DNA of 64,000 nt from an uncultured Parvularculaceae bacterium (GTDB lineage Bacteria > Pseudomonadota > Alphaproteobacteria > Caulobacterales > Parvularculaceae), in contig CAMYLZ010000008.1 in the NCBI GenBank assembly GCA_947259375.1, positions 1 through 64,000 on the forward strand, written 5' to 3'. How positions within the stretch are numbered: the stretch's first letter is position 1; every line of letters starts with the position of its first letter. The translations under genes and the position numbers were made by a program. Below the pieces are notes generated by a model. It searched no databases. It was not told the DNA's origin and saw nothing but the letters and a program-made list of their open reading frames with translations. Shown here one piece after another: positions 1-64,000 of this stretch.

Positions 1-93
1 GCCTTTTTCAACATTTCACAAAGGGAAAAAGGAATATGGCAGGCCGGTGACCATTCCGCCTGATGACTGGAGCCCTGTTTACCTTGGCGAGCG

Positions 94-1062
94 TTGACGG
101 TGCATTGCGCCTCCGGCTTAATGCACCCTACTTGCTGCGGGAAGGAACTCCATGACGGCGCCCATGACGCCATCATCGATATGCGCATCTGGGAGGCTGT
201 TCAGGCGCAACTGAAGGCGGCGGCGCAGCGTAGCGGCGCAACAACTTCGGCGCGCCCGCCCCTCACCGGCAAGCTCTTCGCCGACGGCGAGCGCCTGACG
301 CCGACCCATTCGAAGAAAGGCGGTCGGCGTTATCGCTATTACATCACCAGGCATACGGATGCTGGCGAGGCCGCCGGAAAATCACGTTGGCGCGTTCCGG
401 CCGATATGCTCGAAACCGCAATCGCCAAGGCGCTCGATGACTGGCTGCGGTCGCCGGAATCTTCGCGAGACATTCTCAAGGATGGCGCCCGAGCAGTTGA
501 GCACCAGCGACTTCGTCAACTTTTGGATCGGCTTCTTGAATCACAGTCCGGTCTCGCGCCGCGCGAAAGGGTCTTTTCCTGGTCGCGACGCCCCGCGCGT
601 ATCGACCTTGATCCGTCAGGCGTATCGATCTTGCTCGCACCAGAAAAGCTGTTCGAAGATGCGGAACGGCTGACTCTTGTCGAATCCATTAACGTTCGTT
701 CACGGATAAATATCGGGCCGCGCGGCCAGGGCCTGCGCCTTGTCCTGGGAAAAACGCAACAACGAACAGAGCCGAAGGCTGCTTTGCGCACGTTGCTCGC
801 CCGCGCTCATGACTGGCGCGAACGATGGTTTTCAGCACCGGAAAAGACTCTTGCTGAAATCGTCTGCGATTCAACCATAAGCAAGGCTGAAATCAGCCGC
901 GAGATGCGCCTCGCCTTTCTTGCACCCGATATAGTCACCGCAGTGCTAAACGGCGATCTCTCGCTGACCGCCAAGCAGCTTCGGCGACTGAATGACCTGC
1001 CGCCCAGTTGGGCCGAACAGCGCCGTCTCTTTGGCGTCGCGGCGCCGCAAGAGCGTCGATAA
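94..1062 (+). pseudogene. Large serine recombinase remnant (C-terminal part only)
   Basis: The open frame starts at a TTG and gives 322 residues that match only the back half of large serine recombinases. Visible parts are the stretch before the zinc-ribbon-like region (HDAIIDMRIWEAVQAQL), the KKGGRRYRYYI block near residues 75-85, and the family's C-terminal signature FLAPDIVTAVLNG followed by LNDLPPSWAEQRRLFG. The resolvase domain with the catalytic serine is absent. In this frame a TGA at 64-66 closes reading just upstream, so the missing half is not encoded in the 93 bases before it. It lies about 200 bases from the 3' end of tRNA-Tyr, which suggests the relic of an integrated element. 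It may still be translated, but cannot recombine DNA alone. Confidence 0.6.
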
Positions 1063-1270
1063 TTACCACCAACCCCAAGCCAATGGACGATAACAAACCA
1101 TCGCGCCGCGCGTTCGTTGGACCCCGGTTTTGGCGTTTGGAGACAACCGGGCGAAATCGGGTATTCGCCATTTACGTCGACGGCAAGACGTCTCTGCAGA
1201 GCGCAAAATCGCCCGCAATTGCGGGGTTCAGGGCGGAACTACGTTGAACCTTGATAACCGCCGGAATGGC

Positions 1271-1356
1271 TGGTGGAGGGGGCTGGATTCGAACCAGCGT
1301 ACGCATAAGCGGGCAGATTTACAGTCTGCTGGATTTAACCACTCTCCCACCCCTCC
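1271..1356 (-). tRNA. tRNA-Tyr (anticodon GTA)
   Basis: Read on the minus strand the sequence starts GGAGGGGTGGGAGAGTGG, has the anticodon arm with loop CTGTAAA (anticodon GTA), the long variable arm expected of a class II bacterial tRNA-Tyr, and a T arm with GGTTCGAATCC. The acceptor arms GGAGGGG and CCCCTCC pair fully and the terminal ACCA is encoded. Its 3' end faces the recombinase remnant. Confidence 0.95.
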
Positions 1357-1548
1357 ACGAGGCTCTCCGGGCGGGACCGAGACGGCCAATCCGGAGACGA
1401 ACGACGGAACAGAAACGGCGCGCAATGCCGCAGAACCGCCGGGAGAACGGCGTCTATAACCGCGCCGCGCACGCTTCGCAACAGCCTCGGGCGGCGCATT
1501 TGCAGATTTGTTGTTTCCTGAATGATTAGAACCGGCTAGGTCGGCCTG

Positions 1549-2334
1549 ATGAGCAAAGAAAAGCGCAACCGACAGCATCCTCAAAAGCCCGCGGGAAAAC
1601 GCGGCGAGCCCCCGCACCGGCCGGTCTGGATTTACGGTCGCCACGCAGTCGCCGCCGCGCTCGCCAACCGGGCGCGCAAGATCCGCCGCGTCGCCGCGAC
1701 CAAAAATGCGCGCGACTGGCTGGAAAAATCCAGCGCCGACCCGGCCTTGCTCGCCCGGCTTGAAGACGCCCGTCCGGAAGCGATCGACCGGCTGGTGCAT
1801 GACGGCGCGGTGCATCAGGGCCTTGCCGCGCAAATGGACGAGTTGCCGCGCGCGCGCCTTAAAGACGCCTGCGCGCCGGCCGCGCCCGGCCGCCCTGTGC
1901 TGATCCTCGACCAGATTACCGATCCGCAAAATATCGGCGCCCTTTTCCGCTCCGCCGCCGCGTTCGGCGCCCGCGCGGTGATCGTCCAGGACCGGCGCAC
2001 CCCGCCGCTCGCCGGCGCGCTCGCCAAGGCCGCCGCCGGGGCTATCGAAATCGTGCCCTGCGTGCGCGTGGTCAATATCGCCCGCGCCATCGAAGCTTTG
2101 CAGGGGCTCGGCTATTTCTGCGCCGGGCTCGCCGGCGCGGCCGGCCGCGACATTGCGGAACTGCCCGCAGCGCCGCTCGCCCTCGTCATGGGCGCGGAAG
2201 GCGCGGGCCTGCGCCAACTTGTGGGCGAGAGTTGTGACGGGCTGTTCCGCATTCCCATCGCGCCCGGCGTTGAAAGCCTCAATGTTTCGAACGCCGCTGC
2301 AATTTCTTTGTACGAGGCCAGCCGGCCGCGTTAG
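1549..2334 (+). CDS. rlmB: 23S rRNA (guanosine-2'-O-)-methyltransferase, TrmH/SpoU family
   Basis: A 261-residue SpoU-family methyltransferase. The basic N-terminal tail leads into a substrate-binding segment (WIYGRHAVAAALAN), then the knotted SPOUT domain. The three SpoU motifs are present: DPQNIGALFRSAAAFGA near 122-138, VMGAEGAGLRQL near 213-224, and IPIAPGVESLNVSNAA near 235-250. Length and the N-terminal extension match RlmB, which methylates the ribose of G2251 in 23S rRNA using S-adenosylmethionine. It sits alone, upstream of a GST gene on the same strand. RlmB is the best call, but a related TrmH-type specificity cannot be excluded from sequence alone. Confidence 0.85.
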   Translation: MSKEKRNRQHPQKPAGKRGEPPHRPVWIYGRHAVAAALANRARKIRRVAATKNARDWLEKSSADPALLARLEDARPEAIDRLVHDGAVHQGLAAQMDELPRARLKDACAPAAPGRPVLILDQITDPQNIGALFRSAAAFGARAVIVQDRRTPPLAGALAKAAAGAIEIVPCVRVVNIARAIEALQGLGYFCAGLAGAAGRDIAELPAAPLALVMGAEGAGLRQLVGESCDGLFRIPIAPGVESLNVSNAAAISLYEASRPR

Positions 2335-2364
2335 GCTCGCCCTGGCAACAGACCGGAGCGCGCC

Positions 2365-2991
2365 ATGGCCAGACCCGTCCTCTATCACACGCCGAAAACC
2401 CGCGGCGGCGCGACTTTGTGGATGAATGAAGAGCTGGGCGGCGTTTGCGACGTCAAACTCGTCGATATGCAAAAAGGCGAGCAGAAATCGCCGGACTTCC
2501 TGAAAATCAATCCCATGGGAAAAATCCCCGCACTGATGCATGGCGGCGTCGCTGTGACCGAAGCCGCCGCCATTTGCGCTTATCTTGCCGATGCGTTTCC
2601 TCAATCCGGCCTCGCCCCGGCGTCGAACGATCCCAAACGCGGCGCATATTTCCGCTGGATGTTCTTCGCCCCCGCCTGCATCGAGCCGATGATGCTCGAC
2701 AAATTTGCGAATATTGCCCGCGAGAACACCGCCTCTGTCGGATATGGCAGCGAGGCGGATGTTCTTGGCGCGGTCAAAACCGCCATCGCGGAAGGCCCGT
2801 TCTTGCTGGGCGAGAAGTTCACCGCCGCTGACGTGGTGTTCGGTTCGACCTTAAACTTCGCCGTGATGTTCGGCGCGATTGAAAATACGGAACCGTTTGC
2901 CTCGTATACGGATCGCCTCAAATTGCGCCCTGCTTTCCGCCGGTCGGTGGAAAAGAACATGGAATATCTGCAACAGCTCGGGATGCAATAA
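2365..2991 (+). CDS. Glutathione S-transferase family protein
   Basis: 208 residues with the two-domain GST layout: a thioredoxin-like N-terminal domain (YHTPKTRGGATLWMNEE, then NPMGKIPALMHGGVAVTEAAAICAYL with the cis-Pro and the glutathione-binding E-A pair), and an all-helical C-terminal domain ending in a typical helix 6 segment (GEKFTAADVVFGSTLNF). The start ATG is preceded by GGAG at a spacing of 7. The stop codon overlaps the start of the next gene (TAATG), so it is translated with the GFA and HAD genes downstream. The substrate is unknown; a detoxification role is inferred from the family. Confidence 0.85.
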   Translation: MARPVLYHTPKTRGGATLWMNEELGGVCDVKLVDMQKGEQKSPDFLKINPMGKIPALMHGGVAVTEAAAICAYLADAFPQSGLAPASNDPKRGAYFRWMFFAPACIEPMMLDKFANIARENTASVGYGSEADVLGAVKTAIAEGPFLLGEKFTAADVVFGSTLNFAVMFGAIENTEPFASYTDRLKLRPAFRRSVEKNMEYLQQLGMQ

Positions 2992-3413
2992 TGGAAGACG
3001 CCGACCTCGACCACGCACGCGCCAATCATTCCGGCGCCAACCATGCCGGCAGATGCCAATGCGGCGGGGTGCGCTTTGAGGCCGCCGGCCCGGTGATCTT
3101 CACCAGCAATTGCCAATGCGGCGCTTGCAGGCGCGCGACCGGCGCCATGTTCTCCACCTGGGTCGGCTTCAAGGACGAACAGCTCCGCTGGCTGACGAAA
3201 GAGCCTGACTTTTTCGCCAGTTCGCCGGGTGTCAAACGGGGGTTTTGCGCTGCTTGCGGCACGCCGCTCTCCTATCAGGGTGAAAAATGGGCCGGCGAGA
3301 CTCATTTGCTGATTGGCGTCTTCGACAAACCTGAAAATTACAAACCCATTGGCGAGGCGTTCAGCGACGAGGCGTTGCCCTTCGCCTATCACCGCCCGCC
3401 GACAAAATACTGA
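2991..3413 (+). CDS. GFA family protein (glutathione-dependent formaldehyde-activating enzyme/CENP-V fold)
   Basis: 140 residues with the cysteine pattern of the GFA zinc fold: C22-Q-C24, C41-Q-C43-x2-C46 and C86-x2-C89, plus the family signature GFCAACGTPL. The first 20 residues are His- and Asn-rich and precede the domain. The gene overlaps the GST stop by one base and directly abuts the HAD gene, so the three look like one transcript. The family was named for glutathione and formaldehyde chemistry, but most members have no proven activity. Two GFA genes occur in this window; the other is at 45681. Confidence 0.85.
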   Translation: MEDADLDHARANHSGANHAGRCQCGGVRFEAAGPVIFTSNCQCGACRRATGAMFSTWVGFKDEQLRWLTKEPDFFASSPGVKRGFCAACGTPLSYQGEKWAGETHLLIGVFDKPENYKPIGEAFSDEALPFAYHRPPTKY

Positions 3414-4070
3414 ATGGCGCCGATGAATATTGAAGCAGTCATTTTCGACTTCGGCGGCGTCTTTACGACCTCGCCCGTCCAGAATTTCGCCGCCTTTGAG
3501 CGCAAACACGGCCTGCCGGAACGGTTTATCGGCGCGGTCATCAAAACCAACCTGCACGACAACGCCTGGGCGCGATTCGAACGGGCGGAAATCGACATAG
3601 AGACCTTCGACGCGGCCTTCGCCGAGGAAAGCCGCGCCGCCGGTTTTGAAATCCGGGGCAAGATGCTTGTCGGGCTTTTGTCCCTCACCTTCCAGCAACC
3701 GATGATCGATGCGCTTGCCCGCGTCAAAATGGCCGGGTTCAAGACCGGCTGCATCACCAACAACCTGCCGAAGCTCGATTCCAAGGGCATGCTCGCGGCC
3801 AGCGAAAGCCGGGATGCCGTCGAGGCGATCCATGGCAATTTCGATCATGTCATCGAATCGGCGAAGGCCGGCATTCGAAAGCCCGAGCCGCGCATTTACG
3901 AGATGATGTGCGAAGCGCTTGGCGTTCAGCCGCGATCCTGCGTCTTTCTTGATGATCTCGGAGTCAATCTGAAACCGGCGAAGGCCATGGGCATGACCAC
4001 CATCAAGGTTCCGTTTGAGGATGTGCGGCCGGCAGTCAAGGAACTCTACCGAATTCTCGATTTTTCCTGA
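3414..4070 (+). CDS. HAD-IA family hydrolase (ACAD10-type phosphatase domain)
   Basis: 218 residues with the four HAD motifs: IFDFGGVFTT (nucleophile D12; the second acid is replaced by Gly, as in the epoxide-hydrolase-like subgroup), ITNN for motif II, the conserved Lys in GIRKPEPRIYEMM, and CVFLDDLGVNLKPA for motif IV. It begins immediately after the GFA stop; an alternative ATG three codons in (3423) fits many homologs better. The subgroup resembles the HAD domain fused to an acyl-CoA dehydrogenase in vertebrate ACAD10, and here the next gene is an acyl-CoA dehydrogenase-like protein. The substrate is unknown. Confidence 0.8.
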   Translation: MAPMNIEAVIFDFGGVFTTSPVQNFAAFERKHGLPERFIGAVIKTNLHDNAWARFERAEIDIETFDAAFAEESRAAGFEIRGKMLVGLLSLTFQQPMIDALARVKMAGFKTGCITNNLPKLDSKGMLAASESRDAVEAIHGNFDHVIESAKAGIRKPEPRIYEMMCEALGVQPRSCVFLDDLGVNLKPAKAMGMTTIKVPFEDVRPAVKELYRILDFS

Positions 4071-4211
4071 GCGGCGTGTCACAAGCGTCATTTCGACATT
4101 GCGCCTGAGACAAACGCAAAAACCGCAGCCTTTGCGCCTGGCCGATAAACGCCCCAATCCGCCTGCTTTTGCCCGTTTTCGCGCCGCCCCCCATCGGATA
4201 GACTGCGCGCC

Positions 4212-5867
4212 ATGACCCATTTCCATCCGCGCGCCGACCTTGAGACCCACGACGTCACCAACCAGCCGCCGCCTTTTGAGAATGTGAACCTGTTTGAGGC
4301 CGACGCGGCGCTCAAAAGCGCCGTTGAGAAGAACGGCGCCGGTGCGCATCACGCGCGCCTTGCCGCTTATGGCGCGCGCGTCGGTTCGCCCGAAGTCATC
4401 GAATGGGCTCGGCTCGCCAACCAGAACCTGCCGAAACTGTTGAGCTTTGACCGCTATGGCCACCGCCTCGATGAAGTCGAATTCCACCCCGCCTATCACG
4501 AGCTGATGCAATTGGGCCTGTCGGCCGGCTACGCCTCGCTTGCCTGGACCGCGAAATCCGGCGGGCATGTCGCCCATGCGGCGCTCGCCTTCATGCAGGC
4601 GGCGAGCGAGCCCGGCGTCGGCTGCCCGATGACCATGACTTATGCCGCCGTGCCCGCGCTGCGCCGCGAGCCCGCGATTGCCGAAGAATGGATCCCGCGC
4701 CTTACCGCCGGCGCTTATGACGGGCGTTTCATTCCGGCTGCGGATAAAAAAGCCGCCACCATGGGCATGGCGATGACGGAAAAACAGGGCGGGTCGGATA
4801 TTCGCGCCAACACGACCTGCGCCGTGCATGTGGTCGATGACGAATATGAGCTGACCGGTCACAAATGGTTTTGTTCCGCACCCATGTGCGACGCGTTTTT
4901 GACGCTCGCGCAAACCCAGGCCGGCGTCACCTGTTTTCTCGTGCCCCGCTGGCGACCGGACGGCACGCGCAACGCCTTTCACATCATGCGGCTGAAAGAC
5001 AAGCTTGGCGATCGCGCCAATGCATCCTCCGAGATCGAATATCACGGTGCTTATGCGCGGCGCGTCGGCGAGGAAGGCCGCGGCGTGAGGACCATTATCG
5101 ACATGGTGCAGCATACGCGCCTTGATTGTATCGCCGGCTCCGCCGGCGGCATGCGCGCGGCCCTCGCCCAGGCGCTGTGGCACGCGGCGCATCGCGCCGC
5201 CTTCCAGAAAAAGCTCATCGACCAGCCGGCAATGATGATGGTGCTCGCCGATCTCGCGCTTGAAACCGAAGCCGCGACTGCGCTCGCCATGCGCATCGCC
5301 GGCGCCTTTGACAAAGCGGCAAGCGACGAGCGCGAAGCGGCCTTCATGCGCCTTGCAACGCCAATCGCCAAATATTGGGTCTGCAAGCGCCAGCCCGGCG
5401 TCGTTTACGAGGCGCTTGAATGCCATGGCGGCGCGGGGTTCGTCGAGGAAGGGCCAATGCCGCGACTTTTCCGCCAGTCGCCCCTGAACGCTATCTGGGA
5501 AGGGTCGGGCAATGTCATCGCGCTTGACATCTTGCGCGCCCTGCAGCGCGAGCCCGAAAGTCTGGAAGCGGTGCGCGGTGAGATTCTCGCGGCGCGCGGC
5601 GCCAATGCCCATCTCGACGCGCATATCGCCGCGCTCGACACATGGTTCGCACCCGGCGCGCTCAATGAAGGGACCGCGCGCGCCTTCGCCGAGGATATGG
5701 CGCTCGCGCTGGAGGCGGCGGCGCTGATGAAAACGGCGCCCGGCTTTGTCTTTGACGGATTTTGCAATGCTCGGCTCGATGCGGATAACAGATCCTTCGT
5801 ATTCGGCGCCGTCACAGCCGACATCGACGCCGCAAAAATTATCGACCGCGCCGCGCCTGCGCCGTGA
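4212..5867 (+). CDS. aidB: AidB-type acyl-CoA dehydrogenase family flavoprotein
   Basis: 551 residues, close to E. coli AidB (541). Matching AidB features run the whole length: N-terminal THDVTNQPPPFENVNLF, then CPMTMTYAAVPAL, the flavin-site motif MAMTEKQGGSDIRANTT, GHKWFCSAPMCDA, LKDKLGDRANASSEIEY, and the C-terminal IWEGSGNVIALDILR. AidB binds FAD and DNA and is induced by alkylating agents in E. coli; whether it repairs or only shields DNA is unsettled. The gene lies 140 bases after the HAD gene on the same strand. No Ada gene or Ada box was recognised here, so alkylation control is not shown by this sequence. Confidence 0.88.
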   Translation: MTHFHPRADLETHDVTNQPPPFENVNLFEADAALKSAVEKNGAGAHHARLAAYGARVGSPEVIEWARLANQNLPKLLSFDRYGHRLDEVEFHPAYHELMQLGLSAGYASLAWTAKSGGHVAHAALAFMQAASEPGVGCPMTMTYAAVPALRREPAIAEEWIPRLTAGAYDGRFIPAADKKAATMGMAMTEKQGGSDIRANTTCAVHVVDDEYELTGHKWFCSAPMCDAFLTLAQTQAGVTCFLVPRWRPDGTRNAFHIMRLKDKLGDRANASSEIEYHGAYARRVGEEGRGVRTIIDMVQHTRLDCIAGSAGGMRAALAQALWHAAHRAAFQKKLIDQPAMMMVLADLALETEAATALAMRIAGAFDKAASDEREAAFMRLATPIAKYWVCKRQPGVVYEALECHGGAGFVEEGPMPRLFRQSPLNAIWEGSGNVIALDILRALQREPESLEAVRGEILAARGANAHLDAHIAALDTWFAPGALNEGTARAFAEDMALALEAAALMKTAPGFVFDGFCNARLDADNRSFVFGAVTADIDAAKIIDRAAPAP

Positions 5868-5993
5868 ATGCAAAACCCGCAGCCATCGCAACCTATCACC
5901 TTCCCTTTGAGGGGACGTCAAAATCGCCGCGCGAGCGTGGATGGGGGATATAAAACGCATAACAGCGAGGATCATACCCCCGCTGCGAAACCC

Positions 5994-6009
5994 GTGGATA
6001 ACTATCCAC
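5994..6009. promoter_or_regulatory. Palindrome with two inverted DnaA-box-like sequences
   Basis: GTGGATAACTATCCAC is a perfect 7-2-7 inverted repeat. Read on the minus strand it contains TTATCCACG, 8 of 9 matches to the DnaA box TTATCCACA; the plus strand gives CTATCCACC, 7 of 9. DnaA or another dimeric protein could bind. No cluster of further boxes is seen, so an origin is not claimed. Confidence 0.35.
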
Positions 6010-6223
6010 CAAAAGCGGGATTCATAGCGATTTTCATCAAATAAGATGTAATTTTCACGAGCTAACTCGCCTTATGCGTGTACGGATTTTCACCCTGTTT
6101 CAGTTGCTGCAATCCGAACCATTCTCTTAAACGCCTCCTAAGGCGCGGCGCCTAGCGTCAGCCTGTAACGCGGCCGGTGTAACGCCCCTTTCCCGGACGC
6201 ACGACCGCCCAGCAAGAAAGGCT

Positions 6224-6258
6224 GCGCCCGCGACCAGAAGGGTCGCGGGCGCGGTTTT
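6224..6258 (+). terminator. Strong hairpin followed by TTTT (terminator or leader hairpin)
   Basis: GCGCCCGCGACC (6224-6235), loop AGAAG, and GGTCGCGGGCGC (6241-6252) form a perfect 12-bp stem followed by GG and TTTT. The stem sits 33 bases before the start codon of the gene at 6286 and over 350 bases after aidB. It could end a small RNA, end a long aidB transcript, or attenuate the downstream gene. The short T run makes termination strength uncertain. Confidence 0.5.
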
Positions 6259-6285
6259 CCACCAAACGCCGGAAGGACCGCTTCA

Positions 6286-6648
6286 ATGGCCGTACGAATT
6301 GAAACGCCGCGCTATGCTGCGATCCCGGCGATCCTTGCGATCGCCGGCGCCGCATTCGTTCTGAAACCCGAGGCGTTACGCCGCGATTTCGTGCTTGAAG
6401 CCAAGGGCGCCATGGGGTTCGCGCAGAAATACGAGGTCATGTATGCGGCCTGCGCCCGAGAAGACGCAGCGCGAGAGCCGAGCAGCGGCTTTGGCCATCG
6501 CTTCCCGGCGCGCAGCGATGCAGACGCCGCCGACTTCGTCAAAACCGCCCGCCCGCAATGCGAAGTCGCAAGCCTTTATCGTCTTGAGCCGCGAAAAACG
6601 CGGTCGCCCTCCGCCCCGCGCTACCAGCGCTCTCGCATCGATTTGTGA
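6286..6648 (+). CDS. Hypothetical protein with one N-terminal membrane segment
   Basis: 120 residues, no family recognised. A hydrophobic stretch at about residues 11-27 (YAAIPAILAIAGAAFVL) suggests a signal anchor; the rest is basic and Pro/Arg-rich with two cysteines. The start is supported by GGAAGGA eight bases upstream. The C-terminal third reads like low-complexity basic sequence, so the frame could be partly spurious. It converges with the membrane protein gene ending at 6658. Confidence 0.4.
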   Translation: MAVRIETPRYAAIPAILAIAGAAFVLKPEALRRDFVLEAKGAMGFAQKYEVMYAACAREDAAREPSSGFGHRFPARSDADAADFVKTARPQCEVASLYRLEPRKTRSPSAPRYQRSRIDL

Positions 6649-6657
6649 CATGTCCGA

Positions 6658-7095
6658 TTAATCGGCATTGAGGGTGCGAACGGTCTCGGGCCCCTCGCCG
6701 CCGAACAATGTCGCAAGCCCGCCGATCAGCATCCCGATGATTGCGCCTTCCAACACGCCCCACCACGGCGAAGTCAGGCCGAAGATCGGCGCCGCCTCCA
6801 TCATTGGCGCGAACACCTCCCACGCAAACAGGATCAAGAGAAGGTTCATCCAGCCGCCGATCAGCGCGCCCATGAACCACCAGGGCAATTTCAGTTTCAG
6901 CATCGGATGCCAAGTCATGACGCCGGCCATGGCGATAAACGCGCCGATCGCCGTATACCAGAATAACATCCCGATACGGATTTTTATATCGTCGACGCCG
7001 AAAGCTGGCGCTGCAAAAAATCCGGTCACGCCGAGCGCGAAGCCGACCGACTTGCCGACCACGATCCGCGTTATCAGCGAAGGTTTTGCAAACAT
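6658..7095 (-). CDS. Small multi-pass membrane protein, unknown function
   Basis: 145 residues from the ATG at 7095, chosen because GGGAGAG precedes it by about 6-10 bases; the longer frame to 7131 adds 12 residues without a better signal. Hydrophobic segments near 16-33, 43-63, 74-95 and 110-130 suggest four membrane helices. Features such as PWWFMGALIGGWMNLLLI look like a conserved small membrane family, but I do not recognise it. It lies between a hypothetical gene and tRNA-Pro, as a single-gene unit. Confidence 0.65.
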   Translation of the reverse strand: MFAKPSLITRIVVGKSVGFALGVTGFFAAPAFGVDDIKIRIGMLFWYTAIGAFIAMAGVMTWHPMLKLKLPWWFMGALIGGWMNLLLILFAWEVFAPMMEAAPIFGLTSPWWGVLEGAIIGMLIGGLATLFGGEGPETVRTLNAD

Positions 7096-7229
7096 CGTGT
7101 TCTCTCCCTGCCTAACTGCCGATGTGTGCATTCAGATCGCACAAAGCAAGGCAGCGAAATGTCCGCACCCGGTGCAATTCATTATGAGACGCATTTTCAG
7201 GAAGCTTGAAAATTCAGAATGCTCAAAAA

Positions 7230-7306
<77 letters not shown>

Positions 7307-7407
7307 ACCTTGGCTCGCACCCGGGCGCTGACGCCCGTCGCGAGAGCCGCGGACTATAGTCATCCGCGCGAAAAGGGAAACCCGGTTCTTTCAGAAATTT
7401 TACCGGT

Positions 7408-7953
7408 TTAGCCGGTCGCCGCGCCCTTTTCATCTTCCGGCGCGTCATCTTCCGCCTCTATGGCCTCAAGCGCCAGCGCCGCCTCGTCAAGGGCGTCCTG
7501 CACCGTTTCGAGCCGCGCCAGCAGGGCCTTCAACATGCGGCGCAATTCCGGCGTCAGCGGGCGCGCGAGCGCTTCGGCGGCGCCAAGCTCCAGCACGCCG
7601 CCGGCCGCCGCCGGCTCCTCCTCGTCATGACCATCGGCGATCAGCGGGCGCACCTCGATAGCCTCTCCGGCCGCCACGCGCCGGCCCAGCTCGGAGATGT
7701 ATTTCACGCCCTCATCCTTGAAGATCTTCTGCACGCCCTTGGTGGTGTAGCGCTGATCATAAAGCAGCACGCGAATGCCGCGTAACAGATCAATATCGAG
7801 CGGCCGGTAATAGCGCCTTCCGCCGGCGCGGCGCATGGGCCGCACCTGCCCGAAGACTTCTTCCCAGTGGCGCAAAACGTGCTGAGGCACGTCCAGCTCT
7901 TTGGCTGCTTCTGATATGGTTCGAAAGGCTTCGGCGGATTTCGCCACAGGCAT
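7408..7953 (-). CDS. MerR family transcriptional regulator
   Basis: 181 residues. An N-terminal MerR helix-turn-helix is clear ([21 protein letters not shown] near 13-33, then [22 protein letters not shown]). An acidic C-terminal half, predicted helical, may form the dimer coil ([20 protein letters not shown]). No cysteine-based metal or drug pocket is seen. It follows ihfA at a distance of 36 bases on the same strand, an arrangement that is standard in alphaproteobacteria (plsX-fabH-ihfA-merR). The target genes are unknown. Confidence 0.88.
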
Positions 7954-7989
7954 TGCCCAGCTCGTTGTTAGCCCCGTCCAATATGCAAC

Positions 7990-8307
7990 TTATTCGGCAG
8001 CGTCCGCCTGCCGATGGGATAGGTTGATTTCGTCCTTGAGAACATGCGACGCGCGAAAGGTGATGACCCGGCGCGGCGCAATCGGCACTTCCTCGCCGGT
8101 TTTCGGATTACGCCCCATACGGAGTTTCTTGTCGCGAACGGAAAACGTACCGAAGGAGGATATCTTTACGGTCTCCCCCTTTTCCAGCGCACCTGCGACT
8201 TCATCAAGAATGCGTTCGACAAAGGCCGAGGATTCGTTGCGCGAAATGCCAAGTGATCGATAAACGGCGTCGGTCAGGTCGGCCCGCGTGATTGTTTTTC
8301 CCGTCAT
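7990..8307 (-). CDS. ihfA: Integration host factor subunit alpha
   Basis: 105 residues of the HU/IHF family. The helical body ([20 protein letters not shown]) is followed by [13 protein letters not shown] and the DNA-intercalating arm [20 protein letters not shown], with the Pro that kinks DNA. The short extended C-terminus ([15 protein letters not shown]) fits IHF-alpha rather than HU. It should pair with IhfB (not in this window) to bend DNA at specific sites. It sits between fabH and merR on the minus strand, consistent with the common alphaproteobacterial order. Confidence 0.93.
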
Positions 8308-8468
8308 GCCTGCTCATCCCCGGCTTGCAGCCCGGCAATCGCCTCGCCGGCAGCCCGCAATAATTGCGCCCTAACGAAATGCGAGGTTAAAGGCTGACCG
8401 GCGGTGCGGTCAATAACCCGTTGAAATATATTGCCTGTTATTCACAAGACGGCCAGCGGCCGGTAAGC

Positions 8469-9440
8469 CTAGACCCGCATCAGGGCCGCGCCCCAGGTAA
8501 GGCCGCCGCCCATGGCTTCAAACAGGACGAGGTCGCCTTGCTTGACGCGTCCGTCCTCAACCCCGGCCTGGAAGGCCAGCGGGATCGACGCCGCCGAGGT
8601 ATTGCCCTGCCCGGCGATTGTGGAAATCACCTGATCGGGCCGCAGGTCGAGCTTTTTCACAACGCCCTGGATGATCCGTTCATTCGCCTGGTGCGGGACA
8701 AACCAATCGATGTCGGTAACGGGAATTTTCGCCTCTTCGCATACCGCCACCATGGCTTGCGAAATGCGCGTCACCGCCTCGCGGAACACCTTGTTGCCTT
8801 GCATGCGCACATGCCCGCTCGACCCTGTGGAAGAAACCCCGCCATCCACATAAAGCAAATCGACCATATTGCCGTCACAGCGCAAAAAGCTCGAGATCAT
8901 GCCGCGTTCGCCCGCCTCTTGCGCTTCTTGCGCCTCCAACACAAAGGCGCCGGCGCCGTCGCCGAACAGGACGCAGGTCGCCCGGTCCTCCCAGTCGAGG
9001 ATGCGCGAGAATGTCTCCGCACCGATTACCAGCGCGCGTTTGTGCTGGCCGCTGACCAGAAACTTTTCCACAGTCGACAGCGCATAGACGAAGCCGGTGC
9101 ACACCGCCTGAATGTCGAACGCCGTACACGGGCCGACGCCAAGCTTGGCCTGGATGATCGCCGCCGTGGAGGGAAAGGTAAGGTCCGGCGTGGTCGTAGC
9201 GACGACGATGAGATCAATATCCGCCGGGATCATGCCCGCCGCATCCAACGCCTTTTTGGCGGCCTCGACGCCGAGATCGGATGTCAGCTCGCCTTCGCCC
9301 GCAATATGGCGCTGGCGGATGCCGGTACGCTCGCGAATCCATTCATCGCTCGTATCGACGCGTTTTGACAGATCGTCATTGCTGAGTATTTTTTCCGGAA
9401 GATAGGCTCCGGAACCACGCATTACCGCTCGCAAACTCAT
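8469..9440 (-). CDS. fabH: 3-oxoacyl-ACP synthase III
   Basis: 323 residues, full length. FabH condenses acetyl-CoA with malonyl-ACP to start fatty acid synthesis. The catalytic triad is visible: C114 in IQAVCTGFVYAL, H250 in VPHQANERII and N280 in AGQGNTSAAS. Start MSLRAVMRGSGAYLP is the usual FabH N-terminus. Its start codon overlaps the plsX stop by four bases (ATGA), implying translational coupling, and ihfA follows. The plsX-fabH pairing ties phosphatidic acid supply to fatty acid initiation. Confidence 0.96.
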   Translation of the reverse strand: MSLRAVMRGSGAYLPEKILSNDDLSKRVDTSDEWIRERTGIRQRHIAGEGELTSDLGVEAAKKALDAAGMIPADIDLIVVATTTPDLTFPSTAAIIQAKLGVGPCTAFDIQAVCTGFVYALSTVEKFLVSGQHKRALVIGAETFSRILDWEDRATCVLFGDGAGAFVLEAQEAQEAGERGMISSFLRCDGNMVDLLYVDGGVSSTGSSGHVRMQGNKVFREAVTRISQAMVAVCEEAKIPVTDIDWFVPHQANERIIQGVVKKLDLRPDQVISTIAGQGNTSAASIPLAFQAGVEDGRVKQGDLVLFEAMGGGLTWGAALMRV

Positions 9441-10543
9441 ACCACCGCCGCTTTTATTTCCTGATTTTCCGCAACTGCGCCAGCAAGGCGGACCCGCCGG
9501 CTCATGACGGTTTTCACCGTCGACGCCACTTCGTCCCGGAATGGCCGGCGCGCCAGGCTCGCCGCCATGTTCACCGCACTGGCGACGCCGCGCGCATCCG
9601 AACCGCCATGGCTTTTCACCACAACCCCGTTCACGCCCAAAAACACGCCGCCATTGTTAGACGCCGGGTCGATCCGGTCTTTCAATTTTCTGAGCCCCGA
9701 CGCCATCATCAACGCGCCAAGCTTGGCGATGAGCGATCCGGTCAGCGTCTCCTTGACCCAGCCGCCAAGCAGCCGCGCCGCGCCCTCCGCCGACTTCAGC
9801 GCGATATTGCCGGTAAAGCCGTCCGTGACGACGACATCGACCGTGCCTTTGGAAATGTCGTTGCCTTCCACAAACCCCTTGAACGCCATGTCAGGGTCAG
9901 CCTCGCGCAACACGCGCGCCGCCGTGCGGATCAGTTCATGACCTTTGAGGTCTTCAGCGCCGACATTCAACAGACCGACCGTCGGCTTTTCAACGCGCGT
10001 CAGGGCGCGGAAAAACGCCTCGCCCATAATCGCGAATTGCACAAGCTGGTTCTCGTCCGCTTCGACATTCGCGCCGACATCAAGCACGACCGAGCGGCCG
10101 CGCGGCGTCGGCCACAGCGCCGTGATCGCCGGCCGGTCAATGCCTTCGATCATACCAAGCTGTTTGCGCGCCACCGCCATCAAGGCGCCCGTATTGCCGC
10201 CTGAAACAACCGCATGCGCATCGCCGGCGGCAAGCGCGGCGATCGCCGCCCACATGGACGTATCGCGTCCGCGGCGCAGCACATGCATCGGTTTGTCCGT
10301 CATCGAAACAACATTGTCCGCATGGTGAATTTTCGCGCCGGCAAGCTCCTGCCGGTTTTCGATCAGCGGCGCCAATTGCTCCCGGTCGCCAAAGAAAATG
10401 AACTGCGCGGCCAGCCCGCGTTGCGCGGCATGGGCGACGCCTTCGACCACCACTTTCGGCCCTGCATCGCCGCCCATGGCGTCGACCGCGAGCACAAGCG
10501 CCTTCGCGCTCGCCGCCGGAGCGTTCTCCGCTGCTTGAATCAA
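9437..10543 (-). CDS. plsX: Phosphate acyltransferase PlsX
   Basis: 368 residues using a TTG start at 10543, chosen because AAAGGAG lies eight bases upstream; the frame is open to 10612 but the extra 23 residues do not look like PlsX. After a short lead, VLAVDAMGGDAGPKVVVEG is the canonical N-terminal motif. Others are SGGNTGALMAVA and DVGANVEADENQLVQFA. PlsX converts acyl-ACP to acyl phosphate, which PlsY uses to acylate glycerol-3-phosphate. It lies downstream of the DUF177 gene and overlaps fabH by four bases. Confidence 0.95.
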   Translation of the reverse strand: MIQAAENAPAASAKALVLAVDAMGGDAGPKVVVEGVAHAAQRGLAAQFIFFGDREQLAPLIENRQELAGAKIHHADNVVSMTDKPMHVLRRGRDTSMWAAIAALAAGDAHAVVSGGNTGALMAVARKQLGMIEGIDRPAITALWPTPRGRSVVLDVGANVEADENQLVQFAIMGEAFFRALTRVEKPTVGLLNVGAEDLKGHELIRTAARVLREADPDMAFKGFVEGNDISKGTVDVVVTDGFTGNIALKSAEGAARLLGGWVKETLTGSLIAKLGALMMASGLRKLKDRIDPASNNGGVFLGVNGVVVKSHGGSDARGVASAVNMAASLARRPFRDEVASTVKTVMSRRVRLAGAVAENQEIKAAVV

Positions 10544-10660
10544 CCTGCGTACTCCTTTGAACCGCGCCTGCCGGTCAGGCGCGCGGCAGAATATGAGCGA
10601 CCGGAGCGGCATGCAACGCGCCGGCGAGGTTCTTTTAGACCAAGGACGACGGGCATAAAA

Positions 10661-11227
10661 CTATTGATTTTCATCCCTTTTTTTGAACTTTTCCTGCAAC
10701 ACCGCGAAAGGCGAAATTTCGCCGATTCGGCCATATTTTTCCGCCAGGCTGGCGGCGCCGGGCTTTCGCGGGAACGGATCCATGGCCAGCGCCAATTGCT
10801 GAACCAGGAATTCGCCCATATCGAAATCGTCGCCTTCATGCGCTTCGGGCGGAATATCGGCGCCGTCCCACTCATCTTCGCTCGCCTCAACGGCGCGATC
10901 CGCCGGCTCCTGGCGCAAGAACTCGACGTCGAACGCCTCATCGATGATTTCGGTTATCGGCTCGAGGCTCGCGACACACTCCCTGGCCAGCGACGCTTTG
11001 AGCACGCCTTTGACAATGATCCGGGCCTTGCTGACAGAGACCGTCAATTCCCCATCGAGGCTGGCGACCGCATCAACGCCAAGCCGGACGGCGACGGCCA
11101 CGCGCTCGGCGTCATTCGCTGTCAAACGAAAATGCTTGATGCCGCGCATCGCCGCGCCGAGCTCCAGCGAATGCGAAAACTCAGGCGCCGCCATAGGCGC
11201 CTCCGGCCCGGATTGCTGCGTCGTCAT
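10661..11227 (-). CDS. DUF177 (YceD) family protein
   Basis: 188 residues of the YceD/DUF177 family: an N-terminal segment EFSHSLELGAAM, a central region (LTVSVSKARIIVKGVLKASLAR) and the typical block CVASLEPITEIIDEAFDVEFL, then an acidic stretch and PFPRKPGA. The family is linked to 23S rRNA accumulation and ribosome assembly in bacteria and plastids. In many bacteria it precedes rpmF; here it precedes plsX, as is common in alphaproteobacteria. Its start overlaps the stop of the chaperone gene upstream by four bases. Confidence 0.88.
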   Translation of the reverse strand: MTTQQSGPEAPMAAPEFSHSLELGAAMRGIKHFRLTANDAERVAVAVRLGVDAVASLDGELTVSVSKARIIVKGVLKASLARECVASLEPITEIIDEAFDVEFLRQEPADRAVEASEDEWDGADIPPEAHEGDDFDMGEFLVQQLALAMDPFPRKPGAASLAEKYGRIGEISPFAVLQEKFKKRDENQ

Positions 11228-11829
11228 TGTTCGATTGCGCCTTTTTCTGATGCGCCGTCATCTGACGCTTCGCTTCCCGCCGCTTCATGTTCCGGCGCCG
11301 GAAAGAATACAATGCCGCCAGCAATGCGTGCGGCCTGCTGGTCGGCCAACGCGCGCGCCGCCGCTTCTACATAAGCCGAAAGCGCCGGGCCTTGGGGCGC
11401 GGCTTCCCGTTCAAAGACATTGCGGCTCAGCGCATCAGCTATCGCCGCAGTCGGGTCATCGGCGGCGAACGCATTTTCATAGGCTTCGACGCGGCCATAG
11501 AAATTTTCCGCGAGCTTGCGGATCTTGCGCGCGACCGAAAGGTCGCCGACCCCCATCTCGCGCAGCGTATCGTCCATATTCTGAAACATGGCGTCGAGCA
11601 GGCACTGGCTCGCGTTGCGCGCGCCCTTGAGCTGCAACGCGTCCTCCGCTTTCAGCCGCCGCATCAGCAAATAGACATGCAGCGTCACCATCTCAAACCG
11701 CCCATCGAGCGTGTCAGGAACGCCAAGCCTTGCGTAAAACGTCTCACGGCGCGCCTGCTCCACCGCGGCCGTGAAAAGCGCGCGACCAGCCTCAAGGGCC
11801 GGGTTATTTCTGAAAAGCCGTTTGAACAC
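11224..11829 (-). CDS. Ubiquinol-cytochrome c chaperone family protein (Cbp3/UQCC1-like)
   Basis: 201 residues from a GTG start at 11829 with AGGA about 13 bases upstream; the open frame reaches 11895. The body matches the Cbp3 family: FYARLGVPDTLDGRFEMVTL, then LLMRRLKAEDAL, ALLDAMFQNMDDTLREMGVGDLSV in slightly changed form, and KIRKLAENFYGRVEAYENA. In mitochondria Cbp3 assists cytochrome b maturation of complex III; a similar role in the bacterial bc1 complex is inferred. The C-terminal 25 residues are acidic and probably disordered. It overlaps the DUF177 gene and diverges from bamE. Confidence 0.85.
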   Translation of the reverse strand: MFKRLFRNNPALEAGRALFTAAVEQARRETFYARLGVPDTLDGRFEMVTLHVYLLMRRLKAEDALQLKGARNASQCLLDAMFQNMDDTLREMGVGDLSVARKIRKLAENFYGRVEAYENAFAADDPTAAIADALSRNVFEREAAPQGPALSAYVEAAARALADQQAARIAGGIVFFPAPEHEAAGSEASDDGASEKGAIEQ

Positions 11830-12024
11830 GTGGGTTTTTCCTGTCGCCGGCAATCGCCTGCGCCCCTGACGGGCCGCCCAAAGCATTTGCGGCAAATTGC
11901 AATCACTGGTATCGAAAAGGCAATTATGCTCCTCTCACGCCGGGATCAACCCTTTTGCGGTCCCATGAGAGGCGGCGCCCGAGGGCCGGCCGCGGCCGCG
12001 AATGAAAGAATCAGAGAGCGCGTA

Positions 12025-12483
12025 ATGGTCAGACTGCTTCTTCTCGCCCTTGCTTTTGCATCAATTCAGGCTTGCGTATCCGTACGCTCGTCCCATGGTT
12101 ACGTGCTTGAGCGCGACCAGTCGACGCTCGACGCCGAGCCCGGTTTTGACACCAAGGATTCCATTCTCGCCAAATATGGCGAGCCGTCGATGATCGGCGT
12201 ATTCGACCGCAATAGCTGGTATTACCTGTTTTCCGCCGATCAGGCGCGGGCGTTTTTCCGGCCGGAAACCACCGCCCGTACGGTCGTCGCCATCAAGTTT
12301 GACGAAGGCAGCACTGTCGCCAGCGTCGAGAAATTCAATCTCGAAGACGGCGACAACATCAAGATGGTGTCCCGTGAAACGCCGACGCGCGGCAAAACGC
12401 TGAATTTCTGGGAACAGCTTCTCGGCAATGTCGGCGCCTTGCCTTCGGCTCTCGGCCAGGAAGGGCCGGTGCCCGGCCAGTAG
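12025..12483 (+). CDS. bamE: Outer membrane protein assembly factor BamE (SmpA/OmlA) lipoprotein
   Basis: 152 residues from the ATG at 12025, the start that places a lipoprotein signal at the N-terminus: MVRLLLLALAFASIQAC with lipobox SIQAC. The BamE fold region follows (LDAEPGFDTKDSILAKYGEPS, then NSWYYLFSADQARAFFRPE). BamE is a small lipoprotein of the BAM complex that inserts beta-barrel proteins into the outer membrane. It is transcribed divergently from the cbp3-yceD-plsX block, again a usual alphaproteobacterial arrangement. A longer frame upstream overlaps cbp3 antisense and is not the gene. Confidence 0.9.
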   Translation: MVRLLLLALAFASIQACVSVRSSHGYVLERDQSTLDAEPGFDTKDSILAKYGEPSMIGVFDRNSWYYLFSADQARAFFRPETTARTVVAIKFDEGSTVASVEKFNLEDGDNIKMVSRETPTRGKTLNFWEQLLGNVGALPSALGQEGPVPGQ

Positions 12484-12506
12484 GCCCCGCACGCCTTGCC
12501 GCCGGT

Positions 12507-13490
12507 TCATTCGGCGAAATGATCAAACCCTTTTGACGGCGCCGCGATCTCGGCGCCGTTTTCATCGACCAGCCGGACGCCGTCGCCGCGCGTCAATGAA
12601 CCAATGCGCGTCACTTCTGTGCGCGAGGCTTTCGCCGCCACGGTCACCGACCGGCGCATGGCCGGCGGCGCGGCAAAAAGAATTTCATAATCATCGCCAA
12701 AACTGGCGATTGCGCTGAGCGCCCGCCAGCGGTTTTGCTGCGCGGCGATCCAGGCCCCCGCTCCCGGCGAGCGCGGGATCGCCACGGCTTCAATGGTGGC
12801 CGCCAGTCCGCTCGCCCTGGCGATGTGTCCTGCATCCGCAAGCAGCCCGTCCGACACGTCGATCGCCGCCGTCGCCAGCCCGGCAAGCGCCGCCCCGAAT
12901 GTCAGGCGCGGTTCCGGCAATTGATAGCGGGTCGCCAAAGACGCCTTATCGACGGTGGTGAATTTGAATTCCTTTTTCAGCGCCGCGAGCCCCAGCCCCG
13001 CATCGCCAATCGTTCCCGATACGTATAAATCATCGCCCGGCTCAGCGCCGCCGCGCGGCGTCAGCCCCTGCTTGGGCGGCGTTCCAAATAAGGTCGCCGA
13101 CAATGTCAGCGGCGCATTTTTTGATCCGTGCACGGTCGTATCGCCGCCATAAAGCGCGATGCGATAAGCCTCATTGTCTTCGCGCAAACCCCTGGCGAAC
13201 ATCTCGATCGCATCGCGCCCGGTATGCGCCGGCCAGACGCAACCAAGAAAATAGCCGAGCGGTTTTGCACCCTTCGCGGCAAGGTCCGAAAGATTGACGC
13301 GAATGAGTTTGCGGGCGACGAGATCAAGCGGGTCTTTCGGCAGGAAATGCACGCCGGCGACCATCAGGTCTTTGGTCACCACAAGATTTTGCTGCTCGAG
13401 CAGCGCGACATCATCGCAAAGGTTGAACGCGCCCGGCGTCGCCGCCGTCAACGGCGCGAACACTTCGCGGATAATGTCGAATTCTCCCAT
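12507..13490 (-). CDS. thiL: Thiamine-phosphate kinase
   Basis: 327 residues with the ThiL/PurM-like layout. It opens GEFDIIREVFAPL, then LCDDVALLEQQNLVVTKDLMV (Mg/ATP-binding Asp), HFLPKDPLDLVARKLIRVNLSDLAAKGA, GGDTTVHGSKNAPLT, and AIDVSDGLLADAGHIA. It phosphorylates thiamine monophosphate to the active cofactor thiamine diphosphate. It is the last gene of glyA-nrdR-nusB-thiL, beginning 14 bases after nusB. No TPP riboswitch is seen before it, fitting its place inside an operon. Confidence 0.93.
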   Translation of the reverse strand: MGEFDIIREVFAPLTAATPGAFNLCDDVALLEQQNLVVTKDLMVAGVHFLPKDPLDLVARKLIRVNLSDLAAKGAKPLGYFLGCVWPAHTGRDAIEMFARGLREDNEAYRIALYGGDTTVHGSKNAPLTLSATLFGTPPKQGLTPRGGAEPGDDLYVSGTIGDAGLGLAALKKEFKFTTVDKASLATRYQLPEPRLTFGAALAGLATAAIDVSDGLLADAGHIARASGLAATIEAVAIPRSPGAGAWIAAQQNRWRALSAIASFGDDYEILFAAPPAMRRSVTVAAKASRTEVTRIGSLTRGDGVRLVDENGAEIAAPSKGFDHFAE

Positions 13491-13504
13491 GCGCCCGTTA
13501 GCAG

Positions 13505-14014
13505 CTAGACGTGAATTTCATCATTGCGGGCTTCCTTCGCCGCAGCGTCGAGCACCGCATTGACGAAGCCAGGCTCGTCGCCGTCGAAAAACGCCTTGGC
13601 AATATCCACATATTCGTTAATCACGACCTTGTACGGCACGTCGGCGCGGCGGATCATTTCATAAAGTCCGGCGCGCAGAATGGCGCGTACCGTCGCATCG
13701 AGACGCGACAGGCGCCACCCTTTCGCCAATTGACGTTGCAGGTAAGGATCGAGCCGCTTTTGCGTTTCAACCGCGCCGCGCAATATATCCGCGAAGAACG
13801 CCTTGTCGGCTGCGTGAACGCGCTCGCCTTCCAGCTCGCCGCCGAGGCGAAAATCTTCAAATTCGCGGATCGTGGCGTCGACGCCCTGCCCGCCCGTTTC
13901 CATCTGGTAGAGCGCCTGCACCGCAGCGAGACGCGCCGCCGAACGCGCCGGCGCGCGCTCCTTCCCCTTTTGGGGTTCGGGCTGATGAGAGTTGGCGTTT
14001 GATGTCGCCGTCAT
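13505..14014 (-). CDS. nusB: Transcription antitermination factor NusB
   Basis: 169 residues from the ATG at 14014, which has GAGG eight bases upstream; a longer frame to 14137 runs antisense-like into nrdR and is rejected. The NusB helical bundle is clear: ARLAAVQALYQMETGG, then FFADILRGAVETQKRLDPYL, RLDATVRAILRAGLYEMI, PYKVVINEYVDIAKAFFDGDEPGFVNAVLD. NusB with NusE binds boxA RNA and supports rRNA antitermination. It follows nrdR by 20 bases. In most alphaproteobacteria ribH and other riboflavin genes lie just upstream of nusB, but they are absent here. Confidence 0.93.
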   Translation of the reverse strand: MTATSNANSHQPEPQKGKERAPARSAARLAAVQALYQMETGGQGVDATIREFEDFRLGGELEGERVHAADKAFFADILRGAVETQKRLDPYLQRQLAKGWRLSRLDATVRAILRAGLYEMIRRADVPYKVVINEYVDIAKAFFDGDEPGFVNAVLDAAAKEARNDEIHV

Positions 14015-14033
14015 GATGATCGCCTCGCTCACG

Positions 14034-14495
14034 CTACTCTTTCTCCGCCTCGTCCATGCCGCCCAGGAATTGTTCGAAATCTTTCGCTTCCCGGAAATTC
14101 TTGTACACCGAGGCATAGCGCACATAGGCGACATCATCGAGTTTTGCGAGGCCTTCCATCACCAGCTCGCCGATCTTTTTGGATTCGACTTCGTTTTCGC
14201 CGGTCGCTTCGAGACGCCTGACAATGCCCGACACCATTTGTTCGACGCGATCCGGTTCGAACTCGCGTTTGCGCAAAGCGATCATCACCGACCGCATCAA
14301 CTTGTCGCGATCAAACGGCGCTTTCTTGCCGGTGCTTTTGACAACGATGAGTTCACGCAATTGCACCCGCTCAAATGTCGTAAAGCGCCCGCCGCAGGCC
14401 GAGCATTCTCGCCGGCGCCGCACCGACGCGCCGTCTTCCGCCGGACGGGAGTCTTTGACCTGTGTGTCATCGCTTCCGCAAAAAGGACATCGCAT
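14034..14495 (-). CDS. nrdR: Transcriptional repressor NrdR
   Basis: 153 residues, the standard length. The N-terminal zinc ribbon has C3-x2-C6 and C31-x2-C34, followed by the ATP-cone domain ([20 protein letters not shown], and [23 protein letters not shown] in part). NrdR senses ATP/dATP and represses ribonucleotide reductase genes by binding paired NrdR boxes. It is placed between glyA and nusB. Its extreme C-terminus is acidic ([14 protein letters not shown]). Confidence 0.95.
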
Positions 14496-14538
14496 ATTGT
14501 TCTCCTCGCCCCTTCGCGGCCGTCAATCAATGAACAGG

Positions 14539-15834
14539 TCAGGCGTAGATGGGGAACCGGTCAGTCAGCGCCTTGACCCGCGCCGCCACGGCGGTTTCCG
14601 CCGCCGCAGAAGGCGCGCCGTCCCTGGCGAGCGCATCGAGCACTTCCGCCATCATTGCGCCGATTTCACGGAATTCCGCAACGCCAAAACCACGGGTCGT
14701 GCCAGCAGGCGATCCGACCCGCAGGCCGGATGTAACGGTGAATTTTTCCGGATCGAACGGTACGCCGTTCTTGTTGCAGGTGATGTTCGCCCGCTCAAGG
14801 CTGGTTTCGGCGGCATTGCCCTTAACCCCCTTGGGACGCAAATCGATAAGCGCAAGGTGGGTGTCAGTGCCGCCGGAAACAACAGCATAACCAGCCTCGA
14901 CCAGCGACCCGGCGAGCGCTTGCGCGTTGTCGATCACCGCGCGCGCATAGCCCTTGAATTCAGGGCGCAACGCTTCGCCGAACGCCACCGCCTTAGCGGC
15001 GATAATGTGCATTAACGGCCCGCCCTGAATGCCCGGAAACAGCGCCGAGCGGATCTTTTTCGCCAGCGCCGGATCATTGGTCAGGACGAGACCGCCGCGC
15101 GGACCGCGCAAGGTCTTGTGGGTCGTCGTCGTCACCACATGCGCATGCTCTATCGGATTGGGATGCGCGCCGCCGGCGACGAGCCCGGCAAAATGCGCCA
15201 TATCGACCATCAGCACCGCGCCGACGCGATCGGCGATCTCGCGGAAGCGCTTGAAATCGATCACCCGCGAATAGGCGCTGCCGCCGGCGATGATCATCTT
15301 TGGCTTATGCTCGTCAGCCAGTCGCGCGACCTCGTCAAAATCGATCCGGTTGTCGTCTTCGCGCACGCCGTAAGATACGGCGTTGAACCATTTGCCCGAT
15401 TGGTTGGCGACGCCGCCATGGGTAAGGTGGCCGCCCGACGCCAGATCCATGCCCAAAAACGTGTCGCCCGGCTTCATCACCGCCATGAATACGGCCTGAT
15501 TCGCCTGACTGCCTGAATGCGGCTGCACGATAGCTTCCGCGCAATTGAACAATTGCTTCGCCCGGGCGATGGCGATGTCTTCAACCTCGTCGACAAACTC
15601 ACAGCCGCCATAATAGCGCCGGCCCGGATAGCCCTCCGCATATTTATTGGTGAGCACCGATCCCGCCGCTTCAAGCACCGCTTTTGAAACGATGTTTTCA
15701 GAAGCAATCAGTTCGATTTGGCCTTGCTGGCGCGTGAGCTCGCGTCCCACGGATGCAAATATGTCCGGATCCGCATCAGCGAGAGTTTCGCTGAAAAATC
15801 CAACCGGCGATTCATAGGCGGTGGTGACGCTCAT
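14539..15834 (-). CDS. glyA: Serine hydroxymethyltransferase
   Basis: 431 residues from the ATG at 15834, which has GGAG eight bases upstream; an ATG seven codons earlier has no such signal. The PLP enzyme interconverts serine and glycine with tetrahydrofolate. Motifs seen: [37 protein letters not shown], and the PLP lysine in [15 protein letters not shown]. It heads the glyA-nrdR-nusB-thiL run. The upstream gap of about 450 bases is shared with the divergent mucR gene; no glycine riboswitch was recognised. Confidence 0.96.
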
Positions 15835-16019
15835 CAAGGCTGCTCCTGCATTCACGCGACGACTGCGCCGCGGCGGCCCGCGCCCGCCCCGGCAGATTCG
15901 CCAGACATATACGCGCAGCGCCCCTTGGCGGCAACGCGCAGCCTTTTTCGGGAGTTACCATTAGCACCAACCAGGCGAGTGAATCGCGAGACGCAACGTT
16001 ACAATCGCACTAACAGTTG

Positions 16020-16036
16020 TGTTACGAAATGTAACA
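16020..16036. promoter_or_regulatory. Inverted repeat TGTTAC-N5-GTAACA
   Basis: A perfect six-base inverted repeat around GAAAT, with another GTTAC about 20 bases to the left near 15998-16002. It lies about 185 bases upstream of glyA and 247 bases upstream of mucR. It could be an operator; the protein that would bind is unknown. Confidence 0.35.
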
Positions 16037-16157
16037 TTCATTTCACAAAACCAAGGCGTGGCGCTGCGACTGGCAATCAAGAACAAGCGAAAGTGATGCG
16101 CAATTCTGCAAAAACCGTGAATTTCGGCAAAAAAATCGAAACTTAATATTCTAGCTG

Positions 16158-16180
16158 CTTGAAACAATTGGAGTTTCAAG
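16158..16180. promoter_or_regulatory. Perfect 8-bp inverted repeat upstream of mucR (candidate operator)
   Basis: CTTGAAAC (16158-16165), seven bases, then GTTTCAAG (16173-16180). The arms match perfectly. It sits about 100 bases before the mucR start in AT-rich sequence, where a promoter is expected. MucR/Ros regulators often control their own genes, so an autoregulatory site is a reasonable guess, although known MucR sites are AT-rich and poorly palindromic. Confidence 0.4.
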
Positions 16181-16282
16181 TTACCGCCATAGAGGGGCGA
16201 GGTTCACGTATTTATACGTGGTTTGGGCGAAGCTCGGCAATGCCACAGTGTTGTTTCAATGCTGACAGGAGGTTCGCCCGGA

Positions 16283-16768
16283 ATGGAGAAGTCAAGAATG
16301 GTAACTAAGAAACAGGATGTTTCGGAGTCTGTCAGCGCCATCCACCTCGCAAGCGATATCGTCGCTGCGTATGTTGGCAACAACCCAGTAAAAGCTGACG
16401 AACTTCCGAACTTGCTTCACGAGGTCTACACGGCTGTTTCCGGGCTTGCTGAAGAAGGCGCCGCCTTTGTCAGCAATCGCGAACCCGCCGTGCCGGTCAA
16501 CAAATCCGTGACGCCAGATTTCGTCATTTGCCTCGAAGACGGCAAGAAGCTGAAAATGCTGAAGCGTTATCTTCGAACTCATTACAATTTGTCGCCTGAA
16601 GAGTATCGCCGTAAGTGGGGGCTACCCGCCGATTATCCGATGGTCGCTCCGAACTACGCCAAGCGGCGTTCGCAGTTCGCCAAGGACATTGGTCTTGGCA
16701 CGGCGGCCACGGCAAAAAAGCGCCGAACGACCAAAAAGAAGAGCACAGCCCGAAAGAAACGGGCGTAA
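16283..16768 (+). CDS. mucR: MucR/Ros family zinc-finger transcriptional regulator (altered zinc ligand)
   Basis: 161 residues from the ATG at 16283, preceded by AGGAGG at a spacing of 10; an ATG at 16298 is an alternative. The N-terminal part is the MucR oligomerisation region (HLASDIVAAYVGNNPV...LPNLLHEVYTAVSGL). The DNA-binding domain reads VICLEDGKKLKMLK followed by RYLRTHYNLSPEEYRRKWGL. In the family pattern C-x2-D-x9-H-x3-H the first His is Tyr96 here; C83, D86 and H100 remain. A Lys/Arg-rich tail (KKRRTTKKKSTARKKRA) follows. In Caulobacter MucR acts with SciP on CtrA-controlled G1 and motility genes, and sciP is the next gene here. Confidence 0.92.
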   Translation: MEKSRMVTKKQDVSESVSAIHLASDIVAAYVGNNPVKADELPNLLHEVYTAVSGLAEEGAAFVSNREPAVPVNKSVTPDFVICLEDGKKLKMLKRYLRTHYNLSPEEYRRKWGLPADYPMVAPNYAKRRSQFAKDIGLGTAATAKKRRTTKKKSTARKKRA

Positions 16769-16868
16769 CTGGAAGTATTGCTTATTGTGGAGGAAGGCTT
16801 TCTCTCGCGACCGGTAAAACGCCCCGCTGGATCGCAATTGAGGAAACGCTTCGGCCGCTCTTACCCGT

Positions 16869-16915
16869 TTGCCGGCCCTGAACCGAATGCAGCCTTGTGG
16901 TGTCAGGGTCGGCAA
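16869..16915. other. 13-bp stem-loop downstream of mucR
   Basis: Arms TTGCCGGCCCTGA and TCAGGGTCGGCAA pair over 13 positions with one G-U, around a 21-base loop. An A run, not a T run, follows on the plus strand, so it is not a classic intrinsic terminator in either direction. It may stabilise the mucR message end or belong to a small RNA. Confidence 0.4.
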
Positions 16916-17178
16916 AAAAGCAACCCCTTGCGCTGCGACGATCGCCTTGGCGTACGCCCGATCGGGCCGTGACGTGAATCGCTTACACACAAGAGAGGGC
17001 TGACGCACCGGCGACGGGGCACAAAAAAATCAAAATAAATTTCGCGGTGATTTTGGTCCGGTAATGGCACAACACGCGGCCGCGTCAGACTATCGGGCCG
17101 TCACGCCTCGCTTGCCGCAACATCATCCTCAATTCCTTCAAACCCTTTGAATTCGCGCCTATGAGGGCTCTTCCCCGG

Positions 17179-17217
17179 GCGGGCAGGCCGTATTGCACGC
17201 GCAAGCGCCCTGCCCGC
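17179..17217. other. 9-bp stem-loop in the mucR-sciP gap
   Basis: GCGGGCAGG and CCTGCCCGC form a perfect 9-bp stem around a 21-base loop that itself contains a short GCGC-rich pairing. No T run follows. The purpose is not known. Confidence 0.35.
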
Positions 17218-17398
17218 ACACCATCCCATTACGGATCATAAATCTAAAATTGTCCTTATCCGAAACAGGATTGATTCGGAATTTTCACCAATAATCAACC
17301 ACTTATGGAAGCTTTTACCAAGCTGCTTAGCCGTTTTTTAAAAGCAGCCGCCTAGCTTCCGAGACAACATAGTTGCGTATACGGGGATAACTGTTGTC

Positions 17399-17689
17399 AT
17401 GAACGTCGCTGCCGAAAATGCCGTGCCAACCGCCAAAGCCGATGCTTATGTCATCGGCCCCGACGGAACGCCGCTCACCTTACGAGACCTGCCGCCGCCG
17501 ACGACGAAGCGCTGGGTTATCCGTCGCAAGGCCGAAGTCGTCGCCGCTGTGCGCGGCGGGCTGTTGACGCTTGAAGAAGCCTGTGAGCGCTACAAGCTCA
17601 CGGTTGAAGAGTTCCTGTCCTGGCAAAAAGCCATCGATCAATTCGGCTTGCCGGGTCTGCGCGCAACCCGCGTTCAGCAATACCGATAA
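17399..17689 (+). CDS. sciP: CtrA inhibitor SciP (DUF1153)
   Basis: 96 residues, the normal SciP length. The conserved block is intact: YVIGPDGTPLTLRDLPPP, then TKRWVIRRKAEVVAAVRGG and LLTLEEACERYKLTVEEFLSW, which forms the helix-turn-helix. In Caulobacter SciP accumulates in G1 cells, contacts CtrA and blocks activation of CtrA-dependent promoters, many of them flagellar. The gene stands between mucR and an FlhF-like gene and has its own terminator at 17720. GGGGA lies about 12 bases before the ATG. Confidence 0.95.
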   Translation: MNVAAENAVPTAKADAYVIGPDGTPLTLRDLPPPTTKRWVIRRKAEVVAAVRGGLLTLEEACERYKLTVEEFLSWQKAIDQFGLPGLRATRVQQYR

Positions 17690-17719
17690 AGCCCCCTCCG
17701 ACCCGTTAGACTTCCAATC

Positions 17720-17753
17720 CCGCCGGCGCGCATGTCGCGCCGGCGGTTTTTTT
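17720..17753 (+). terminator. Intrinsic terminator after sciP
   Basis: CCGCCGGCGCG (17720-17730), loop CATGT, CGCGCCGGCGG (17736-17746) form a perfect 11-bp stem followed by seven Ts. It ends the sciP transcript 30 bases after the stop and separates it from flhF. Confidence 0.9.
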
Positions 17754-17898
17754 CCGCCAATTCCGCCAGCCCATGCCTCTATCCGGCTGGAATAGCCGGC
17801 CCAAAGCCGTTAACATCCCCGCCGTCGTGTAACTCCGCCGTTTTGACGCGTCCGCCGCAAGCGGCGCGCGCCGGCGACAACCCCCGGTAGCAGCACAC

Positions 17899-18996
17899 AT
17901 GATGAGATTTATCGCCTCGGATCTGGACGCGGCGAAGAAAAAGGCGCGCCGCGCCCTCGGCGACGCCATGGTTGTGATATCCGCCCGCGAGCTTCCCAGC
18001 GGCGATGTGGAAATCACCGCATCGGACAAACCCGCGCCCGCCGCGCCTGAGCCCGCGCCCAAGGCGCGTTTCGCCGGCGCCGCGCGCGAAGCAGTCGATG
18101 AAGGCCCGTTCAAGATGGGCGCCGGCGCACGGCTCAGCGAAAGCATCGAGACCAAGTTCTCCGCCGACGCCCTTAGCAAGCTTTCCAACTCGCTGACCGG
18201 CGGCAAGCAGAAGCGCTCGTTAGACATGAGCGACCAGGCGGTGCGCGCGATGGCGGAAATCCTTATTCCTCACGGCGTCGGCCAAGGCCTGCTGGCGGCG
18301 ATCGCCGACGGCGCGCGCAAGTCTGAAATCGACGAAGATCTTTACCGGCTAGAAACCGGATTTCGGGAGACCTTTACATTCGCTCCGCTGCATTTGACGC
18401 CGTCGAGCCCGATCATGCTTGTCGGGCCCACAGGCTCCGGCAAGACGTCAAGCTCGGCCAAACTCGCCGCGGCCTCGCAAGCGAGCGGCGCAAAAGCGTG
18501 CATGATCACCGCCGATGTCGGCCGCGCCGGCGCCATCGACCAGATCCGCGCTTACGGCGAAGCGTTGGGCGCTGACTATTTTATCGCGGAAAGCCCGCTT
18601 GATGTTGAGCAAATCCTGCGCGCCAACCGCCCGGCCGGCGCGATTATTTTCGACACCCCCGGCGTCAGCCCGTTCGACAGCGGCGATGTTGCGGCCTTGC
18701 GCAGTTATCGCGATGCTGCGGATGCCGAACCGGTGCTGGTGATGCCGGCGAGCGGCGATGCGGAGGAATATCTGGACTGGGCCCGCGCCTTCAAGGAAAT
18801 CGGCGTCCGGCGATGCATCCTCACCAAGTTCGACGCCACCAAGCGGGTTGGCGCCGGTTTGCGCGCCGCCTTTGAATGCGGCCTCGCGCTGGCGCATTTT
18901 TCGGAAACTCCGTTCATTTCCGAAGGGCTGCTCAACGCCAGCCCGGAATTTCTCGCCCGACGGCTGATCGCCAGCCGCCCCGGAAAAGTCGGCTAA
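17899..18996 (+). CDS. flhF: FlhF-like SRP-family GTPase
   Basis: 365 residues. The N-terminus (FIASDLDAAKKKARRALGDAM then VVISAREL) matches the FlhF B domain; a Pro/Ala linker follows; the NG GTPase domain carries P-loop GPTGSGKTS at 176-184, DVGRAGAIDQ at 206-215, DTPG at 252-255 and TKFD at 309-312. FlhF places or assembles the flagellum in many bacteria, usually with FlhG. No FlhG or other flagellar gene is in this window, although SciP, a flagellar-gene regulator, lies just upstream. Two adjacent ATGs are possible starts. The GTPase family is certain; flagellar function is inferred. Confidence 0.85.
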   Translation: MMRFIASDLDAAKKKARRALGDAMVVISARELPSGDVEITASDKPAPAAPEPAPKARFAGAAREAVDEGPFKMGAGARLSESIETKFSADALSKLSNSLTGGKQKRSLDMSDQAVRAMAEILIPHGVGQGLLAAIADGARKSEIDEDLYRLETGFRETFTFAPLHLTPSSPIMLVGPTGSGKTSSSAKLAAASQASGAKACMITADVGRAGAIDQIRAYGEALGADYFIAESPLDVEQILRANRPAGAIIFDTPGVSPFDSGDVAALRSYRDAADAEPVLVMPASGDAEEYLDWARAFKEIGVRRCILTKFDATKRVGAGLRAAFECGLALAHFSETPFISEGLLNASPEFLARRLIASRPGKVG

Positions 18997-19014
18997 CCCA
19001 ATTCAATACCAGAT

Positions 19015-19041
19015 AAAAAAAGCGGGCCTTGAAGGCCCGCT
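19015..19041 (-). terminator. Intrinsic terminator for nlpD (minus strand)
   Basis: AGCGGGCCT, loop TGA, AGGCCCGCT (19021-19041) is a perfect 9-bp stem. On the minus strand it is followed by TTTTTTATC, so it should stop the leftward nlpD transcript. It also lies just after flhF and could act weakly in the other direction. Confidence 0.85.
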
Positions 19042-19128
19042 CAATAGCAACGCAACATATTTTCTTCTTTACACTGACTTTACAGATACGCTTTACATAA
19101 CCACCTGCTACGCCAAGCCGTACAAGAA

Positions 19129-20334
19129 TTAGGGCGCGCCAAGCAGCGCGACCGGATCAACCGTCTGCAACTCCTGGCGAATTTCAAAATGCAATTGCGG
19201 CGTCGAGACCGCGCCGGTCTGTCCGACCTTTGCAATCACTTGCCCTTTGCGCACATGATCGCCCTTTTTCACCAGCATGGCGTCATTATGCGCATAGGCG
19301 GTCACAAAACCGTCCGCATGCTTGATCAGCAGCAGGTTGCCGAAGCCTTCAAGTTCCGATCCGCGATAGACAACCTGCCCGTCAGCGGCGGCGCGCACGG
19401 CGGCGCCCACCGGGGCCGCGATATTCACGCCGTCATTGCGGCGACCAAGATTGCCCGAACCATATTCGGAAACAATCCGCCCCCGCACCGGCCATGAAAA
19501 CATCGATTCCGCCGACTGCGCAGGCGGCGGCGTATAAGCGACATTGCGGGCGATGTCGGCGACATTGCCCGCCGTCGCGCGTTGTTCAGCTACCGGCGCC
19601 GGCTCGCTCTTGGGCGCGACCGCCGCCGTTTGCAGCGGTTTAAACGCATCCGCAGGCGCGGACGGAATAAGCAATTGCCGGCCGACATCGAGCGTATAAG
19701 GCGCGGCCAGCCGGTTCGCCGCCGCAATCTCTTCAACGGAGACGCCCAACCTGCGTGAAATCGAATAGAGCGTATCGCCGCGGCGCACCAGATAAAGCTG
19801 GTCTTGCGCCGTCACCCGCCGGGCAGGCGCATCATGGGTGACGACGGTCGAGCCCGACGGCAATTTCAAGACCTGCCCGACGCGCAGCGCATAAGGCGCC
19901 GCAAGATTATTCGTTTCAATCATCGCGTCAGGCGCGACGGAGAATTTGCGCGACAACGCGTATACCGTGTCACCCGGCTGCACCTCGATATAGCCCTTCG
20001 CCTTATGCAGATGCGGCGTCGTCGATACCGGCTGCGCGGCTTGCGGCGCATCGAGATAGACTGCGGAGACAGGCGTCACCGGCGTCAATTGCGCCGGCGC
20101 GGCTTCCCGATTGCGTTTGACGGGCGGCTGATAGACCGGCTGCGTATATTCGGGCGCCTGCGCCTGTCGCGCCCGCGCCAACCGTTGTTCGCGGTAAATG
20201 TCATCCGGCGAGTGATAGACGCGCGTTTGCTGCGCCGGATCGCTGCCGTACACCACCGGTGCGTGGTTGTGCGACCCACAGGCGGCAACCGCCAAAAACG
20301 AACTTGTCAGCAACGCATTACGCACGCTTTTCAT
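19129..20334 (-). CDS. nlpD: NlpD-like lipoprotein with two LysM domains and a degenerate M23 (LytM) domain
   Basis: 401 residues from the ATG at 20334, which has AGGAGG five bases upstream and begins a lipoprotein signal (SSFLAVAAC). Two LysM repeats follow (GYIEVQPGDTVYALSRKFSV and DQLYLVRRGDTLYSISRRLG). The C-terminal LytM domain lacks metal ligands: the HxGxD motif reads NDGVN, and the later HLH reads QLH at 380-382. This matches E. coli NlpD, which does not cut peptidoglycan but activates cell-division amidases. It is last in the leftward scp-tat-serS-surE block and has a terminator at 19041. Confidence 0.9.
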   Translation of the reverse strand: MKSVRNALLTSSFLAVAACGSHNHAPVVYGSDPAQQTRVYHSPDDIYREQRLARARQAQAPEYTQPVYQPPVKRNREAAPAQLTPVTPVSAVYLDAPQAAQPVSTTPHLHKAKGYIEVQPGDTVYALSRKFSVAPDAMIETNNLAAPYALRVGQVLKLPSGSTVVTHDAPARRVTAQDQLYLVRRGDTLYSISRRLGVSVEEIAAANRLAAPYTLDVGRQLLIPSAPADAFKPLQTAAVAPKSEPAPVAEQRATAGNVADIARNVAYTPPPAQSAESMFSWPVRGRIVSEYGSGNLGRRNDGVNIAAPVGAAVRAAADGQVVYRGSELEGFGNLLLIKHADGFVTAYAHNDAMLVKKGDHVRKGQVIAKVGQTGAVSTPQLHFEIRQELQTVDPVALLGAP

Positions 20335-20434
20335 CACCCCTCCTGGATGCAGCCAGTGTCCCGCCGAGTCGGACTGACGTTTATGCTCTTTGGTTAACGC
20401 CGCGTTAACGATTCCCATAATCGTTAGGAATTTG

Positions 20435-21208
20435 TCAGCTTTTTAGCGATTTCGCCCCAAACGCCCCGGTTAATGTCGCGTGAGCGCCCGCATGGGTCAG
20501 CGCCAGATGCAGCGGCGTGATGGAAATACGGCCATCATAAATGGCGCGCAGGTCAGTGCCTTCCGGCGGATCGGACAGCTCGCCCGTATAGCCGTACCAG
20601 TAATAGCGCCCGCCCCGGAGGTCTTTGCGCTCTTCTGCGAAGAGCTGATAGGCGTCGCGATGGCCCTGCGTCGTGACTTCAACGCCGGAGACATCATCGG
20701 GCGCACGGTCCGGAAAATTCACATTGACGACCACATCGCTCGGCCAGCCGGCGTCGAGCAATTGCCGAACGATGCCCGCGCCGAAATGCTCCGGCGTTTC
20801 CCAGCGCGCATTGTCTCGGGCGAAGCGCGACAGGGAAAGCGCGATCGAGGGCACGCCCAACGACATGCCCTGAAAGGCTGCGGCGATGGTGCCGGAAACC
20901 GTGACATCCTCGGCGAGATTCTGGCCGTTATTGACGCCGGAAAGAACGAGATCGGGCTTCTTTCCGTCGATGATTTTCGTCACCGCCATCAACACCGCGT
21001 CGCTCGGCGTGCCGGTGACGGAAAACCGCCGCTCGTCATATTGCCGATAGCGCAAGGGATGCGCGAGGGTCAGCGCCCGCGCGGCGCCCGACTGTTCTTC
21101 CTGCGGGGCGACCACCCACACATCGTCCGACAATTCGCGAGCGATGTTGACAAGACTTTCCAGCCCGCGCGCGTGAATGCCGTCATCATTGGAACACAGG
21201 ATACGCAT
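20435..21208 (-). CDS. surE: 5'/3'-nucleotidase SurE
   Basis: 257 residues. The N-terminus [19 protein letters not shown] carries the metal-binding SNDDG, and other SurE motifs follow: [37 protein letters not shown] and SIALSL. SurE dephosphorylates nucleoside monophosphates and is linked to stationary-phase survival. It lies between serS (four bases upstream) and nlpD. The pcm gene that often stands between surE and nlpD is missing. Confidence 0.95.
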
Positions 21209-21212
21209 CGCG

Positions 21213-22490
21213 CTACATCGCCTCGATTTTGGTCAAGCCGCCCATATAGGGCCGCAAGACGTCCGGCACGGCGACCGACCCATCCGCCTGCTGATAGTTT
21301 TCCAGCACCGCCACCAGCGTTCGGCCCACTGCAAGGCCGGACCCGTTCAACGTATGCGCAAACCTGGTCTGCTTTTCGCCCTTTGGCCGGCAACGCGTAT
21401 TCATCCGCCGCGCCTGGAAATCACCGCAATTGGAGCAAGACGAGATCTCGCGATAGCGCGCCTGACCGGGGAGCCAGACCTCAATGTCGTAGGTTTTCTT
21501 CGCCGAAAAGCCCATATCGCCGGTCGACAGCATCATGGTGCGGAACGGCAGGTCGAGCCGTTTCAGGACTTCCTCGGCGCATTCGGTCATGCGTTCATGC
21601 TCGGCCTCGGACTTTTCCGGCGGCGTAATCGATACCAGCTCGACTTTTGAGAATTGGTGCAGGCGGATCATGCCGCGGGTGTCGCGCCCGGCCGAGCCCG
21701 CTTCCGAGCGGAAGCACGGCGTCCATGCGGTGAACCGCAGCGGCAATTGTTCCTCATCAAGAATATCGCCGCTGACGATATTGGTGAGCGAGACTTCCGC
21801 CGTGGGGATGAGCGTTAGCTCCGCCGTGGTGACGAACTGGTCTTCGGCGAATTTCGGCAATTGGCCGGTGCCGAACAACGCCTCGTCGCGCACCAATAAC
21901 GGCGGCTGCACTTCCATGTAACAAAACTCGCCCGTATGCAGATCAAGCATGAAAGACGCTATCGCGCGTTCGAGCCGCGCAAGCTGGCCTTTGAGCAAGA
22001 CGAAGCGCGCGCCCGACATTTTCGCGGCGGTTTCAAAATCCATTTGGCCGAGCGCTTCGCCGAGGTCGAAATGCTCTTTAGCGCCATCGAGGTTTCTCGG
22101 CGCGCCCCATTTGCGGATTTCCACATTCGCTTCTTCATCCGAGCCCTCGGGCGCGTCATCGGCGGGAATGTTTGGCAGGCCCGACAAAAGTTCGCGGATC
22201 GCATCCTGTTTTTTCTTCTGCTCCGCCTCGGCCGTCGGCATCTGGTGCTTGATGCGCTCGACTTCTTCGCGCAGGCGGTTGAATTCTGCCTCGTCGCCTT
22301 TGGCCTTGGCTTGGCCGATCTGTTTGGAAGCAGCGTTGCGCCGCTCCTGCAGATCGTTCAGCGCATGCGTGAATTTGCGCGCTTCCTCGTCAAGAGCAAG
22401 CACTTCCCCGGCGCGGGGCCCAAGCCCCCGGCGCGCCAGCCCAGCGTCGAAAGCATCGGGGTTTTCGCGGATCCATTTGATATCGAACAT
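21213..22490 (-). CDS. serS: Serine--tRNA ligase
   Basis: 425 residues, full length. The N-terminal helical arm (residues 1-110, [20 protein letters not shown] then a coiled coil rich in Glu/Lys/Arg) binds the tRNA long arm. The class II core holds motif 2 ([20 protein letters not shown]) and motif 3 ([18 protein letters not shown]), with [17 protein letters not shown] between them. It charges tRNA-Ser in the cytoplasm. It sits between tatC and surE, as is usual in alphaproteobacteria. Confidence 0.96.
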
Positions 22491-22544
22491 GAGGCGCGGT
22501 TTAGCCGGGTTGCCGCAATGGGTCCAGAGCGAAGGCGTGCAGGG

Positions 22545-23372
22545 CTAGGCTGACGCCTTTGTGGCGTCTTCTGCTTCCGCCCCGGCTTTTCGCTCGGCAA
22601 GGCGTACGCAGAACACGGAAATCTCGTAAAGCGCGATGATCGAAAGCCCCAGCACTAACTGGCTGATCGGGTCCGGCGGCGTCAGGAACGCAGCGATGAC
22701 GAAGATCACGACGATCGCGATCTTGCGATGTTTTTTCAAAAACGCCGCATTGATCAGGCCGCCGCGTGCAAGCAGCGTCAGGAACACCGGCAACTGGAAT
22801 GCAAAGCCGAACGCCATGATCAGCGTGGTCAGCAGCGACAAATAATCGCCGACGCGAGTCAAAAGCTCGATCGAAACACCCCCTGCTTCGCCCGGCTGCT
22901 GTTCCATCCCCACCGCGAAGCGCATGACGAAGGGCATCATCACGAAATAAACGAGCGCCGCGCCGGCGGTGAACAGGACCGGCATCGCCGCAATGAAGGG
23001 AAGCGCCGCCTTGCGCTCCCGGCGATAAAGGCCCGGCGCAACGAATTTGTAGATCTCATAGGCCACGACCGGAAACGCCAGCGCAATGCCGCCAAGCGCG
23101 GCGAGCCGCACGCGGGTGAAGAAGAACTCCAGCGGTGCGAAATAAAGCTTCGGCTCGACGCCCGCGGCGTCAACCGCATTCTTGAACGGCACCACGAGGA
23201 ATTCATAAAGCTGAATTGAAAATGTAAAACAGATGACGAAGCCAACAGCGACTGCAACAAGCGAGACGATAATGCGGCTGCGCAATTCCGTCAGATGCTC
23301 GAGCAATGGCGCGGAAGAGGCTTTCAGCTCGTCCTCTTCGGAATGCGGCGCTTGTCCTTCCGCTTCGCTCAT
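22545..23372 (-). CDS. tatC: Sec-independent protein translocase TatC
   Basis: 275 residues with six hydrophobic segments. The conserved N-terminal cytoplasmic motif LLEHLTELRSRIIVSL and the first periplasmic loop (PLEFFFTRVRLA) are typical TatC. TatC with TatB recognises the twin-arginine signal and gathers TatA to export folded proteins. The start overlaps the tatB stop (ATGA). Both termini are extended with polar residues and the C-terminal tail is rich in Glu/Ala. Confidence 0.95.
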   Translation of the reverse strand: MSEAEGQAPHSEEDELKASSAPLLEHLTELRSRIIVSLVAVAVGFVICFTFSIQLYEFLVVPFKNAVDAAGVEPKLYFAPLEFFFTRVRLAALGGIALAFPVVAYEIYKFVAPGLYRRERKAALPFIAAMPVLFTAGAALVYFVMMPFVMRFAVGMEQQPGEAGGVSIELLTRVGDYLSLLTTLIMAFGFAFQLPVFLTLLARGGLINAAFLKKHRKIAIVVIFVIAAFLTPPDPISQLVLGLSIIALYEISVFCVRLAERKAGAEAEDATKASA

Positions 23373-23785
23373 GCGCCCGCCGCCCCGTCTTTCGCCGGCG
23401 TTACCGTTTCAGCAGGGTCTTGTTGCTCGCTTGCCGTTTCATTTGCATCGCCGAGCGATTGGTTGACCGCGTCATTGAGCGCGCTTGATTGTTCGCGCAA
23501 GTCGCGCGCAATCGGCGCCGTGGTTTCTTCCAGCGCGCGTTTTGCGTCGGCGACAGGGTTGCCTTGCTTCAACTCCTCGATTTCCTTGCGCAGATCATCC
23601 ATTTCCGCCTCGCGCGCCATCTGGTCGAATGCGGCGGTGAATTCGCCCGCCATCCGGCGCGCCTGCCCCAGCATCCGCCCGGCGGAGCGCATCAGTTTCG
23701 GCAGATCCTTGGGGCCAACCACAACCAACGCCACGACGGCGATCAGGATCAGCTCGAAAAACCCGAATTGCGGTAACAGATTCAT
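23369..23785 (-). CDS. tatB: Sec-independent protein translocase TatB
   Basis: 138 residues. A single N-terminal membrane helix (FFELILIAVVALVVVGPKDL with the Glu and the GP hinge), then an amphipathic helix (PKLMRSAGRMLGQARRMAGE) and a charged coiled region that carries EIEELKQGNPVADAKRALEE. The C-terminal 40 residues are low complexity. It lies between tatA and tatC. Confidence 0.94.
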   Translation of the reverse strand: MNLLPQFGFFELILIAVVALVVVGPKDLPKLMRSAGRMLGQARRMAGEFTAAFDQMAREAEMDDLRKEIEELKQGNPVADAKRALEETTAPIARDLREQSSALNDAVNQSLGDANETASEQQDPAETVTPAKDGAAGA

Positions 23786-23919
23786 AACGCCGCCTTTGCG
23801 AAAACGGCGAGCGAAAAATCAATGATGCTTTTTCGGATGGCGATCATCACATCCTCCGGCATAGCGCAAAAGTCTCGCGGCCTTTCACCTGCTTTATGCA
23901 GGTTCAGGCCACACAATGG

Positions 23920-24141
23920 TCAGGATTGCGCCTTGTCCGTTTCCTCTTCGGCGACAGGCGTGACGTCTTTAGCGTCGTCACTGCGGTCGTCGAGCGATTT
24001 TTCATCGTCTTTCAGGCCTTTGCGAAAAGCATTAATGCCTTTTGCAAAGTCACCCATGACCGCCGAGATTTTGCCGCCGCCGCCAAACAGCAGCAGCGCC
24101 AGAACGAGAATGATGACGATTTGCCAAGGGCCTATACTCAT
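23920..24141 (-). CDS. tatA: Sec-independent protein translocase TatA
   Basis: 73 residues: short N-terminus, one membrane helix ([18 protein letters not shown]), then the amphipathic helix [20 protein letters not shown] and an acidic polar tail. The GGGGKI hinge is slightly longer in Gly than the usual FGxxKLP. TatA oligomers form the export path. It is 134 bases ahead of tatB and 76 after scpB. Confidence 0.94.
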
Positions 24142-24217
24142 GGTGCGTTTCTCCGGCGTTTTCAGACGCTATACGTAGTGCCGGGCCCGTCCCGACGCAA
24201 ACGCGAATATGAAATGA

Positions 24218-25336
24218 TCAGGCGTCCGCCATTTCGTCCGCCTCTTCCTCAAGGAAATCCTGAGCAAATTCGCCGGCTTCCCCTTCGTCATCGGCTTCTT
24301 CGTCGTCGTCTCCGTCGACCGGCGTCGGCACCGAAAAGCCCGGCGGCAGGCGCGCATCCAGCATGCCGGCGGCCTTGAGATCAGCCAAGCCCGGCAGGTC
24401 AGCGATCGCCTCAAGTCCGAAATGCTCAAGGAAGTCTTGCGTGGTGCCGTAAAGGGTCGGCCGGCCCGGAACGTCCCTGCGCTTGCCGCGCATTTTCACC
24501 CAGCCGATTTCAAGCAACTGGTCAAGCGAGCCTTTCGCGACCTGGACGCCGCGCACATCTTCGATGTCGGCGCGGGTGCAAGGCTGGTGATAGGCGATGA
24601 TCGCCAGCGTTTCGAGCGCGGCGCGCGACAGCTTGCGCTGTGTCGATTTTTCCTTTTGCAGCACATGGGCGACATCAATTGCCGTCACAAAACGCCATTT
24701 GCCGTCAATCGCCGCAAGCACGACGCCCCGGCCTTCATAATGGGATTTCACGCGCTCGATCAGCGCCGGCACATCCGCGCCGGCCGGCAGGCGGTCCGCC
24801 ATGCTTTTCGGGTCAAGCGGTTCCGCCGCCGCAAATAAAAGCGCTTCGAGCATGCGGGTCTGTTCGACCTGGTCTTCCTCGCTCCACTCTGGCGGCGGCG
24901 CAGATTCATCCGCATCCTGATCTTCATCGGCAGGCCGGGCGTTTTCTTCATCTTTGGCCGCATCTTGGGAAGCGCCGTCATCTGCGTCCTGCATTTCGGT
25001 GTCCGCTGCGCCTTGTTCGCCCTCTTCGTCTACAGACCTTTCTTGGTCGGCCGCGTCGACTTCATCGCTTGCGCACTGGGCCGCCTCCAGCGCTTCTTCA
25101 TCAAGCGACTCTTCAAAGGCCTCTACTTCTGTTTCCGCTTCCGCCCGTTCGTCGTCAGCCGAGACGTCTTGCGTTTCGGCCTCGTCGAGATCGACTCTCG
25201 TTGCGTCCGCGCTGGTCAATTCTTCTTTATTCGACACGTGTTCCGTCAACTCTTCCGCCAATTCTTCTGCAAGCGCTTCTTGCGCCTCGCGCGCATCCAG
25301 CCCTTTGAAATCCCGACCTGCGTCCGTATCCGTCAT
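24218..25336 (-). CDS. scpB: Segregation and condensation protein B with long acidic N-terminal extension
   Basis: 372 residues, far longer than the usual 180-250. The ScpB winged-helix core starts near residue 155 (QVEQTRMLEALLFAAAEPLD) and includes LSRAALETLAIIAYHQPCTR, ADIEDVRGVQVAKGSLDQL and PGRPTLYGTTQDFLEHFGL. Residues 1-152 are almost all Asp, Glu, Ala, Ser and Gln, probably disordered, and another acidic tail ends the protein (DDDEEADDEGEAGE). ScpB joins ScpA and Smc to organise the chromosome. Its start overlaps the scpA stop by four bases, so the long N-terminus follows the true start. Confidence 0.92.
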   Translation of the reverse strand: MTDTDAGRDFKGLDAREAQEALAEELAEELTEHVSNKEELTSADATRVDLDEAETQDVSADDERAEAETEVEAFEESLDEEALEAAQCASDEVDAADQERSVDEEGEQGAADTEMQDADDGASQDAAKDEENARPADEDQDADESAPPPEWSEEDQVEQTRMLEALLFAAAEPLDPKSMADRLPAGADVPALIERVKSHYEGRGVVLAAIDGKWRFVTAIDVAHVLQKEKSTQRKLSRAALETLAIIAYHQPCTRADIEDVRGVQVAKGSLDQLLEIGWVKMRGKRRDVPGRPTLYGTTQDFLEHFGLEAIADLPGLADLKAAGMLDARLPPGFSVPTPVDGDDDEEADDEGEAGEFAQDFLEEEADEMADA

Positions 25337-26310
25337 GACGCTTTATCTCCATCTTCAGCCTGACGCGACTTGATATAGATCGGCTCGAAGGTTCCAAGCT
25401 GGCGCAAATCAATGCGCCCCGCCTTTGCAAATTCAAGCGCGGCATTGAACGAGCTTGCCAATACCGATGCTTCAGGCGCGTCCACCTCCGCATTGCGCGA
25501 CAAGGACCGCAATTCCGTCCATTCGGGGATCGCGCCAAGAACTCGTTCAAGCCGCGCGCGCGCCGCCTCGACCGAAAACACGGCGGGCGGTTGCAAATGA
25601 TATTCGCGATCCACCGCCGCAATCCGCTGCGTCGCATAGGCTTTGAGCAAATCCACAAGATCAGCCTGCCAGTCGGGCTTGTGGGTGACGCGCACGCCCT
25701 CTGGCGCGCCGCGCGTATAAAAGTCGAGCCCTTCTTGCGGCAGCGCCTGCAAATCATCCACCGCCTTGCGCATGGCTTCAAGCCGTTGAAGCTGGAAAGC
25801 CAACCTTGCCGCCATCTCGTCAGCGGTCGGCTCATCGCCGTCATCTTCGACCGCCGGCAACAGCAGCTTGGATTTCAGGAACGCCAGCCAGGACGCCATG
25901 ACGAGATAATCGGCGGCCAGTTCGAGATTGCGTTCCTTGGCGGCCTCGACGAATTGCAAATACTGGTCGACCAGCGCGACCATGGAAATCCGGCGGATAT
26001 CGACTTTCTGGCGGCGCGCGAGATCAAGCAGAACGTCGAGCGGGCCTTCATAGCCTTCAATATTGACAACCAACGCGTTGATCGCGTCGTCCGTATCGGC
26101 GGCGATGCGCACCGGCGCGTCGAATTCGTCGCCGCTCGCATCGGATGCGTCCTGCGCCAGCTCCTCTGCGCCTTGCGATTGCGCAGCCTGCGCTTCCGAT
26201 TCCTGCGTATCCGATTCCGGCGCATCCGAAATCTCGCCGCCTGAAACTTCCGTTTCCGGCCTGGGATCGTCGGCAATCGCCGTCAACACAATGTCGTCGC
26301 CATCCTTCAT
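25333..26310 (-). CDS. scpA: Segregation and condensation protein A with acidic N-terminal extension
   Basis: 325 residues from the ATG at 26310; the codon before it is a TTG. The kleisin core begins near residue 80 with VNIEGYEGPLDVLLDLARRQ and continues with KVDIRRISMVALVDQYLQF and LAADYLVMASWLAFLKSKLL, the segment that contacts Smc. The first 75 residues are rich in Asp, Glu, Ser, Gln and Ala, as in the adjacent ScpB. It acts in chromosome condensation with Smc and ScpB. It starts about 60 bases after nagZ ends. Confidence 0.93.
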   Translation of the reverse strand: MKDGDDIVLTAIADDPRPETEVSGGEISDAPESDTQESEAQAAQSQGAEELAQDASDASGDEFDAPVRIAADTDDAINALVVNIEGYEGPLDVLLDLARRQKVDIRRISMVALVDQYLQFVEAAKERNLELAADYLVMASWLAFLKSKLLLPAVEDDGDEPTADEMAARLAFQLQRLEAMRKAVDDLQALPQEGLDFYTRGAPEGVRVTHKPDWQADLVDLLKAYATQRIAAVDREYHLQPPAVFSVEAARARLERVLGAIPEWTELRSLSRNAEVDAPEASVLASSFNAALEFAKAGRIDLRQLGTFEPIYIKSRQAEDGDKAS

Positions 26311-26368
26311 CAAACCACTTTAGGGCCGATTCTGGCCCTCGCCTAACCGCTTTCTTTCCCGAAAAGAC

Positions 26369-27388
26369 CTATGCCAGCACCGGCTTCAACAGCGCCGCGA
26401 GCCGGTCATAGGCGGGAGCCGTATCGGACCTTTCAACCGGCGTCAATTGCGCCAGGGCCCGGGCGGCCCGCGCCGCCGCAGCGCCCTCAAGCGGGCGCAG
26501 CGCACTGGCGCTCTGCTTCTTTTCCTGCAACGAAAAGTTGCAATTGAGCGCGATGTCGCAGCCGGCTTCGAGAGCGCTGGAAATGCGACTGGCAAGCGCG
26601 CCGCCTAGCGCCTTCATCTTCAGATCATCCGTAAAAAGAAGACCATCAAAACCGATCTCGCCGCGAATGACCTCGCTAATAATGATAGGCGAAAGCGTCG
26701 CCGGACGATCCACATCAAAGGCTTCATAGACGATATGCGCGGTCATCCCCATGGGCGCGTCGCGCAACGCCCGGAACGGAGCGAAATCGACTTGCGCCAG
26801 ATCCTCGCGCCGGGCCGCGACGCGCGGCAATTCATGATGGCTGTCACACAGCGCGCGGCCATGTCCAGGCAAATGCTTGATCACCGGCAGCGCGCCGCCT
26901 TCAATCAAACCTTCCGCCAGTTTCGCGCCGAGCGCGGCGATCACATGCGGAGATTTGGCGAGCGCGCGATCGCCGATCACCACCGGATCGGCATCGATCT
27001 GCGGCGTGTCGAGCATCGGCGCGCAATTCACCGTGACGCCGAGGTCAGACCCCATCCGCCCCAACAGGTAACCATTAAGGCGCGCCGCCTCGCCTGCTTT
27101 TGCCGGGTCGAGCTTGTAGAGTTCGCCGAACGCCGCAGGCGCGCAATGGGCAGGGAAAGCCGTGGGCTTCATGCGGGCGACCCGCCCGCCCTCCTGATCG
27201 ATCAGGATCGGCGCATCGGCCCGGCCGACGCATTCGCGCAATTCCTCGCAATGGGCGCGCACAGCATCGGCGCTCTCGCAATGGCGGGCGAACAGGATGA
27301 AGCCCCAAGGATCAACCTCCCTGAAGAAGGCTTTTTCCTCGGCCGATAGTCGCGGCCCTTCGCAGTCGAAAATTGCAGCCGTGGGCAT
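26369..27388 (-). CDS. nagZ: Beta-N-acetylhexosaminidase (GH3)
   Basis: 339 residues from the ATG at 27388, with GGAG seven bases upstream. The GH3 motifs are present: GFILFARHCES, LIDQEGGRVARMKPTAFPA, the catalytic His region VIKHLPGHGRALCDSHHELP, and the nucleophile Asp in LLFTDDLKMKAL. NagZ removes GlcNAc from anhydromuropeptides during cell wall recycling in the cytoplasm. It lies between the SPOR gene and scpA. No signal peptide is seen. Confidence 0.94.
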   Translation of the reverse strand: MPTAAIFDCEGPRLSAEEKAFFREVDPWGFILFARHCESADAVRAHCEELRECVGRADAPILIDQEGGRVARMKPTAFPAHCAPAAFGELYKLDPAKAGEAARLNGYLLGRMGSDLGVTVNCAPMLDTPQIDADPVVIGDRALAKSPHVIAALGAKLAEGLIEGGALPVIKHLPGHGRALCDSHHELPRVAARREDLAQVDFAPFRALRDAPMGMTAHIVYEAFDVDRPATLSPIIISEVIRGEIGFDGLLFTDDLKMKALGGALASRISSALEAGCDIALNCNFSLQEKKQSASALRPLEGAAAARAARALAQLTPVERSDTAPAYDRLAALLKPVLA

Positions 27389-27419
27389 CACTCAACTCCG
27401 CCCTTCTTGCAGCAGCGCC

Positions 27420-28265
27420 TTACTTCGATTTGACGAGGCAATCCTGGCCGCGTTCTTTAAGGCCCGAACAATAGGTTTTGGCGTCATCGGACGACGTGAA
27501 AGGTCCGATCCGCAAGCGGTGATAAACGCCGCGGTCGCCAAGGTCCGCCATTTCAACATCCGGCGCCTTGCCGGAGAGGTAATCGCCAAGACGGCTTTCA
27601 AGACGCGCCCACTGGTTCATCGCCTCGTCATTGGACCGGAACGCGCCGACTTGCACAACATGCGTGCCGGCGATCGCCGACCCCGCCGCAGCCCCCCGCG
27701 ACGCCGGGCGCACATTGGCCGGGGTGACGCTGGTGGTGGCCGGGCCTGCATCCTCTTCGGTTGCCGGAGCCTCGGCGGCTTCGTCGCCAAAGGCCGCCTC
27801 ATCTTCAGCCTGCAAGCTGGCGAGCCGATCCTCGACTTCTTCCGACAATCCCTCAGTCGCTTCCGCGCCCGCCGCCAATGCGCCGATTGTATCTTCAACC
27901 GAGCGGTCCACCGGCTCTTCCGGCCCTTCGGCCAGGGTCGTCACCGGCGCGGCATTGTCGCCGTCAAGCGCGTCATAAACTTCGCGATCCTCGACCGTCG
28001 TTGTGCCGTCATCTGCAGTTTCAATCTTGATCGGGTCAGGGTCAGCGGCGACATATGGCGTTTCGATGGCGTTCTCCCCGCCGACTTTGAGCCCTTGCTT
28101 GTAAGCGATCCAGACGACGGATACGAATGCGCCGATCATGACAATGCCCATGATCAGCACGACAAAGCCGGGCAGCCCGCGATCATCATCGTCGTCGAAC
28201 TCGTCATATTCTTCGTAGTCTTCTTCGTATGGCTCGTCGTGTGTCTGTTCAGCTGCGTTGGTCAT
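27420..28265 (-). CDS. SPOR domain-containing membrane protein
   Basis: 281 residues. An acidic cytoplasmic N-terminus (residues 1-30, rich in Glu, Asp and Tyr), one membrane helix (FVVLIMGIVMIGAFVSVVW near 34-52), a long Ala/Glu-rich periplasmic linker, and a C-terminal SPOR domain (HVVQVGAFRSNDEAMNQWAR to the end, with a Cys pair near YCSGLKERGQDC). SPOR domains bind denuded septal glycan, so a division-site role is likely. The start has GGAG eight bases upstream. The usual upstream argS gene is absent. Confidence 0.88.
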   Translation of the reverse strand: MTNAAEQTHDEPYEEDYEEYDEFDDDDDRGLPGFVVLIMGIVMIGAFVSVVWIAYKQGLKVGGENAIETPYVAADPDPIKIETADDGTTTVEDREVYDALDGDNAAPVTTLAEGPEEPVDRSVEDTIGALAAGAEATEGLSEEVEDRLASLQAEDEAAFGDEAAEAPATEEDAGPATTSVTPANVRPASRGAAAGSAIAGTHVVQVGAFRSNDEAMNQWARLESRLGDYLSGKAPDVEMADLGDRGVYHRLRIGPFTSSDDAKTYCSGLKERGQDCLVKSK

Positions 28266-28446
28266 CGATCACCGCTCCTTGGCAGGCGCCGGTTCGGAAT
28301 TGCGCCTGTTATCTTATTTTCGTCCGCGCCGCTGATGCTCCCGCCTGGCGCACACGTCCGACTACGCTTTGCTAGTCTCGCCTGGCCGGGAACGCCGAAT
28401 CGCCATTGCCGCGTATTCTAGCACCCTTGCCCAGATTCGCAGAACG

Positions 28447-29679
28447 CTAGCCATCAAATTCGACGCCAAAAAGGCGGCGATATTCGCGGGTTGCGTAACG
28501 ATCCGTCATGCCGGCGATGTAGTCGCAAACAACGCGCGCAAGCCGCGCTTCATCCGCGCCCTCATAGCGCCCGCGCCACTCGGGCGGCAATGTCTCAGGC
28601 TCATTAAAGAACAAATCGAACAAAGATTTAACCATTCTCTTGGCCTGGCTGCGAGCGCGGTTAACCTTGTAATGCCTGTACATATTGGCGTGAAGAAAAG
28701 CCCGCAGGCCGTCAAGATCAGCCTCCATGGCTGGGGAAAACGCCGCCAGCGCATGCGGCGCGCGGCGCACCGCCTCCGCATCCTTCGGCGCGAGCTCGCC
28801 AATACGCCGCGTCGTCTCGGCCAGCACATCCTCGACCATGGCGCCGATCAGGTCAGAAACCGCTTCGGCGATCAAGACGTCGCGCGGCGCATTCGGATAA
28901 CGTTCCTCGGCGGCTTTGAGCCCCGGCCCCACCAGCGGCAGGTTGCGCGCCGCTTCGAAATCAAACAGCCCAGCCCTCAGCCCGTCATCCACATCGTGGT
29001 TGTTATACGCAATGTCGTCAGCGATGGCGGCGACCTGCGCTTCCAGCGAAGCGAAACTGTCGAGCCAGAGATCATGCGTTTCGGCATATTCGACGATAGC
29101 GGCGGGCAGCGGCTTTTTCTTGTCGGCGAGCGGCCCGGTTAGCGGGCCATTATGCTTGACCACGCCTTCGAGCGTTTCCCAGGTAAGATTGAGCCCGGCG
29201 AATTGTGCGTGGCGGTGCTCAAGCTTGGTGAGAAGACGCAAGGTCTGCGCATTGTGATCAAAGCCATTATAGGGCTTCATACATTCGACCAGCACATCCT
29301 CGCCCGTATGGCCGAAAGGCGGATGGCCGAGATCATGGGCGAGCGCCACGCATTCGGCGAGATCCTCGTCTAGCTGCAAAGCGCGGGCGAGCGTGCGCGC
29401 AATCTGCGCAACCTCCAGCGAGTGGGTCAGCCGCGTGCGGTAATGATCGCCCTCATGAGAGATGAAGACCTGAGTCTTGTGCTTCAGGCGGCGAAACGCG
29501 ACGGCATGGATCACCCGGTCTCGGTCTCGCTGGAAAGGCGTGCGGATCGTGCTTTCGGCCTCGCTCACCAGCCGGCCGCGGGTTTCGTCGGCGCGTGCGG
29601 CGTAAGGCGCTAACGGCGCCGGGAAGGCTTTGGGCGCGTTTCCGGCGCGGGCCGGCGCTGGCGGGGCTTGGTGCGGCAT
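28447..29679 (-). CDS. dgt: Deoxyguanosinetriphosphate triphosphohydrolase-like protein
   Basis: 410 residues from the ATG at 29679, with GGAAGA nine bases upstream; 25 more codons are open but poor. The HD-domain metal site is visible in [20 protein letters not shown] and [17 protein letters not shown], followed by [36 protein letters not shown] is the family N-terminal motif. The family hydrolyses dNTPs to nucleosides and triphosphate. It is divergent from erpA, a standard alphaproteobacterial pairing. Confidence 0.93.
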
Positions 29680-29877
29680 GGCTTTGGTCTTCCGATTCAA
29701 GGGCGATTCGGGCGCGATTCGGCTTTTCAGCGCCTTTTCGGCCGATTCTGTCAAGATTTGTTGTTAAATTCAGGTGAGCAACATCGACGATCTTATCGGA
29801 ATTGAGACCGCATGCCCCCTCGAAACACCGCCAGACACCGCTTATGTAGTGTCCGCATTGAGTGAAGAGATCCGATC

Positions 29878-30219
29878 ATGAGCGTTACCGAGAAAAGCCC
29901 TGTCACCGTTTCAGCCCGCGCCGCGAAAAAAATCGCCGCGATCCTGTCGAAGGAACCGGCGGGCGCGATGCTGCGCGTGGCGGTGGAAGGCGGGGGCTGC
30001 TCCGGCTTTCAATACAAGTTCGACATCGTCGATGCGCGCGACGACGACGACCTCGTCCTTGATGCGGAAGGCTATAACGTACTCGTCGACTCAGTATCAG
30101 TCGAATATATGACCGGGTCGGAAATTGACTTTTCCGATGAGCTTATCGGCGCGGCGTTCAAGATCAACAATCCGAACGCCACGGCATCTTGCGGCTGCGG
30201 GACGAGCTTTTCGCTTTAA
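29878..30219 (+). CDS. erpA: Iron-sulfur cluster insertion protein ErpA (A-type carrier)
   Basis: 113 residues with the three A-type carrier cysteines: C41 in VEGGGCSGFQYKF and C105/C107 in the C-terminal SCGCGTSFSL. It receives Fe-S clusters and hands them to apoproteins. The gene diverges from dgt over a 200-base gap and converges with the SdpI-like gene. No isc or suf genes are nearby, which is normal for erpA. The start ATG has AAGAGAT-type purines upstream. Confidence 0.93.
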   Translation: MSVTEKSPVTVSARAAKKIAAILSKEPAGAMLRVAVEGGGCSGFQYKFDIVDARDDDDLVLDAEGYNVLVDSVSVEYMTGSEIDFSDELIGAAFKINNPNATASCGCGTSFSL

Positions 30220-30271
30220 CGCACAGCGCATCCATCCGCCCCCTGCCGAACTCATTTCTCCGCAGCGCTAC

Positions 30272-30907
30272 TCACTCGCTGCGCTTTGGCCGGCCGATCA
30301 AAACCGAAGCGACCAGAAGCCCCTGCACCCAGACAAAGATGATCGCGACCCATTGAGCGACTCGATCTCCCCAAATGGCATCCGCCGCGAACATACCGAA
30401 CACCCACAAAAGGGCATGAAGGATAAGAAAGATCGCAGTGCGTTTGCCGAGTGATTTTTCAGTCATATCTGTTTCCCGTTTTTTATCCTGTTGGTCCCGA
30501 GTCGGATTACGTAGCGAGAGCATGGCCCCTCGCGCGCCCACAAGCGCAAAAGCGCCTAGCCCTGTGATCGATGCGCCAAGCATCGCATGTTCATGCGGCG
30601 CCAATAACCAGATCGCGACAATAACGAGCCCCGCCAGAACAAACGCCCAACCGGCAAAACGCGTCAGCACACTGAATGGATCGAGGGCGCCAGCCTCAGC
30701 GGCGAGCGGGCGCACCAATTTGGGCAGTACATTGCCGGTGATGACCAGTATTCCGCCGAAAACAACGCCGATCGCACGCTTGGCTAAACTTGCATCAATG
30801 AAGCCGGTTTCCTTACCGGCAGCGATCCCGATAACAAATGCGATCACGACAAAGATAAAGAAAGCCGCAGCGCCCCCTCTGTGAGAGCCTCGGGACTCAT
30901 CCATCAT
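30272..30907 (-). CDS. SdpI-like membrane protein
   Basis: 211 residues from an ATG at 30907 that overlaps the repressor stop (ATGA); the frame is open further up but inside the repressor gene. About six hydrophobic segments are visible. The middle matches the SdpI repeat: AIGVVFGGILVITGNVLPKL, then FAGWAFVLAGLVIVAIWLL, like the GNYLPK and RFAGxxFVxAG blocks of Bacillus SdpI. The C-terminal part (KRTAIFLILHALLWVFGMF) is a second membrane pair. In Bacillus SdpI gives immunity to the SdpC toxin and traps SdpR. No sdpC-like toxin gene is present. The match is by motif only. Confidence 0.65.
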   Translation of the reverse strand: MMDESRGSHRGGAAAFFIFVVIAFVIGIAAGKETGFIDASLAKRAIGVVFGGILVITGNVLPKLVRPLAAEAGALDPFSVLTRFAGWAFVLAGLVIVAIWLLAPHEHAMLGASITGLGAFALVGARGAMLSLRNPTRDQQDKKRETDMTEKSLGKRTAIFLILHALLWVFGMFAADAIWGDRVAQWVAIIFVWVQGLLVASVLIGRPKRSE

Positions 30908-31221
30908 TCCGTTACCCTCTTTTGCTTGCGGGTGTTTCGCTTGTCCGCCCGTGCATCCTGCAATTCCCAACCAAACGCAGTGGTGAAGCCAAGAAGCGCT
31001 TCTTCAAGAACCGACATCTTCAATTGGTAGACAATCGACTTCCCACGCTTTTCCGACGCTACAAGATCCGCTTCGCGCAAAACCGCAAAATGAGCCGACA
31101 TGGTCGGCTTCGACACATCGAAATGCGCCGATAATTCGCCCGCACTCATCGGGCGCGCTTTCAAAAGCTCAAGCACGCGCCGTCGCGTCGGATCGGAAAG
31201 AGCCTTGAAGACCATATTCAT
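30904..31221 (-). CDS. ArsR/SdpR-type autorepressor
   Basis: 105 residues of the ArsR winged-helix type: VFKALSDPTRRRVLELLKAR, recognition region FDVSKPTMSAHFAVLREADL, wing ASEKRGKSIVYQLKMSVLEE. This aligns closely, from memory, with Bacillus SdpR, including the start MNxVFKAxSDPTRR. No metal-binding cysteines are seen. It overlaps the SdpI-like gene by four bases, the same repressor-membrane protein pairing as sdpRI. It probably represses its own operon. Confidence 0.85.
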   Translation of the reverse strand: MNMVFKALSDPTRRRVLELLKARPMSAGELSAHFDVSKPTMSAHFAVLREADLVASEKRGKSIVYQLKMSVLEEALLGFTTAFGWELQDARADKRNTRKQKRVTE

Positions 31222-31318
31222 AACTCGACATTTAGCTAATTATCGAAATGAGTCAAGACGCAACGCCCGCCAAAAAACTGGGAAATGCGGATTCAGCCGA
31301 CGGAAAGCGAAGAAAGCG

Positions 31319-31978
31319 TCACTCCAGCTCAGTCACGATCCCGGAGCCTTCCGCCAACAGCGCGTGGCCGGATTTGAAGACATCGCGACCGCCCCATTCG
31401 GCCAATAATCGCTCCAGCCACTCAGGATCGGTCGGCGAATTGACGAAATAGCGCTCGACAAAGCGCCGCGTCGTCCGCGCCTGTTCAAAAGCGGGGATAC
31501 GCACTTTCTCGCCCGAATAAAAGTCCCGCACGGTCGGTTCATGGAACATGAAACGCGCGGTTTCGCCAGCGATGCGCCGTTCGCCATGCAGGAATATCGG
31601 CACGCACATGGAATAGCATTTATAGCCGCGGCGCACCCGCGTATCGACAATATGAGTGCGCTTCATGCGTTCGATCACGCGGATCACCTGCTCGCCTTCG
31701 GCGATCGCCCCGCCCGGCGAGTGCAAATCGAGAATGATGCGGTCTCCCTCGCCGCGCCATTCGTCAAACGCCTCGGCAAAACGGCGCGCCATCGGCACAT
31801 CCACGTCGCTGCGCCAGGTAAAGATAAGGGTTTGCGGATCGGACCGGTCGCGCAATACCTCCAGCCGGCCCTCATCGCGAAAGATGAACTGCTCGTTGCG
31901 GGTTATGAGAAACGCCGTCGCCGCCAGCAATACAAGCGTGGCGGCCATCATCAGGCGGTTCTTTTTACGCTGATCCAA
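31319..31978 (-). CDS. Membrane-anchored ClpP/SppA-fold serine protease-like protein
   Basis: 219 residues from a TTG at 31978 with AGAGGG upstream; an ATG at 31951 is the alternative. One N-terminal membrane helix (residues 10-26) is followed by a ClpP/crotonase-fold domain: DRIILDLHSPGGAIAEGEQV (84-98 region), the candidate nucleophile S123 inside KCYSMCVPIFLHGERRIAGE with flanking C121 and C125, and a candidate His146 in ARFMFHEPTVRDF. This matches the periplasmic COG3904-type proteases of proteobacteria. The substrate is unknown. It stands alone between the SdpR-like gene and the nitroreductase. Confidence 0.75.
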   Translation of the reverse strand: MDQRKKNRLMMAATLVLLAATAFLITRNEQFIFRDEGRLEVLRDRSDPQTLIFTWRSDVDVPMARRFAEAFDEWRGEGDRIILDLHSPGGAIAEGEQVIRVIERMKRTHIVDTRVRRGYKCYSMCVPIFLHGERRIAGETARFMFHEPTVRDFYSGEKVRIPAFEQARTTRRFVERYFVNSPTDPEWLERLLAEWGGRDVFKSGHALLAEGSGIVTELE

Positions 31979-32068
31979 AACTCACCCTCTAAACACGCAA
32001 GAGAACTGTGACCGGCGATTGCCTTCCTCCCGCTCCTCACGTCACCATGGAAAACAGATAAGCACAGC

Positions 32069-32100
32069 GCAAGGCTATATGAACGCAAGGCTATGTGAAT
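32069..32100 (+). repeat. Tandem 16-bp duplication in the nitroreductase leader
   Basis: GCAAGGCTATATGAAC (32069-32084) is followed directly by GCAAGGCTATGTGAAT (32085-32100), 14 of 16 bases identical. Each copy holds an AAGG that can serve as a ribosome binding site. An ATG at 32079 opens a seven-codon frame (MNARLCE) whose TGA overlaps the nitroreductase ATG. Confidence 0.6.
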
Positions 32101-32770
32101 GACCATCGCCGACCTTCTCAAAACCCGTATTTCCACCCGAGCCTTTCTCGCCAGGCCCGTTAGCGAAGAAACAGTGCGCGCCCTGCTTGACGTCGCCCGC
32201 TGGGCGCCATCCGGCGGCAATTTGCAGCCATGGCGGGTGCATGTGGTCATGGGGCCGGCCCGCGACCGGCTGGTTGCCATGGTTCGCCAGGCAATCGCTG
32301 AAAATCCGCTGGCGGATGAATCCGAGCTGCGGGTGTATCCGCCGAAACTTGGAGAGCCCTGGCGGACCCGCCGTTACGAGGTCGGCGAAGCCATGTACGA
32401 AAAGCTCGGCATCCCGCGCGAGGACAAGATGGCGCGGCTTGCGCATCTCGCCCGCAATTATGAATTTTTCGGCGCGCCGGTCGGGCTGTTCTTTTCTCTC
32501 CATCGCCAGTTCGACAAATGCCAGTGGGCGCATCTCGGCATGTTTATGCAATCCCTCGCCCTCGCCGCCGCAGAAGCGGGCCTCGCCACCTGTATGCAAG
32601 AGGCATGGGCCATGCGCGCAAGAACCGTTTCGGGTTTTTTGGGGCTCGGCGAAGAAGAACAGCTTTATTGCGGCATGGCTTTGGGTTATGCCGACAAGGC
32701 GGCGGCGGTGAATCAGTTGCGGTCGACGCGTGTATCGGTCGATGCGTTCACCTCATTCATCACGGATTAG
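32099..32770 (+). CDS. Nitroreductase family protein
   Basis: 223 residues. FMN-binding features of the family are present: the N-terminal LLKTRISTRAFLARPV with the conserved Arg pair, LLDVARWAPSGGNLQPWRVH, LGMFMQSLALAAAEAGLATC, and a late YCGMALGYADKAAAVN followed by the Arg contact. Such enzymes reduce nitroaromatics, quinones or enones with NAD(P)H. It is followed after 12 bases by an SRPBCC gene and overlaps a tiny upstream frame. The physiological substrate is unknown. Confidence 0.88.
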   Translation: MTIADLLKTRISTRAFLARPVSEETVRALLDVARWAPSGGNLQPWRVHVVMGPARDRLVAMVRQAIAENPLADESELRVYPPKLGEPWRTRRYEVGEAMYEKLGIPREDKMARLAHLARNYEFFGAPVGLFFSLHRQFDKCQWAHLGMFMQSLALAAAEAGLATCMQEAWAMRARTVSGFLGLGEEEQLYCGMALGYADKAAAVNQLRSTRVSVDAFTSFITD

Positions 32771-32782
32771 CCAGCAAGACAG

Positions 32783-33262
32783 ATGCCCGTCCAGATTTCC
32801 GTTTCCGAAATCGTCAACGCCCCTGCGCATGACGTATTCAGCGCCGCCATTTCCATTGATGCGCGCGAATTGATCCAGAAACACGGGATCATGCCCGGCA
32901 TCTCCGATGTTGACGGTCATGACGCCCCGTGGACCGCTCTCGGCGACATTCGCCTGCAGAAAATGTCCGATGGCTCCTCCGTACGCGAAGAATTAATCGC
33001 GCTGACGCCGGATGAAACCTTCGGCTATCACCTCACCGGCTTTACCGGCGCATTGGCGCCGCTAGTCAAGGGCGCGCGCGCCGACTGGCACTTCACCCAA
33101 GTCAGCGCCGCCAAGACCAAGATCGACTGGACTTATGTCTTCACCCCGGCGAGCCTCGCGGCCGAGCCGGTTTTGTGGTTCATTGTAAAACTTTTCTGGC
33201 CCGGCTATCTGAAGGCCGCATTACGCCGCGTCAAAGAAAAAGCCGAGAGTAAGATACATTGA
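32783..33262 (+). CDS. SRPBCC family protein
   Basis: 159 residues with the START/Bet v1-like helix-grip pattern: an opening strand (QISVSEIVNAPAHDVFSAAI), a central beta-rich region (KMSDGSSVREELIALTPDETF), and a long C-terminal helix (FIVKLFWPGYLKAALRRVKE). The fold binds hydrophobic ligands, but the ligand here is unknown. Its stop overlaps the TTG start of xth, so the three genes from 32099 form one operon. Confidence 0.78.
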   Translation: MPVQISVSEIVNAPAHDVFSAAISIDARELIQKHGIMPGISDVDGHDAPWTALGDIRLQKMSDGSSVREELIALTPDETFGYHLTGFTGALAPLVKGARADWHFTQVSAAKTKIDWTYVFTPASLAAEPVLWFIVKLFWPGYLKAALRRVKEKAESKIH

Positions 33263-34041
33263 AAATCGCGACTTTTAACGTCAACTCTATCAACGCGCGC
33301 TTGCCGCGCATCCTGGAATGGTTCGACAAGGCCAAACCGGATGTCGCCGTGTTGCAAGAAATCAAATGCGTCGATGAAAAATTCCCGCGCGTGGAACTCG
33401 AGGATCGCGGCTATAATGTCGAGGTGCACGGACAAAAAACCTATAATGGCGTGGCGTTGTTGTCGAAGCACCCGGTTGAAGATGTGATGCGCGGCCTGCC
33501 CGGCGACAAGGACGACGAACAGGCGCGCTATATCGAAGCGCTGGTAACGCCGGACGACGCCGAACCGGTGCGGGTCGGCGGGCTTTATCTGCCCAACGGC
33601 AACCCGGCGCCTGGGCCGAAATATGACTACAAACTCAATTGGATGAAGCGACTCAAAAAGCGTGCGGAAGACTTGTTGATAAACGAAGAGGCGTTCGTTC
33701 TCGCCGGCGATTACAACGTTATTCCCCAGACGGAGGATGTTCACGACCCCGCCGCCTGGGCCGATGACGCATTATTCCTGCCGGAGACCCGCGCCGCCTT
33801 TCGCGAGATCCTCTATCTCGGGCTTACCGACGCTTTGCGACAGGCCGACCCGACCGGCATACGCTATACATTCTGGGATTATCAGCGCGGCGCCTGGGCG
33901 AAAGACCACGGCATTCGTATCGACCACTTGTTGCTGTCGCCGCAAGCCACCGACCGCTTCAGGGATGCAGGCATCGACCGCGCCGAGCGCGGCAAGGAAA
34001 AACCTTCCGACCATGTGCCTGTATGGGTGGAGCTGGCCTGA
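33259..34041 (+). CDS. xth: Exodeoxyribonuclease III
   Basis: 260 residues from a TTG start that overlaps the previous stop by three bases. The EEP-fold motifs are complete: KIATFNVNSINARLPRILEW, the metal Glu in VAVLQEIKCVDEKFP, GLYLPNGNP, the DYNV site in AGDYNVIPQTEDVHDP, and the catalytic SDHVPVWVEL at the end. It cleaves abasic sites and degrades 3' ends in base excision repair. In many alphaproteobacteria it follows erpA directly; here seven genes (three kilobases) separate them. Confidence 0.93.
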   Translation: MKIATFNVNSINARLPRILEWFDKAKPDVAVLQEIKCVDEKFPRVELEDRGYNVEVHGQKTYNGVALLSKHPVEDVMRGLPGDKDDEQARYIEALVTPDDAEPVRVGGLYLPNGNPAPGPKYDYKLNWMKRLKKRAEDLLINEEAFVLAGDYNVIPQTEDVHDPAAWADDALFLPETRAAFREILYLGLTDALRQADPTGIRYTFWDYQRGAWAKDHGIRIDHLLLSPQATDRFRDAGIDRAERGKEKPSDHVPVWVELA

Positions 34042-34049
34042 GCCAGCTC
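34030..34049. other. Hairpin between convergent xth and hydrolase genes
   Basis: GAGCTGGC, loop CTGA, GCCAGCTC is a perfect 8-bp stem that covers the xth stop codon. The genes on both sides converge on it. There is no T run in either direction, so it may slow or stabilise transcript ends rather than act as a full terminator. Confidence 0.4.
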
Positions 34050-34059
34050 CAATCGGGCA

Positions 34060-35061
34060 TTACTTCACTTCGCGATCAAGGAAGTCGACGATTTCGTCGG
34101 CGATCAGCGCGCCATGGCTTTCGAGAACAAAATGGCCGCCGTCGAGAATATGAAACTCGACATTTTTCAAATCGCGCTTGTAAGGATGCGCGCCTGCTTC
34201 CGGGAAGATATAGTCATTCTTACCCCAAACGATCAGCGTCGGCGTTTGATGCTTGCGGAACAGTTTTTGCCAGCGCGGATACTCTTCCACATTGGTGCGG
34301 TAATCATAGAATAAATCGAGCTGGATCTCCTTGTTGCCCGGCCGGTCAAGCAGATACTGATCCGTATGCCATGTGTCGGGAGAGATCAGCGCCGGGTCCG
34401 GCTGACCATGAACATATTGCCACTTCGTCGCCTCGAGGGTCAGCAGCTTGCGCAGCGCCTCGCGCTCCGTCGTTTCGCCGGTTTTCCAATAGGCTTTTAT
34501 CTGGTCCCAGAATTCTTCAAGTCCTTCGTCATAGGCGTTGCCGTTCTGAATGATGAAGGCGCTCACGCGTTCAGGGTTCTTCGCAAAAACGCGATAGCCG
34601 ACCGGCGCGCCGTAATCCATCAGATAAACGGCGAAGCGGTCAAGACCTTTTGCGTCGGCGAACTTTTCAACGATTTCCGCATAGCGGGCGAAGGAATAGT
34701 CGAACTCTTCGCGCGACGGCATGGCCGAGGCGCCGTAACCCGGATAATCCGGCGCGACGACATGATACTTTTCCGCCAATTCCGGAATCAGGTTGCGGAA
34801 CATCTGCGATGATGTCGGAAAGCCGTGCAGCAACAGGACGGTGGGGCGCGCCGGGTCGCCGGCTTCACGATAGAATACTTCAAGCCCGTCGATTTCGATC
34901 GTGCGATGCGCGACAGCGCCGCTCGGCGCAAGCGCCGTTTCAGACACCGGTTGCGCATGGGCGGTGCTCCCAGCCCCTGCCGCGACGCCGACAAGCAGCA
35001 ACGCAGCCGCATGCGCCCGCAGGAGGGTTTTGAAGGACGGAATTTTCAGCTTTGCGATCAT
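34060..35061 (-). CDS. Exported alpha/beta hydrolase with Asp nucleophile (haloalkane dehalogenase/epoxide hydrolase type)
   Basis: 333 residues from the ATG at 35061, preceded by GAGGAGAG. A signal peptide is likely (LLLVGVAAGAGSTAHAQ, cut after AHA). The alpha/beta hydrolase core has LLLHGFPTSSQMFRNLIPEL with the oxyanion His-Gly, the nucleophile elbow LMDYGAPVG with Asp149 instead of Ser, a second acid at D283 (WGKNDYIFP) and His310 (LDGGHFVLES). Asp nucleophiles mark haloalkane dehalogenases and epoxide hydrolases. It is downstream of a TetR gene and carries an operator-like palindrome at 35095. The substrate is not known. Confidence 0.85.
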   Translation of the reverse strand: MIAKLKIPSFKTLLRAHAAALLLVGVAAGAGSTAHAQPVSETALAPSGAVAHRTIEIDGLEVFYREAGDPARPTVLLLHGFPTSSQMFRNLIPELAEKYHVVAPDYPGYGASAMPSREEFDYSFARYAEIVEKFADAKGLDRFAVYLMDYGAPVGYRVFAKNPERVSAFIIQNGNAYDEGLEEFWDQIKAYWKTGETTEREALRKLLTLEATKWQYVHGQPDPALISPDTWHTDQYLLDRPGNKEIQLDLFYDYRTNVEEYPRWQKLFRKHQTPTLIVWGKNDYIFPEAGAHPYKRDLKNVEFHILDGGHFVLESHGALIADEIVDFLDREVK

Positions 35062-35094
35062 AGGTTCTCTCCTCAATTGATGTGAATTCAAATT

Positions 35095-35112
35095 GTACCG
35101 AACGATCGGTAC
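35095..35112. promoter_or_regulatory. Operator-like palindrome upstream of the hydrolase
   Basis: GTACCGAACGATCGGTAC: perfect six-base arms (GTACCG/CGGTAC) around AACGAT, 34 bases before the hydrolase start. The same ACCG-AACGAW-CGGT pattern occurs at 35820 before tetR, so it is a strong candidate for the binding site of that TetR protein. Confidence 0.7.
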
Positions 35113-35240
35113 ATGTTATGACCGCCAGCGAGAAACAAGGCAGACGGTATTCACGTTAATGAGAGGGAAAGAAGGGACGGAAGCACGCGCCGTGAAACGC
35201 TCAAAACGCCTCGGAAAGGGAAAAGCCGCGCAATGCGCTG

Positions 35241-35804
35241 CTATTCGCCAGCGGCGATAATCCCCGGCAGGCGCGCAAGCATGCGCTGAAATGGTCTGGT
35301 CGAGCCTTGCGCGCGCGAGACGACAAGCGCTCCTTCAATTTCGACGATTGCCTGTTCAGCGCGCTGCCTGGCGTCCCCGGCGTTGGCGCCGGCGTTTTGC
35401 GCAACGGCCTGAAACGCATTTTGAAGCGCCGCGGCCATGGTTTTTGCAACACCCGGCGCGGCTTCAGGCGCATCGCCGATGGAGAATAGATTAACGAGAC
35501 AGTTCGCCTTTCCGCCTTCATAAAATTTCGAAAGACCGGCGGCTGCTTTCTTCACCCTCGCCGCTGGCGCGCCTTCACCGGCAAGCGGCGTGATGACCAG
35601 CTCCAACACGGCGGCGCCGACATGGTCTGCGGCGGCTTTCGCCATATCTTCCTTGCCATTGGGAAAATAGTGATAAAGGCTTGACTTGCCGAGACCAGAT
35701 GCGCCCGAAAGGCGCGACAAGCTCGCCCCATCATAGCCGAATGCGCGGAACTCGCGCGCAATGGCGGCGACAGCTTCCTCACGCGATGTCTTGACGACCG
35801 GCAT
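35241..35804 (-). CDS. TetR/AcrR family transcriptional regulator
   Basis: 187 residues from the ATG at 35804 with GGAAGGG upstream; the frame is open to 36086 but that part runs antisense to the helicase. The helix-turn-helix is clear: EEAVAAIAREFRAFGYDGAS, LSRLSGASGLGKSSLYHYFP NGKEDMAKAAADH read across the TetR signature. The C-terminal part resembles the LmrA/YxaF type (CLVNLFSIGDAPEA). Operator-like palindromes lie 15 bases before its own start and before the downstream hydrolase, pointing to autoregulation and control of the hydrolase. Confidence 0.88.
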   Translation of the reverse strand: MPVVKTSREEAVAAIAREFRAFGYDGASLSRLSGASGLGKSSLYHYFPNGKEDMAKAAADHVGAAVLELVITPLAGEGAPAARVKKAAAGLSKFYEGGKANCLVNLFSIGDAPEAAPGVAKTMAAALQNAFQAVAQNAGANAGDARQRAEQAIVEIEGALVVSRAQGSTRPFQRMLARLPGIIAAGE

Positions 35805-35819
35805 GACAACCCTTCCTGA

Positions 35820-35833
35820 ACCGAACGAACGGT
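35820..35833. promoter_or_regulatory. Operator-like palindrome upstream of tetR
   Basis: ACCGAACGAACGGT: arms ACCG and CGGT around AACGAA, 15 bases before the tetR start. It differs from the copy at 35095 mainly in one spacer base and the outer pairs. A repressor bound here would block tetR transcription or initiation. Confidence 0.65.
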
Positions 35834-35929
35834 ATATAAGTTCCCGCCGCGCCGGCGCAAGCAACCGCCTTCCTGCTGGCCAAATCACGGGCGAATCGGC
35901 AAAAAGCCATCCGGAAAGGCAAAAAACGC

Positions 35930-37015
35930 ATGAACTGGTCTCCCGAACAGGATAACGCCCTCCTCGCCGTCGACCGTTGGCTGCACAAGGGCGACAGCCA
36001 GGTTTTCCGCCTGTTCGGCTATGCCGGCGCGGGCAAAACCACGCTGGCGCGCCATATTGCGGAGAATGCCGGCAGCGATGTCGCATTCGCAGCTTTCACC
36101 GGCAAGGCTGCGCATGTGATGCGCCAGAAGGGCTGCGCCGGCGCATCGACTATCCACGCGCTGATCTATCGCCCTGCCGGCGCCGAAGGCGAGAACGAGC
36201 CGCAATTCACGCTGCGCCCAGACGCACCGGCGGCGGACGCCGACCTTATCATCATCGATGAATGCTCTATGGTCGATGAGGAACTGGGCCGCGACCTCCT
36301 TACCTTTGGCAAACCCGTGCTGGTGCTCGGCGACCCGGCGCAATTGCCGCCCGTCAAAGGCGGCGGCTTTTTCACCGAAGGCGATCCGGACTTCATGCTG
36401 ACCGAGATTCACCGGCAAGCAGCGGACAATCCGATCATTCGCCTCTCCATGGCGATCCGCGCGGGCGAGCCCTTTGACGAACAATCCGATCAATGCCGGC
36501 TCCTTTCCCGCAAGGACATCACGACGGATGCGATCATGGCGGCCGACCAGATCCTTGTCGGCGCCAATCGCACCCGCAAACGCTATAATGACCGCCTGCG
36601 CGAACTGCATGGCTTCACACAAGCGACGCCGGAAGCCGGCGAAAAGCTCGTCTGCCTGCGGAACAACAAAAAGAAGGGCCTTTTGAACGGCGGCATCTGG
36701 ACCGTCGATCGGCAAATGAAGCCAAAAGGCCAGCGCGTGCGGTTTTCGGTACGCCCCGAAGAAGGCGGCAAAGCGGTAAGCGTCTCCGTACCGCGCGGGT
36801 TTTTCATTGAAGGACCGGAAAGCGTCCCCTGGTTGCAAAGGAAGGGCGCGGACGAGTTCGACTATGGCTACGCCCTTACCGTCCACAAGGCGCAAGGCTC
36901 GCAATGGGACGATATCGTCCTTTTTGACGAGAGTTACATGTTCCGCGAACACGGCGCACGCTGGCTCTATACGGGCGTAACGCGGGCGGCCGAACGCCTG
37001 ACGCTGGTGCGATAA
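35930..37015 (+). CDS. Compact RecD/Dda-type ATP-dependent DNA helicase
   Basis: 361 residues, a superfamily 1B helicase reduced to its motor. Motif I is GYAGAGKTT (30-38), motif Ia FTGKAAHVMRQKG, motif II IIDECSMVDEE, motif III LGDPAQLPPVKGGG, motif IV near HRQAADNPIIRLSMAIRAG, and motif V/VI YALTVHKAQGSQWDDIV and TGVTRAAERLTLVR. It lacks the N-terminal and nuclease domains of RecD and resembles phage T4 Dda and small RecD2 forms. A role in repair or replication is inferred. The start falls in the spacer after tetR, transcribed the opposite way. Confidence 0.85.
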   Translation: MNWSPEQDNALLAVDRWLHKGDSQVFRLFGYAGAGKTTLARHIAENAGSDVAFAAFTGKAAHVMRQKGCAGASTIHALIYRPAGAEGENEPQFTLRPDAPAADADLIIIDECSMVDEELGRDLLTFGKPVLVLGDPAQLPPVKGGGFFTEGDPDFMLTEIHRQAADNPIIRLSMAIRAGEPFDEQSDQCRLLSRKDITTDAIMAADQILVGANRTRKRYNDRLRELHGFTQATPEAGEKLVCLRNNKKKGLLNGGIWTVDRQMKPKGQRVRFSVRPEEGGKAVSVSVPRGFFIEGPESVPWLQRKGADEFDYGYALTVHKAQGSQWDDIVLFDESYMFREHGARWLYTGVTRAAERLTLVR

Positions 37016-37082
37016 AAGTTCCTTGAACGGAAAACGAACGACTGTAGACTCGCCATCCATGCGCCACCGCATGGAGAGAGTC

Positions 37083-37442
37083 ATGGATCTAATGCAGTCA
37101 GTAAAAACGGTGCTCGCCAATTACGCCAATTTCAACGGCCGCTCCGGTCGTTCGGAATATTGGTGGTGGGTGCTTTCCTATGTCATTGCGTATTGCCTTG
37201 TTTACATCATCGGCGGCATCGTCGGCGCAGCGGATCTTCTCGCCGCTCTTTTCGGCCTGGCGTTGCTCGTCCCCAATATCGCCGTCAGTGTCCGTCGTTT
37301 TCATGATATCGGCATGTCCGGCTGGTGGTGCCTCGTTTTCTTCATTCCGATAGCCGGTCTGGTTGCGTGGGTTTACTTCTTCACAAAAGCTTCAGACGGA
37401 CCAAACCAGTTTGGCGAAAGCGCGCTGGTCGCGGCCGCATAG
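37083..37442 (+). CDS. DUF805 family membrane protein
   Basis: 119 residues from the ATG at 37083, with GGAGAGAG upstream. The DUF805 pattern is present: NYANFNGRSGRSEYWWWVL, then VSVRRFHDIGMSGWWCL, and a final GPNQFGE. Three or four membrane helices. The function of the family is unknown; it often lies with other small envelope genes. A DUF4282 gene follows after 21 bases. Confidence 0.88.
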   Translation: MDLMQSVKTVLANYANFNGRSGRSEYWWWVLSYVIAYCLVYIIGGIVGAADLLAALFGLALLVPNIAVSVRRFHDIGMSGWWCLVFFIPIAGLVAWVYFFTKASDGPNQFGESALVAAA

Positions 37443-37463
37443 CGAACGTTGAAAGGTCTCATC

Positions 37464-37787
37464 ATGGATGGAATCGTAAAAAGGTTCATGAGTTTTGAAA
37501 AACTGATCGCCACCAGCCTGATCAAGGTTTTGTACTGGCTGGGCGTCATCGGGATCACCATCGGCACGTTAATCGCCATTCTCGGCGCCTTTGCAAGCTT
37601 CGGGCAAGGCTTCGCCCAAGGCGTCGGCATGCTGATCATCGCGCCGATTGGCGGCGTTGTCAGCCTTATATTCTGGCGCTTTCTGTGCGAGGTCTACATC
37701 GTCATTTTCGGCATGTATGACCGGCTCGGCAACATCCAGGACTCGCTTGGCGCAAAAGGCAATGGCGGCGGTGCAGCCGACGCGTAA
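37464..37787 (+). CDS. DUF4282 family membrane protein
   Basis: 107 residues from the ATG at 37464 (AAAGG upstream; an ATG at 37449 is possible). It opens FMSFEKLIATSLIKVLYWLG and closes with RFLCEVYIVIFGMYDRLGNI, both typical of DUF4282, with two hydrophobic segments and a Gly-rich tail. It shares a transcript with the DUF805 gene and ends at the terminator at 37833. Function unknown. Confidence 0.82.
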   Translation: MDGIVKRFMSFEKLIATSLIKVLYWLGVIGITIGTLIAILGAFASFGQGFAQGVGMLIIAPIGGVVSLIFWRFLCEVYIVIFGMYDRLGNIQDSLGAKGNGGGAADA

Positions 37788-37832
37788 AGACCGGAAAATC
37801 GCCGGCTCAACGCATTTCGCCTGAGCACAATC

Positions 37833-37874
37833 AAAACCGTTCATCAGGGAACGTCCTGGTGAGCGGTTTTTTTT
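37833..37874 (+). terminator. Intrinsic terminator after the DUF805-DUF4282 pair
   Basis: AAAACCGTTCATCAGG (37833-37848) pairs with CCTGGTGAGCGGTTTT (37855-37870) over 16 positions with two G-U pairs and a 6-base loop, followed by more Ts to 37874. A textbook intrinsic terminator. Confidence 0.9.
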
Positions 37875-38040
37875 ATTACGAATTACCCCAGCCGCGAAGA
37901 GTGTTTATGCTTGCCCCACGCAGACGGCATGCCCGCATGACATCACAGACATGCTTGAGCAAACCAACAAGCTTCGAAAGGAGCTTGACAAATTATCGGA
38001 TGAGAACCGCTAGCACCAACATGCCTGCGCGGTGCGCGTC

Positions 38041-39885
38041 TCAGGCGTTTTTGACGACCTCAAGATCGGCGGGCAGATCATGCTCGCCGGTCTGCCGGCG
38101 CCACAGATCCGCATAGAGTCCATCCCTGACCAGAAGCTGCGCATGATCGCCGCGCTCGACAATCTCGCCGTCCCGGAAAACCAGGATCATATCGGCATTG
38201 GCGATTGTCGACAGACGGTGCGCCACGGCGATGGTCGTTCGTCCGCGCGCCGCCTCTTTCAGCGCCATTTGCACTTCGCGTTCCGTCGTCGAGTCAAGCG
38301 ACGAGGTTGCCTCGTCCAGGATGAGGATCAGCGGGTTCAACAAGATCGCGCGCGCAACGCCAACCCGTTGTTTTTCACCCCCCGACAGCTTGAGGCCGCG
38401 CTCGCCGACGCGCGTATCAAGCCCCGCCGGCAACGAACGGATAAATTCGCCAAGCTGTGCACGCTCGACCGCTTCCATGATGTCGTCATCGCTAGCGCCC
38501 GGCTGCGCATAAGACAAATTGAAACGCAGCGTATCGTTGAACAACACCACTTCTTGCGGCACGAGGCCGAGGGCCGCGCGCAGCGAGTTTTGCGTCACAT
38601 CCCGCACATTCTGGCCGTCGATCATGATCCGGCCTGAAGGCGGATCGTAAAACCGGAACAGCAATTTCAGGATAGTCGACTTGCCGGCGCCGGACGGCCC
38701 GACAATGCCGACAAACGACCCGCCCGGCACATCGAAACTCACATCTTTGAGGCCGCTGGCCCGCCCTTCATGCGCGAAAGACACATGGTCGAAGCGCACC
38801 GCGCCTTTCGCCGCAGCGAACGGAGCCGCGCCATCCGCATCCGCGACGGCCGGGCGACGGTCCATCAGCTCATAGAGCTTTTCGACATCAACCGTGCCCT
38901 GCTTAACCTCGCGCCATGCCCAGCCCAGAATGTTGAGCGGGCGGTAAATATTGATCAACATCAATATAATCGCCGTCACATCGCCCGCTTGCATTGTTCC
39001 GTTTATGGCGCCGCGTCCGGCCATGACCGCCACAGCGAGAAGCCCGCCGGTCATGATCAGCTCTTGACCGGCGTTCAGCGCCGACAGCGATTGCATGATC
39101 TTCACATAATGCCGGTTATAATCCTGCATCGCGCCGTCGAACCGGTCCGCCTCGCGGTCCTCCGCGGCGAAGGATTTGACCGTTTCGAAATTCGCGAGCG
39201 TGTCGAGTGCAATACCGCGAAGGCGCGTATCAGCCTTGTTGAATTCCCTGCGCTGCTTGTTGCGCCATTCCGTGACAATGATCGTGAAGATCGCATAGAC
39301 GACCACCGTCACCACCGCCGCCAGCGAGAACTGAACGCCGTAAAGCGCGGCCAGCACCACGGCGGCGAATCCAAGCTCGACAATGGTCGGCCCAATGTTG
39401 AACGCCAGGAAGCGGAACAGATATTCCATCGCCCCGGAGCCGCGTTCCATCGTCCGATTCAGCGCGCCCGAGCGGCGAGTCAGATGAAATTGCAGATCGA
39501 GATTTTGCGCATGGCGAAACGCATCCACCGCAACAAGCCGCTGCGCATCTTGCGTCACGGCGGCGAAAAAACCATCGCGGATCGCCGGCAATGCGCTGGC
39601 CGAAAACCGCGCTGCTGCGAATAGTACGAAAAACAGAACGAATGCGCCGCCGGCCGCCGCAACATTCGCGCCGTCCTCGCTCACAAGTTCGTTAACACCC
39701 TCGCCCATAAATACCGGCGCGACCACCGACAATCCCTTGGCGGCAACGGTCAGCAAAAAAGCCAGGACGATCCTGAAACGCCATTTACCAAGCTCTGGCC
39801 GCAATAAAACTGCAAACATGCGTGCAATCGACCGCCCAAAGGGCGCCGGTGCGCTGTGAGTATCGTCATCGGTATCTGGCGGCAT
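38041..39885 (-). CDS. ABC transporter, fused permease and ATPase (Atm1/HMT1-like exporter)
   Basis: 614 residues from the ATG at 39885; a TTG three codons earlier is the only alternative close by. The membrane domain (about residues 25-330, six helices) is followed by a nucleotide-binding domain with Walker A GPSGAGKST, Q-loop LVPQEVVLFND, signature LSGGEKQRV, Walker B LILILDEATSSLD and H-loop VAHRLSTI. The segment RSGALNRTMERGSGAMEYLF matches Atm1-type exporters, which move glutathione or glutathione-bound sulfur species out of the cell or matrix. The gene diverges from a PilZ gene. Atm1-like is the best fit. Confidence 0.88.
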   Translation of the reverse strand: MPPDTDDDTHSAPAPFGRSIARMFAVLLRPELGKWRFRIVLAFLLTVAAKGLSVVAPVFMGEGVNELVSEDGANVAAAGGAFVLFFVLFAAARFSASALPAIRDGFFAAVTQDAQRLVAVDAFRHAQNLDLQFHLTRRSGALNRTMERGSGAMEYLFRFLAFNIGPTIVELGFAAVVLAALYGVQFSLAAVVTVVVYAIFTIIVTEWRNKQRREFNKADTRLRGIALDTLANFETVKSFAAEDREADRFDGAMQDYNRHYVKIMQSLSALNAGQELIMTGGLLAVAVMAGRGAINGTMQAGDVTAIILMLINIYRPLNILGWAWREVKQGTVDVEKLYELMDRRPAVADADGAAPFAAAKGAVRFDHVSFAHEGRASGLKDVSFDVPGGSFVGIVGPSGAGKSTILKLLFRFYDPPSGRIMIDGQNVRDVTQNSLRAALGLVPQEVVLFNDTLRFNLSYAQPGASDDDIMEAVERAQLGEFIRSLPAGLDTRVGERGLKLSGGEKQRVGVARAILLNPLILILDEATSSLDSTTEREVQMALKEAARGRTTIAVAHRLSTIANADMILVFRDGEIVERGDHAQLLVRDGLYADLWRRQTGEHDLPADLEVVKNA

Positions 39886-40068
39886 AAGCGGCAAAATGGG
39901 GACAGGCGCGCAAAATTGCCAGCCCCTTCAGGGCTTTATTTCCAGGCGAACAAGGTAAAATGCTTACGAATTTTAAATTGCGTCATTAGTACTAATGCAT
40001 CCTGAATTCGCTAGAGTTTCTAACCGGTCCGCCAGCGCTCGCCGCGCAGGCCGGTATAGTGGTGTTTG

Positions 40069-40443
40069 ATGTTCAGGAAAAAAGACAAAGATCAAATCGC
40101 CAACAGGCTGGCGTCGATCTCCAACGCGTCGGCCAAGGCTGGCGATGTGCGTATTTCTGAGATCAAAACCCGGAGCAGTAAAAAGGGGCGCGCGCCCCGC
40201 GAACCCGTTTTCCGCCCAGGAAAAATCTTCCTTTCAAAAACGCACAATGTTCGCTGCGTCATCCGCAATGTCAGCGCCACCGGCGCTTATGTTCATATGG
40301 ACAACACCCATCCGCTGCCGGAGCGGGTTGTCCTGCACTTCACGCAATCCGGCCTCGTCAAAAAATGCCGTGTCGTCTGGCAGAAGGAAGTCGAGGCCGG
40401 GCTGGAATTCATCGATCCGGACCAGGCAGGCGGCGACGGATGA
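40069..40443 (+). CDS. PilZ domain-containing protein
   Basis: 124 residues from the ATG at 40069; the codon before it is TTG. A basic N-terminal tail (residues 1-40, many Lys and Ser) leads into a PilZ beta barrel: REPVFRPGKIFL, then RNVSATGAYVHMD where the DxSxxG motif has Asn in the first place, and CRVVWQKEVEAGLEFID. The Arg pair before the barrel is spaced one residue wider than RxxxR, so cyclic di-GMP binding is possible but not assured. No effector domain is attached. Confidence 0.82.
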   Translation: MFRKKDKDQIANRLASISNASAKAGDVRISEIKTRSSKKGRAPREPVFRPGKIFLSKTHNVRCVIRNVSATGAYVHMDNTHPLPERVVLHFTQSGLVKKCRVVWQKEVEAGLEFIDPDQAGGDG

Positions 40444-40486
40444 AGAAGATCCGCCCCGGCTGCACAACCGACTTTATGACGCGTGG

Positions 40487-41497
40487 CTATTCTCGCTCAT
40501 GATGACGGGCGATGTCTTCTTCGCTGAACCGGAAAAAGCGCGCTGCATTGTTGTAAAAAATATCGCGTTTCTGCTCGCGCGTAAGATCAGCGGTTTCGAC
40601 CGCCTCGATTGACGCTTCGATGATGCCTGGCCAGGCCATCTGGTCGGAGCCGAACATGATGCGCTGGCCCTGCCCGGCGCCGACAAGCCTTTCGAGAAAA
40701 CCATGAAACTCGTCGCGCGGCATGGTCGCCGGCAAGACGCCGATTTCAACATAGAGCTGCGGGTACTGACGCAGCATGGCGATTGTCCGATCCACATGCG
40801 GATAGCCCGCATGCATCATGTAAATGCGCAATTTCGGGTGTCGCACCAACACCTCTTCCAGGAGAAAAGGATCGCCAAGCGCAATGCGCGCATCACCGCC
40901 AAACAGATAGGCCGAACCCGGAGGCATTCCGCCAATATGAATACCGACCGGAATATCGTTTTCCTCCGCCATCGCCCAATAAGCGGCGAATGCTGGATCG
41001 CCCGGCGCGATGCCGGAATACTGGTTCGTGACCTCCCCAAGAACGTCGATGTCGCCGCGAGCGAACATAGCCGCGATATCTGCTGGCGACGTCGCGCTAT
41101 CGCGCCCAACATTAAATGTAAGCGACCTGATCACGCGGTCCGGCGCGGCGCCATGCCACTTCTTCGTGGTCTCAGGGTCGGCGCCGACGACGCCGATAAT
41201 ATTGCGCCTTTCCATGACAGCGAGCGTTTCCCGCATCAACGCGTCATCCGAAGCAGCCGCCGGAACCCACTTGTCACAATCCGGCTCCAAATTGCGTGCA
41301 ATCCATTCGTCCGGCCATGAAACGCCTTGGCCTGGATCAAACGGATGAAAATCCGTTATTGGCGTACAGAATTTCTGCCCTGGCGGTCCGTAATTCGACA
41401 CTGGCTGCGCATGAAGATGCACATCGACAATCGGCTCCTTCGCCGCCGCCGTCGCATTGAATATCGCCGCCATAGCAAGCCATGCAGCTATTCGCAT
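40487..41497 (-). CDS. Exported amidohydrolase (metal-dependent TIM-barrel hydrolase)
   Basis: 336 residues from the ATG at 41497, preceded by GGGGGAGAA. A signal peptide is likely (RIAAWLAMAAIFNATAAAKE). The amidohydrolase_2 fold shows the first metal motif VDVHLHAQP, later GIHIGGMPPGSA, IYMMHAGYPHVD and the Asp in MFGSDQMAWPGI. Substrates of this group range from decarboxylations to lactone or ester cleavage; none can be chosen here. It is the last gene after the valine operon, 55 bases beyond mmsB, with a hairpin between them. Confidence 0.82.
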   Translation of the reverse strand: MRIAAWLAMAAIFNATAAAKEPIVDVHLHAQPVSNYGPPGQKFCTPITDFHPFDPGQGVSWPDEWIARNLEPDCDKWVPAAASDDALMRETLAVMERRNIIGVVGADPETTKKWHGAAPDRVIRSLTFNVGRDSATSPADIAAMFARGDIDVLGEVTNQYSGIAPGDPAFAAYWAMAEENDIPVGIHIGGMPPGSAYLFGGDARIALGDPFLLEEVLVRHPKLRIYMMHAGYPHVDRTIAMLRQYPQLYVEIGVLPATMPRDEFHGFLERLVGAGQGQRIMFGSDQMAWPGIIEASIEAVETADLTREQKRDIFYNNAARFFRFSEEDIARHHERE

Positions 41498-41519
41498 ACT
41501 AATTCTCCCCCTCAATTTA

Positions 41520-41536
41520 CGCCGCTGATAGCGGCG
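41520..41536 (-). terminator. Small hairpin between mmsB and the amidohydrolase
   Basis: CGCCGCT, loop GAT, AGCGGCG: a perfect 7-bp stem 16 bases after the mmsB stop. The sequence after it on the minus strand (TAAATTG) is only weakly T-rich, so it may attenuate transcription rather than end it. Confidence 0.35.
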
Positions 41537-41551
41537 GGATTCAAACGTGCC

Positions 41552-42442
41552 TCAAAGATCGCCCCTAATCAGCTTCATTACGCCGGAAAAGTCGAGATTA
41601 TCCTTACCCGCCGCTTCCATTAGCGCATAGAGCGCTTCGGATTGCGCACCGAGGGGCGTTGACGCCTTGGCCTTATGCGCAGCCTCCTGCGCAAGGCGCA
41701 TGTCTTTCAACATCATTCCGGCGGCGAAGCCAGGCTGGTAATCCCGATTTGACGGCGCCGCCGCAACCGGCCCCGGCGCAGGGCAATAGCTCGTCATCGA
41801 CCAGCACTGGCCAGAAGCAGTTGACGAGATATCGAAAAAGGTCTGTGCGTCGAGCCCCAGCTTCTCCGCGAGGTTGAACGCTTCACAAGTGCCGATCATG
41901 GAAATGCCGAGCAGCATGTTATTGCAGATCTTGGCGACCTGCCCGTTACCCGCCGCGCCCGCATGAAAGATGTTCTTACCCATGGCCTCGAGTACCGGCT
42001 TCGCCTTTTCGAAGGCTTGCGCCTCACCGCCCACCATGAATGTCAGCGCGCCTCCGGTCGCCGCCGCAACGCCGCCGGAAACCGGCGCGTCGACCATGGC
42101 GAATCCTTTGTCTGCAGCCATTGCGATCACCGCTCGCGCGCTGTCGACGTCGATGGTGGATGAGTCGATGAAAAGCGCCCCCGCCTTAGCATTCGCGATA
42201 ACGCCGTAATCTTCCGTATAGACCGAACGCACATGCGCGCCCGCCGGCAGCATGGTGACGACAATATCAGCGTCGCGCACCGCGTCGGCGACGCTTTCGC
42301 CGCGTTTGCAGCCAGCTTCGACCGCGCGGTCGATGGCGGCGATGGACAAGTCTGTCGCTGTTACGTCATGCCCGGCCTTGGCGAGATTGGCGGCCATCGG
42401 CCCACCCATATTGCCGAGGCCAATAAATGCGGTCTTGGTCAT
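41552..42442 (-). CDS. mmsB: 3-hydroxyisobutyrate dehydrogenase
   Basis: 296 residues. The N-terminal NAD-binding motif is TAFIGLGNMGGPMAANLAKAG, the substrate motif is DAPVSGGVAAATGGALTFMV, and the catalytic Lys is in GNGQVAKICNNMLL. It oxidises 3-hydroxyisobutyrate to methylmalonate semialdehyde in valine breakdown, feeding MmsA (46129). It has AGGAGAGGA upstream and follows the hydrolase gene by 27 bases in the same operon. Confidence 0.94.
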   Translation of the reverse strand: MTKTAFIGLGNMGGPMAANLAKAGHDVTATDLSIAAIDRAVEAGCKRGESVADAVRDADIVVTMLPAGAHVRSVYTEDYGVIANAKAGALFIDSSTIDVDSARAVIAMAADKGFAMVDAPVSGGVAAATGGALTFMVGGEAQAFEKAKPVLEAMGKNIFHAGAAGNGQVAKICNNMLLGISMIGTCEAFNLAEKLGLDAQTFFDISSTASGQCWSMTSYCPAPGPVAAAPSNRDYQPGFAAGMMLKDMRLAQEAAHKAKASTPLGAQSEALYALMEAAGKDNLDFSGVMKLIRGDL

Positions 42443-42469
42443 TTTCTTGGTTTCCTCTCCTGCCCTTTT

Positions 42470-43528
42470 CTAGGGCAATTCCAGTTCCGCTGCTCCGAGC
42501 GGTTCAAAATACGCCGCCAAATCCTGATCGCTCACCTCACCAAGCGCAGAAGGCGACCATTTCGGATTGCGGTCCTTGTCGAGGATCTGCGCACGCACGC
42601 CCTCGAAAAAGTCGTGACCTTCCATAACGCGCCGGACGACGCGAAACTCCGTTTTCATATTGTCGTCGAAATCGAGCTCATGGCCGCGCTTCATCTGCTC
42701 GAAAGTCAAAAGCAAAGAGGTAGGCGACATCCGTTCGAGGGTTTTTACCGTTTCCGACGCAAAATCGCCGCCATCGGCCTTGAGCGCGCCCATCAGCGTG
42801 ATCAGCGAGCCATGCCCCTGAAACAGGCGGGCGATCGCCGGGCGAATATCATTGACCGGCGCATGGCCAGGATCGCCCGCATATGTATCGAGCACCGTTT
42901 CAATATCCGCATGCGCATGATCCGTAAGCGTTGTTTTCAACAGCACTTCGGCAAGTTCGGAATATTTGTCGGCCGGCGCGTAATGCGTGGCGATCCCCGC
43001 GGCCATACAGTCAGCCGCCTTCGCCCGCGCGCCTGTCAGCGCATAGTAAAGCCCTAGCCCGTCATGCAGGCGCGGCATGAAATGCCCGCCCCCGACATCG
43101 GGGAAGAGGCCAATGCCCGTTTCCGGCATGGCGAACAATGTCGCATCGCCGGCAACCCGGAAATCGCCATGCACCGAGATGCCAACGCCGCCGCCCATGA
43201 CGATGCCGTCTATGAGCGCCACATAAGGCTTCGGATAATGATAGATCAGCGCATTATTGCGATATTCCTCGCGAAAAAATTCTGACGCGTGGGCCGGGTC
43301 TTTCCTAGCCGTATCGTGCAGCCAGCGAATGTCGCCGCCGGCGCAGAATGCGCGCTCGCCAACGCTTTTCACCAGCACCGCCTTGACCGACCGGTCGCCG
43401 GCCCATGCCGTCAATTGGGCGCGCATGGCCTTGACCATCTCCCAATTGAGCGCGTTCAGCGCCTTTTCGTTATTGAGCGTAACAACGCCCCAATCACCGG
43501 CCCGCTCAAATAGGGTTTGTTCGCTCAC
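42470..43528 (-). CDS. 3-hydroxyisobutyryl-CoA hydrolase (enoyl-CoA hydratase/isomerase family)
   Basis: 352 residues from a GTG start with GGAG just upstream. The crotonase fold carries the hydrolase-specific pattern: FCAGGDIRWLHD, DGIVMGGGVGISVHGDFRVA, and FAMPETGIGLFPDVGGGHFM; the length of about 350 also separates it from plain enoyl-CoA hydratases of about 260. It frees 3-hydroxyisobutyrate from CoA in valine catabolism. An enoyl-CoA hydratase proper for the pathway is not in this cluster. The next gene upstream is DUF1330, one base away. Confidence 0.9.
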   Translation of the reverse strand: MSEQTLFERAGDWGVVTLNNEKALNALNWEMVKAMRAQLTAWAGDRSVKAVLVKSVGERAFCAGGDIRWLHDTARKDPAHASEFFREEYRNNALIYHYPKPYVALIDGIVMGGGVGISVHGDFRVAGDATLFAMPETGIGLFPDVGGGHFMPRLHDGLGLYYALTGARAKAADCMAAGIATHYAPADKYSELAEVLLKTTLTDHAHADIETVLDTYAGDPGHAPVNDIRPAIARLFQGHGSLITLMGALKADGGDFASETVKTLERMSPTSLLLTFEQMKRGHELDFDDNMKTEFRVVRRVMEGHDFFEGVRAQILDKDRNPKWSPSALGEVSDQDLAAYFEPLGAAELELP

Positions 43529-43529
43529 G

Positions 43530-43823
43530 TCACTCCGCCCCTTCGACGATCAGTATTTCGCCTTCCGAGTTCGCACGACGGATTTCCGCCGCCGCTTGGT
43601 ATTCCGGCGAGTTATAGCACGCGACAGCCTGCTCGTAGCTTTCAAACTCGATGACGACGTTGCGCGCCCGCGCTGCGCCCTCGACGCCGTCGCACTTGCC
43701 GCCGCGCACGATAAACCTGGCGCCGTATTTTTCATAAGCCGGCTGAGCCGCTTTCAGATAGCCCGGATAATCCTCCGCATTATGAACATCCACCCGGCCA
43801 ATCCAGTATCCCTTCGCCATCAT
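43530..43823 (-). CDS. DUF1330 domain-containing protein
   Basis: 97 residues of the dimeric alpha-beta barrel type: GYWIGRVDVHNAEDYPGYLK, KYGARFIVRGGKCDGVEG, and VVIEFESYEQAVACYNSPEY. This pattern is standard for DUF1330, whose function is unknown. AAGGAG precedes the start. It is packed tightly between the acyl-CoA dehydrogenase and the hydrolase genes of the valine operon, so a helper role in that pathway is possible. Confidence 0.9.
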   Translation of the reverse strand: MMAKGYWIGRVDVHNAEDYPGYLKAAQPAYEKYGARFIVRGGKCDGVEGAARARNVVIEFESYEQAVACYNSPEYQAAAEIRRANSEGEILIVEGAE

Positions 43824-43831
43824 CGCGCTCC

Positions 43832-44980
43832 TTACGCCTGATACTCTTTCAACATATCGCGCGCGACGATGACCCGCATGATCTCGTTCGCGCCTTCGAG
43901 AATTTGATGCACCCGCACGTCGCGCAGATTTCGCTCCAGCGGATAATCTTTCAGATAGCCATAGCCGCCATGCATCTGCAGCGCATCATTGACCACATTG
44001 AACCCGGCATCCGTCACGAACCGCTTCGCCATCGCGCAATGGCGCGTCGCGTCGTGCGTTTTGTTGTCCAGCTTCCACGCCGCCTGGTAAAGCATGACGC
44101 GCGCCGCCTCGAGCTCTGTCGCCATGTCGGCAAGCTTGAATTGCAGCGCTTGCTGCTGGTTGAGGCGCTTGCCGAAGGCCTGGCGTTCATTGGCGTAATT
44201 GAGCGCCGCCTTGAGCGCGCCGGTCGCCGTGCCGAGTGAACAGGCGGCGATGTTGAGCCGCCCGCCATCGAGCCCCATCATCGCGAAACGGAAACCTTCG
44301 CCTTCCTCGCCAACCCGGTTCGCGACCGGGATACGGCAGTCTTCGAAATTGACGATGGCGGTCGGCTGCGAATTCCAGCCCATCTTGCGTTCTTGCGCGC
44401 CGAAGGACAGGCCGGGCGTTCCGTTTTCAACCAACACGGTTGAAATCCCCTTCGGACCATCTTCGCCGGTGCGCACCATGACGACATAGAGGTCAGACGT
44501 CCCGGCGCCGGAAATAAACGCTTTCGATCCGTTAAGCACATAATGATCGCCGTCACGCGCCGCCTTTGTTTTCAGCGCCGCCGCATCTGAACCGGACCCT
44601 GGCTCGGTCAGGCAATAGCTGGCGATCATCTCCATCGATGTCAGCTTCGGGCAATATTTCTGGCGCAACTCCTCAGAGCCGAAACGGTCGATCATCCAGC
44701 AACACATATTGTGGATCGAGATGAACGCGGCGGTCGATGTGCAGCCTTCGGAAAGCGCTTCAAAAATCAGCGCCGCATCAAGCCGGCCAAGGCCCGAGCC
44801 GCCGACATCTTCACGCGTGTATATGCCGGCAAGCCCCAGCTCTGCCGACTTTTTGATGACATCGACGGGAAAGTGCTTCTTTTCATCCCATTCAGCGGCA
44901 TGGGGGCTGAGTTCATCCGCTGCAAAACGGCGCGCCATTTCCTGAATGGCTTCCTGCTCTTCCGAAAGCGCGAATTCCAT
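43832..44980 (-). CDS. Acyl-CoA dehydrogenase, probably isobutyryl-CoA dehydrogenase
   Basis: 382 residues, full length. Domains run from the N-terminal helices ([20 protein letters not shown]) through the FAD-site motif [18 protein letters not shown] and [20 protein letters not shown], to the C-terminal [20 protein letters not shown] and the catalytic Glu in [10 protein letters not shown]. Placement with mmsB, the 3-hydroxyisobutyryl-CoA hydrolase and mmsA makes isobutyryl-CoA the likely substrate. It uses FAD and passes electrons to ETF. Confidence 0.9.
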
Positions 44981-44985
44981 CGCTG

Positions 44986-45660
44986 CTACTCCTTTTTATT
45001 GTCTTCCTCACCGTCGCCATCTTCAAGCGGATTGCCTTCAAAACCCGGCATGTCCGGCATCGGATGGTCGAATTCCTTGGTCAGCGGCGTCATCGGGCCT
45101 TCATGCCTGTTCACATGATTGAGCCAGCGAAAAATGATGTAGCCCGCCAGCAAGACGACGGCGATGACCGGCAGCCAGAAAATCGCTTCCTCGCCAGCGA
45201 CCGCGCCAACGACGTGGAACATGCCGAAAATGATCCCTACATAAAGCGATGCGGTCAATGTGAGGGTTACGATATATTTCGGATAGGCCGCCTTGAAAAA
45301 ACCGGCGGCGATATAGGTCGGAATACGCGTTCCAGGCACAAACCGCGCTGTCAGCATGGTCTGAATGAATTCCTTGCGAATAAGGTCGCCGGCGATCGAA
45401 ACGCCCGGCTTCTCCGCAAATTTATGCGCCCAGTCATACCGCCGGGCGAGGCGGCCCATCCAGTATTTCCACGCATCCGACGCAACCAGGCCAAGCAGGA
45501 TCGCCGGCAGGATGAACTCAAGATGCGCCGCGCCGGCGAGCGAGGCCGTCGCCGCGCCGACCACCGCCACATCTTCCTGAATGAATGGCGTCAAAAAAAT
45601 GGCCGCATAAAGCACCCATCCCGTCATTATCGCCATGTCGGCCGCTTCAATCCCGAACAA
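44986..45660 (-). CDS. DedA/VTT-domain membrane protein
   Basis: 224 residues from a TTG start at 45660 (AAAGG upstream); an ATG at 45636 is the alternative. The DedA pattern is present: [20 protein letters not shown] with the membrane Glu-Asp, [20 protein letters not shown], and [19 protein letters not shown] with the conserved Arg and Pro-Gly. The C-terminal tail is acidic and cytoplasmic. DedA proteins are lipid flippase or scramblase candidates, some for C55-P. Its place inside a valine operon, five bases before the dehydrogenase, is unexplained. Confidence 0.85.
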
Positions 45661-45680
45661 ACCCCGACCTTTCTTCGCTT

Positions 45681-46085
45681 CTACTCCGCATCAAGCTGCG
45701 GCAAGCCGTCAGCGATATCGTAATAGCAACCCTTGTCGGCGACGAATATGTGTTGCGTCAACTTCAGGCGCTCGCCGTTCTTGATCGCACCCGCCGCCAC
45801 GGCGATACGAGCCTTATAGGCATCGACGCCCTCGCCATGCCAGAACAGCGCAGAGCCGCATTCCCGGCAGAAGCCGCGCCGGGCGATGTCGGAGGATTTG
45901 AGCCAGCCGAGTTGGTCTTCGCCGCGCCTGATCGAAAGTCCGGCCAGCGGCCCCGCCACCGACGCCCAGTAGTTTCCGCTCCAGCGGCGGCACTGGCCGC
46001 AATGGCAGGCGGTGACATTCAGCTCATCCTTCTCGAAGTCAAAGGCAACTGCGCCGCACATGCAGCTCCCATTGAGTAACGCCAT
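45681..46085 (-). CDS. GFA family protein (second copy)
   Basis: 134 residues with the GFA zinc fold: GSCMCGAVAFDF, then TACHCGQCRRWSGNYW, and RGFCRECGSALFWHGEG. It has no N-terminal extension, unlike the copy at 2991, and is only distantly like it. It lies between mmsA and the DedA gene, on the same strand. Activity is unknown. Confidence 0.88.
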   Translation of the reverse strand: MALLNGSCMCGAVAFDFEKDELNVTACHCGQCRRWSGNYWASVAGPLAGLSIRRGEDQLGWLKSSDIARRGFCRECGSALFWHGEGVDAYKARIAVAAGAIKNGERLKLTQHIFVADKGCYYDIADGLPQLDAE

Positions 46086-46128
46086 TAAAACCTCCAGCCA
46101 AGCCGATCGCAGTAAAGCGCAAAACGCC

Positions 46129-47622
46129 TTAATTCATCGTCGGGATAACAAACTCCGAACCCTGAATATCTTCCGGCCAGCGCTGGGTGATGGTCTTGAT
46201 CTTGGTCCAGAAACGTACGCCTTCGGGGCCGTGCTGGTTGGTGTCGCCAAAACCTGAGCGCTTCCAGCCGCCAAAGGTGTGATATGCGACCGGCACCGGG
46301 ATCGGCACATTGACGCCGACCATGCCGACATTGACCTGGCGTGCAAATTCGCGCGCCGCATCGCCGTTACGCGTGAAGATCGCGACCCCATTACCATATT
46401 GATGATCGGACGGCAGCGCCACCGCCTCTTCAAAGTTCTGCGCGCGCACCACCTGAAGCACCGGACCGAAAATTTCCTCGTCATAGGACTTGTGGCCCGG
46501 CTTTGCGCGGTCGAGCAGCGTACCGCCCATGAAGAAGCCGTTTTCATAGCCCTGAAGCGAAAATTCGCGCCCATCGACCACCAGTTCCTGGCCTTCATCG
46601 ACCGCCATCTGGATATAGCTTTTCACGCGGTCGCGATGGGCGGCGGAGACCAGCGGGCCGAGGTCGGAATCTTCCGACATGGACGGGCCGATGCGCAGGC
46701 CCTCCACTCTGGGTTTCAACATCTCCACAAGCCGGTCCGCCGTGCCTTCGCCGACCGGCACCGCCACCGGCGTCGCCATGCAGCGTTCGCCCGCAGAACC
46801 ATAGGCCGAACCGATGAGCTGGTTGGCGACATTTTCCATATCCGCGTCAGGCAGGATGATCATATGGTTCTTGGCGCCGCCGAAAGCCTGCACGCGTTTA
46901 CCGTGCTTTGCGCCATTGGCGTAGATGTAATGCGCGATGTCGGATGAACCGACGAAAGAAATCGCCTTGATGCGCGGATCTTCGATAATCGCGTCCACCG
47001 CTTCCTTGTCGCCATTGACGACATTGAGGACGCCTTCCGGCGCGCCCGCCTCCATCATCAATTCCGCAAGGCGCATCGGGACTGACGGGTCTTTCTCCGA
47101 CGGCTTGTTGATAAATGTGTTGCCGCAGGCGATGGCGACCGAGAACATCCACATCGGGATCATTGCCGGAAAGTTGAACGGCGTAATCCCCGCGACGACG
47201 CCGAGCGGCTGACGCATGGAATAGACATCGATGCCCGGGCCGGCGGATTCAGTATACTCGCCCTTTTGCAGATGCGGAATGCCACAGGCAAACTCGACCA
47301 CTTCAAGCCCGCGCTGGATGTCGCCGCGCGCATCGGGAAGGATCTTTCCGTGCTCGGAGGATAGCATATGCGCGAGGTTCTCCATGTCCTTTTCGACAAG
47401 TTCCTTGAACTTGAACAAAACACGCGCGCGCCGTTGCGGGTTGACCGCCGCCCAGCCCGGGAAGGCTTTTTCGGCCGCATCGACCGCCTGTTCGAGCTCC
47501 GACCGGCTGGCCAGCGCGACCTGCGACTGCACCTCGCCGGTCGAAGGGTTGAAAATGTCGTGCAGGCGCCCGCTGGATCCGGCGACCGCTTTGCCGTTAA
47601 TGAAATGTCCGTGGGTGGTCAT
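46129..47622 (-). CDS. mmsA: CoA-acylating methylmalonate-semialdehyde dehydrogenase
   Basis: 497 residues from the ATG at 47622 (GAGGAA upstream; a TTG six codons before is less likely). Aldehyde dehydrogenase family: FGGAKNHMIILPDADMENV, the active-site Cys in SAGERCMATPVAVPVG, and MRQPLGVVAGITPFNFPAMI. It converts methylmalonate semialdehyde to propionyl-CoA, the end of the valine branch encoded here. It is the first gene of the leftward operon that ends at mmsB or the amidohydrolase. Confidence 0.95.
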   Translation of the reverse strand: MTTHGHFINGKAVAGSSGRLHDIFNPSTGEVQSQVALASRSELEQAVDAAEKAFPGWAAVNPQRRARVLFKFKELVEKDMENLAHMLSSEHGKILPDARGDIQRGLEVVEFACGIPHLQKGEYTESAGPGIDVYSMRQPLGVVAGITPFNFPAMIPMWMFSVAIACGNTFINKPSEKDPSVPMRLAELMMEAGAPEGVLNVVNGDKEAVDAIIEDPRIKAISFVGSSDIAHYIYANGAKHGKRVQAFGGAKNHMIILPDADMENVANQLIGSAYGSAGERCMATPVAVPVGEGTADRLVEMLKPRVEGLRIGPSMSEDSDLGPLVSAAHRDRVKSYIQMAVDEGQELVVDGREFSLQGYENGFFMGGTLLDRAKPGHKSYDEEIFGPVLQVVRAQNFEEAVALPSDHQYGNGVAIFTRNGDAAREFARQVNVGMVGVNVPIPVPVAYHTFGGWKRSGFGDTNQHGPEGVRFWTKIKTITQRWPEDIQGSEFVIPTMN

Positions 47623-47816
47623 GGGTCTGTTCCTCGCCAATGATCGCCCGCCGCCCGGCGAGCCCCGTCGGCGAGTCGTTTGAATTTGGCGCGAAACTAG
47701 TCGCCAAGACGCGTGCTCGCAAGCAATGCAGCTTTAGGCCGATGCGTGACAATCGCAGAGTTGAAAGCGCCGTCGAGAACCGCCGCGACGCCAGAAAATG
47801 CCGGATCATCGGAATG

Positions 47817-48329
47817 TCAGAAATTGGCCTCTTCGACCAGCCGCAGCCGCGGCGAGCTTTCTGGCGCGAGCCGCCCATTCGCGGCGCCAATGACATGGCT
47901 GATATCGGCGCCGTTCTCCGCCAACGGCGCGGTCACCGACCGGAACAGGATCTGTCGGCCGTCGCACAAGACCAGCGCGTCCTCCCGGAAATGCGGCGCC
48001 CTGCCGGCGACCGCCGCCTCGATATCCGCCGTCGCTTTGTCGAGCACCGTTAAAGTCCAGTCGCCCTCGCCGCTGAGATAAACGTCAGACAGACGCGCCA
48101 GCCGGTCACCGATAAAAATGAAATATGGAAATCCAACGCTGTTTTCCAGATCGACCACAAAGGTCCAGTCCCAGTCTGCGCCAAGATCCGCGCCTTGCAT
48201 CGCCTCCCAGCTTGGAAAATGCCCGCGCGCGGCGCGCGCCCATTGATCGACAAGGCGGCGCGCCAAACGCCGGTCCGCTGGCGGCGCAATGGCGTTGTCC
48301 CCGAAAAGTTCCGCGATATCGCTCAGCAT
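47817..48329 (-). CDS. PAS-like sensor protein (tandem paralog 1)
   Basis: 170 residues, a stand-alone PAS-like domain of an alphaproteobacterial type. Recognisable parts: RRLARRLVDQWARAARGHFP, the core FVVDLENSVGFPYFIFIGDR, and the closing strands ILFRSVTAPLAENGADISHV followed by GAANGR. The order of elements is shared with the neighbour at 48465. Single-domain PAS proteins such as Caulobacter MopJ act in cell-cycle signalling; a like role here is only a guess. GAGGGG precedes the ATG. No kinase or GGDEF domain is attached. Confidence 0.75.
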   Translation of the reverse strand: MLSDIAELFGDNAIAPPADRRLARRLVDQWARAARGHFPSWEAMQGADLGADWDWTFVVDLENSVGFPYFIFIGDRLARLSDVYLSGEGDWTLTVLDKATADIEAAVAGRAPHFREDALVLCDGRQILFRSVTAPLAENGADISHVIGAANGRLAPESSPRLRLVEEANF

Positions 48330-48464
48330 CCGCGCCCCTCAAGGTTGCGATGGTTTTCCAGCAAGAGTCTTATAACAGGTTTGTGATCTGACGATTTTTC
48401 GCCGGCGCGCAATTTTCATAAAATTGGCGCTGTCAGACGGCTGCCAGCCTGCAACGCAGATGTT

Positions 48465-48932
48465 TCAAAGGCCCTTGCCTTTTGCGGCGCCAAAAATATG
48501 GCTCACATCAGCGCCGTTTTCAGAGACCGGCAGCAAGATGCTCCGGAATGCAATCCGACGTCCGCCATCGAGACGGGTCACCGCCTCATACCGGACAGGC
48601 TTTCGGGCCAGCGCCGCTTCATCCATTTTCGAGATCGCCGTATCGAGCAGCGTTTTTTCCCGGCGCGGATCGCCCATTGGGTAGAGCGTCGAATATCGCG
48701 CCAACGCATCGCCCATAAAGACGAAATAGGGCAGGATATCTGAAAGCCGCAGATCAACGGCGAAACAAAAATCGCGGTCTGGTCCAAGATTTAAGCTTTC
48801 GACCTGTCGCAAAGACGGCAATTGTTCTTTCGCCAGTTCAGCCCATTTGCGTCGCACCCTTTCCGTCAACCGACGTTCCGCTAGGCGGCGTTCCGCCACT
48901 CGGACTGGTGCATCCACGATCCCTGTTTGCAT
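48465..48932 (-). CDS. PAS-like sensor protein (tandem paralog 2)
   Basis: 155 residues from the ATG at 48932; a GTG three codons upstream is also possible. It parallels the gene at 47817 block by block: RRLTERVRRKWAELAKEQLP, FAVDLRLSDILPYFVFMGDA, IAFRSILLPVSENGADVSHI, FGAAKGK. Identity is moderate, so the duplication is old. It lies 135 bases upstream of its paralog on the same strand, and the pair may be co-transcribed. Ligand and partners are unknown. Confidence 0.75.
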   Translation of the reverse strand: MQTGIVDAPVRVAERRLAERRLTERVRRKWAELAKEQLPSLRQVESLNLGPDRDFCFAVDLRLSDILPYFVFMGDALARYSTLYPMGDPRREKTLLDTAISKMDEAALARKPVRYEAVTRLDGGRRIAFRSILLPVSENGADVSHIFGAAKGKGL

Positions 48933-49149
48933 TCGGCCCACCCTGTTCTTGCCGCCGAAACGCTATCGCGGTCCGATTGAAAAAGGCGTTCGCAGGGGCT
49001 CGGCAATTTTCTCAAAATTGGATCGTTCTATCGTGAATGTGACCTGCAATTTTGAATGAAGCCAAATCCCGCCCCTATTTCGAGGGGGTGACGGCCCGCA
49101 CGAGCGCCCCTATAAGAAGCCCGGTTCCACTATAAGAGGGGTTTTTCCT

Positions 49150-49242
49150 ATGGGTCCTGGTTGGATTGCGGTGACAATGATCGTCGCGTTTGTAGCTGTT
49201 CTGGCGATTCTGAATATCGTGGAAAAAGGCTCGGCCGACTAA
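49150..49242 (+). CDS. 30-residue single-pass membrane microprotein
   Basis: ATG at 49150 to TAA at 49240-49242 encodes 30 residues: MGPGWIAVTMIVAFVAVL followed by AILNIVEKGSAD. A clean hydrophobic helix spans about residues 5-24 and ends in a charged tail. AAGAGGGG lies nine bases upstream as a ribosome binding site. A CTATAAGA sequence occurs twice (49110, 49130) ahead of it. Codon use is that of a real gene, with no reading-frame competitor. It is too short for ordinary gene finders. The function is unknown. Confidence 0.65.
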   Translation: MGPGWIAVTMIVAFVAVLAILNIVEKGSAD

Positions 49243-49422
49243 TCCGGGCGCCCGCTTCCGGTTGGCGGCCCTTCCCTTGGCGCTAAAGATTGCCGCGGGC
49301 GGATTTAAAGCGCCGTCCGGACGCTTATATGTCCGTTCCATTACTTCTGTTCTGCAGCGCGGCGGCGCGGGCCGTCTTGCCTTCTACCGCTTCTCATTGC
49401 CGAAGACCGGCAAAGGCTCCGT

Positions 49423-50406
49423 ATGATCCACGAGATCGTTCAACAACTGGCTCTCCTGACGCTTGGCCTCGCGATTTTGTTGGTTGCCGGCGATGTGCTC
49501 GTGCGCGGCGCTGTCGGGCTTGCCGCGGCGCTAAACGTGCCGGCTCTGGTCGTCAGCCTGACCATTGTCGCTTTCGGCACCTCAGCGCCGGAAATGGTAG
49601 TCTCCGTTCAGGCGGTGTTGACCGGCAATGACGGCATCGCGCTCGGCAATATCATCGGGTCGAATATCGCCAATATCTTTCTCGTGCTCGGGCTGCCTGC
49701 GCTGATCTATCCGATCACCACCCATGTTCCCGGATTGCGGCGCCACGCGGTTATCATGCTTTTGGCGACGGCGGCGTTTATCGCCGCCGCGTTCGGCCCC
49801 GGACATATCGACCGGGCGATTGGCGGCGCCCTGTTCGCCGGGATTATCGTCTATGTGGTCTATATGTGGGTTCGCGCGAGCATGAATAAATCGAGCGAAC
49901 CGATCATTGACGAGGTGGAGGAATTCCAGGAATCCGGCGGCATCGGCGCGAAGACCATTGTCTTTCTTGCGATCGGTCTTCTCGGCCTGCCGATCGGCGC
50001 GCATCTTCTGGTCTCTAACGGCGCCGCGCTCGCCTCCGGTCTTGGCGTCCGCGAAGAACTGATCGGCCTGACAATCGTCGCATTCGGGACGTCGCTTCCC
50101 GAACTTGCAACTGTTATCGCTGCGGCGTTCCACAAAAAATCCGATGTCGCGATCGGCGGCGTAATCGGCTCGAATATTTTCAACATTCTCGCTGTGGGCG
50201 GCGCGGCGGGGCTTGCGGGAACCGCTGTTTTCGACGCTGATTCGCTGCGCGTCGATCTGCCCGTGATGGTCCTCGCAGCCATTGCGCTTGGCGCATATGT
50301 GCTCACCCGCCGAGATATCGGACGCATTTCGGGCGGCGTCTTTTTCCTCGCTTATCTTGGGTTTATCCTGGCGCTCGCTGCGCTTGCCGGAGGCGTTTCA
50401 GCGTGA
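49423..50406 (+). CDS. Calcium/sodium antiporter (CaCA family, YrbG-like)
   Basis: 327 residues with about ten hydrophobic helices and the two inverted alpha-repeats of the family: VAFGTSAPEMVVSVQAVLTG with GNIIGSNIANIFLVLGLPAL, and VAFGTSLPELATVIAAAFHK with GGVIGSNIFNILAVGG. The Glu in each repeat binds the ion. A short acidic loop (SSEPIIDEVEEFQESGG) divides the halves. It exchanges Ca2+ for Na+ across the inner membrane. AAAGG precedes the start. The following SDR gene overlaps it. Confidence 0.9.
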   Translation: MIHEIVQQLALLTLGLAILLVAGDVLVRGAVGLAAALNVPALVVSLTIVAFGTSAPEMVVSVQAVLTGNDGIALGNIIGSNIANIFLVLGLPALIYPITTHVPGLRRHAVIMLLATAAFIAAAFGPGHIDRAIGGALFAGIIVYVVYMWVRASMNKSSEPIIDEVEEFQESGGIGAKTIVFLAIGLLGLPIGAHLLVSNGAALASGLGVREELIGLTIVAFGTSLPELATVIAAAFHKKSDVAIGGVIGSNIFNILAVGGAAGLAGTAVFDADSLRVDLPVMVLAAIALGAYVLTRRDIGRISGGVFFLAYLGFILALAALAGGVSA

Positions 50407-51155
50407 CCGCCGCCATCGTCACCGGGGCCGGAAAACGCATCGGCCGCGCGCTGGCGTTGACGCTGGCGGATTGCGGCTACGATGTCGCCCTGCACTACCG
50501 AACATCAAAAAACGACGCTGCGGAAGTCGCCGCCCAGATCAAAGCGAAAGGCCGTAAAGCAACGCTGATTCAGGCCGACCTTTCCATCGAGATGGAAACC
50601 GCCGGGCTGATCAAAAACGCCAGCACGGCCCTTGGCCCTTTGTCCGTCCTCGTCAATTCCGCGTCGATTTTCGAACATGACGACATCGCCACGATGACGC
50701 GTGAAAGCTGGGACCGGCATCTGGAAACCAACTTGCGCGCGCCGCTGAAGCTGTCCCAGGATTTTGCCGCCCAGGCCGATAGCGGCACGGATAACCTCAT
50801 CGTCAACATCACCGACCAGCGCGTGTTGAAATTGACACCGCAATTCCTTTCATACACGACCTCCAAAGCGGCGCTTCAAACCCTCACCGTCACGCTCGCC
50901 CAGGCGCTTGGGCCAAGGGGCGTCAGGGTGAATGCGATCGGACCCGGACCGACGATCAAGAATCCACGCCAGTCGGACGACGATTGGCGGCGGCAAAATC
51001 AGGCGACAATTCTTGGCCATGGCGCTACGCCGGACGATATCTGTGAGGCGATGAAATATCTGCTGTCAGCAACCGCTGTGACCGGGCAACTGATCGCGGT
51101 CGATGGCGGGCAGCATTTGGCCTGGCGCACGCCGGATGTTCTGGTGAAGGAATAA
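50403..51155 (+). CDS. SDR family oxidoreductase, pteridine reductase/FolM-like
   Basis: 250 residues from a GTG that overlaps the antiporter stop. The Rossmann motif AIVTGAGKRIGRALALTLAD has the TGxxxRxG form used by pteridine reductases instead of TGxxxGxG, and the usual catalytic Ser region reads NITDQR with Asp, again as in PTR1/FolM. The YxxxK pair is in FLSYTTSKAALQTLT. The next gene, three bases on, is folB, so a role in reducing dihydropterins for folate or monapterin is likely. NADPH is the expected cofactor. Confidence 0.82.
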   Translation: MTAAIVTGAGKRIGRALALTLADCGYDVALHYRTSKNDAAEVAAQIKAKGRKATLIQADLSIEMETAGLIKNASTALGPLSVLVNSASIFEHDDIATMTRESWDRHLETNLRAPLKLSQDFAAQADSGTDNLIVNITDQRVLKLTPQFLSYTTSKAALQTLTVTLAQALGPRGVRVNAIGPGPTIKNPRQSDDDWRRQNQATILGHGATPDDICEAMKYLLSATAVTGQLIAVDGGQHLAWRTPDVLVKE

Positions 51156-51158
51156 GCG

Positions 51159-51572
51159 ATGGGTGAAAGGCCGAAATCTTTTGACATTACCGCTCTGCCC
51201 CGATCGGCCAGCGCGCCGCGCCGAAAGGTGTTCGTGCATGGCCTCCTGCTCGACGCCTATATCGGCGCCTATGAAAAGGAACAGGGCGTCACCCAACCGG
51301 TCCGGGTCGATCTTGAAATGGAGGTTATCGAACCTTCAAACCCGGTCAGCGACAAACTCGAAGACGTCGTTTGCTACGACCGCATGAGCGATGGGGTTAA
51401 ATCGATCCTCGCCGAAGGCCATATCAAACTGGTTGAAACACTGGCGGAGCGCGTTGCGGATCTGGCGCTGTCTCACGCGATGGTGCTTTCCGTCTTGGTG
51501 CGGATCACCAAGCCTGAGGCCATTCCGGAAGCCGAGGCCGCAGGCGTTGAAATCATCCGAACGAAATACTGA
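51159..51572 (+). CDS. folB: Dihydroneopterin aldolase
   Basis: 137 residues. A basic lead of about 20 residues precedes the FolB core: KVFVHGLLLDAYIGAYEKEQ, VVCYDRMSDGVKSILAEGHI, and LVETLAERVADLALSHA with the conserved Glu and the Lys in ITKPEAIPEAEAAGVEI. It cleaves dihydroneopterin to the hydroxymethyl pterin of folate synthesis. It is coupled to the SDR gene and converges with the DUF3592 gene. Confidence 0.92.
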   Translation: MGERPKSFDITALPRSASAPRRKVFVHGLLLDAYIGAYEKEQGVTQPVRVDLEMEVIEPSNPVSDKLEDVVCYDRMSDGVKSILAEGHIKLVETLAERVADLALSHAMVLSVLVRITKPEAIPEAEAAGVEIIRTKY

Positions 51573-51577
51573 AGCGT

Positions 51578-52060
51578 TCAGGCAGCGTCGCCGACAAGGT
51601 TAAACTCCGCGCCGGCGCTGCGCGTAAGCGCCCAGAACACACCGCCGACGCCGAAAAATACCGCGAGCCCGCTCAGCACCGAACACAAGATGAAAGCCGC
51701 ACCGGCGCCGCCTGGTTCGATGACCGCATAGGCCGGCTCTTCCGGATTGACATAGACGGTGAGCGATTGTCCCGGCCGGTATTGTCCGGCCGGCCCATTG
51801 AGCAACCGGGCGAGAAAAACCCGTTCGCGCGTCGACTCATAGCTACGGCCGGCGACGGAATAGACATAACGCACGCGCGACGGCTCGCCTTGGAGCCGGC
51901 TCAGCACGATCCCTTCCGCAGCGGGCCAGGATTGGCTCGCCCGAGCGCGGGCGTAATCATGAACGAAAAAACCGCCGCCCGCGAAGCCGAAGACGGCAAG
52001 CGCGGTAAAAAAGAACAGGACTATTGAAATGTCCGACTTGCTTTTCAGCTCCGCTGACAT
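51578..52060 (-). CDS. DUF3592 domain-containing membrane protein
   Basis: 160 residues with a membrane helix near each end (SIVLFFFTALAVFGFAGGGFF and GAGAAFILCSVLSGLAVFFG), and an exported middle with the DUF3592 pattern SWPAAEGIVLSRLQGEPSRV, RYVYSVAGRSYESTR and GQSLTVYVNPEEPAYAVIEP. Function unknown. It is a single gene between convergent folB and divergent uvrC. Confidence 0.85.
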   Translation of the reverse strand: MSAELKSKSDISIVLFFFTALAVFGFAGGGFFVHDYARARASQSWPAAEGIVLSRLQGEPSRVRYVYSVAGRSYESTRERVFLARLLNGPAGQYRPGQSLTVYVNPEEPAYAVIEPGGAGAAFILCSVLSGLAVFFGVGGVFWALTRSAGAEFNLVGDAA

Positions 52061-52139
52061 TTGACCTCGCCACCCGGCGCTATTAGCTCAAGTCTATGTC
52101 TAATGCCCTTACCGTGAACGCCCGGTTAACCAATAGGAT

Positions 52140-54056
52140 ATGAACGCGGAAATCGAAACGCCCGATGGTGAAACGCCGCCGCTCGCCGGCGCGGCGTTGA
52201 TTGCCGATCACGTCAAGCGCCTGCCCGCGAAACCCGGCGTTTACCGGATGTTTAACGCGAGGGGCGACGTCCTTTATGTCGGCAAGGCCAAGAGCCTCAA
52301 ATCCAGGGTTTCGTCATACGCCAAATCCGGCGGGCATTCGAACCGGATTATGCGGATGATCTCGGAAACCGCCGCTATGGAATTCGTCGTCACCGCCACG
52401 GAAACCGAAGCGCTGCTGCTTGAAGCCAACCTCATCAAGCAGCTCAAGCCGCGCTACAATGTCATTCTGCGCGACGACAAATCCTTTCCGCATATTCTTG
52501 TCGCCGAAGATCATGAAGCCCCGCAAATCATGAAACATCGCGGTGCGCGCAAACGCAAAGGCGCCTATTATGGTCCCTTTGCATCGGCGGGCGCCGTCAA
52601 TCGCACACTCAACACATTGCAAAAGGCGTTTCTATTACGCTCATGCTCCGACAGCGTTTATGACGGGCGCACACGACCTTGCCTGTTGCACCAGATCAAG
52701 CGTTGCTCGGCGCCCTGCGTCGATCTCATCAACAAAGCCGACTATCTCGCGCTGGTCGAGGAAGCCAAGTCGTTCCTTTCCGGCGATAGCGCGGCCATTC
52801 AGCGAACCCTTTCAGGGCAAATGGAATCCGCATCCAACGCGCTCGATTTTGAAACCGCGGCGGTTTTGCGCGACCGTATTCGCGCGCTATCCTATATTCA
52901 GGGCGCACAGGACATTAATCCCGGCATCGTGACCGACGCCGACATATTCGCCATTCATTCCGAAGGCGGACAGTCTTGCGTTCAGGTCTTTTTCTTTCGC
53001 GGCGGCCAGAATTGGGGCAATCACGCATTTTTTCCAAAGCACGACAGAGAAGATGGGCCCGATGCCGTGCTCGACGCGTTCATCGCCCAATTTTATGACT
53101 CGCGCGAGCCGCCGAAATCCATCCTCGTGTCGCATGCGCCGCCGCAAGCCGCGCTTCTGGCCGAGGCGCTGTCCATCAAGGCTGATCGCAAGGTCGTCCT
53201 TGCCGAACCGCAACGCGGGGAAAAACGCGACCTCGTGCGTGCGGCGGCCTTGAATGCGCGCGAGGCGTTGTCGCGGCGCATGGCGGAATCGGCGAGCCAA
53301 TTGAAAAGCCTCAAGCAACTTGCGGACATCCTCGGCCTCAAGGCCCCTCCCGCCCGGATTGAGGTTTACGACAATTCTCACATTCAGGGCGCCAACGCGG
53401 TCGGCGCCATGATCGTCGCCGGGCCAGAAGGCTTTGTGAAAAACCAATATCGCAAGTTCAACATCAAGGCAGACAATCTGACGCCGGGCGACGACTACGC
53501 GATGATGCGCGAGGTCATTACGCGTCGTTTTGCGAGGCTCATGAAAGATGAGAATGCAGAGCGGCCGGACCTTGTCATCATCGATGGCGGCAAAGGACAG
53601 CTAAGCGTCGTCCTTGAGGCGCTAAAGGAAATTGGCATTGATCCGGAAGCGGAGGAAGTCACAATCATTGGCGTCGCCAAGGGGCGCCGCGAAACGGACA
53701 CAGGCGCAAAACGCATTGACCGCACCATGGGCGCGATCGGCGAACAGGTAGTGATGCCCGGCCGTGCGCCCTTTACCCTGCCGCCGCGCGACCCCGGCCT
53801 GTTCGTGTTGCAACGCTTGCGCGACGAGGCGCATCGCTTCGCCATTGGCGCGCATCGCGCCAAGCGCAAAAAAGCAATCGCCGCCAATCCGCTCGACGAT
53901 GTTCCGGGCATCGGCGCAAAGCGCAAACGCGCGCTCCTTAACCATTTCGGCTCGGCGAAAGAAATCGCCCGTGCAAAGCCGCAGGATTTACAGGTTGTCG
54001 ATGGCGTTTCGGCTGCGCTGGCGCAAAAGATTTACGATCATTTCCACGGCGGCTAG
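52140..54056 (+). CDS. uvrC: Excinuclease ABC subunit C
   Basis: 638 residues, full length. The GIY-YIG nuclease domain comes first ([20 protein letters not shown] then [15 protein letters not shown]), then the UVR motif region ([20 protein letters not shown]), the RNase H-like C-terminal nuclease ([20 protein letters not shown], then [19 protein letters not shown]), and a final helix-hairpin-helix pair ([20 protein letters not shown]). UvrC makes both cuts in nucleotide excision repair. In related genomes pgsA follows directly; here two membrane or exported protein genes come between. Confidence 0.96.
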
Positions 54057-54191
54057 GCGTATGTGCCGGCAAGTTCGACTGCGGCGCCGCCAAACCATCG
54101 CGCCGGCGCCCTTTTTCCGCCCAACTTGAACGCTGTTATCAACGCGCAGCGAGACGGTTCGCGGCGGGCGCCGGCCCCGCCCAACAGGGAT

Positions 54192-55079
54192 GTGATCGCG
54201 AAAACCAAAGCCAAGATATTCCAGGACCCGCGGCATTATCAGATTGCCGTTTTGTCCTTATTGCTAGCTTTCGGCGTCGCCCTGCGCGCCTTCGACATCG
54301 CTCCCGTTCAGATCGCCGCGACCATCGCCGCCGCTCTCTTCGCCCAATTTCTCGGCGCCGTGATGACGGCCAGTCGCTTCGACCCGCGCAGCGCGTTGAT
54401 CACCGCTCTTTCTCTTTCCTTGTTGCTGCGCGCCGACGCCATCGCCCCGCTCGTCATCGCCGCGCTGATCGGCGTCGGCTCGAAATACATGCTGCGTTTC
54501 GACCACAAACATGTTTTCAACCCGGCGAATGCTGGCATAGTCGCGCTGCTGCTCCTGTCCGAAGGGCTGCTTCCTGACGCCGCCTGGACAACGCCCGGAC
54601 AATGGGGAACCGCGCTCTGGTTCGCCATGTTGCTGGCCGGCGCGGGGATGTTCGTCACCTATCGCGCAGCGCGCATTGACGTGCCGCTGATCTTTCTGGG
54701 CGTATTGGCGGCGCTGACTTTCCTGCGCGCCATTTGGCTCGGCGATCCGTTGGCGATCCCGCTCCTTCGCTTGCAGAACGGCGCGCTCATATTGTTTGCG
54801 TTTTTCATGATCTCAGACCCGAAAACAACGCCGGACGGAACAGGCGCGCGCGCTATTTTCGCCGCAAGCGCCGCCGTCATCGCCTATATCCTGACATATC
54901 ATTTTTATATCGCAGACGGACTTTTTTACGCACTGGCGATCGTCTGTATCATGCGGCCGGTTCTCGAGCGCCTCGATCCGGCTCCCCGCTACCAATGGGG
55001 CGATCCGGTCAGAACGCCATCCTTCCTTCCGTTCGCCGCCCAGTCGCCCAAAGGATCGCCGCCCCTGCCCGCCGAATGA
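54192..55079 (+). CDS. RnfD/NqrB-like multi-pass membrane protein
   Basis: 295 residues from the GTG at 54192, near the start of the conserved part (KIFQDPRHYQIAVLSLLLAF); the frame is open to a GTG at 54063, but that stretch is Pro/Ala-rich. Eight or nine membrane helices. The RnfD/NqrB signature is visible in GSKYMLRFDHKHVFNPANAGIV, a loop that in NqrB holds the flavin-linked Thr; here no SGATxxT motif is seen, so covalent FMN is doubtful. No other rnf or nqr gene is present. It is paired with an exported DUF2330 protein, a partner order seen for this family in other phyla. Confidence 0.8.
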   Translation: MIAKTKAKIFQDPRHYQIAVLSLLLAFGVALRAFDIAPVQIAATIAAALFAQFLGAVMTASRFDPRSALITALSLSLLLRADAIAPLVIAALIGVGSKYMLRFDHKHVFNPANAGIVALLLLSEGLLPDAAWTTPGQWGTALWFAMLLAGAGMFVTYRAARIDVPLIFLGVLAALTFLRAIWLGDPLAIPLLRLQNGALILFAFFMISDPKTTPDGTGARAIFAASAAVIAYILTYHFYIADGLFYALAIVCIMRPVLERLDPAPRYQWGDPVRTPSFLPFAAQSPKGSPPLPAE

Positions 55080-55096
55080 ACTATAGGAGCCACCCC

Positions 55097-56467
55097 ATGC
55101 CTCGCTCATTCAAAAAATCGTTGTTTGCCGCCGCATCGGCAGCCGCTGCGCTGACGCTCACCGGCGGCGCAGTTGCGTTTTGCGGATTTTACGTCGCCAA
55201 GGCCGATACCAAACTGTTCAACAAGGCGTCAAAAGTCGCCCTGATGCGCGACGGCGACCGTACTGTCATGACCATGGCCAATGATTATCAGGGAGACCTG
55301 AAAGAGTTCGCCATCGTCATACCGGTCCCGGTGGTTTTACAGGAAGAGCAAATTCACGTCACCGATAACGCCATTCTCGACCATCTCGACGCCTATACGG
55401 CGCCGCGGTTGGTCGAATATTTCGACGAGGATCCGTGCCTGGTTTACGACAAGGTGGTCGTAACCGGACAACGCGCCATGGTGCAAGAACTCGCCGAGGC
55501 GGCGCCAAGCGCGCCTGACAGCCTCGGCGTCACGATCGAAGCGGAATACACCGTCGGCGAATATGACATTCAAATTCTGTCTGCAGAGCAATCAGACGGC
55601 CTTGCCGCATGGCTGGTCGAAAATGGTTACAAGCTGCCACAGGGCGCAGAGGCGACGCTTGGCAGCTATATTAAACAGGGGACGAAATTCTTCGTCGCCA
55701 AGGTCAATCTCGAAGAACAGGCGCAAACCGGGCTTAAATATCTCCGCCCGCTGCAGATTGCTTTTGAATCGCCGAAATTCATCCTGCCGATCCGGCTCGG
55801 CACGCTGAATGCGGATGGCAAGCAAGAGCTTTTCGTTTTCGCGCTCACCCGTTCCGGGCGGATTGAAACCACCAATTACCGGACGGTCAGGCTGCCGACC
55901 GGGATGGATATTCCGCTCTATGTGAAGCAGGAATTCGGAAGTTTTTATAGATCCATGTTCCATGAACAAGTGGAACGCGAAAACGGCCGCGCGGTCTTTC
56001 TGGAATATGCCTGGGACATGAATTGGTGCGACCCTTGCGCCACCGATCCGCTCTCTGGCGATGAACTGCGCGAGCTTGGGGCCTACTGGCTTGATGGCGG
56101 CGACAATCCAGCGCGCCGTCCGGGACCGGCGCGGGATGTTTATGTCACGCGCCTGCATGTTTCCTATGATGCGCAGACATTCCCCGAAGACCTTGTGTTC
56201 AAGGAAACCGGCGACCGGACGAATTTTCAGGGACGCTACGTGTTGCGCCATCCCTATAAAGGCGACGCGACCTGCGAGGCTGCGGAAGAATATCGCGCCG
56301 GCTTGCCGAAGCGTTTCGAAAATGAGGCGCAGACCCTTGCAAGCCTGACCGGCTGGGACATAGACGACATTCGCACCCGGATGCGCGAAGGCGGTCAGGC
56401 TTTCAACACGCCGACGCCAGAACCGTGGTGGAAACGGATCTGGGGCGGCGACAACAAGGAAGGGTAA
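55097..56467 (+). CDS. Exported DUF2330 domain-containing protein
   Basis: 456 residues from the ATG at 55097, preceded by TAGGAG at a spacing of 7. A signal peptide is clear (KKSLFAAASAAAALTLTGGA). After it the DUF2330 pattern starts: FCGFYVAKADTKLFNKASKV, ALMRDGDRTVMTMANDYQGD, FAIVIPVPVVLQ. Cysteines at FCG, DPC, WCDPC and DATC may form disulfides or a metal site. The rest is periplasmic, ending in a short Trp-rich tail. It lies 17 bases after the RnfD-like gene. Function unknown; an electron-transfer or envelope role with that partner is inferred. Confidence 0.85.
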   Translation: MPRSFKKSLFAAASAAAALTLTGGAVAFCGFYVAKADTKLFNKASKVALMRDGDRTVMTMANDYQGDLKEFAIVIPVPVVLQEEQIHVTDNAILDHLDAYTAPRLVEYFDEDPCLVYDKVVVTGQRAMVQELAEAAPSAPDSLGVTIEAEYTVGEYDIQILSAEQSDGLAAWLVENGYKLPQGAEATLGSYIKQGTKFFVAKVNLEEQAQTGLKYLRPLQIAFESPKFILPIRLGTLNADGKQELFVFALTRSGRIETTNYRTVRLPTGMDIPLYVKQEFGSFYRSMFHEQVERENGRAVFLEYAWDMNWCDPCATDPLSGDELRELGAYWLDGGDNPARRPGPARDVYVTRLHVSYDAQTFPEDLVFKETGDRTNFQGRYVLRHPYKGDATCEAAEEYRAGLPKRFENEAQTLASLTGWDIDDIRTRMREGGQAFNTPTPEPWWKRIWGGDNKEG

Positions 56468-56514
56468 TTTTTCCCGGCTGGCCTATCACTGCAGCACGAC
56501 ATACACTCCCTTCC

Positions 56515-57090
56515 ATGGCAAATCTCATCACGCTCGCGCGGATCGCGCTGATCATTCCTTTCGTGGCGCTGTTCCTTGTAAACGCACCCTGGAACATGAC
56601 GGCGGCGCTGATCATATTCATCATTGCCGCATTGAGCGATTTCGCGGATGGCTATGTCGCGCGCGCCCGCGGAGAGACATCCGCGCTCGGCGCCGCGCTC
56701 GACCCGCTCGCTGACAAGCTGCTGGTCGCCGCAGCGCTGGTTTTACTGACCCGCAACGGCGTCATTCACGGACCCGGCGTCATTGCCGTGCTCGTCATTA
56801 TCTTGCGCGAACTCCTGGTCGGCGGCTTGCGCGAGGCCCTTGGTGCACGAGGCGCCGCCTTGCCCGTCACCGGGCTCGCGAAATGGAAAACGACCGCGCA
56901 GCTCATCGCAATCGGGCTGTTGCTCGCCGCCGCGCCAACCGGCGTTGTTGGAGAGACGCTCGCTCCCGCCGCCGCCGGGGTGCTTTGGCTCTCTGCGGTG
57001 CTGACCGCCTGGACCGGCGCGGACTATGTCATCCGCGCAGTTTCCATGCTAGGCGAGACGCCAGCGGAATTGCGCAGCACGCCTGATTAA
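56515..57090 (+). CDS. pgsA: CDP-diacylglycerol--glycerol-3-phosphate 3-phosphatidyltransferase
   Basis: 191 residues from the ATG at 56515, the start that gives the standard PgsA N-terminus MANLITLARIALIIPF; 30 earlier codons overlap the DUF2330 gene. The CDP-alcohol phosphotransferase motif DGxxAR...G...D...D reads SDFADGYVARARGETSALGA then ALDPLADKLLVAAALV, complete. Several membrane helices. It makes phosphatidylglycerol phosphate. Its stop overlaps the response regulator start (TAATG). Confidence 0.93.
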   Translation: MANLITLARIALIIPFVALFLVNAPWNMTAALIIFIIAALSDFADGYVARARGETSALGAALDPLADKLLVAAALVLLTRNGVIHGPGVIAVLVIILRELLVGGLREALGARGAALPVTGLAKWKTTAQLIAIGLLLAAAPTGVVGETLAPAAAGVLWLSAVLTAWTGADYVIRAVSMLGETPAELRSTPD

Positions 57091-57785
57091 TGACCAAGAC
57101 GCCGGCACATGACGATGCGCCTCATATACTGGTCGTCGACGATGACGACCGGATCCGGTCATTATTGAAACGCTACCTTAAGGATAACGGCTATCGAACA
57201 TCCGTCGCCGCAGACGCTGCTGAAGCACGCACGCTGATGACTGCGATCGACTTCGACCTGTTCATTTTCGACGTCATGATGCCGGGCGAGACCGGCTTTT
57301 CCCTGACGAAGTTCGTGCGCGATGTCTCCAATGTGCCAGTCCTCGTTTTGACCGCACGAGGGTTGCCGGAAGATCGCATCAAGGGGCTTGAGGCCGGCGC
57401 CGACGATTATCTGTCGAAACCATTCGAACCGCGCGAACTGCTCTTGCGGATCAATGCGCTTTTGCGCCGGGCGCATCCCACGCGCCTCTCGCGTCAGGAG
57501 CTGCGTTTCGGCGAGTGCGTTTTTTCCATCGGACGCGGCGAGTTACGCAAGAATGGCGAGCTTGTCCGGCTGACCGCCGGGGAAACATCGCTATTGCGGG
57601 CGCTGGCGCAAAAACCGCGCGAGCCCGTCAGCCGCGAAGCGCTAGCTGAACAATCAGACGCCGGCATGGAGCGTTCCGTCGATGTTCAAGTCACCCGCCT
57701 GCGGAAGAAAATCGAAGAGGATCCGCGCGCGCCTATTTTTCTCCAGACTGTGCGCGGCGTCGGCTACGCGCTGATGGCGGATTAG
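57090..57785 (+). CDS. OmpR-family response regulator
   Basis: 231 residues. Receiver domain with acidic pocket DDDD (17-20), phospho-acceptor D61 in LFIFDVMMPGETGFSL, Thr in VLVLTARGLPEDR, and Lys in YLSKPFEPRELLLRINALLRR. The C-terminal winged helix follows (LVRLTAGETSLLRALAQKPR then SVDVQVTRLRKKIEEDPRAP). It overlaps the pgsA stop by one base and is followed three bases later by its kinase. It resembles the OmpR/PetR type of alphaproteobacteria. The targets are unknown. Confidence 0.92.
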   Translation: MTKTPAHDDAPHILVVDDDDRIRSLLKRYLKDNGYRTSVAADAAEARTLMTAIDFDLFIFDVMMPGETGFSLTKFVRDVSNVPVLVLTARGLPEDRIKGLEAGADDYLSKPFEPRELLLRINALLRRAHPTRLSRQELRFGECVFSIGRGELRKNGELVRLTAGETSLLRALAQKPREPVSREALAEQSDAGMERSVDVQVTRLRKKIEEDPRAPIFLQTVRGVGYALMAD

Positions 57786-57788
57786 GCT

Positions 57789-59099
57789 ATGTTCAGGCGA
57801 TACCTGCCGAAAAGCCTCTTCGCGCGCGTGATGCTGATCGTCATCCTGCCGATATTCGTAACGCAATCGGTGGTCACATATATTTTCTTTGCGCGACATT
57901 GGGATCTCGTCACCGCGAACCTTTCGGAGAATGTCGCAGGCCAGATTGCTCTTGCAACGCGCCTTTACCGGGACGCCCAATCCGACACAGAGCGCGAAGC
58001 GATCGTCAACATGGCGTTCGACGATCTCGACATTCGCATGCGCCATGCGCCGATGATGGACATTCCCGCAAGCAACCAACTTGCGCCGTTCAACGTTTAT
58101 AATGCGACGCTCGACCGGCGGCTTCGCGATGCGCTCGAATGGCCTTATTGGATGAACACTCAGAGCTGGCCCAATGATGTGGAAATTCGCGTCCAGCTTG
58201 ATGATGGCGCGTTGATTTTTTTCGCGCAGCGCGACCGGGTTTTCGCCACAACCGGACCGATCTTCCTGTTCTGGCTGATCGCCACCTCTGTTCTGCTTGG
58301 CGCGACCGCGATTATCTTCATGCGCAACCAAGTGCGGTCTATCTTGCGGCTTGCATCCGCGGCCGAAGCATTTGGCCGCGGGCGCGACGCGCCAGGTTAT
58401 CGCCCGACCGGCGCAACGGAAGTGCGCAAGGCCGGCTTTGCCTTTATCGCCATGCGCGAACGCATCAAGCGACATCTTGAACAGCGCACTGCGATGCTCG
58501 CCGGCGTCAGCCACGACCTTAGAACACCATTGACGCGCATCAAGCTCGCCCTCGCCATGCAGCCAGAGAGCGACGAAATTCGCGCCCTTCAAAATGACGT
58601 CCTTGAAATGGAAAAGATGGTTGAAGCTTATCTCGACTTCGCGCGAAACGAAGCCGCCGATGAAGAGCCGACCTCCTTCCGTCTATCAGGACTCGCCGCC
58701 GAAATCGCCGAAGACACGGTTCGCGCCGGGCGTCGCGTGAACGCCGATATCCCGGCGCAAATATTGATGACGGCCCGGCGAAGCGCGCTCAAACGGGCCA
58801 TCGGCAATCTCGTCCATAACGGGCTGCGTTATGCGGACAATGTCTGGGTATCGGCCCGCCGCACCGACCGCTACGCGGAAATCTATGTCGATGATGACGG
58901 GCCGGGCATCGAACCGGCCAAGTTTGACGACGTCTTCAAACCTTTCACGCGCCTTGACGAAGCCCGCAACCAGAACCAAAGCGGCGTCGGCATGGGGCTG
59001 ACCATCGTTCGCGACGTCGCGCGCGCGCATGGCGGGGATGTCATTCTTGAAAAATCGCTGCGCGGCGGGTTGCGGGCGATCATCAGGCTTCCGGTCTGA
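57789..59099 (+). CDS. EnvZ-type sensor histidine kinase
   Basis: 436 residues. Two membrane helices (near 11-33 and 155-178) enclose a periplasmic sensor of about 120 residues; a HAMP domain follows (ILRLASAAEAFGRGRDAPGY). The H-box has H242 in GVSHDLRTPLTRIKLAL; N box LKRAIGNLVHNGLRYAD; G1 YVDDDGPGIEP; F box FKPFTRLDEAR; G2 GVGMGLTIVRDVARAHGG. The architecture is EnvZ-like. It should phosphorylate the regulator encoded just upstream. The signal is not known. Confidence 0.93.
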   Translation: MFRRYLPKSLFARVMLIVILPIFVTQSVVTYIFFARHWDLVTANLSENVAGQIALATRLYRDAQSDTEREAIVNMAFDDLDIRMRHAPMMDIPASNQLAPFNVYNATLDRRLRDALEWPYWMNTQSWPNDVEIRVQLDDGALIFFAQRDRVFATTGPIFLFWLIATSVLLGATAIIFMRNQVRSILRLASAAEAFGRGRDAPGYRPTGATEVRKAGFAFIAMRERIKRHLEQRTAMLAGVSHDLRTPLTRIKLALAMQPESDEIRALQNDVLEMEKMVEAYLDFARNEAADEEPTSFRLSGLAAEIAEDTVRAGRRVNADIPAQILMTARRSALKRAIGNLVHNGLRYADNVWVSARRTDRYAEIYVDDDGPGIEPAKFDDVFKPFTRLDEARNQNQSGVGMGLTIVRDVARAHGGDVILEKSLRGGLRAIIRLPV

Positions 59100-59105
59100 C
59101 CGTCT

Positions 59106-59918
59106 TTAATCGGTAAGTTGCGCCGCCCGGCGCGCTGCGGCCGCAGCCGCCTCTTTTATCAGCTCACGGAGTGGTCTACTTTCGCCATCAAGGACGTTTA
59201 ACGCCGCCTCGGTCGTCCCGCCCGGCGACGTCACTGCCTTGCGCAATGCGCAGAGAGCGCGTTGGTCCGTCTCCACCAAGGAGCCCGCGCCCGAAAAGGT
59301 CGCCCGCGCGAGCGTCGCCGCCGCTGTCTGATCGAGGCCCAGCGCCGCTCCAGCCTCCGCCAACGCCTCTGCGAACAAAAAGAAATAGGCGGGGCCAGAG
59401 CCTGAAATGGCGGTCACCAGGTCGATATCGTCTTCTTTTTGAACCCAGACGACATCGCCGGCGGCGCGCATCAGCGCCTCAATTCGCACACGGTCGTTTT
59501 CATCAACAATGGGGGGAGCGAAAACGCCCGTCACACCCTTGCCAATCGCCGCCGGCAAGTTCGGCATCGCGCGGGCGACGCGAGACGCGCCGTCAAGCGC
59601 GCCCCCGACGGCGGCAATGCCTTTGCCCGCCATGACCGAGATCACCACAGCGTCTTTGGCAAGCAGCGCATAATTCGGCAGTACATCGCCGGCGACCTGC
59701 GGCTTCACGGCGATGACGATAACATCGTAATCAGGCGTGATATCCGGATTGAGACGCATTCCCGCCTCAGCAGCGCGTCGGCGAATGTCTTCATTTGGTG
59801 CAGGATCGAATATAGCCGATCCCGCCGGGTCGATAGTTCCGGCGTTCAACCATCCTTTCAGGAGCGCGCCGCCCATAGCACCCGCGCCGATCAAGGACAC
59901 TCGCGTTTTGTCTGTCAT
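59106..59918 (-). CDS. proC: Pyrroline-5-carboxylate reductase
   Basis: 270 residues from the ATG at 59918; a TTG three codons earlier is less likely. The NAD(P)-binding motif VSLIGAGAMGGALLKGWLNA is followed by VIVIAVKPQVAGDVLPNY and, late in the protein, LVTAISGSGPAYFFLFAEAL and LRKAVTSPGGTTEAAL, both proC signatures. It makes proline in the last step of synthesis. Converges with the kinase gene; ybjN lies upstream on the same strand. Confidence 0.94.
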   Translation of the reverse strand: MTDKTRVSLIGAGAMGGALLKGWLNAGTIDPAGSAIFDPAPNEDIRRRAAEAGMRLNPDITPDYDVIVIAVKPQVAGDVLPNYALLAKDAVVISVMAGKGIAAVGGALDGASRVARAMPNLPAAIGKGVTGVFAPPIVDENDRVRIEALMRAAGDVVWVQKEDDIDLVTAISGSGPAYFFLFAEALAEAGAALGLDQTAAATLARATFSGAGSLVETDQRALCALRKAVTSPGGTTEAALNVLDGESRPLRELIKEAAAAAARRAAQLTD

Positions 59919-59976
59919 AGGGCGCAATCTATCGCGCGGCGGCGCCTATTGGAACGCACGGCGCGAAAAGAATTCG

Positions 59977-60480
59977 CTAGGCGTTGCCAGCCGTTTCGAA
60001 CAGCGACGCCTGAAGCGCATCTTCCGGCGACTTGCCGCCCCAGATCAGGAAATTGAAGGCTGGATAAAAACGGTCCACCGCTTCGCTCGCCGCGCGGATC
60101 AGCGCCTCGCCCTGCATCCCGTCAAGGCCGCCTTCAGCGGGCAATAGCGCAGAATTGCGATAGACGATTGAATGGTCCTCCGCCCACAGATCGAAATGCC
60201 CGATCCAGAGACGTTCATTGACCATGACGACGAGACGGCTTGCTTCATCAAGGCGGCCGACCGGCGCCTTGAGGTCAAGCGGCGCCCCCATTTGCAGCGT
60301 CGATAATTCCGGCCGCCAAGTGAACCAGAGGCCGATATCGCGCCATACGCCCGGCAGCATCACATGCAGTTCATTGTCGCCTGCGCGCTCCATCTCGAAT
60401 TCAAGACCAGCGGCGGCGGCCTCCAGCACCCGCAACGGGTTCTCGGTTGCTTTTGGCTTGCGGATCAGCTCAATCGACAT
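59977..60480 (-). CDS. YbjN domain-containing protein
   Basis: 167 residues of the YbjN type: an N-terminal NPLRVLEAAAAGLEFEMERA, a central GLWFTWRPELSTLQMGAPLD, LVVMVNERLWIGHFDLWAED and FLIWGGKSPEDALQAS at the end. Members are small T3SS-chaperone-like folds of unclear role. In alphaproteobacteria it commonly stands between ubiK and proC, as here. Confidence 0.88.
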   Translation of the reverse strand: MSIELIRKPKATENPLRVLEAAAAGLEFEMERAGDNELHVMLPGVWRDIGLWFTWRPELSTLQMGAPLDLKAPVGRLDEASRLVVMVNERLWIGHFDLWAEDHSIVYRNSALLPAEGGLDGMQGEALIRAASEAVDRFYPAFNFLIWGGKSPEDALQASLFETAGNA

Positions 60481-60599
60481 GGCGTCCCTTTTCCCGGTTG
60501 GCGCGACTGAACTCGCCGCTCACAACCCGCATGACGCTGCGATTCGTGATTCGTACAAATGATTCGATTAAACTGGTTTTCCTCAAGCCCCTGTGGGAC

Positions 60600-60839
60600 T
60601 TAGCGAGTCTCGAGCGCGTCGAGCCGGGCTTTCAACAGCTCGTTCTCTTCGCGCGCCGCGCGCGCCATATCGCGCACCGCTTCGAACTCTTCGCGCGTCA
60701 CGAGGTCCATGTCCGCTATAAGATTCTGCAACCGGCTTTTGAACACCGTTTCCGCCTCGCGCCGAACACCGTCAGCGGCGCCGGCCGCCTCGGTCATCAT
60801 TTTGGCGATTTCATCGAATATAGCGCTTTGGGTCTGCAT
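60600..60839 (-). CDS. ubiK: Accessory factor UbiK (BMFP family)
   Basis: 79 residues. The protein is helical: residues 1-40 (IFDEIAKMMTEAAGAADGVR) form an amphipathic helix, and the end is a coiled coil with the BMFP motif LVTREEFEAVRDMARAAREE followed by ENELLKARLDALE. Such proteins trimerise, bind lipid and help aerobic ubiquinone synthesis in the E. coli case. It lies upstream of ybjN and diverges from lgt. Confidence 0.9.
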   Translation of the reverse strand: MQTQSAIFDEIAKMMTEAAGAADGVRREAETVFKSRLQNLIADMDLVTREEFEAVRDMARAAREENELLKARLDALETR

Positions 60840-60956
60840 CGTCCGATCTCCTTATTCGCTGGTAATATAGGACGTCCGCCAATGGGGCGACAGGGGCGCC
60901 AAAGCGCGCTATTGAGACGCACGACGTCAACGCTGAATGCCCGCCTGGAACCACTC

Positions 60957-61820
60957 ATGAGCCTGCCCTATCCGAATATCGACCCGATTGCGCTGCAAAT
61001 CGGCCCGCTTCCGATCCGCTGGTATTCCCTTGCCTATATTGGCGGGCTGGCGCTCGGTTGGTGGTACCTGACGCGGCTCATCAAAAACGCCGCTATCTGG
61101 GGCAATACCGGCGCGCCGCTCACTCGCGTCCTGCTTGACGACGTCATTTTCTGGGTGGCGATCGGCGTCATCGCCGGGGGACGGCTGGGCTATGTCTTTT
61201 TTTACGAGCCGGCGCTGCTGATTGAACCATGGGAGCCGATCCTCGGCTTCCTGCCCTTCCCGCCGGCATTGATGATGTGGAAAGGCGGCATGTCGTTCCA
61301 TGGCGGCCTGATTGGCGTCACGCTGGTCGGTTACTTTTTCTCCCGCAAATACAAGCTGAACCCGCTGTCGCTCGGTGATCTGTTCGCTTGCGCTGCACCA
61401 ATCGGCCTGTTTTTCGGCCGCATCGCCAATTTCATCAATGCCGAGCTTTACGGCCGCCCGTGGGACGGGCCGTGGTCGATGGTGTTCCCTACCGACCCGT
61501 TTGGCGTCGCCCGCCATCCGAGCCAACTTTATGAAGCCGCCCTTGAAGGGCTGGTCCTGTTTGCCATAATTCGCATCGCCACTCATTCTTTCGGCCTGTT
61601 GAAACGGCCCGGCGCAGCGATCGGTCTGTTCCTCGCCGGTTACGCCGCCTCGCGAATTCTCGTGGAAAACTTCCGAGAGCCCGATGCGCATATGCCCGAT
61701 TTTCCCCTTGGTTTGACGATGGGCATGCTGCTTTCTCTTCCGATGTTGCTGCTTGGCCTGTGGATGATATGGCGCACACGGAACCACGCCGCGCCGGCCG
61801 GCAAAAAGGCCTCCTCATGA
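60957..61820 (+). CDS. lgt: Prolipoprotein diacylglyceryl transferase
   Basis: 287 residues from the ATG at 60957, where the standard N-terminus MSLPYPNIDPIALQIGPLPI begins; the open frame to 60447 runs antisense to ubiK. Lgt motifs: WYSLAYIGGLALGWWYL, GGRLGYVFFYEP, MSFHGGLIGVTLVGYFFSRK, GRIANFINAELYGRPWDGPW and RHPSQLYEAALEGL. Seven membrane helices. It adds the diacylglyceryl group to lipoproteins such as BamE and NlpD here. Its stop overlaps the next start (ATGA). Confidence 0.95.
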   Translation: MSLPYPNIDPIALQIGPLPIRWYSLAYIGGLALGWWYLTRLIKNAAIWGNTGAPLTRVLLDDVIFWVAIGVIAGGRLGYVFFYEPALLIEPWEPILGFLPFPPALMMWKGGMSFHGGLIGVTLVGYFFSRKYKLNPLSLGDLFACAAPIGLFFGRIANFINAELYGRPWDGPWSMVFPTDPFGVARHPSQLYEAALEGLVLFAIIRIATHSFGLLKRPGAAIGLFLAGYAASRILVENFREPDAHMPDFPLGLTMGMLLSLPMLLLGLWMIWRTRNHAAPAGKKASS

Positions 61821-62932
61821 GCGGCGAAAGCGGCGCGGCGGAGACAACGCCGCTGGAAGAGCGCTTGATCGACCTGATCAAACTGAAAGGCCCGATCACC
61901 GTCGCCGATTACATGTCGGACGCCCTCGGCCATCCCCACGAAGGTTATTACATGCGCCAGAGCCCGATCGGGGCGGAAGGCGATTTCACCACCGCGCCCG
62001 AGATCAGCCAGGTTTTCGGTGAATTGATCGGCCTCTGGCTGGTGGAAGCCTGGCAAGCCATGGGCGCCCCGGAAAGCTTCAACCTGGTCGAACTCGGTCC
62101 GGGCCGCGGCGTCCTGATGGAAGATATTTTGCGCGCCGCGCGTCTGCGTCCCGGCTTCGCCAAGGCGGCGCAGGTCTGGCTGGTCGAAACATCAGGCCGC
62201 TTGCGCCTACAACAGCAAAAACGGTTGCGTTCAACCGAAGCAAAGCCCCTTTGGGCCGATGACTATGCCGATATCTCGCCCGGCCCGTCCCTGATTGTCG
62301 CCAATGAGTTTTTTGACTGCCTGCCGATCCGGCAGTTTGAGCGGGTCAGCAACGGTTGGCGCGAGCGGCTGGTCGGGCTTGACGAGCGTAGCGCCGGGCT
62401 CGTTTTCACCCTCGACGAAACGCCGCCCCCGCCGGCATTCGACCTGCCTCCAATTGCCGAGAGCGAGATCGGCGATATTTTCGAGATTGCACCAGCCGCG
62501 CAGGAGGTGACGCAGGAAATCTGTCAAACGCTCGCCGATCATGGCGGTCATGCGCTGGTGATCGATTACGGCCATATGGAGCGCGGTTGCGGCGATACTT
62601 TTCAGGCGGTGCGCGATCATAAATATTGGCCGCCACTCTCCTCCCCCGGCCGTGCGGACATCACCGCACATGTGGACTTCGAAACGCTCGCTTCTATCGC
62701 CATTGAGGCCGGCGCCAACGTTTATGGCCCGGTGACGCAGGGCCGCTTCTTGGAAAGGCTAGGGCTGCCGCTGCGCGTCGAAGCGCTTTGCCGGGGGCTT
62801 GAGGAAGCAAAAGCAACGGAAATCCGCACCGGCGCGACGCGCATCGCCGCGCCCCAGGCCATGGGCGAGATTTTCAAGGTGCTGTGCCTTTCATCGCCCG
62901 CGCTGCCGACCCCGGCAGGATTCGAGACATGA
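61817..62932 (+). CDS. MidA/NDUFAF7-type SAM-dependent methyltransferase
   Basis: 371 residues from the ATG at 61817 that overlaps the lgt stop. The family (DUF185) pattern is full: ITVADYMSDALGHPHEGYYM, GAEGDFTTAPEISQVFGELI, the SAM site NLVELGPGRGVLMEDIL, LIVANEFFDCLPIRQFE and ALVIDYGHMERGCGDTFQAV. The human member NDUFAF7 methylates an arginine of a complex I subunit; a similar bacterial role is plausible. It overlaps pgeF, completing the usual lgt-midA-pgeF unit. Confidence 0.9.
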   Translation: MSGESGAAETTPLEERLIDLIKLKGPITVADYMSDALGHPHEGYYMRQSPIGAEGDFTTAPEISQVFGELIGLWLVEAWQAMGAPESFNLVELGPGRGVLMEDILRAARLRPGFAKAAQVWLVETSGRLRLQQQKRLRSTEAKPLWADDYADISPGPSLIVANEFFDCLPIRQFERVSNGWRERLVGLDERSAGLVFTLDETPPPPAFDLPPIAESEIGDIFEIAPAAQEVTQEICQTLADHGGHALVIDYGHMERGCGDTFQAVRDHKYWPPLSSPGRADITAHVDFETLASIAIEAGANVYGPVTQGRFLERLGLPLRVEALCRGLEEAKATEIRTGATRIAAPQAMGEIFKVLCLSSPALPTPAGFET

Positions 62933-63705
62933 CCAACACGCCGCCATTTCTCGTCTCCCCCCTGCTTGACGAAAATTCCATCGCACACGGATTTTTCACC
63001 CGCCTTGGCGGCGTATCCGCTGCGCCTTATGACTCGCTAAATACCGGTCCTGGGTCCGCAGATGACGCAGCCAGCGTCGCAGAGAATCGGGCGCGATGCA
63101 CCCACGCACTGGGAGCTGAGGCGTTGCTCACCGGTTACCAAACGCACTCGGCGGATGTTCTCTTCGTAGAAAAACCCTGGGACGGCGCGCCACCGAAAGT
63201 CGATGGCCTTGTCTCAAAGACGCCGGGACTTGCGCTCGGCGTTCTCGCGGCGGATTGCATGCCGTTTCTTTTTATGGATGCGCGCGCCGGCGTTATTGGC
63301 GCGGCGCATGCGGGCTGGCGCGGCGCGCTCGCCGGCGTTCTTGAAAACACTGTCGCCGCGATGACGCGTCTCGGTTCGAAACCGGATAATATGCGGGTCG
63401 CGGTAGGCCCTTGCCTGCGCCAGTCAAATTTCGAGGTCGGACTGGAGCTTGTGGAGGCATTCACGGCAAAGCACCGCGGCGCCGATCAATTCTTCGCCGC
63501 CGGGAAAAACGAGATGAAACGCCAGCTCGACCTTGTCGGTTTCGGGTGCTGGCGCCTGGCGGAATGCGGCGTCCGCCAAATCGATGATATTGGTCTGTGC
63601 ACGCTTGATGCGCCGGAGCGTTTCTTCAGTTATCGGGCGGCGAAGCGTGACGGTCTTGCCGGTTTTGGCCGAAATCTTTCGGCGATCGCCCTGAAACACA
63701 AATGA
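62929..63705 (+). CDS. pgeF: Peptidoglycan editing factor PgeF (YfiH/polyphenol oxidase family)
   Basis: 258 residues from the ATG at 62929 overlapping the previous stop. The opening AHGFFTRLGGVSAAPYDSLN, ALLTGYQTHSADVLFVEKPW, the zinc/nucleophile-like Cys in LAADCMPFLFMDA and the His in GAAHAGWRGALAGVLENTV, then VGPCLRQSNFEVG, are family hallmarks. YfiH in E. coli removes mis-incorporated serine from cell-wall precursors. It is the last gene before prs. Confidence 0.93.
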   Translation: MTNTPPFLVSPLLDENSIAHGFFTRLGGVSAAPYDSLNTGPGSADDAASVAENRARCTHALGAEALLTGYQTHSADVLFVEKPWDGAPPKVDGLVSKTPGLALGVLAADCMPFLFMDARAGVIGAAHAGWRGALAGVLENTVAAMTRLGSKPDNMRVAVGPCLRQSNFEVGLELVEAFTAKHRGADQFFAAGKNEMKRQLDLVGFGCWRLAECGVRQIDDIGLCTLDAPERFFSYRAAKRDGLAGFGRNLSAIALKHK

Positions 63706-63895
63706 TCGCGCCGACCCGAATTTTGCGGTTGCACAATCGTCAAGAAACCGTCATGAAGCAATTGCTGTTCGGGGGGACCGCGCAAGGTTCCGCGCTGCAT
63801 GCGGCGGGCTGTATTAGTATTACGAGAGGCATGCACGGATGGCGTTCGCGCAAGCCTCGAATGGGTCGGCAAATACCCAATAGGGGACGGATATC

Positions 63896-64000
63896 ATGAA
63901 ACTGATCGCCGGAAACTCCAACCGCCGCTTAAGCGACGCGATTTCACGAAAGCTTGCGACGACGCCCGCCAAGGCGGATATCAAGCGCTTCAAGGACGGC
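63896..64000 (+). CDS. prs: Ribose-phosphate pyrophosphokinase (N-terminal part; runs off the window)
   Basis: The first 35 codons are visible: MKLIAGNSNRRLSDAISRKL, then a stretch ending KADIKRFKDG, the characteristic Prs start. AGGGGA lies eight bases before the ATG. Prs makes PRPP for nucleotide, His and Trp synthesis. The gene continues beyond 64000; about 10 percent is present. The gap of 190 bases after pgeF is AT-richer and probably holds its promoter. Confidence 0.93.
   Translation, partial: MKLIAGNSNRRLSDAISRKLATTPAKADIKRFKDG

Follow-up and report, generated by a model that had tools for sequence, protein, structure and literature searches.

A MucR regulator with tyrosine at the position of the first zinc-binding histidine, and its distribution among alphaproteobacteria

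As global regulators, MucR proteins control genes of the cell cycle, symbiosis and virulence, and they are commonly labelled zinc fingers. The Ros/MucR family itself, the use of an aspartate as ligand, an ill-conserved ligand set and members that hold no metal are all already known. In Agrobacterium Ros the zinc ligands are reported to be C79, C82, H92 and H97, with H96 able to substitute (PMC9779718), and in Brucella MucR they are given as Cys80, Asp83, His93 and His97, the domain binding zinc with a measured Kd of 12 nM (PMC11662661). Sinorhizobium meliloti MucR2 is described as binding zinc despite a missing fourth histidine; a tyrosine is proposed as the fourth ligand, the double mutant of this tyrosine and the preceding lysine is largely unfolded, and both MucR2 and MucR3 bind DNA without bridging (PMC13297338). 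For the metal-free Mesorhizobium loti protein Ml5, oligomer formation is reported to need L34, L37 and I38 (PMC11662661). In Caulobacter crescentus, MucR1 and MucR2 silence the promoters of G1-phase genes (PMC4241560).

The mucR gene of the window and its zinc-site residues

The window, by which we mean the whole stretch of 64,000 nucleotides that was analysed, carries a mucR gene at 16283–16768 on the forward strand, whose translation gives 161 amino acids plus a stop. The Pfam profile PF05443 (ROS_MUCR) matches residues 19–139 with 161.8 bits (cut-off 25.4; E 9.4e-48), and this gene is the sole Ros/MucR match in its own 3.2 Mb assembly, whereas C. crescentus has two paralogues, MucR1 and MucR2. 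An AGGAGG seen by eye at 16267–16272, 10 bases 5' of the ATG, supports the assigned start. The initial annotation had called the protein a MucR with an otherwise conserved DNA-binding domain, and both statements are borne out. Judged by spacing alone, L41, L44 and L45 (16403–16417, forward strand; L-x2-L-L, read by eye) appear to be equivalent to L34, L37 and I38 of Ml5. A Lys/Arg-rich C-terminal tail (residues 141–161; 16703–16765) lies outside the Pfam domain.

The alignment with the Ros domain (PDB 2jsp) runs without gaps. With all codons on the forward strand, C83 (16529–16531) falls on ligand C79, D86 (16538–16540) on C82, Y96 (codon TAT, 16568–16570) on H92, H100 (16580–16582) on H96 and Y101 (16583–16585) on H97. 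The reading of C83, D86, Tyr96 and H100 in the initial annotation thus agrees with the translation of 16283–16768, and its main point, a tyrosine in place of the first zinc-binding histidine, is confirmed by the position of Y96 on Ros H92. The Brucella ligands Cys80, Asp83, His93 and His97 fall on C83, D86, Y96 and H100; against this set, therefore, the third ligand alone is altered. A full set of four classical Cys-Cys/Asp-His-His ligands is absent from the window MucR, with Tyr96 standing in third place.

Each of the described relatives shares part of this arrangement. Brucella abortus MucR has, like the window protein, the Ros/MucR domain, the cysteine, the aspartate, the ligand equivalent to His100 and a tyrosine beside the last ligand; its third ligand is His93 where the window has Tyr96, and zinc binding has been measured for its domain. 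Agrobacterium Ros resembles it in fold and in the gap-free alignment of the domain, but its site is Cys-Cys-His-His, whereas in the window Asp takes the second position and Tyr both the third and that of Ros H97. A non-classical Cys-Asp site with tyrosine as a proposed ligand is common to S. meliloti MucR2 and MucR3 and the window MucR. In the former the tyrosine, which in MucR2 aligns with Y101, takes the place of the fourth ligand beside an intact third histidine, whereas in the window it is the third that is replaced. Ml4 (compared by description only) and Ml5 also depart from the classical ligands, but they have been shown by others to be metal-free, and Ml5 is reported to be without the first cysteine (PMC11662661), whereas the window protein keeps C83.

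The window MucR was also modelled with AlphaFold2, with no metal. The best model had a pLDDT of 77.8 (about 88 over residues 71–130) and a pTM of 0.43, the other four lying at pLDDT 62.8–66.7. In Foldseek it matched Ros 2jsp best (E 5.5e-5), with an rmsd of 8.4 and, by target length, a TM-score of 0.61; no other PDB match had E ≤ 0.001, and this model of moderate confidence points to a Ros-type DNA-binding fold. The model of a relative with histidine at residue 96 (L284; pLDDT 67.0) was too poor for a comparison of the two forms, and the underlying alignments differed, with 65 rows for the window protein (64 of the 80 named loci) and 50 for L284 (48 of the 80 plus the window).

Occurrence of Tyr96 and its linkage to glyA

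Within the genus, Tyr96 occurs together with His100 in 25/25 matches, which come from 21 of 28 genomes and include the window's own. In the rest of the family all 33 matches read have Tyr96, and 31 of the 33 have Gln100. Outside the family the order, which we take to be GTDB Caulobacterales, is divided between Tyr96 (48/109) and His96 (61/109), and the class outside the order has Tyr96 in 13 of 103 matches and His96 in 90. Among named loci, 20 of 80 have Tyr96. The rows that stand outside these counts (three partial ones in the family, one partial in the order, 11 low-scoring or partial in the class and a further 11 low-scoring or partial from an added collection) could hold exceptions, and plasmid homologues also lie outside the residue counts. 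The nearest named relative, at 85 percent, is Marinicaulis flavus (L276), now Hyphococcus luteus of the Parvularculaceae, whose NCBI order is Parvularculales.

Two genomes show other copy numbers. G279 (4.7 Mb) has seven Ros/MucR matches, one of them partial (L387, L395, L404, L406, L407, L408 and L409), with Tyr96 in all six that cover the site. G006, of the same genus as the window and with a listed completeness of 100 percent, lacks any Ros/MucR match, and the regulator may have been lost in this one close relative.

In the window, mucR is divergent from glyA (serine hydroxymethyltransferase; 14542–15855, reverse strand), and the region between them (15856–16282) has a GC content of 0.525 against 0.60 for the window. 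The same divergent arrangement is found in 123/123 loci with a glyA match inside the flank read. Of these linked mucR genes 111 carry Tyr96 and 12 His96, nine of the 12 being named loci, among them Thalassospira, Thalassobaculum and Magnetospirillum records. Counted by group, over loci no shorter than 2,500 bases whose flanks are of unequal length, glyA accompanies Tyr loci in 18/23 cases in the window's genus, 25/25 in the rest of the family, 26/27 in the order of G128, 4/13 in the order of G205, 17/20 among named loci and 0/1 in the class. His loci have it in 9/60 named and 3/26 class cases, and in 0/2 and 0/7 cases in the orders of G128 and G205. In the window's own order, glyA was seen beside none of 29 His loci with 1,500-base flanks; of its 48 Tyr loci, 20 were re-read with flanks of up to 3 kb, and glyA was present in all 20. 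On the evidence of these loci, the Tyr form is mostly the glyA-linked orthologue, in this order and in some other alphaproteobacterial lineages. Tyr96 turns out to be an ancient trait, fixed in a single conserved gene copy that many alphaproteobacteria have in common.

The residue was also followed on trees of about 122 columns, which have low resolution and lack bootstrap values. Taken as a single clade, Tyr96 fits them poorly: a FastTree tree of 214 rows gave 16 changes at this position, with two forced by starred branches. A tree of glyA-linked representatives with 15 unlinked His rows gave four changes, again with two forced by starred branches, and one of 310 rows gave 21. Weak as these trees are, they suggest that Tyr96 is clustered, with at least two changes forced by starred branches.

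Residue variation and the state of the metal site

Residue variation was read over 420 places, which remain from 429 loci once L409 (partial, with the site uncovered) and eight repeats of the same place are removed; counted as domain strings, 219 of the His-type and 194 of the Tyr-type are distinct. This sample is rich in kin of the window's genome and includes two lineages that were added because they held Tyr-types, and its named and unnamed collections may overlap in species. Residue 96 is His in 220 places and Tyr in 200, and neither Phe, Asn or Gln nor anything else occurs there; in what was read, the two are strict alternatives. Cys83 and Asp86 are kept together in 199 of the 199 Tyr-types that cover both, and the His-types include six with Ser83, five with Cys86 and three with Asn86. 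The Ser83 change, in paralogues within the order (L192, L195, L197, L198, L199 and L201), resembles that of metal-free Ml5.

Residue 100 varies freely: the Tyr-types have R (56), Q (49), H (40), N (33), K (10), T (9), S (2) and A (1), and the His-types A (69), K (43), S (27), T (25), H (19), R (12), Q (12), V (6), N (5), M (1) and one gap. The C-x2-D-x9-H-x3-H pattern, which the initial annotation gave for MucR, is therefore not the prevailing one in this sample, with His100 in just 19 of 220 His96-types and 40 of 200 Tyr96-types. At residue 101, Tyr, Phe and His together account for 414 of the 420 places (Y 169, F 28 and H 3 among Tyr-types).

We somewhat favour the reading that the site in this genus keeps a metal in altered form. 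The window MucR would fold as a Ros-type domain, oligomerise via its N-terminal helices, bind AT-rich DNA and repress its targets like other MucR proteins. In this genus the metal would be held through Cys83, Asp86 and His100, with Tyr96 as a fourth partner, either directly or through a bridging water, and Tyr and His at residue 96 would be two equivalent ways of building the same site. The invariant C83 and D86, the strict choice between His and Tyr, the His100 of the genus and the zinc that S. meliloti MucR2 keeps with an incomplete ligand set all speak for a metal, and the constancy of Cys83 tells against a mere loss of the site. However, L84, E85 and G87 are just as invariant as C83 and D86 in Tyr-types, so that the latter may serve a turn or DNA binding instead of a metal. 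Phe is also almost absent from Y108, Y118 and Y125 (one case at 118 and one at 125, both in His-types), and its absence at 96 is therefore not specific to a ligand. Since 160 of 200 Tyr-types are without His100, and 120 of 200 have no His whatsoever in residues 79–141, few classical ligands are left.

A metal-free fold, which the initial annotation had suggested and to which we assign a real but smaller probability, would have Tyr96, D86 and a long polar residue 100 replace zinc by hydrogen bonds or a salt bridge, in the manner of Ml4 and Ml5. That some MucR/Ros relatives fold without zinc, as the initial annotation stated, holds for these two proteins (PMC13297338, PMC11662661), which are reported to fold and bind DNA by means of extra hydrogen bonds and a larger core (PMC5693944, PMC11662661). 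At residue 100, 197 of 200 Tyr-types have R, Q, H, N, K or T and three have Ala or Ser, in contrast to the Ala, Ser, Val or Met of 103 of 220 His-types, and the 120 Tyr-types lacking any His in residues 79–141 also suit a fold without metal. Against it, the cysteine at 83, lost in Ml5 and in the six Ser83 paralogues, is kept in all 199 readable Tyr-types, and Arg, Lys, His, Gln, Asn and Thr are found at residue 100 in His-types too. The bias at this residue could moreover not be told apart from common descent: in a tree test of covariation between Tyr96 and residue 100, residues 90/92 or residue 132, only three independent pairs fell on supported branches. Of these two readings we lean slightly towards the retained, altered metal site, with a small share left for neither.

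Compatible with either state of the site, but in our judgement unlikely, is a functional split, whereby paralogues of the His-type and the Tyr-type would have different targets or respond differently to metal, with the window's own family relying on the Tyr-type alone. Both types are present in 35 of the 63 order genomes outside the family with a match read, the window's genome has the Tyr-type only, and a His-type was never read in its family, where 48 of 53 genomes have one copy and five have two. Set against this are the 18 of 63 genomes with His-types only and the 10 with Tyr-types only, and the behaviour of foreign MucR or Ros proteins at PhvyA in C. crescentus without mucR1/2. There the S. 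fredii NGR_c07580 and A. tumefaciens proteins are reported to work and the Bartonella henselae protein to be inactive, with B. suis MucR and S. fredii NGR_a00320 in between (PMC4241560). As some foreign proteins are active in C. crescentus, any split is not absolute.

A sequencing error at the TAT codon, which the initial annotation had raised, or a decaying gene can be dismissed, for although one C-to-T transition converts His to Tyr, Tyr96 is fixed in all 58 family matches (25 in the genus, 33 elsewhere), both synonymous codons occur (TAT 131 and TAC 69 over the 200 Tyr-types) and the open frame is full-length with a conserved domain. From what its relatives carry, Tyr96 is neither an error nor a peculiarity of this genome.

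C. crescentus MucR1 and the genes around mucR

C. crescentus MucR1 represses PhvyA, and plasmid-borne Y97C or R85C versions are reported to fail (PMC4241560). Among the matches of the order, the only positions with an Arg and a Tyr at this 12-residue distance are 89 and 101, a pair present in 7 of the 48 Tyr-types and 3 of the 61 His-types. MucR1 Y97 therefore very probably corresponds to window Y101, and MucR1 is likelier to be a Tyr-type. Taken from the spacing of two published mutations and not from its own sequence, this working repressor probably has the same tyrosine as the window MucR, although the three His-types fit as well. The His-types nearest to the His-type of a named Caulobacter MAG (L326; 90 and 89 percent) are in G075 and G110, and the Tyr-types of these two genomes carry the Arg of the 89/101 pair. 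If MucR1 is a Tyr-type, then a MucR with Tyr96 can actively repress, and Y101 is important.

More tentatively, an alphaproteobacterial branch of MucR, probably including C. crescentus MucR1, might have a natural Cys-Asp-Tyr site with a phenolate as third ligand, the switch between His and Tyr having flipped more than once; this branch takes in 200 of 420 places in the kin-rich sample and 13 of the 103 matches from the class at large. If the copy on which several lineages depend has a tyrosine among its ligands, the zinc-finger label needs testing in cell-cycle proteins, and the strict alternation of His and Tyr offers a natural experiment on the rewiring or loss of a structural metal site. In the partial texts available, a literature search on a third-position tyrosine, the His/Tyr alternation and the glyA link found no description of them; this is weak evidence, and Baglivo 2009, reportedly cited by others for the ill-conserved zinc ligand set, may mention the tyrosine.

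The role in controlling cell-cycle genes that the initial annotation suggested is plausible for the window MucR, judging by its family and by its DUF1153 neighbour. The DUF1153 gene (17399–17689, forward strand) lies 630 bases downstream of mucR, and its family is presumably that of the CtrA inhibitor SciP. Such a gene stands beside mucR in six loci (the window, L003, L005, L006, L008 and L276), L001 being omitted as a second copy of the window's place; none was seen in the remaining loci, many with flanks of only 1,500 bases from which a distant copy would escape. An SRP54-type GTPase, perhaps FlhF, comes after the DUF1153 gene.

The CtrA box is given as TTAA-N7-TTAA (PMC4241560). With one mismatch, a box of this type lies at 17327–17341, 57 bases 5' of the DUF1153 gene, as the sole site near mucR; one-mismatch boxes in the window are not above chance. 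An exact TTAA-N7-TTAA, a class to which this chance comparison does not extend, is present at 20394–20408, some 60 bases upstream of 20334, where a LysM/M23 lipoprotein gene probably starts.
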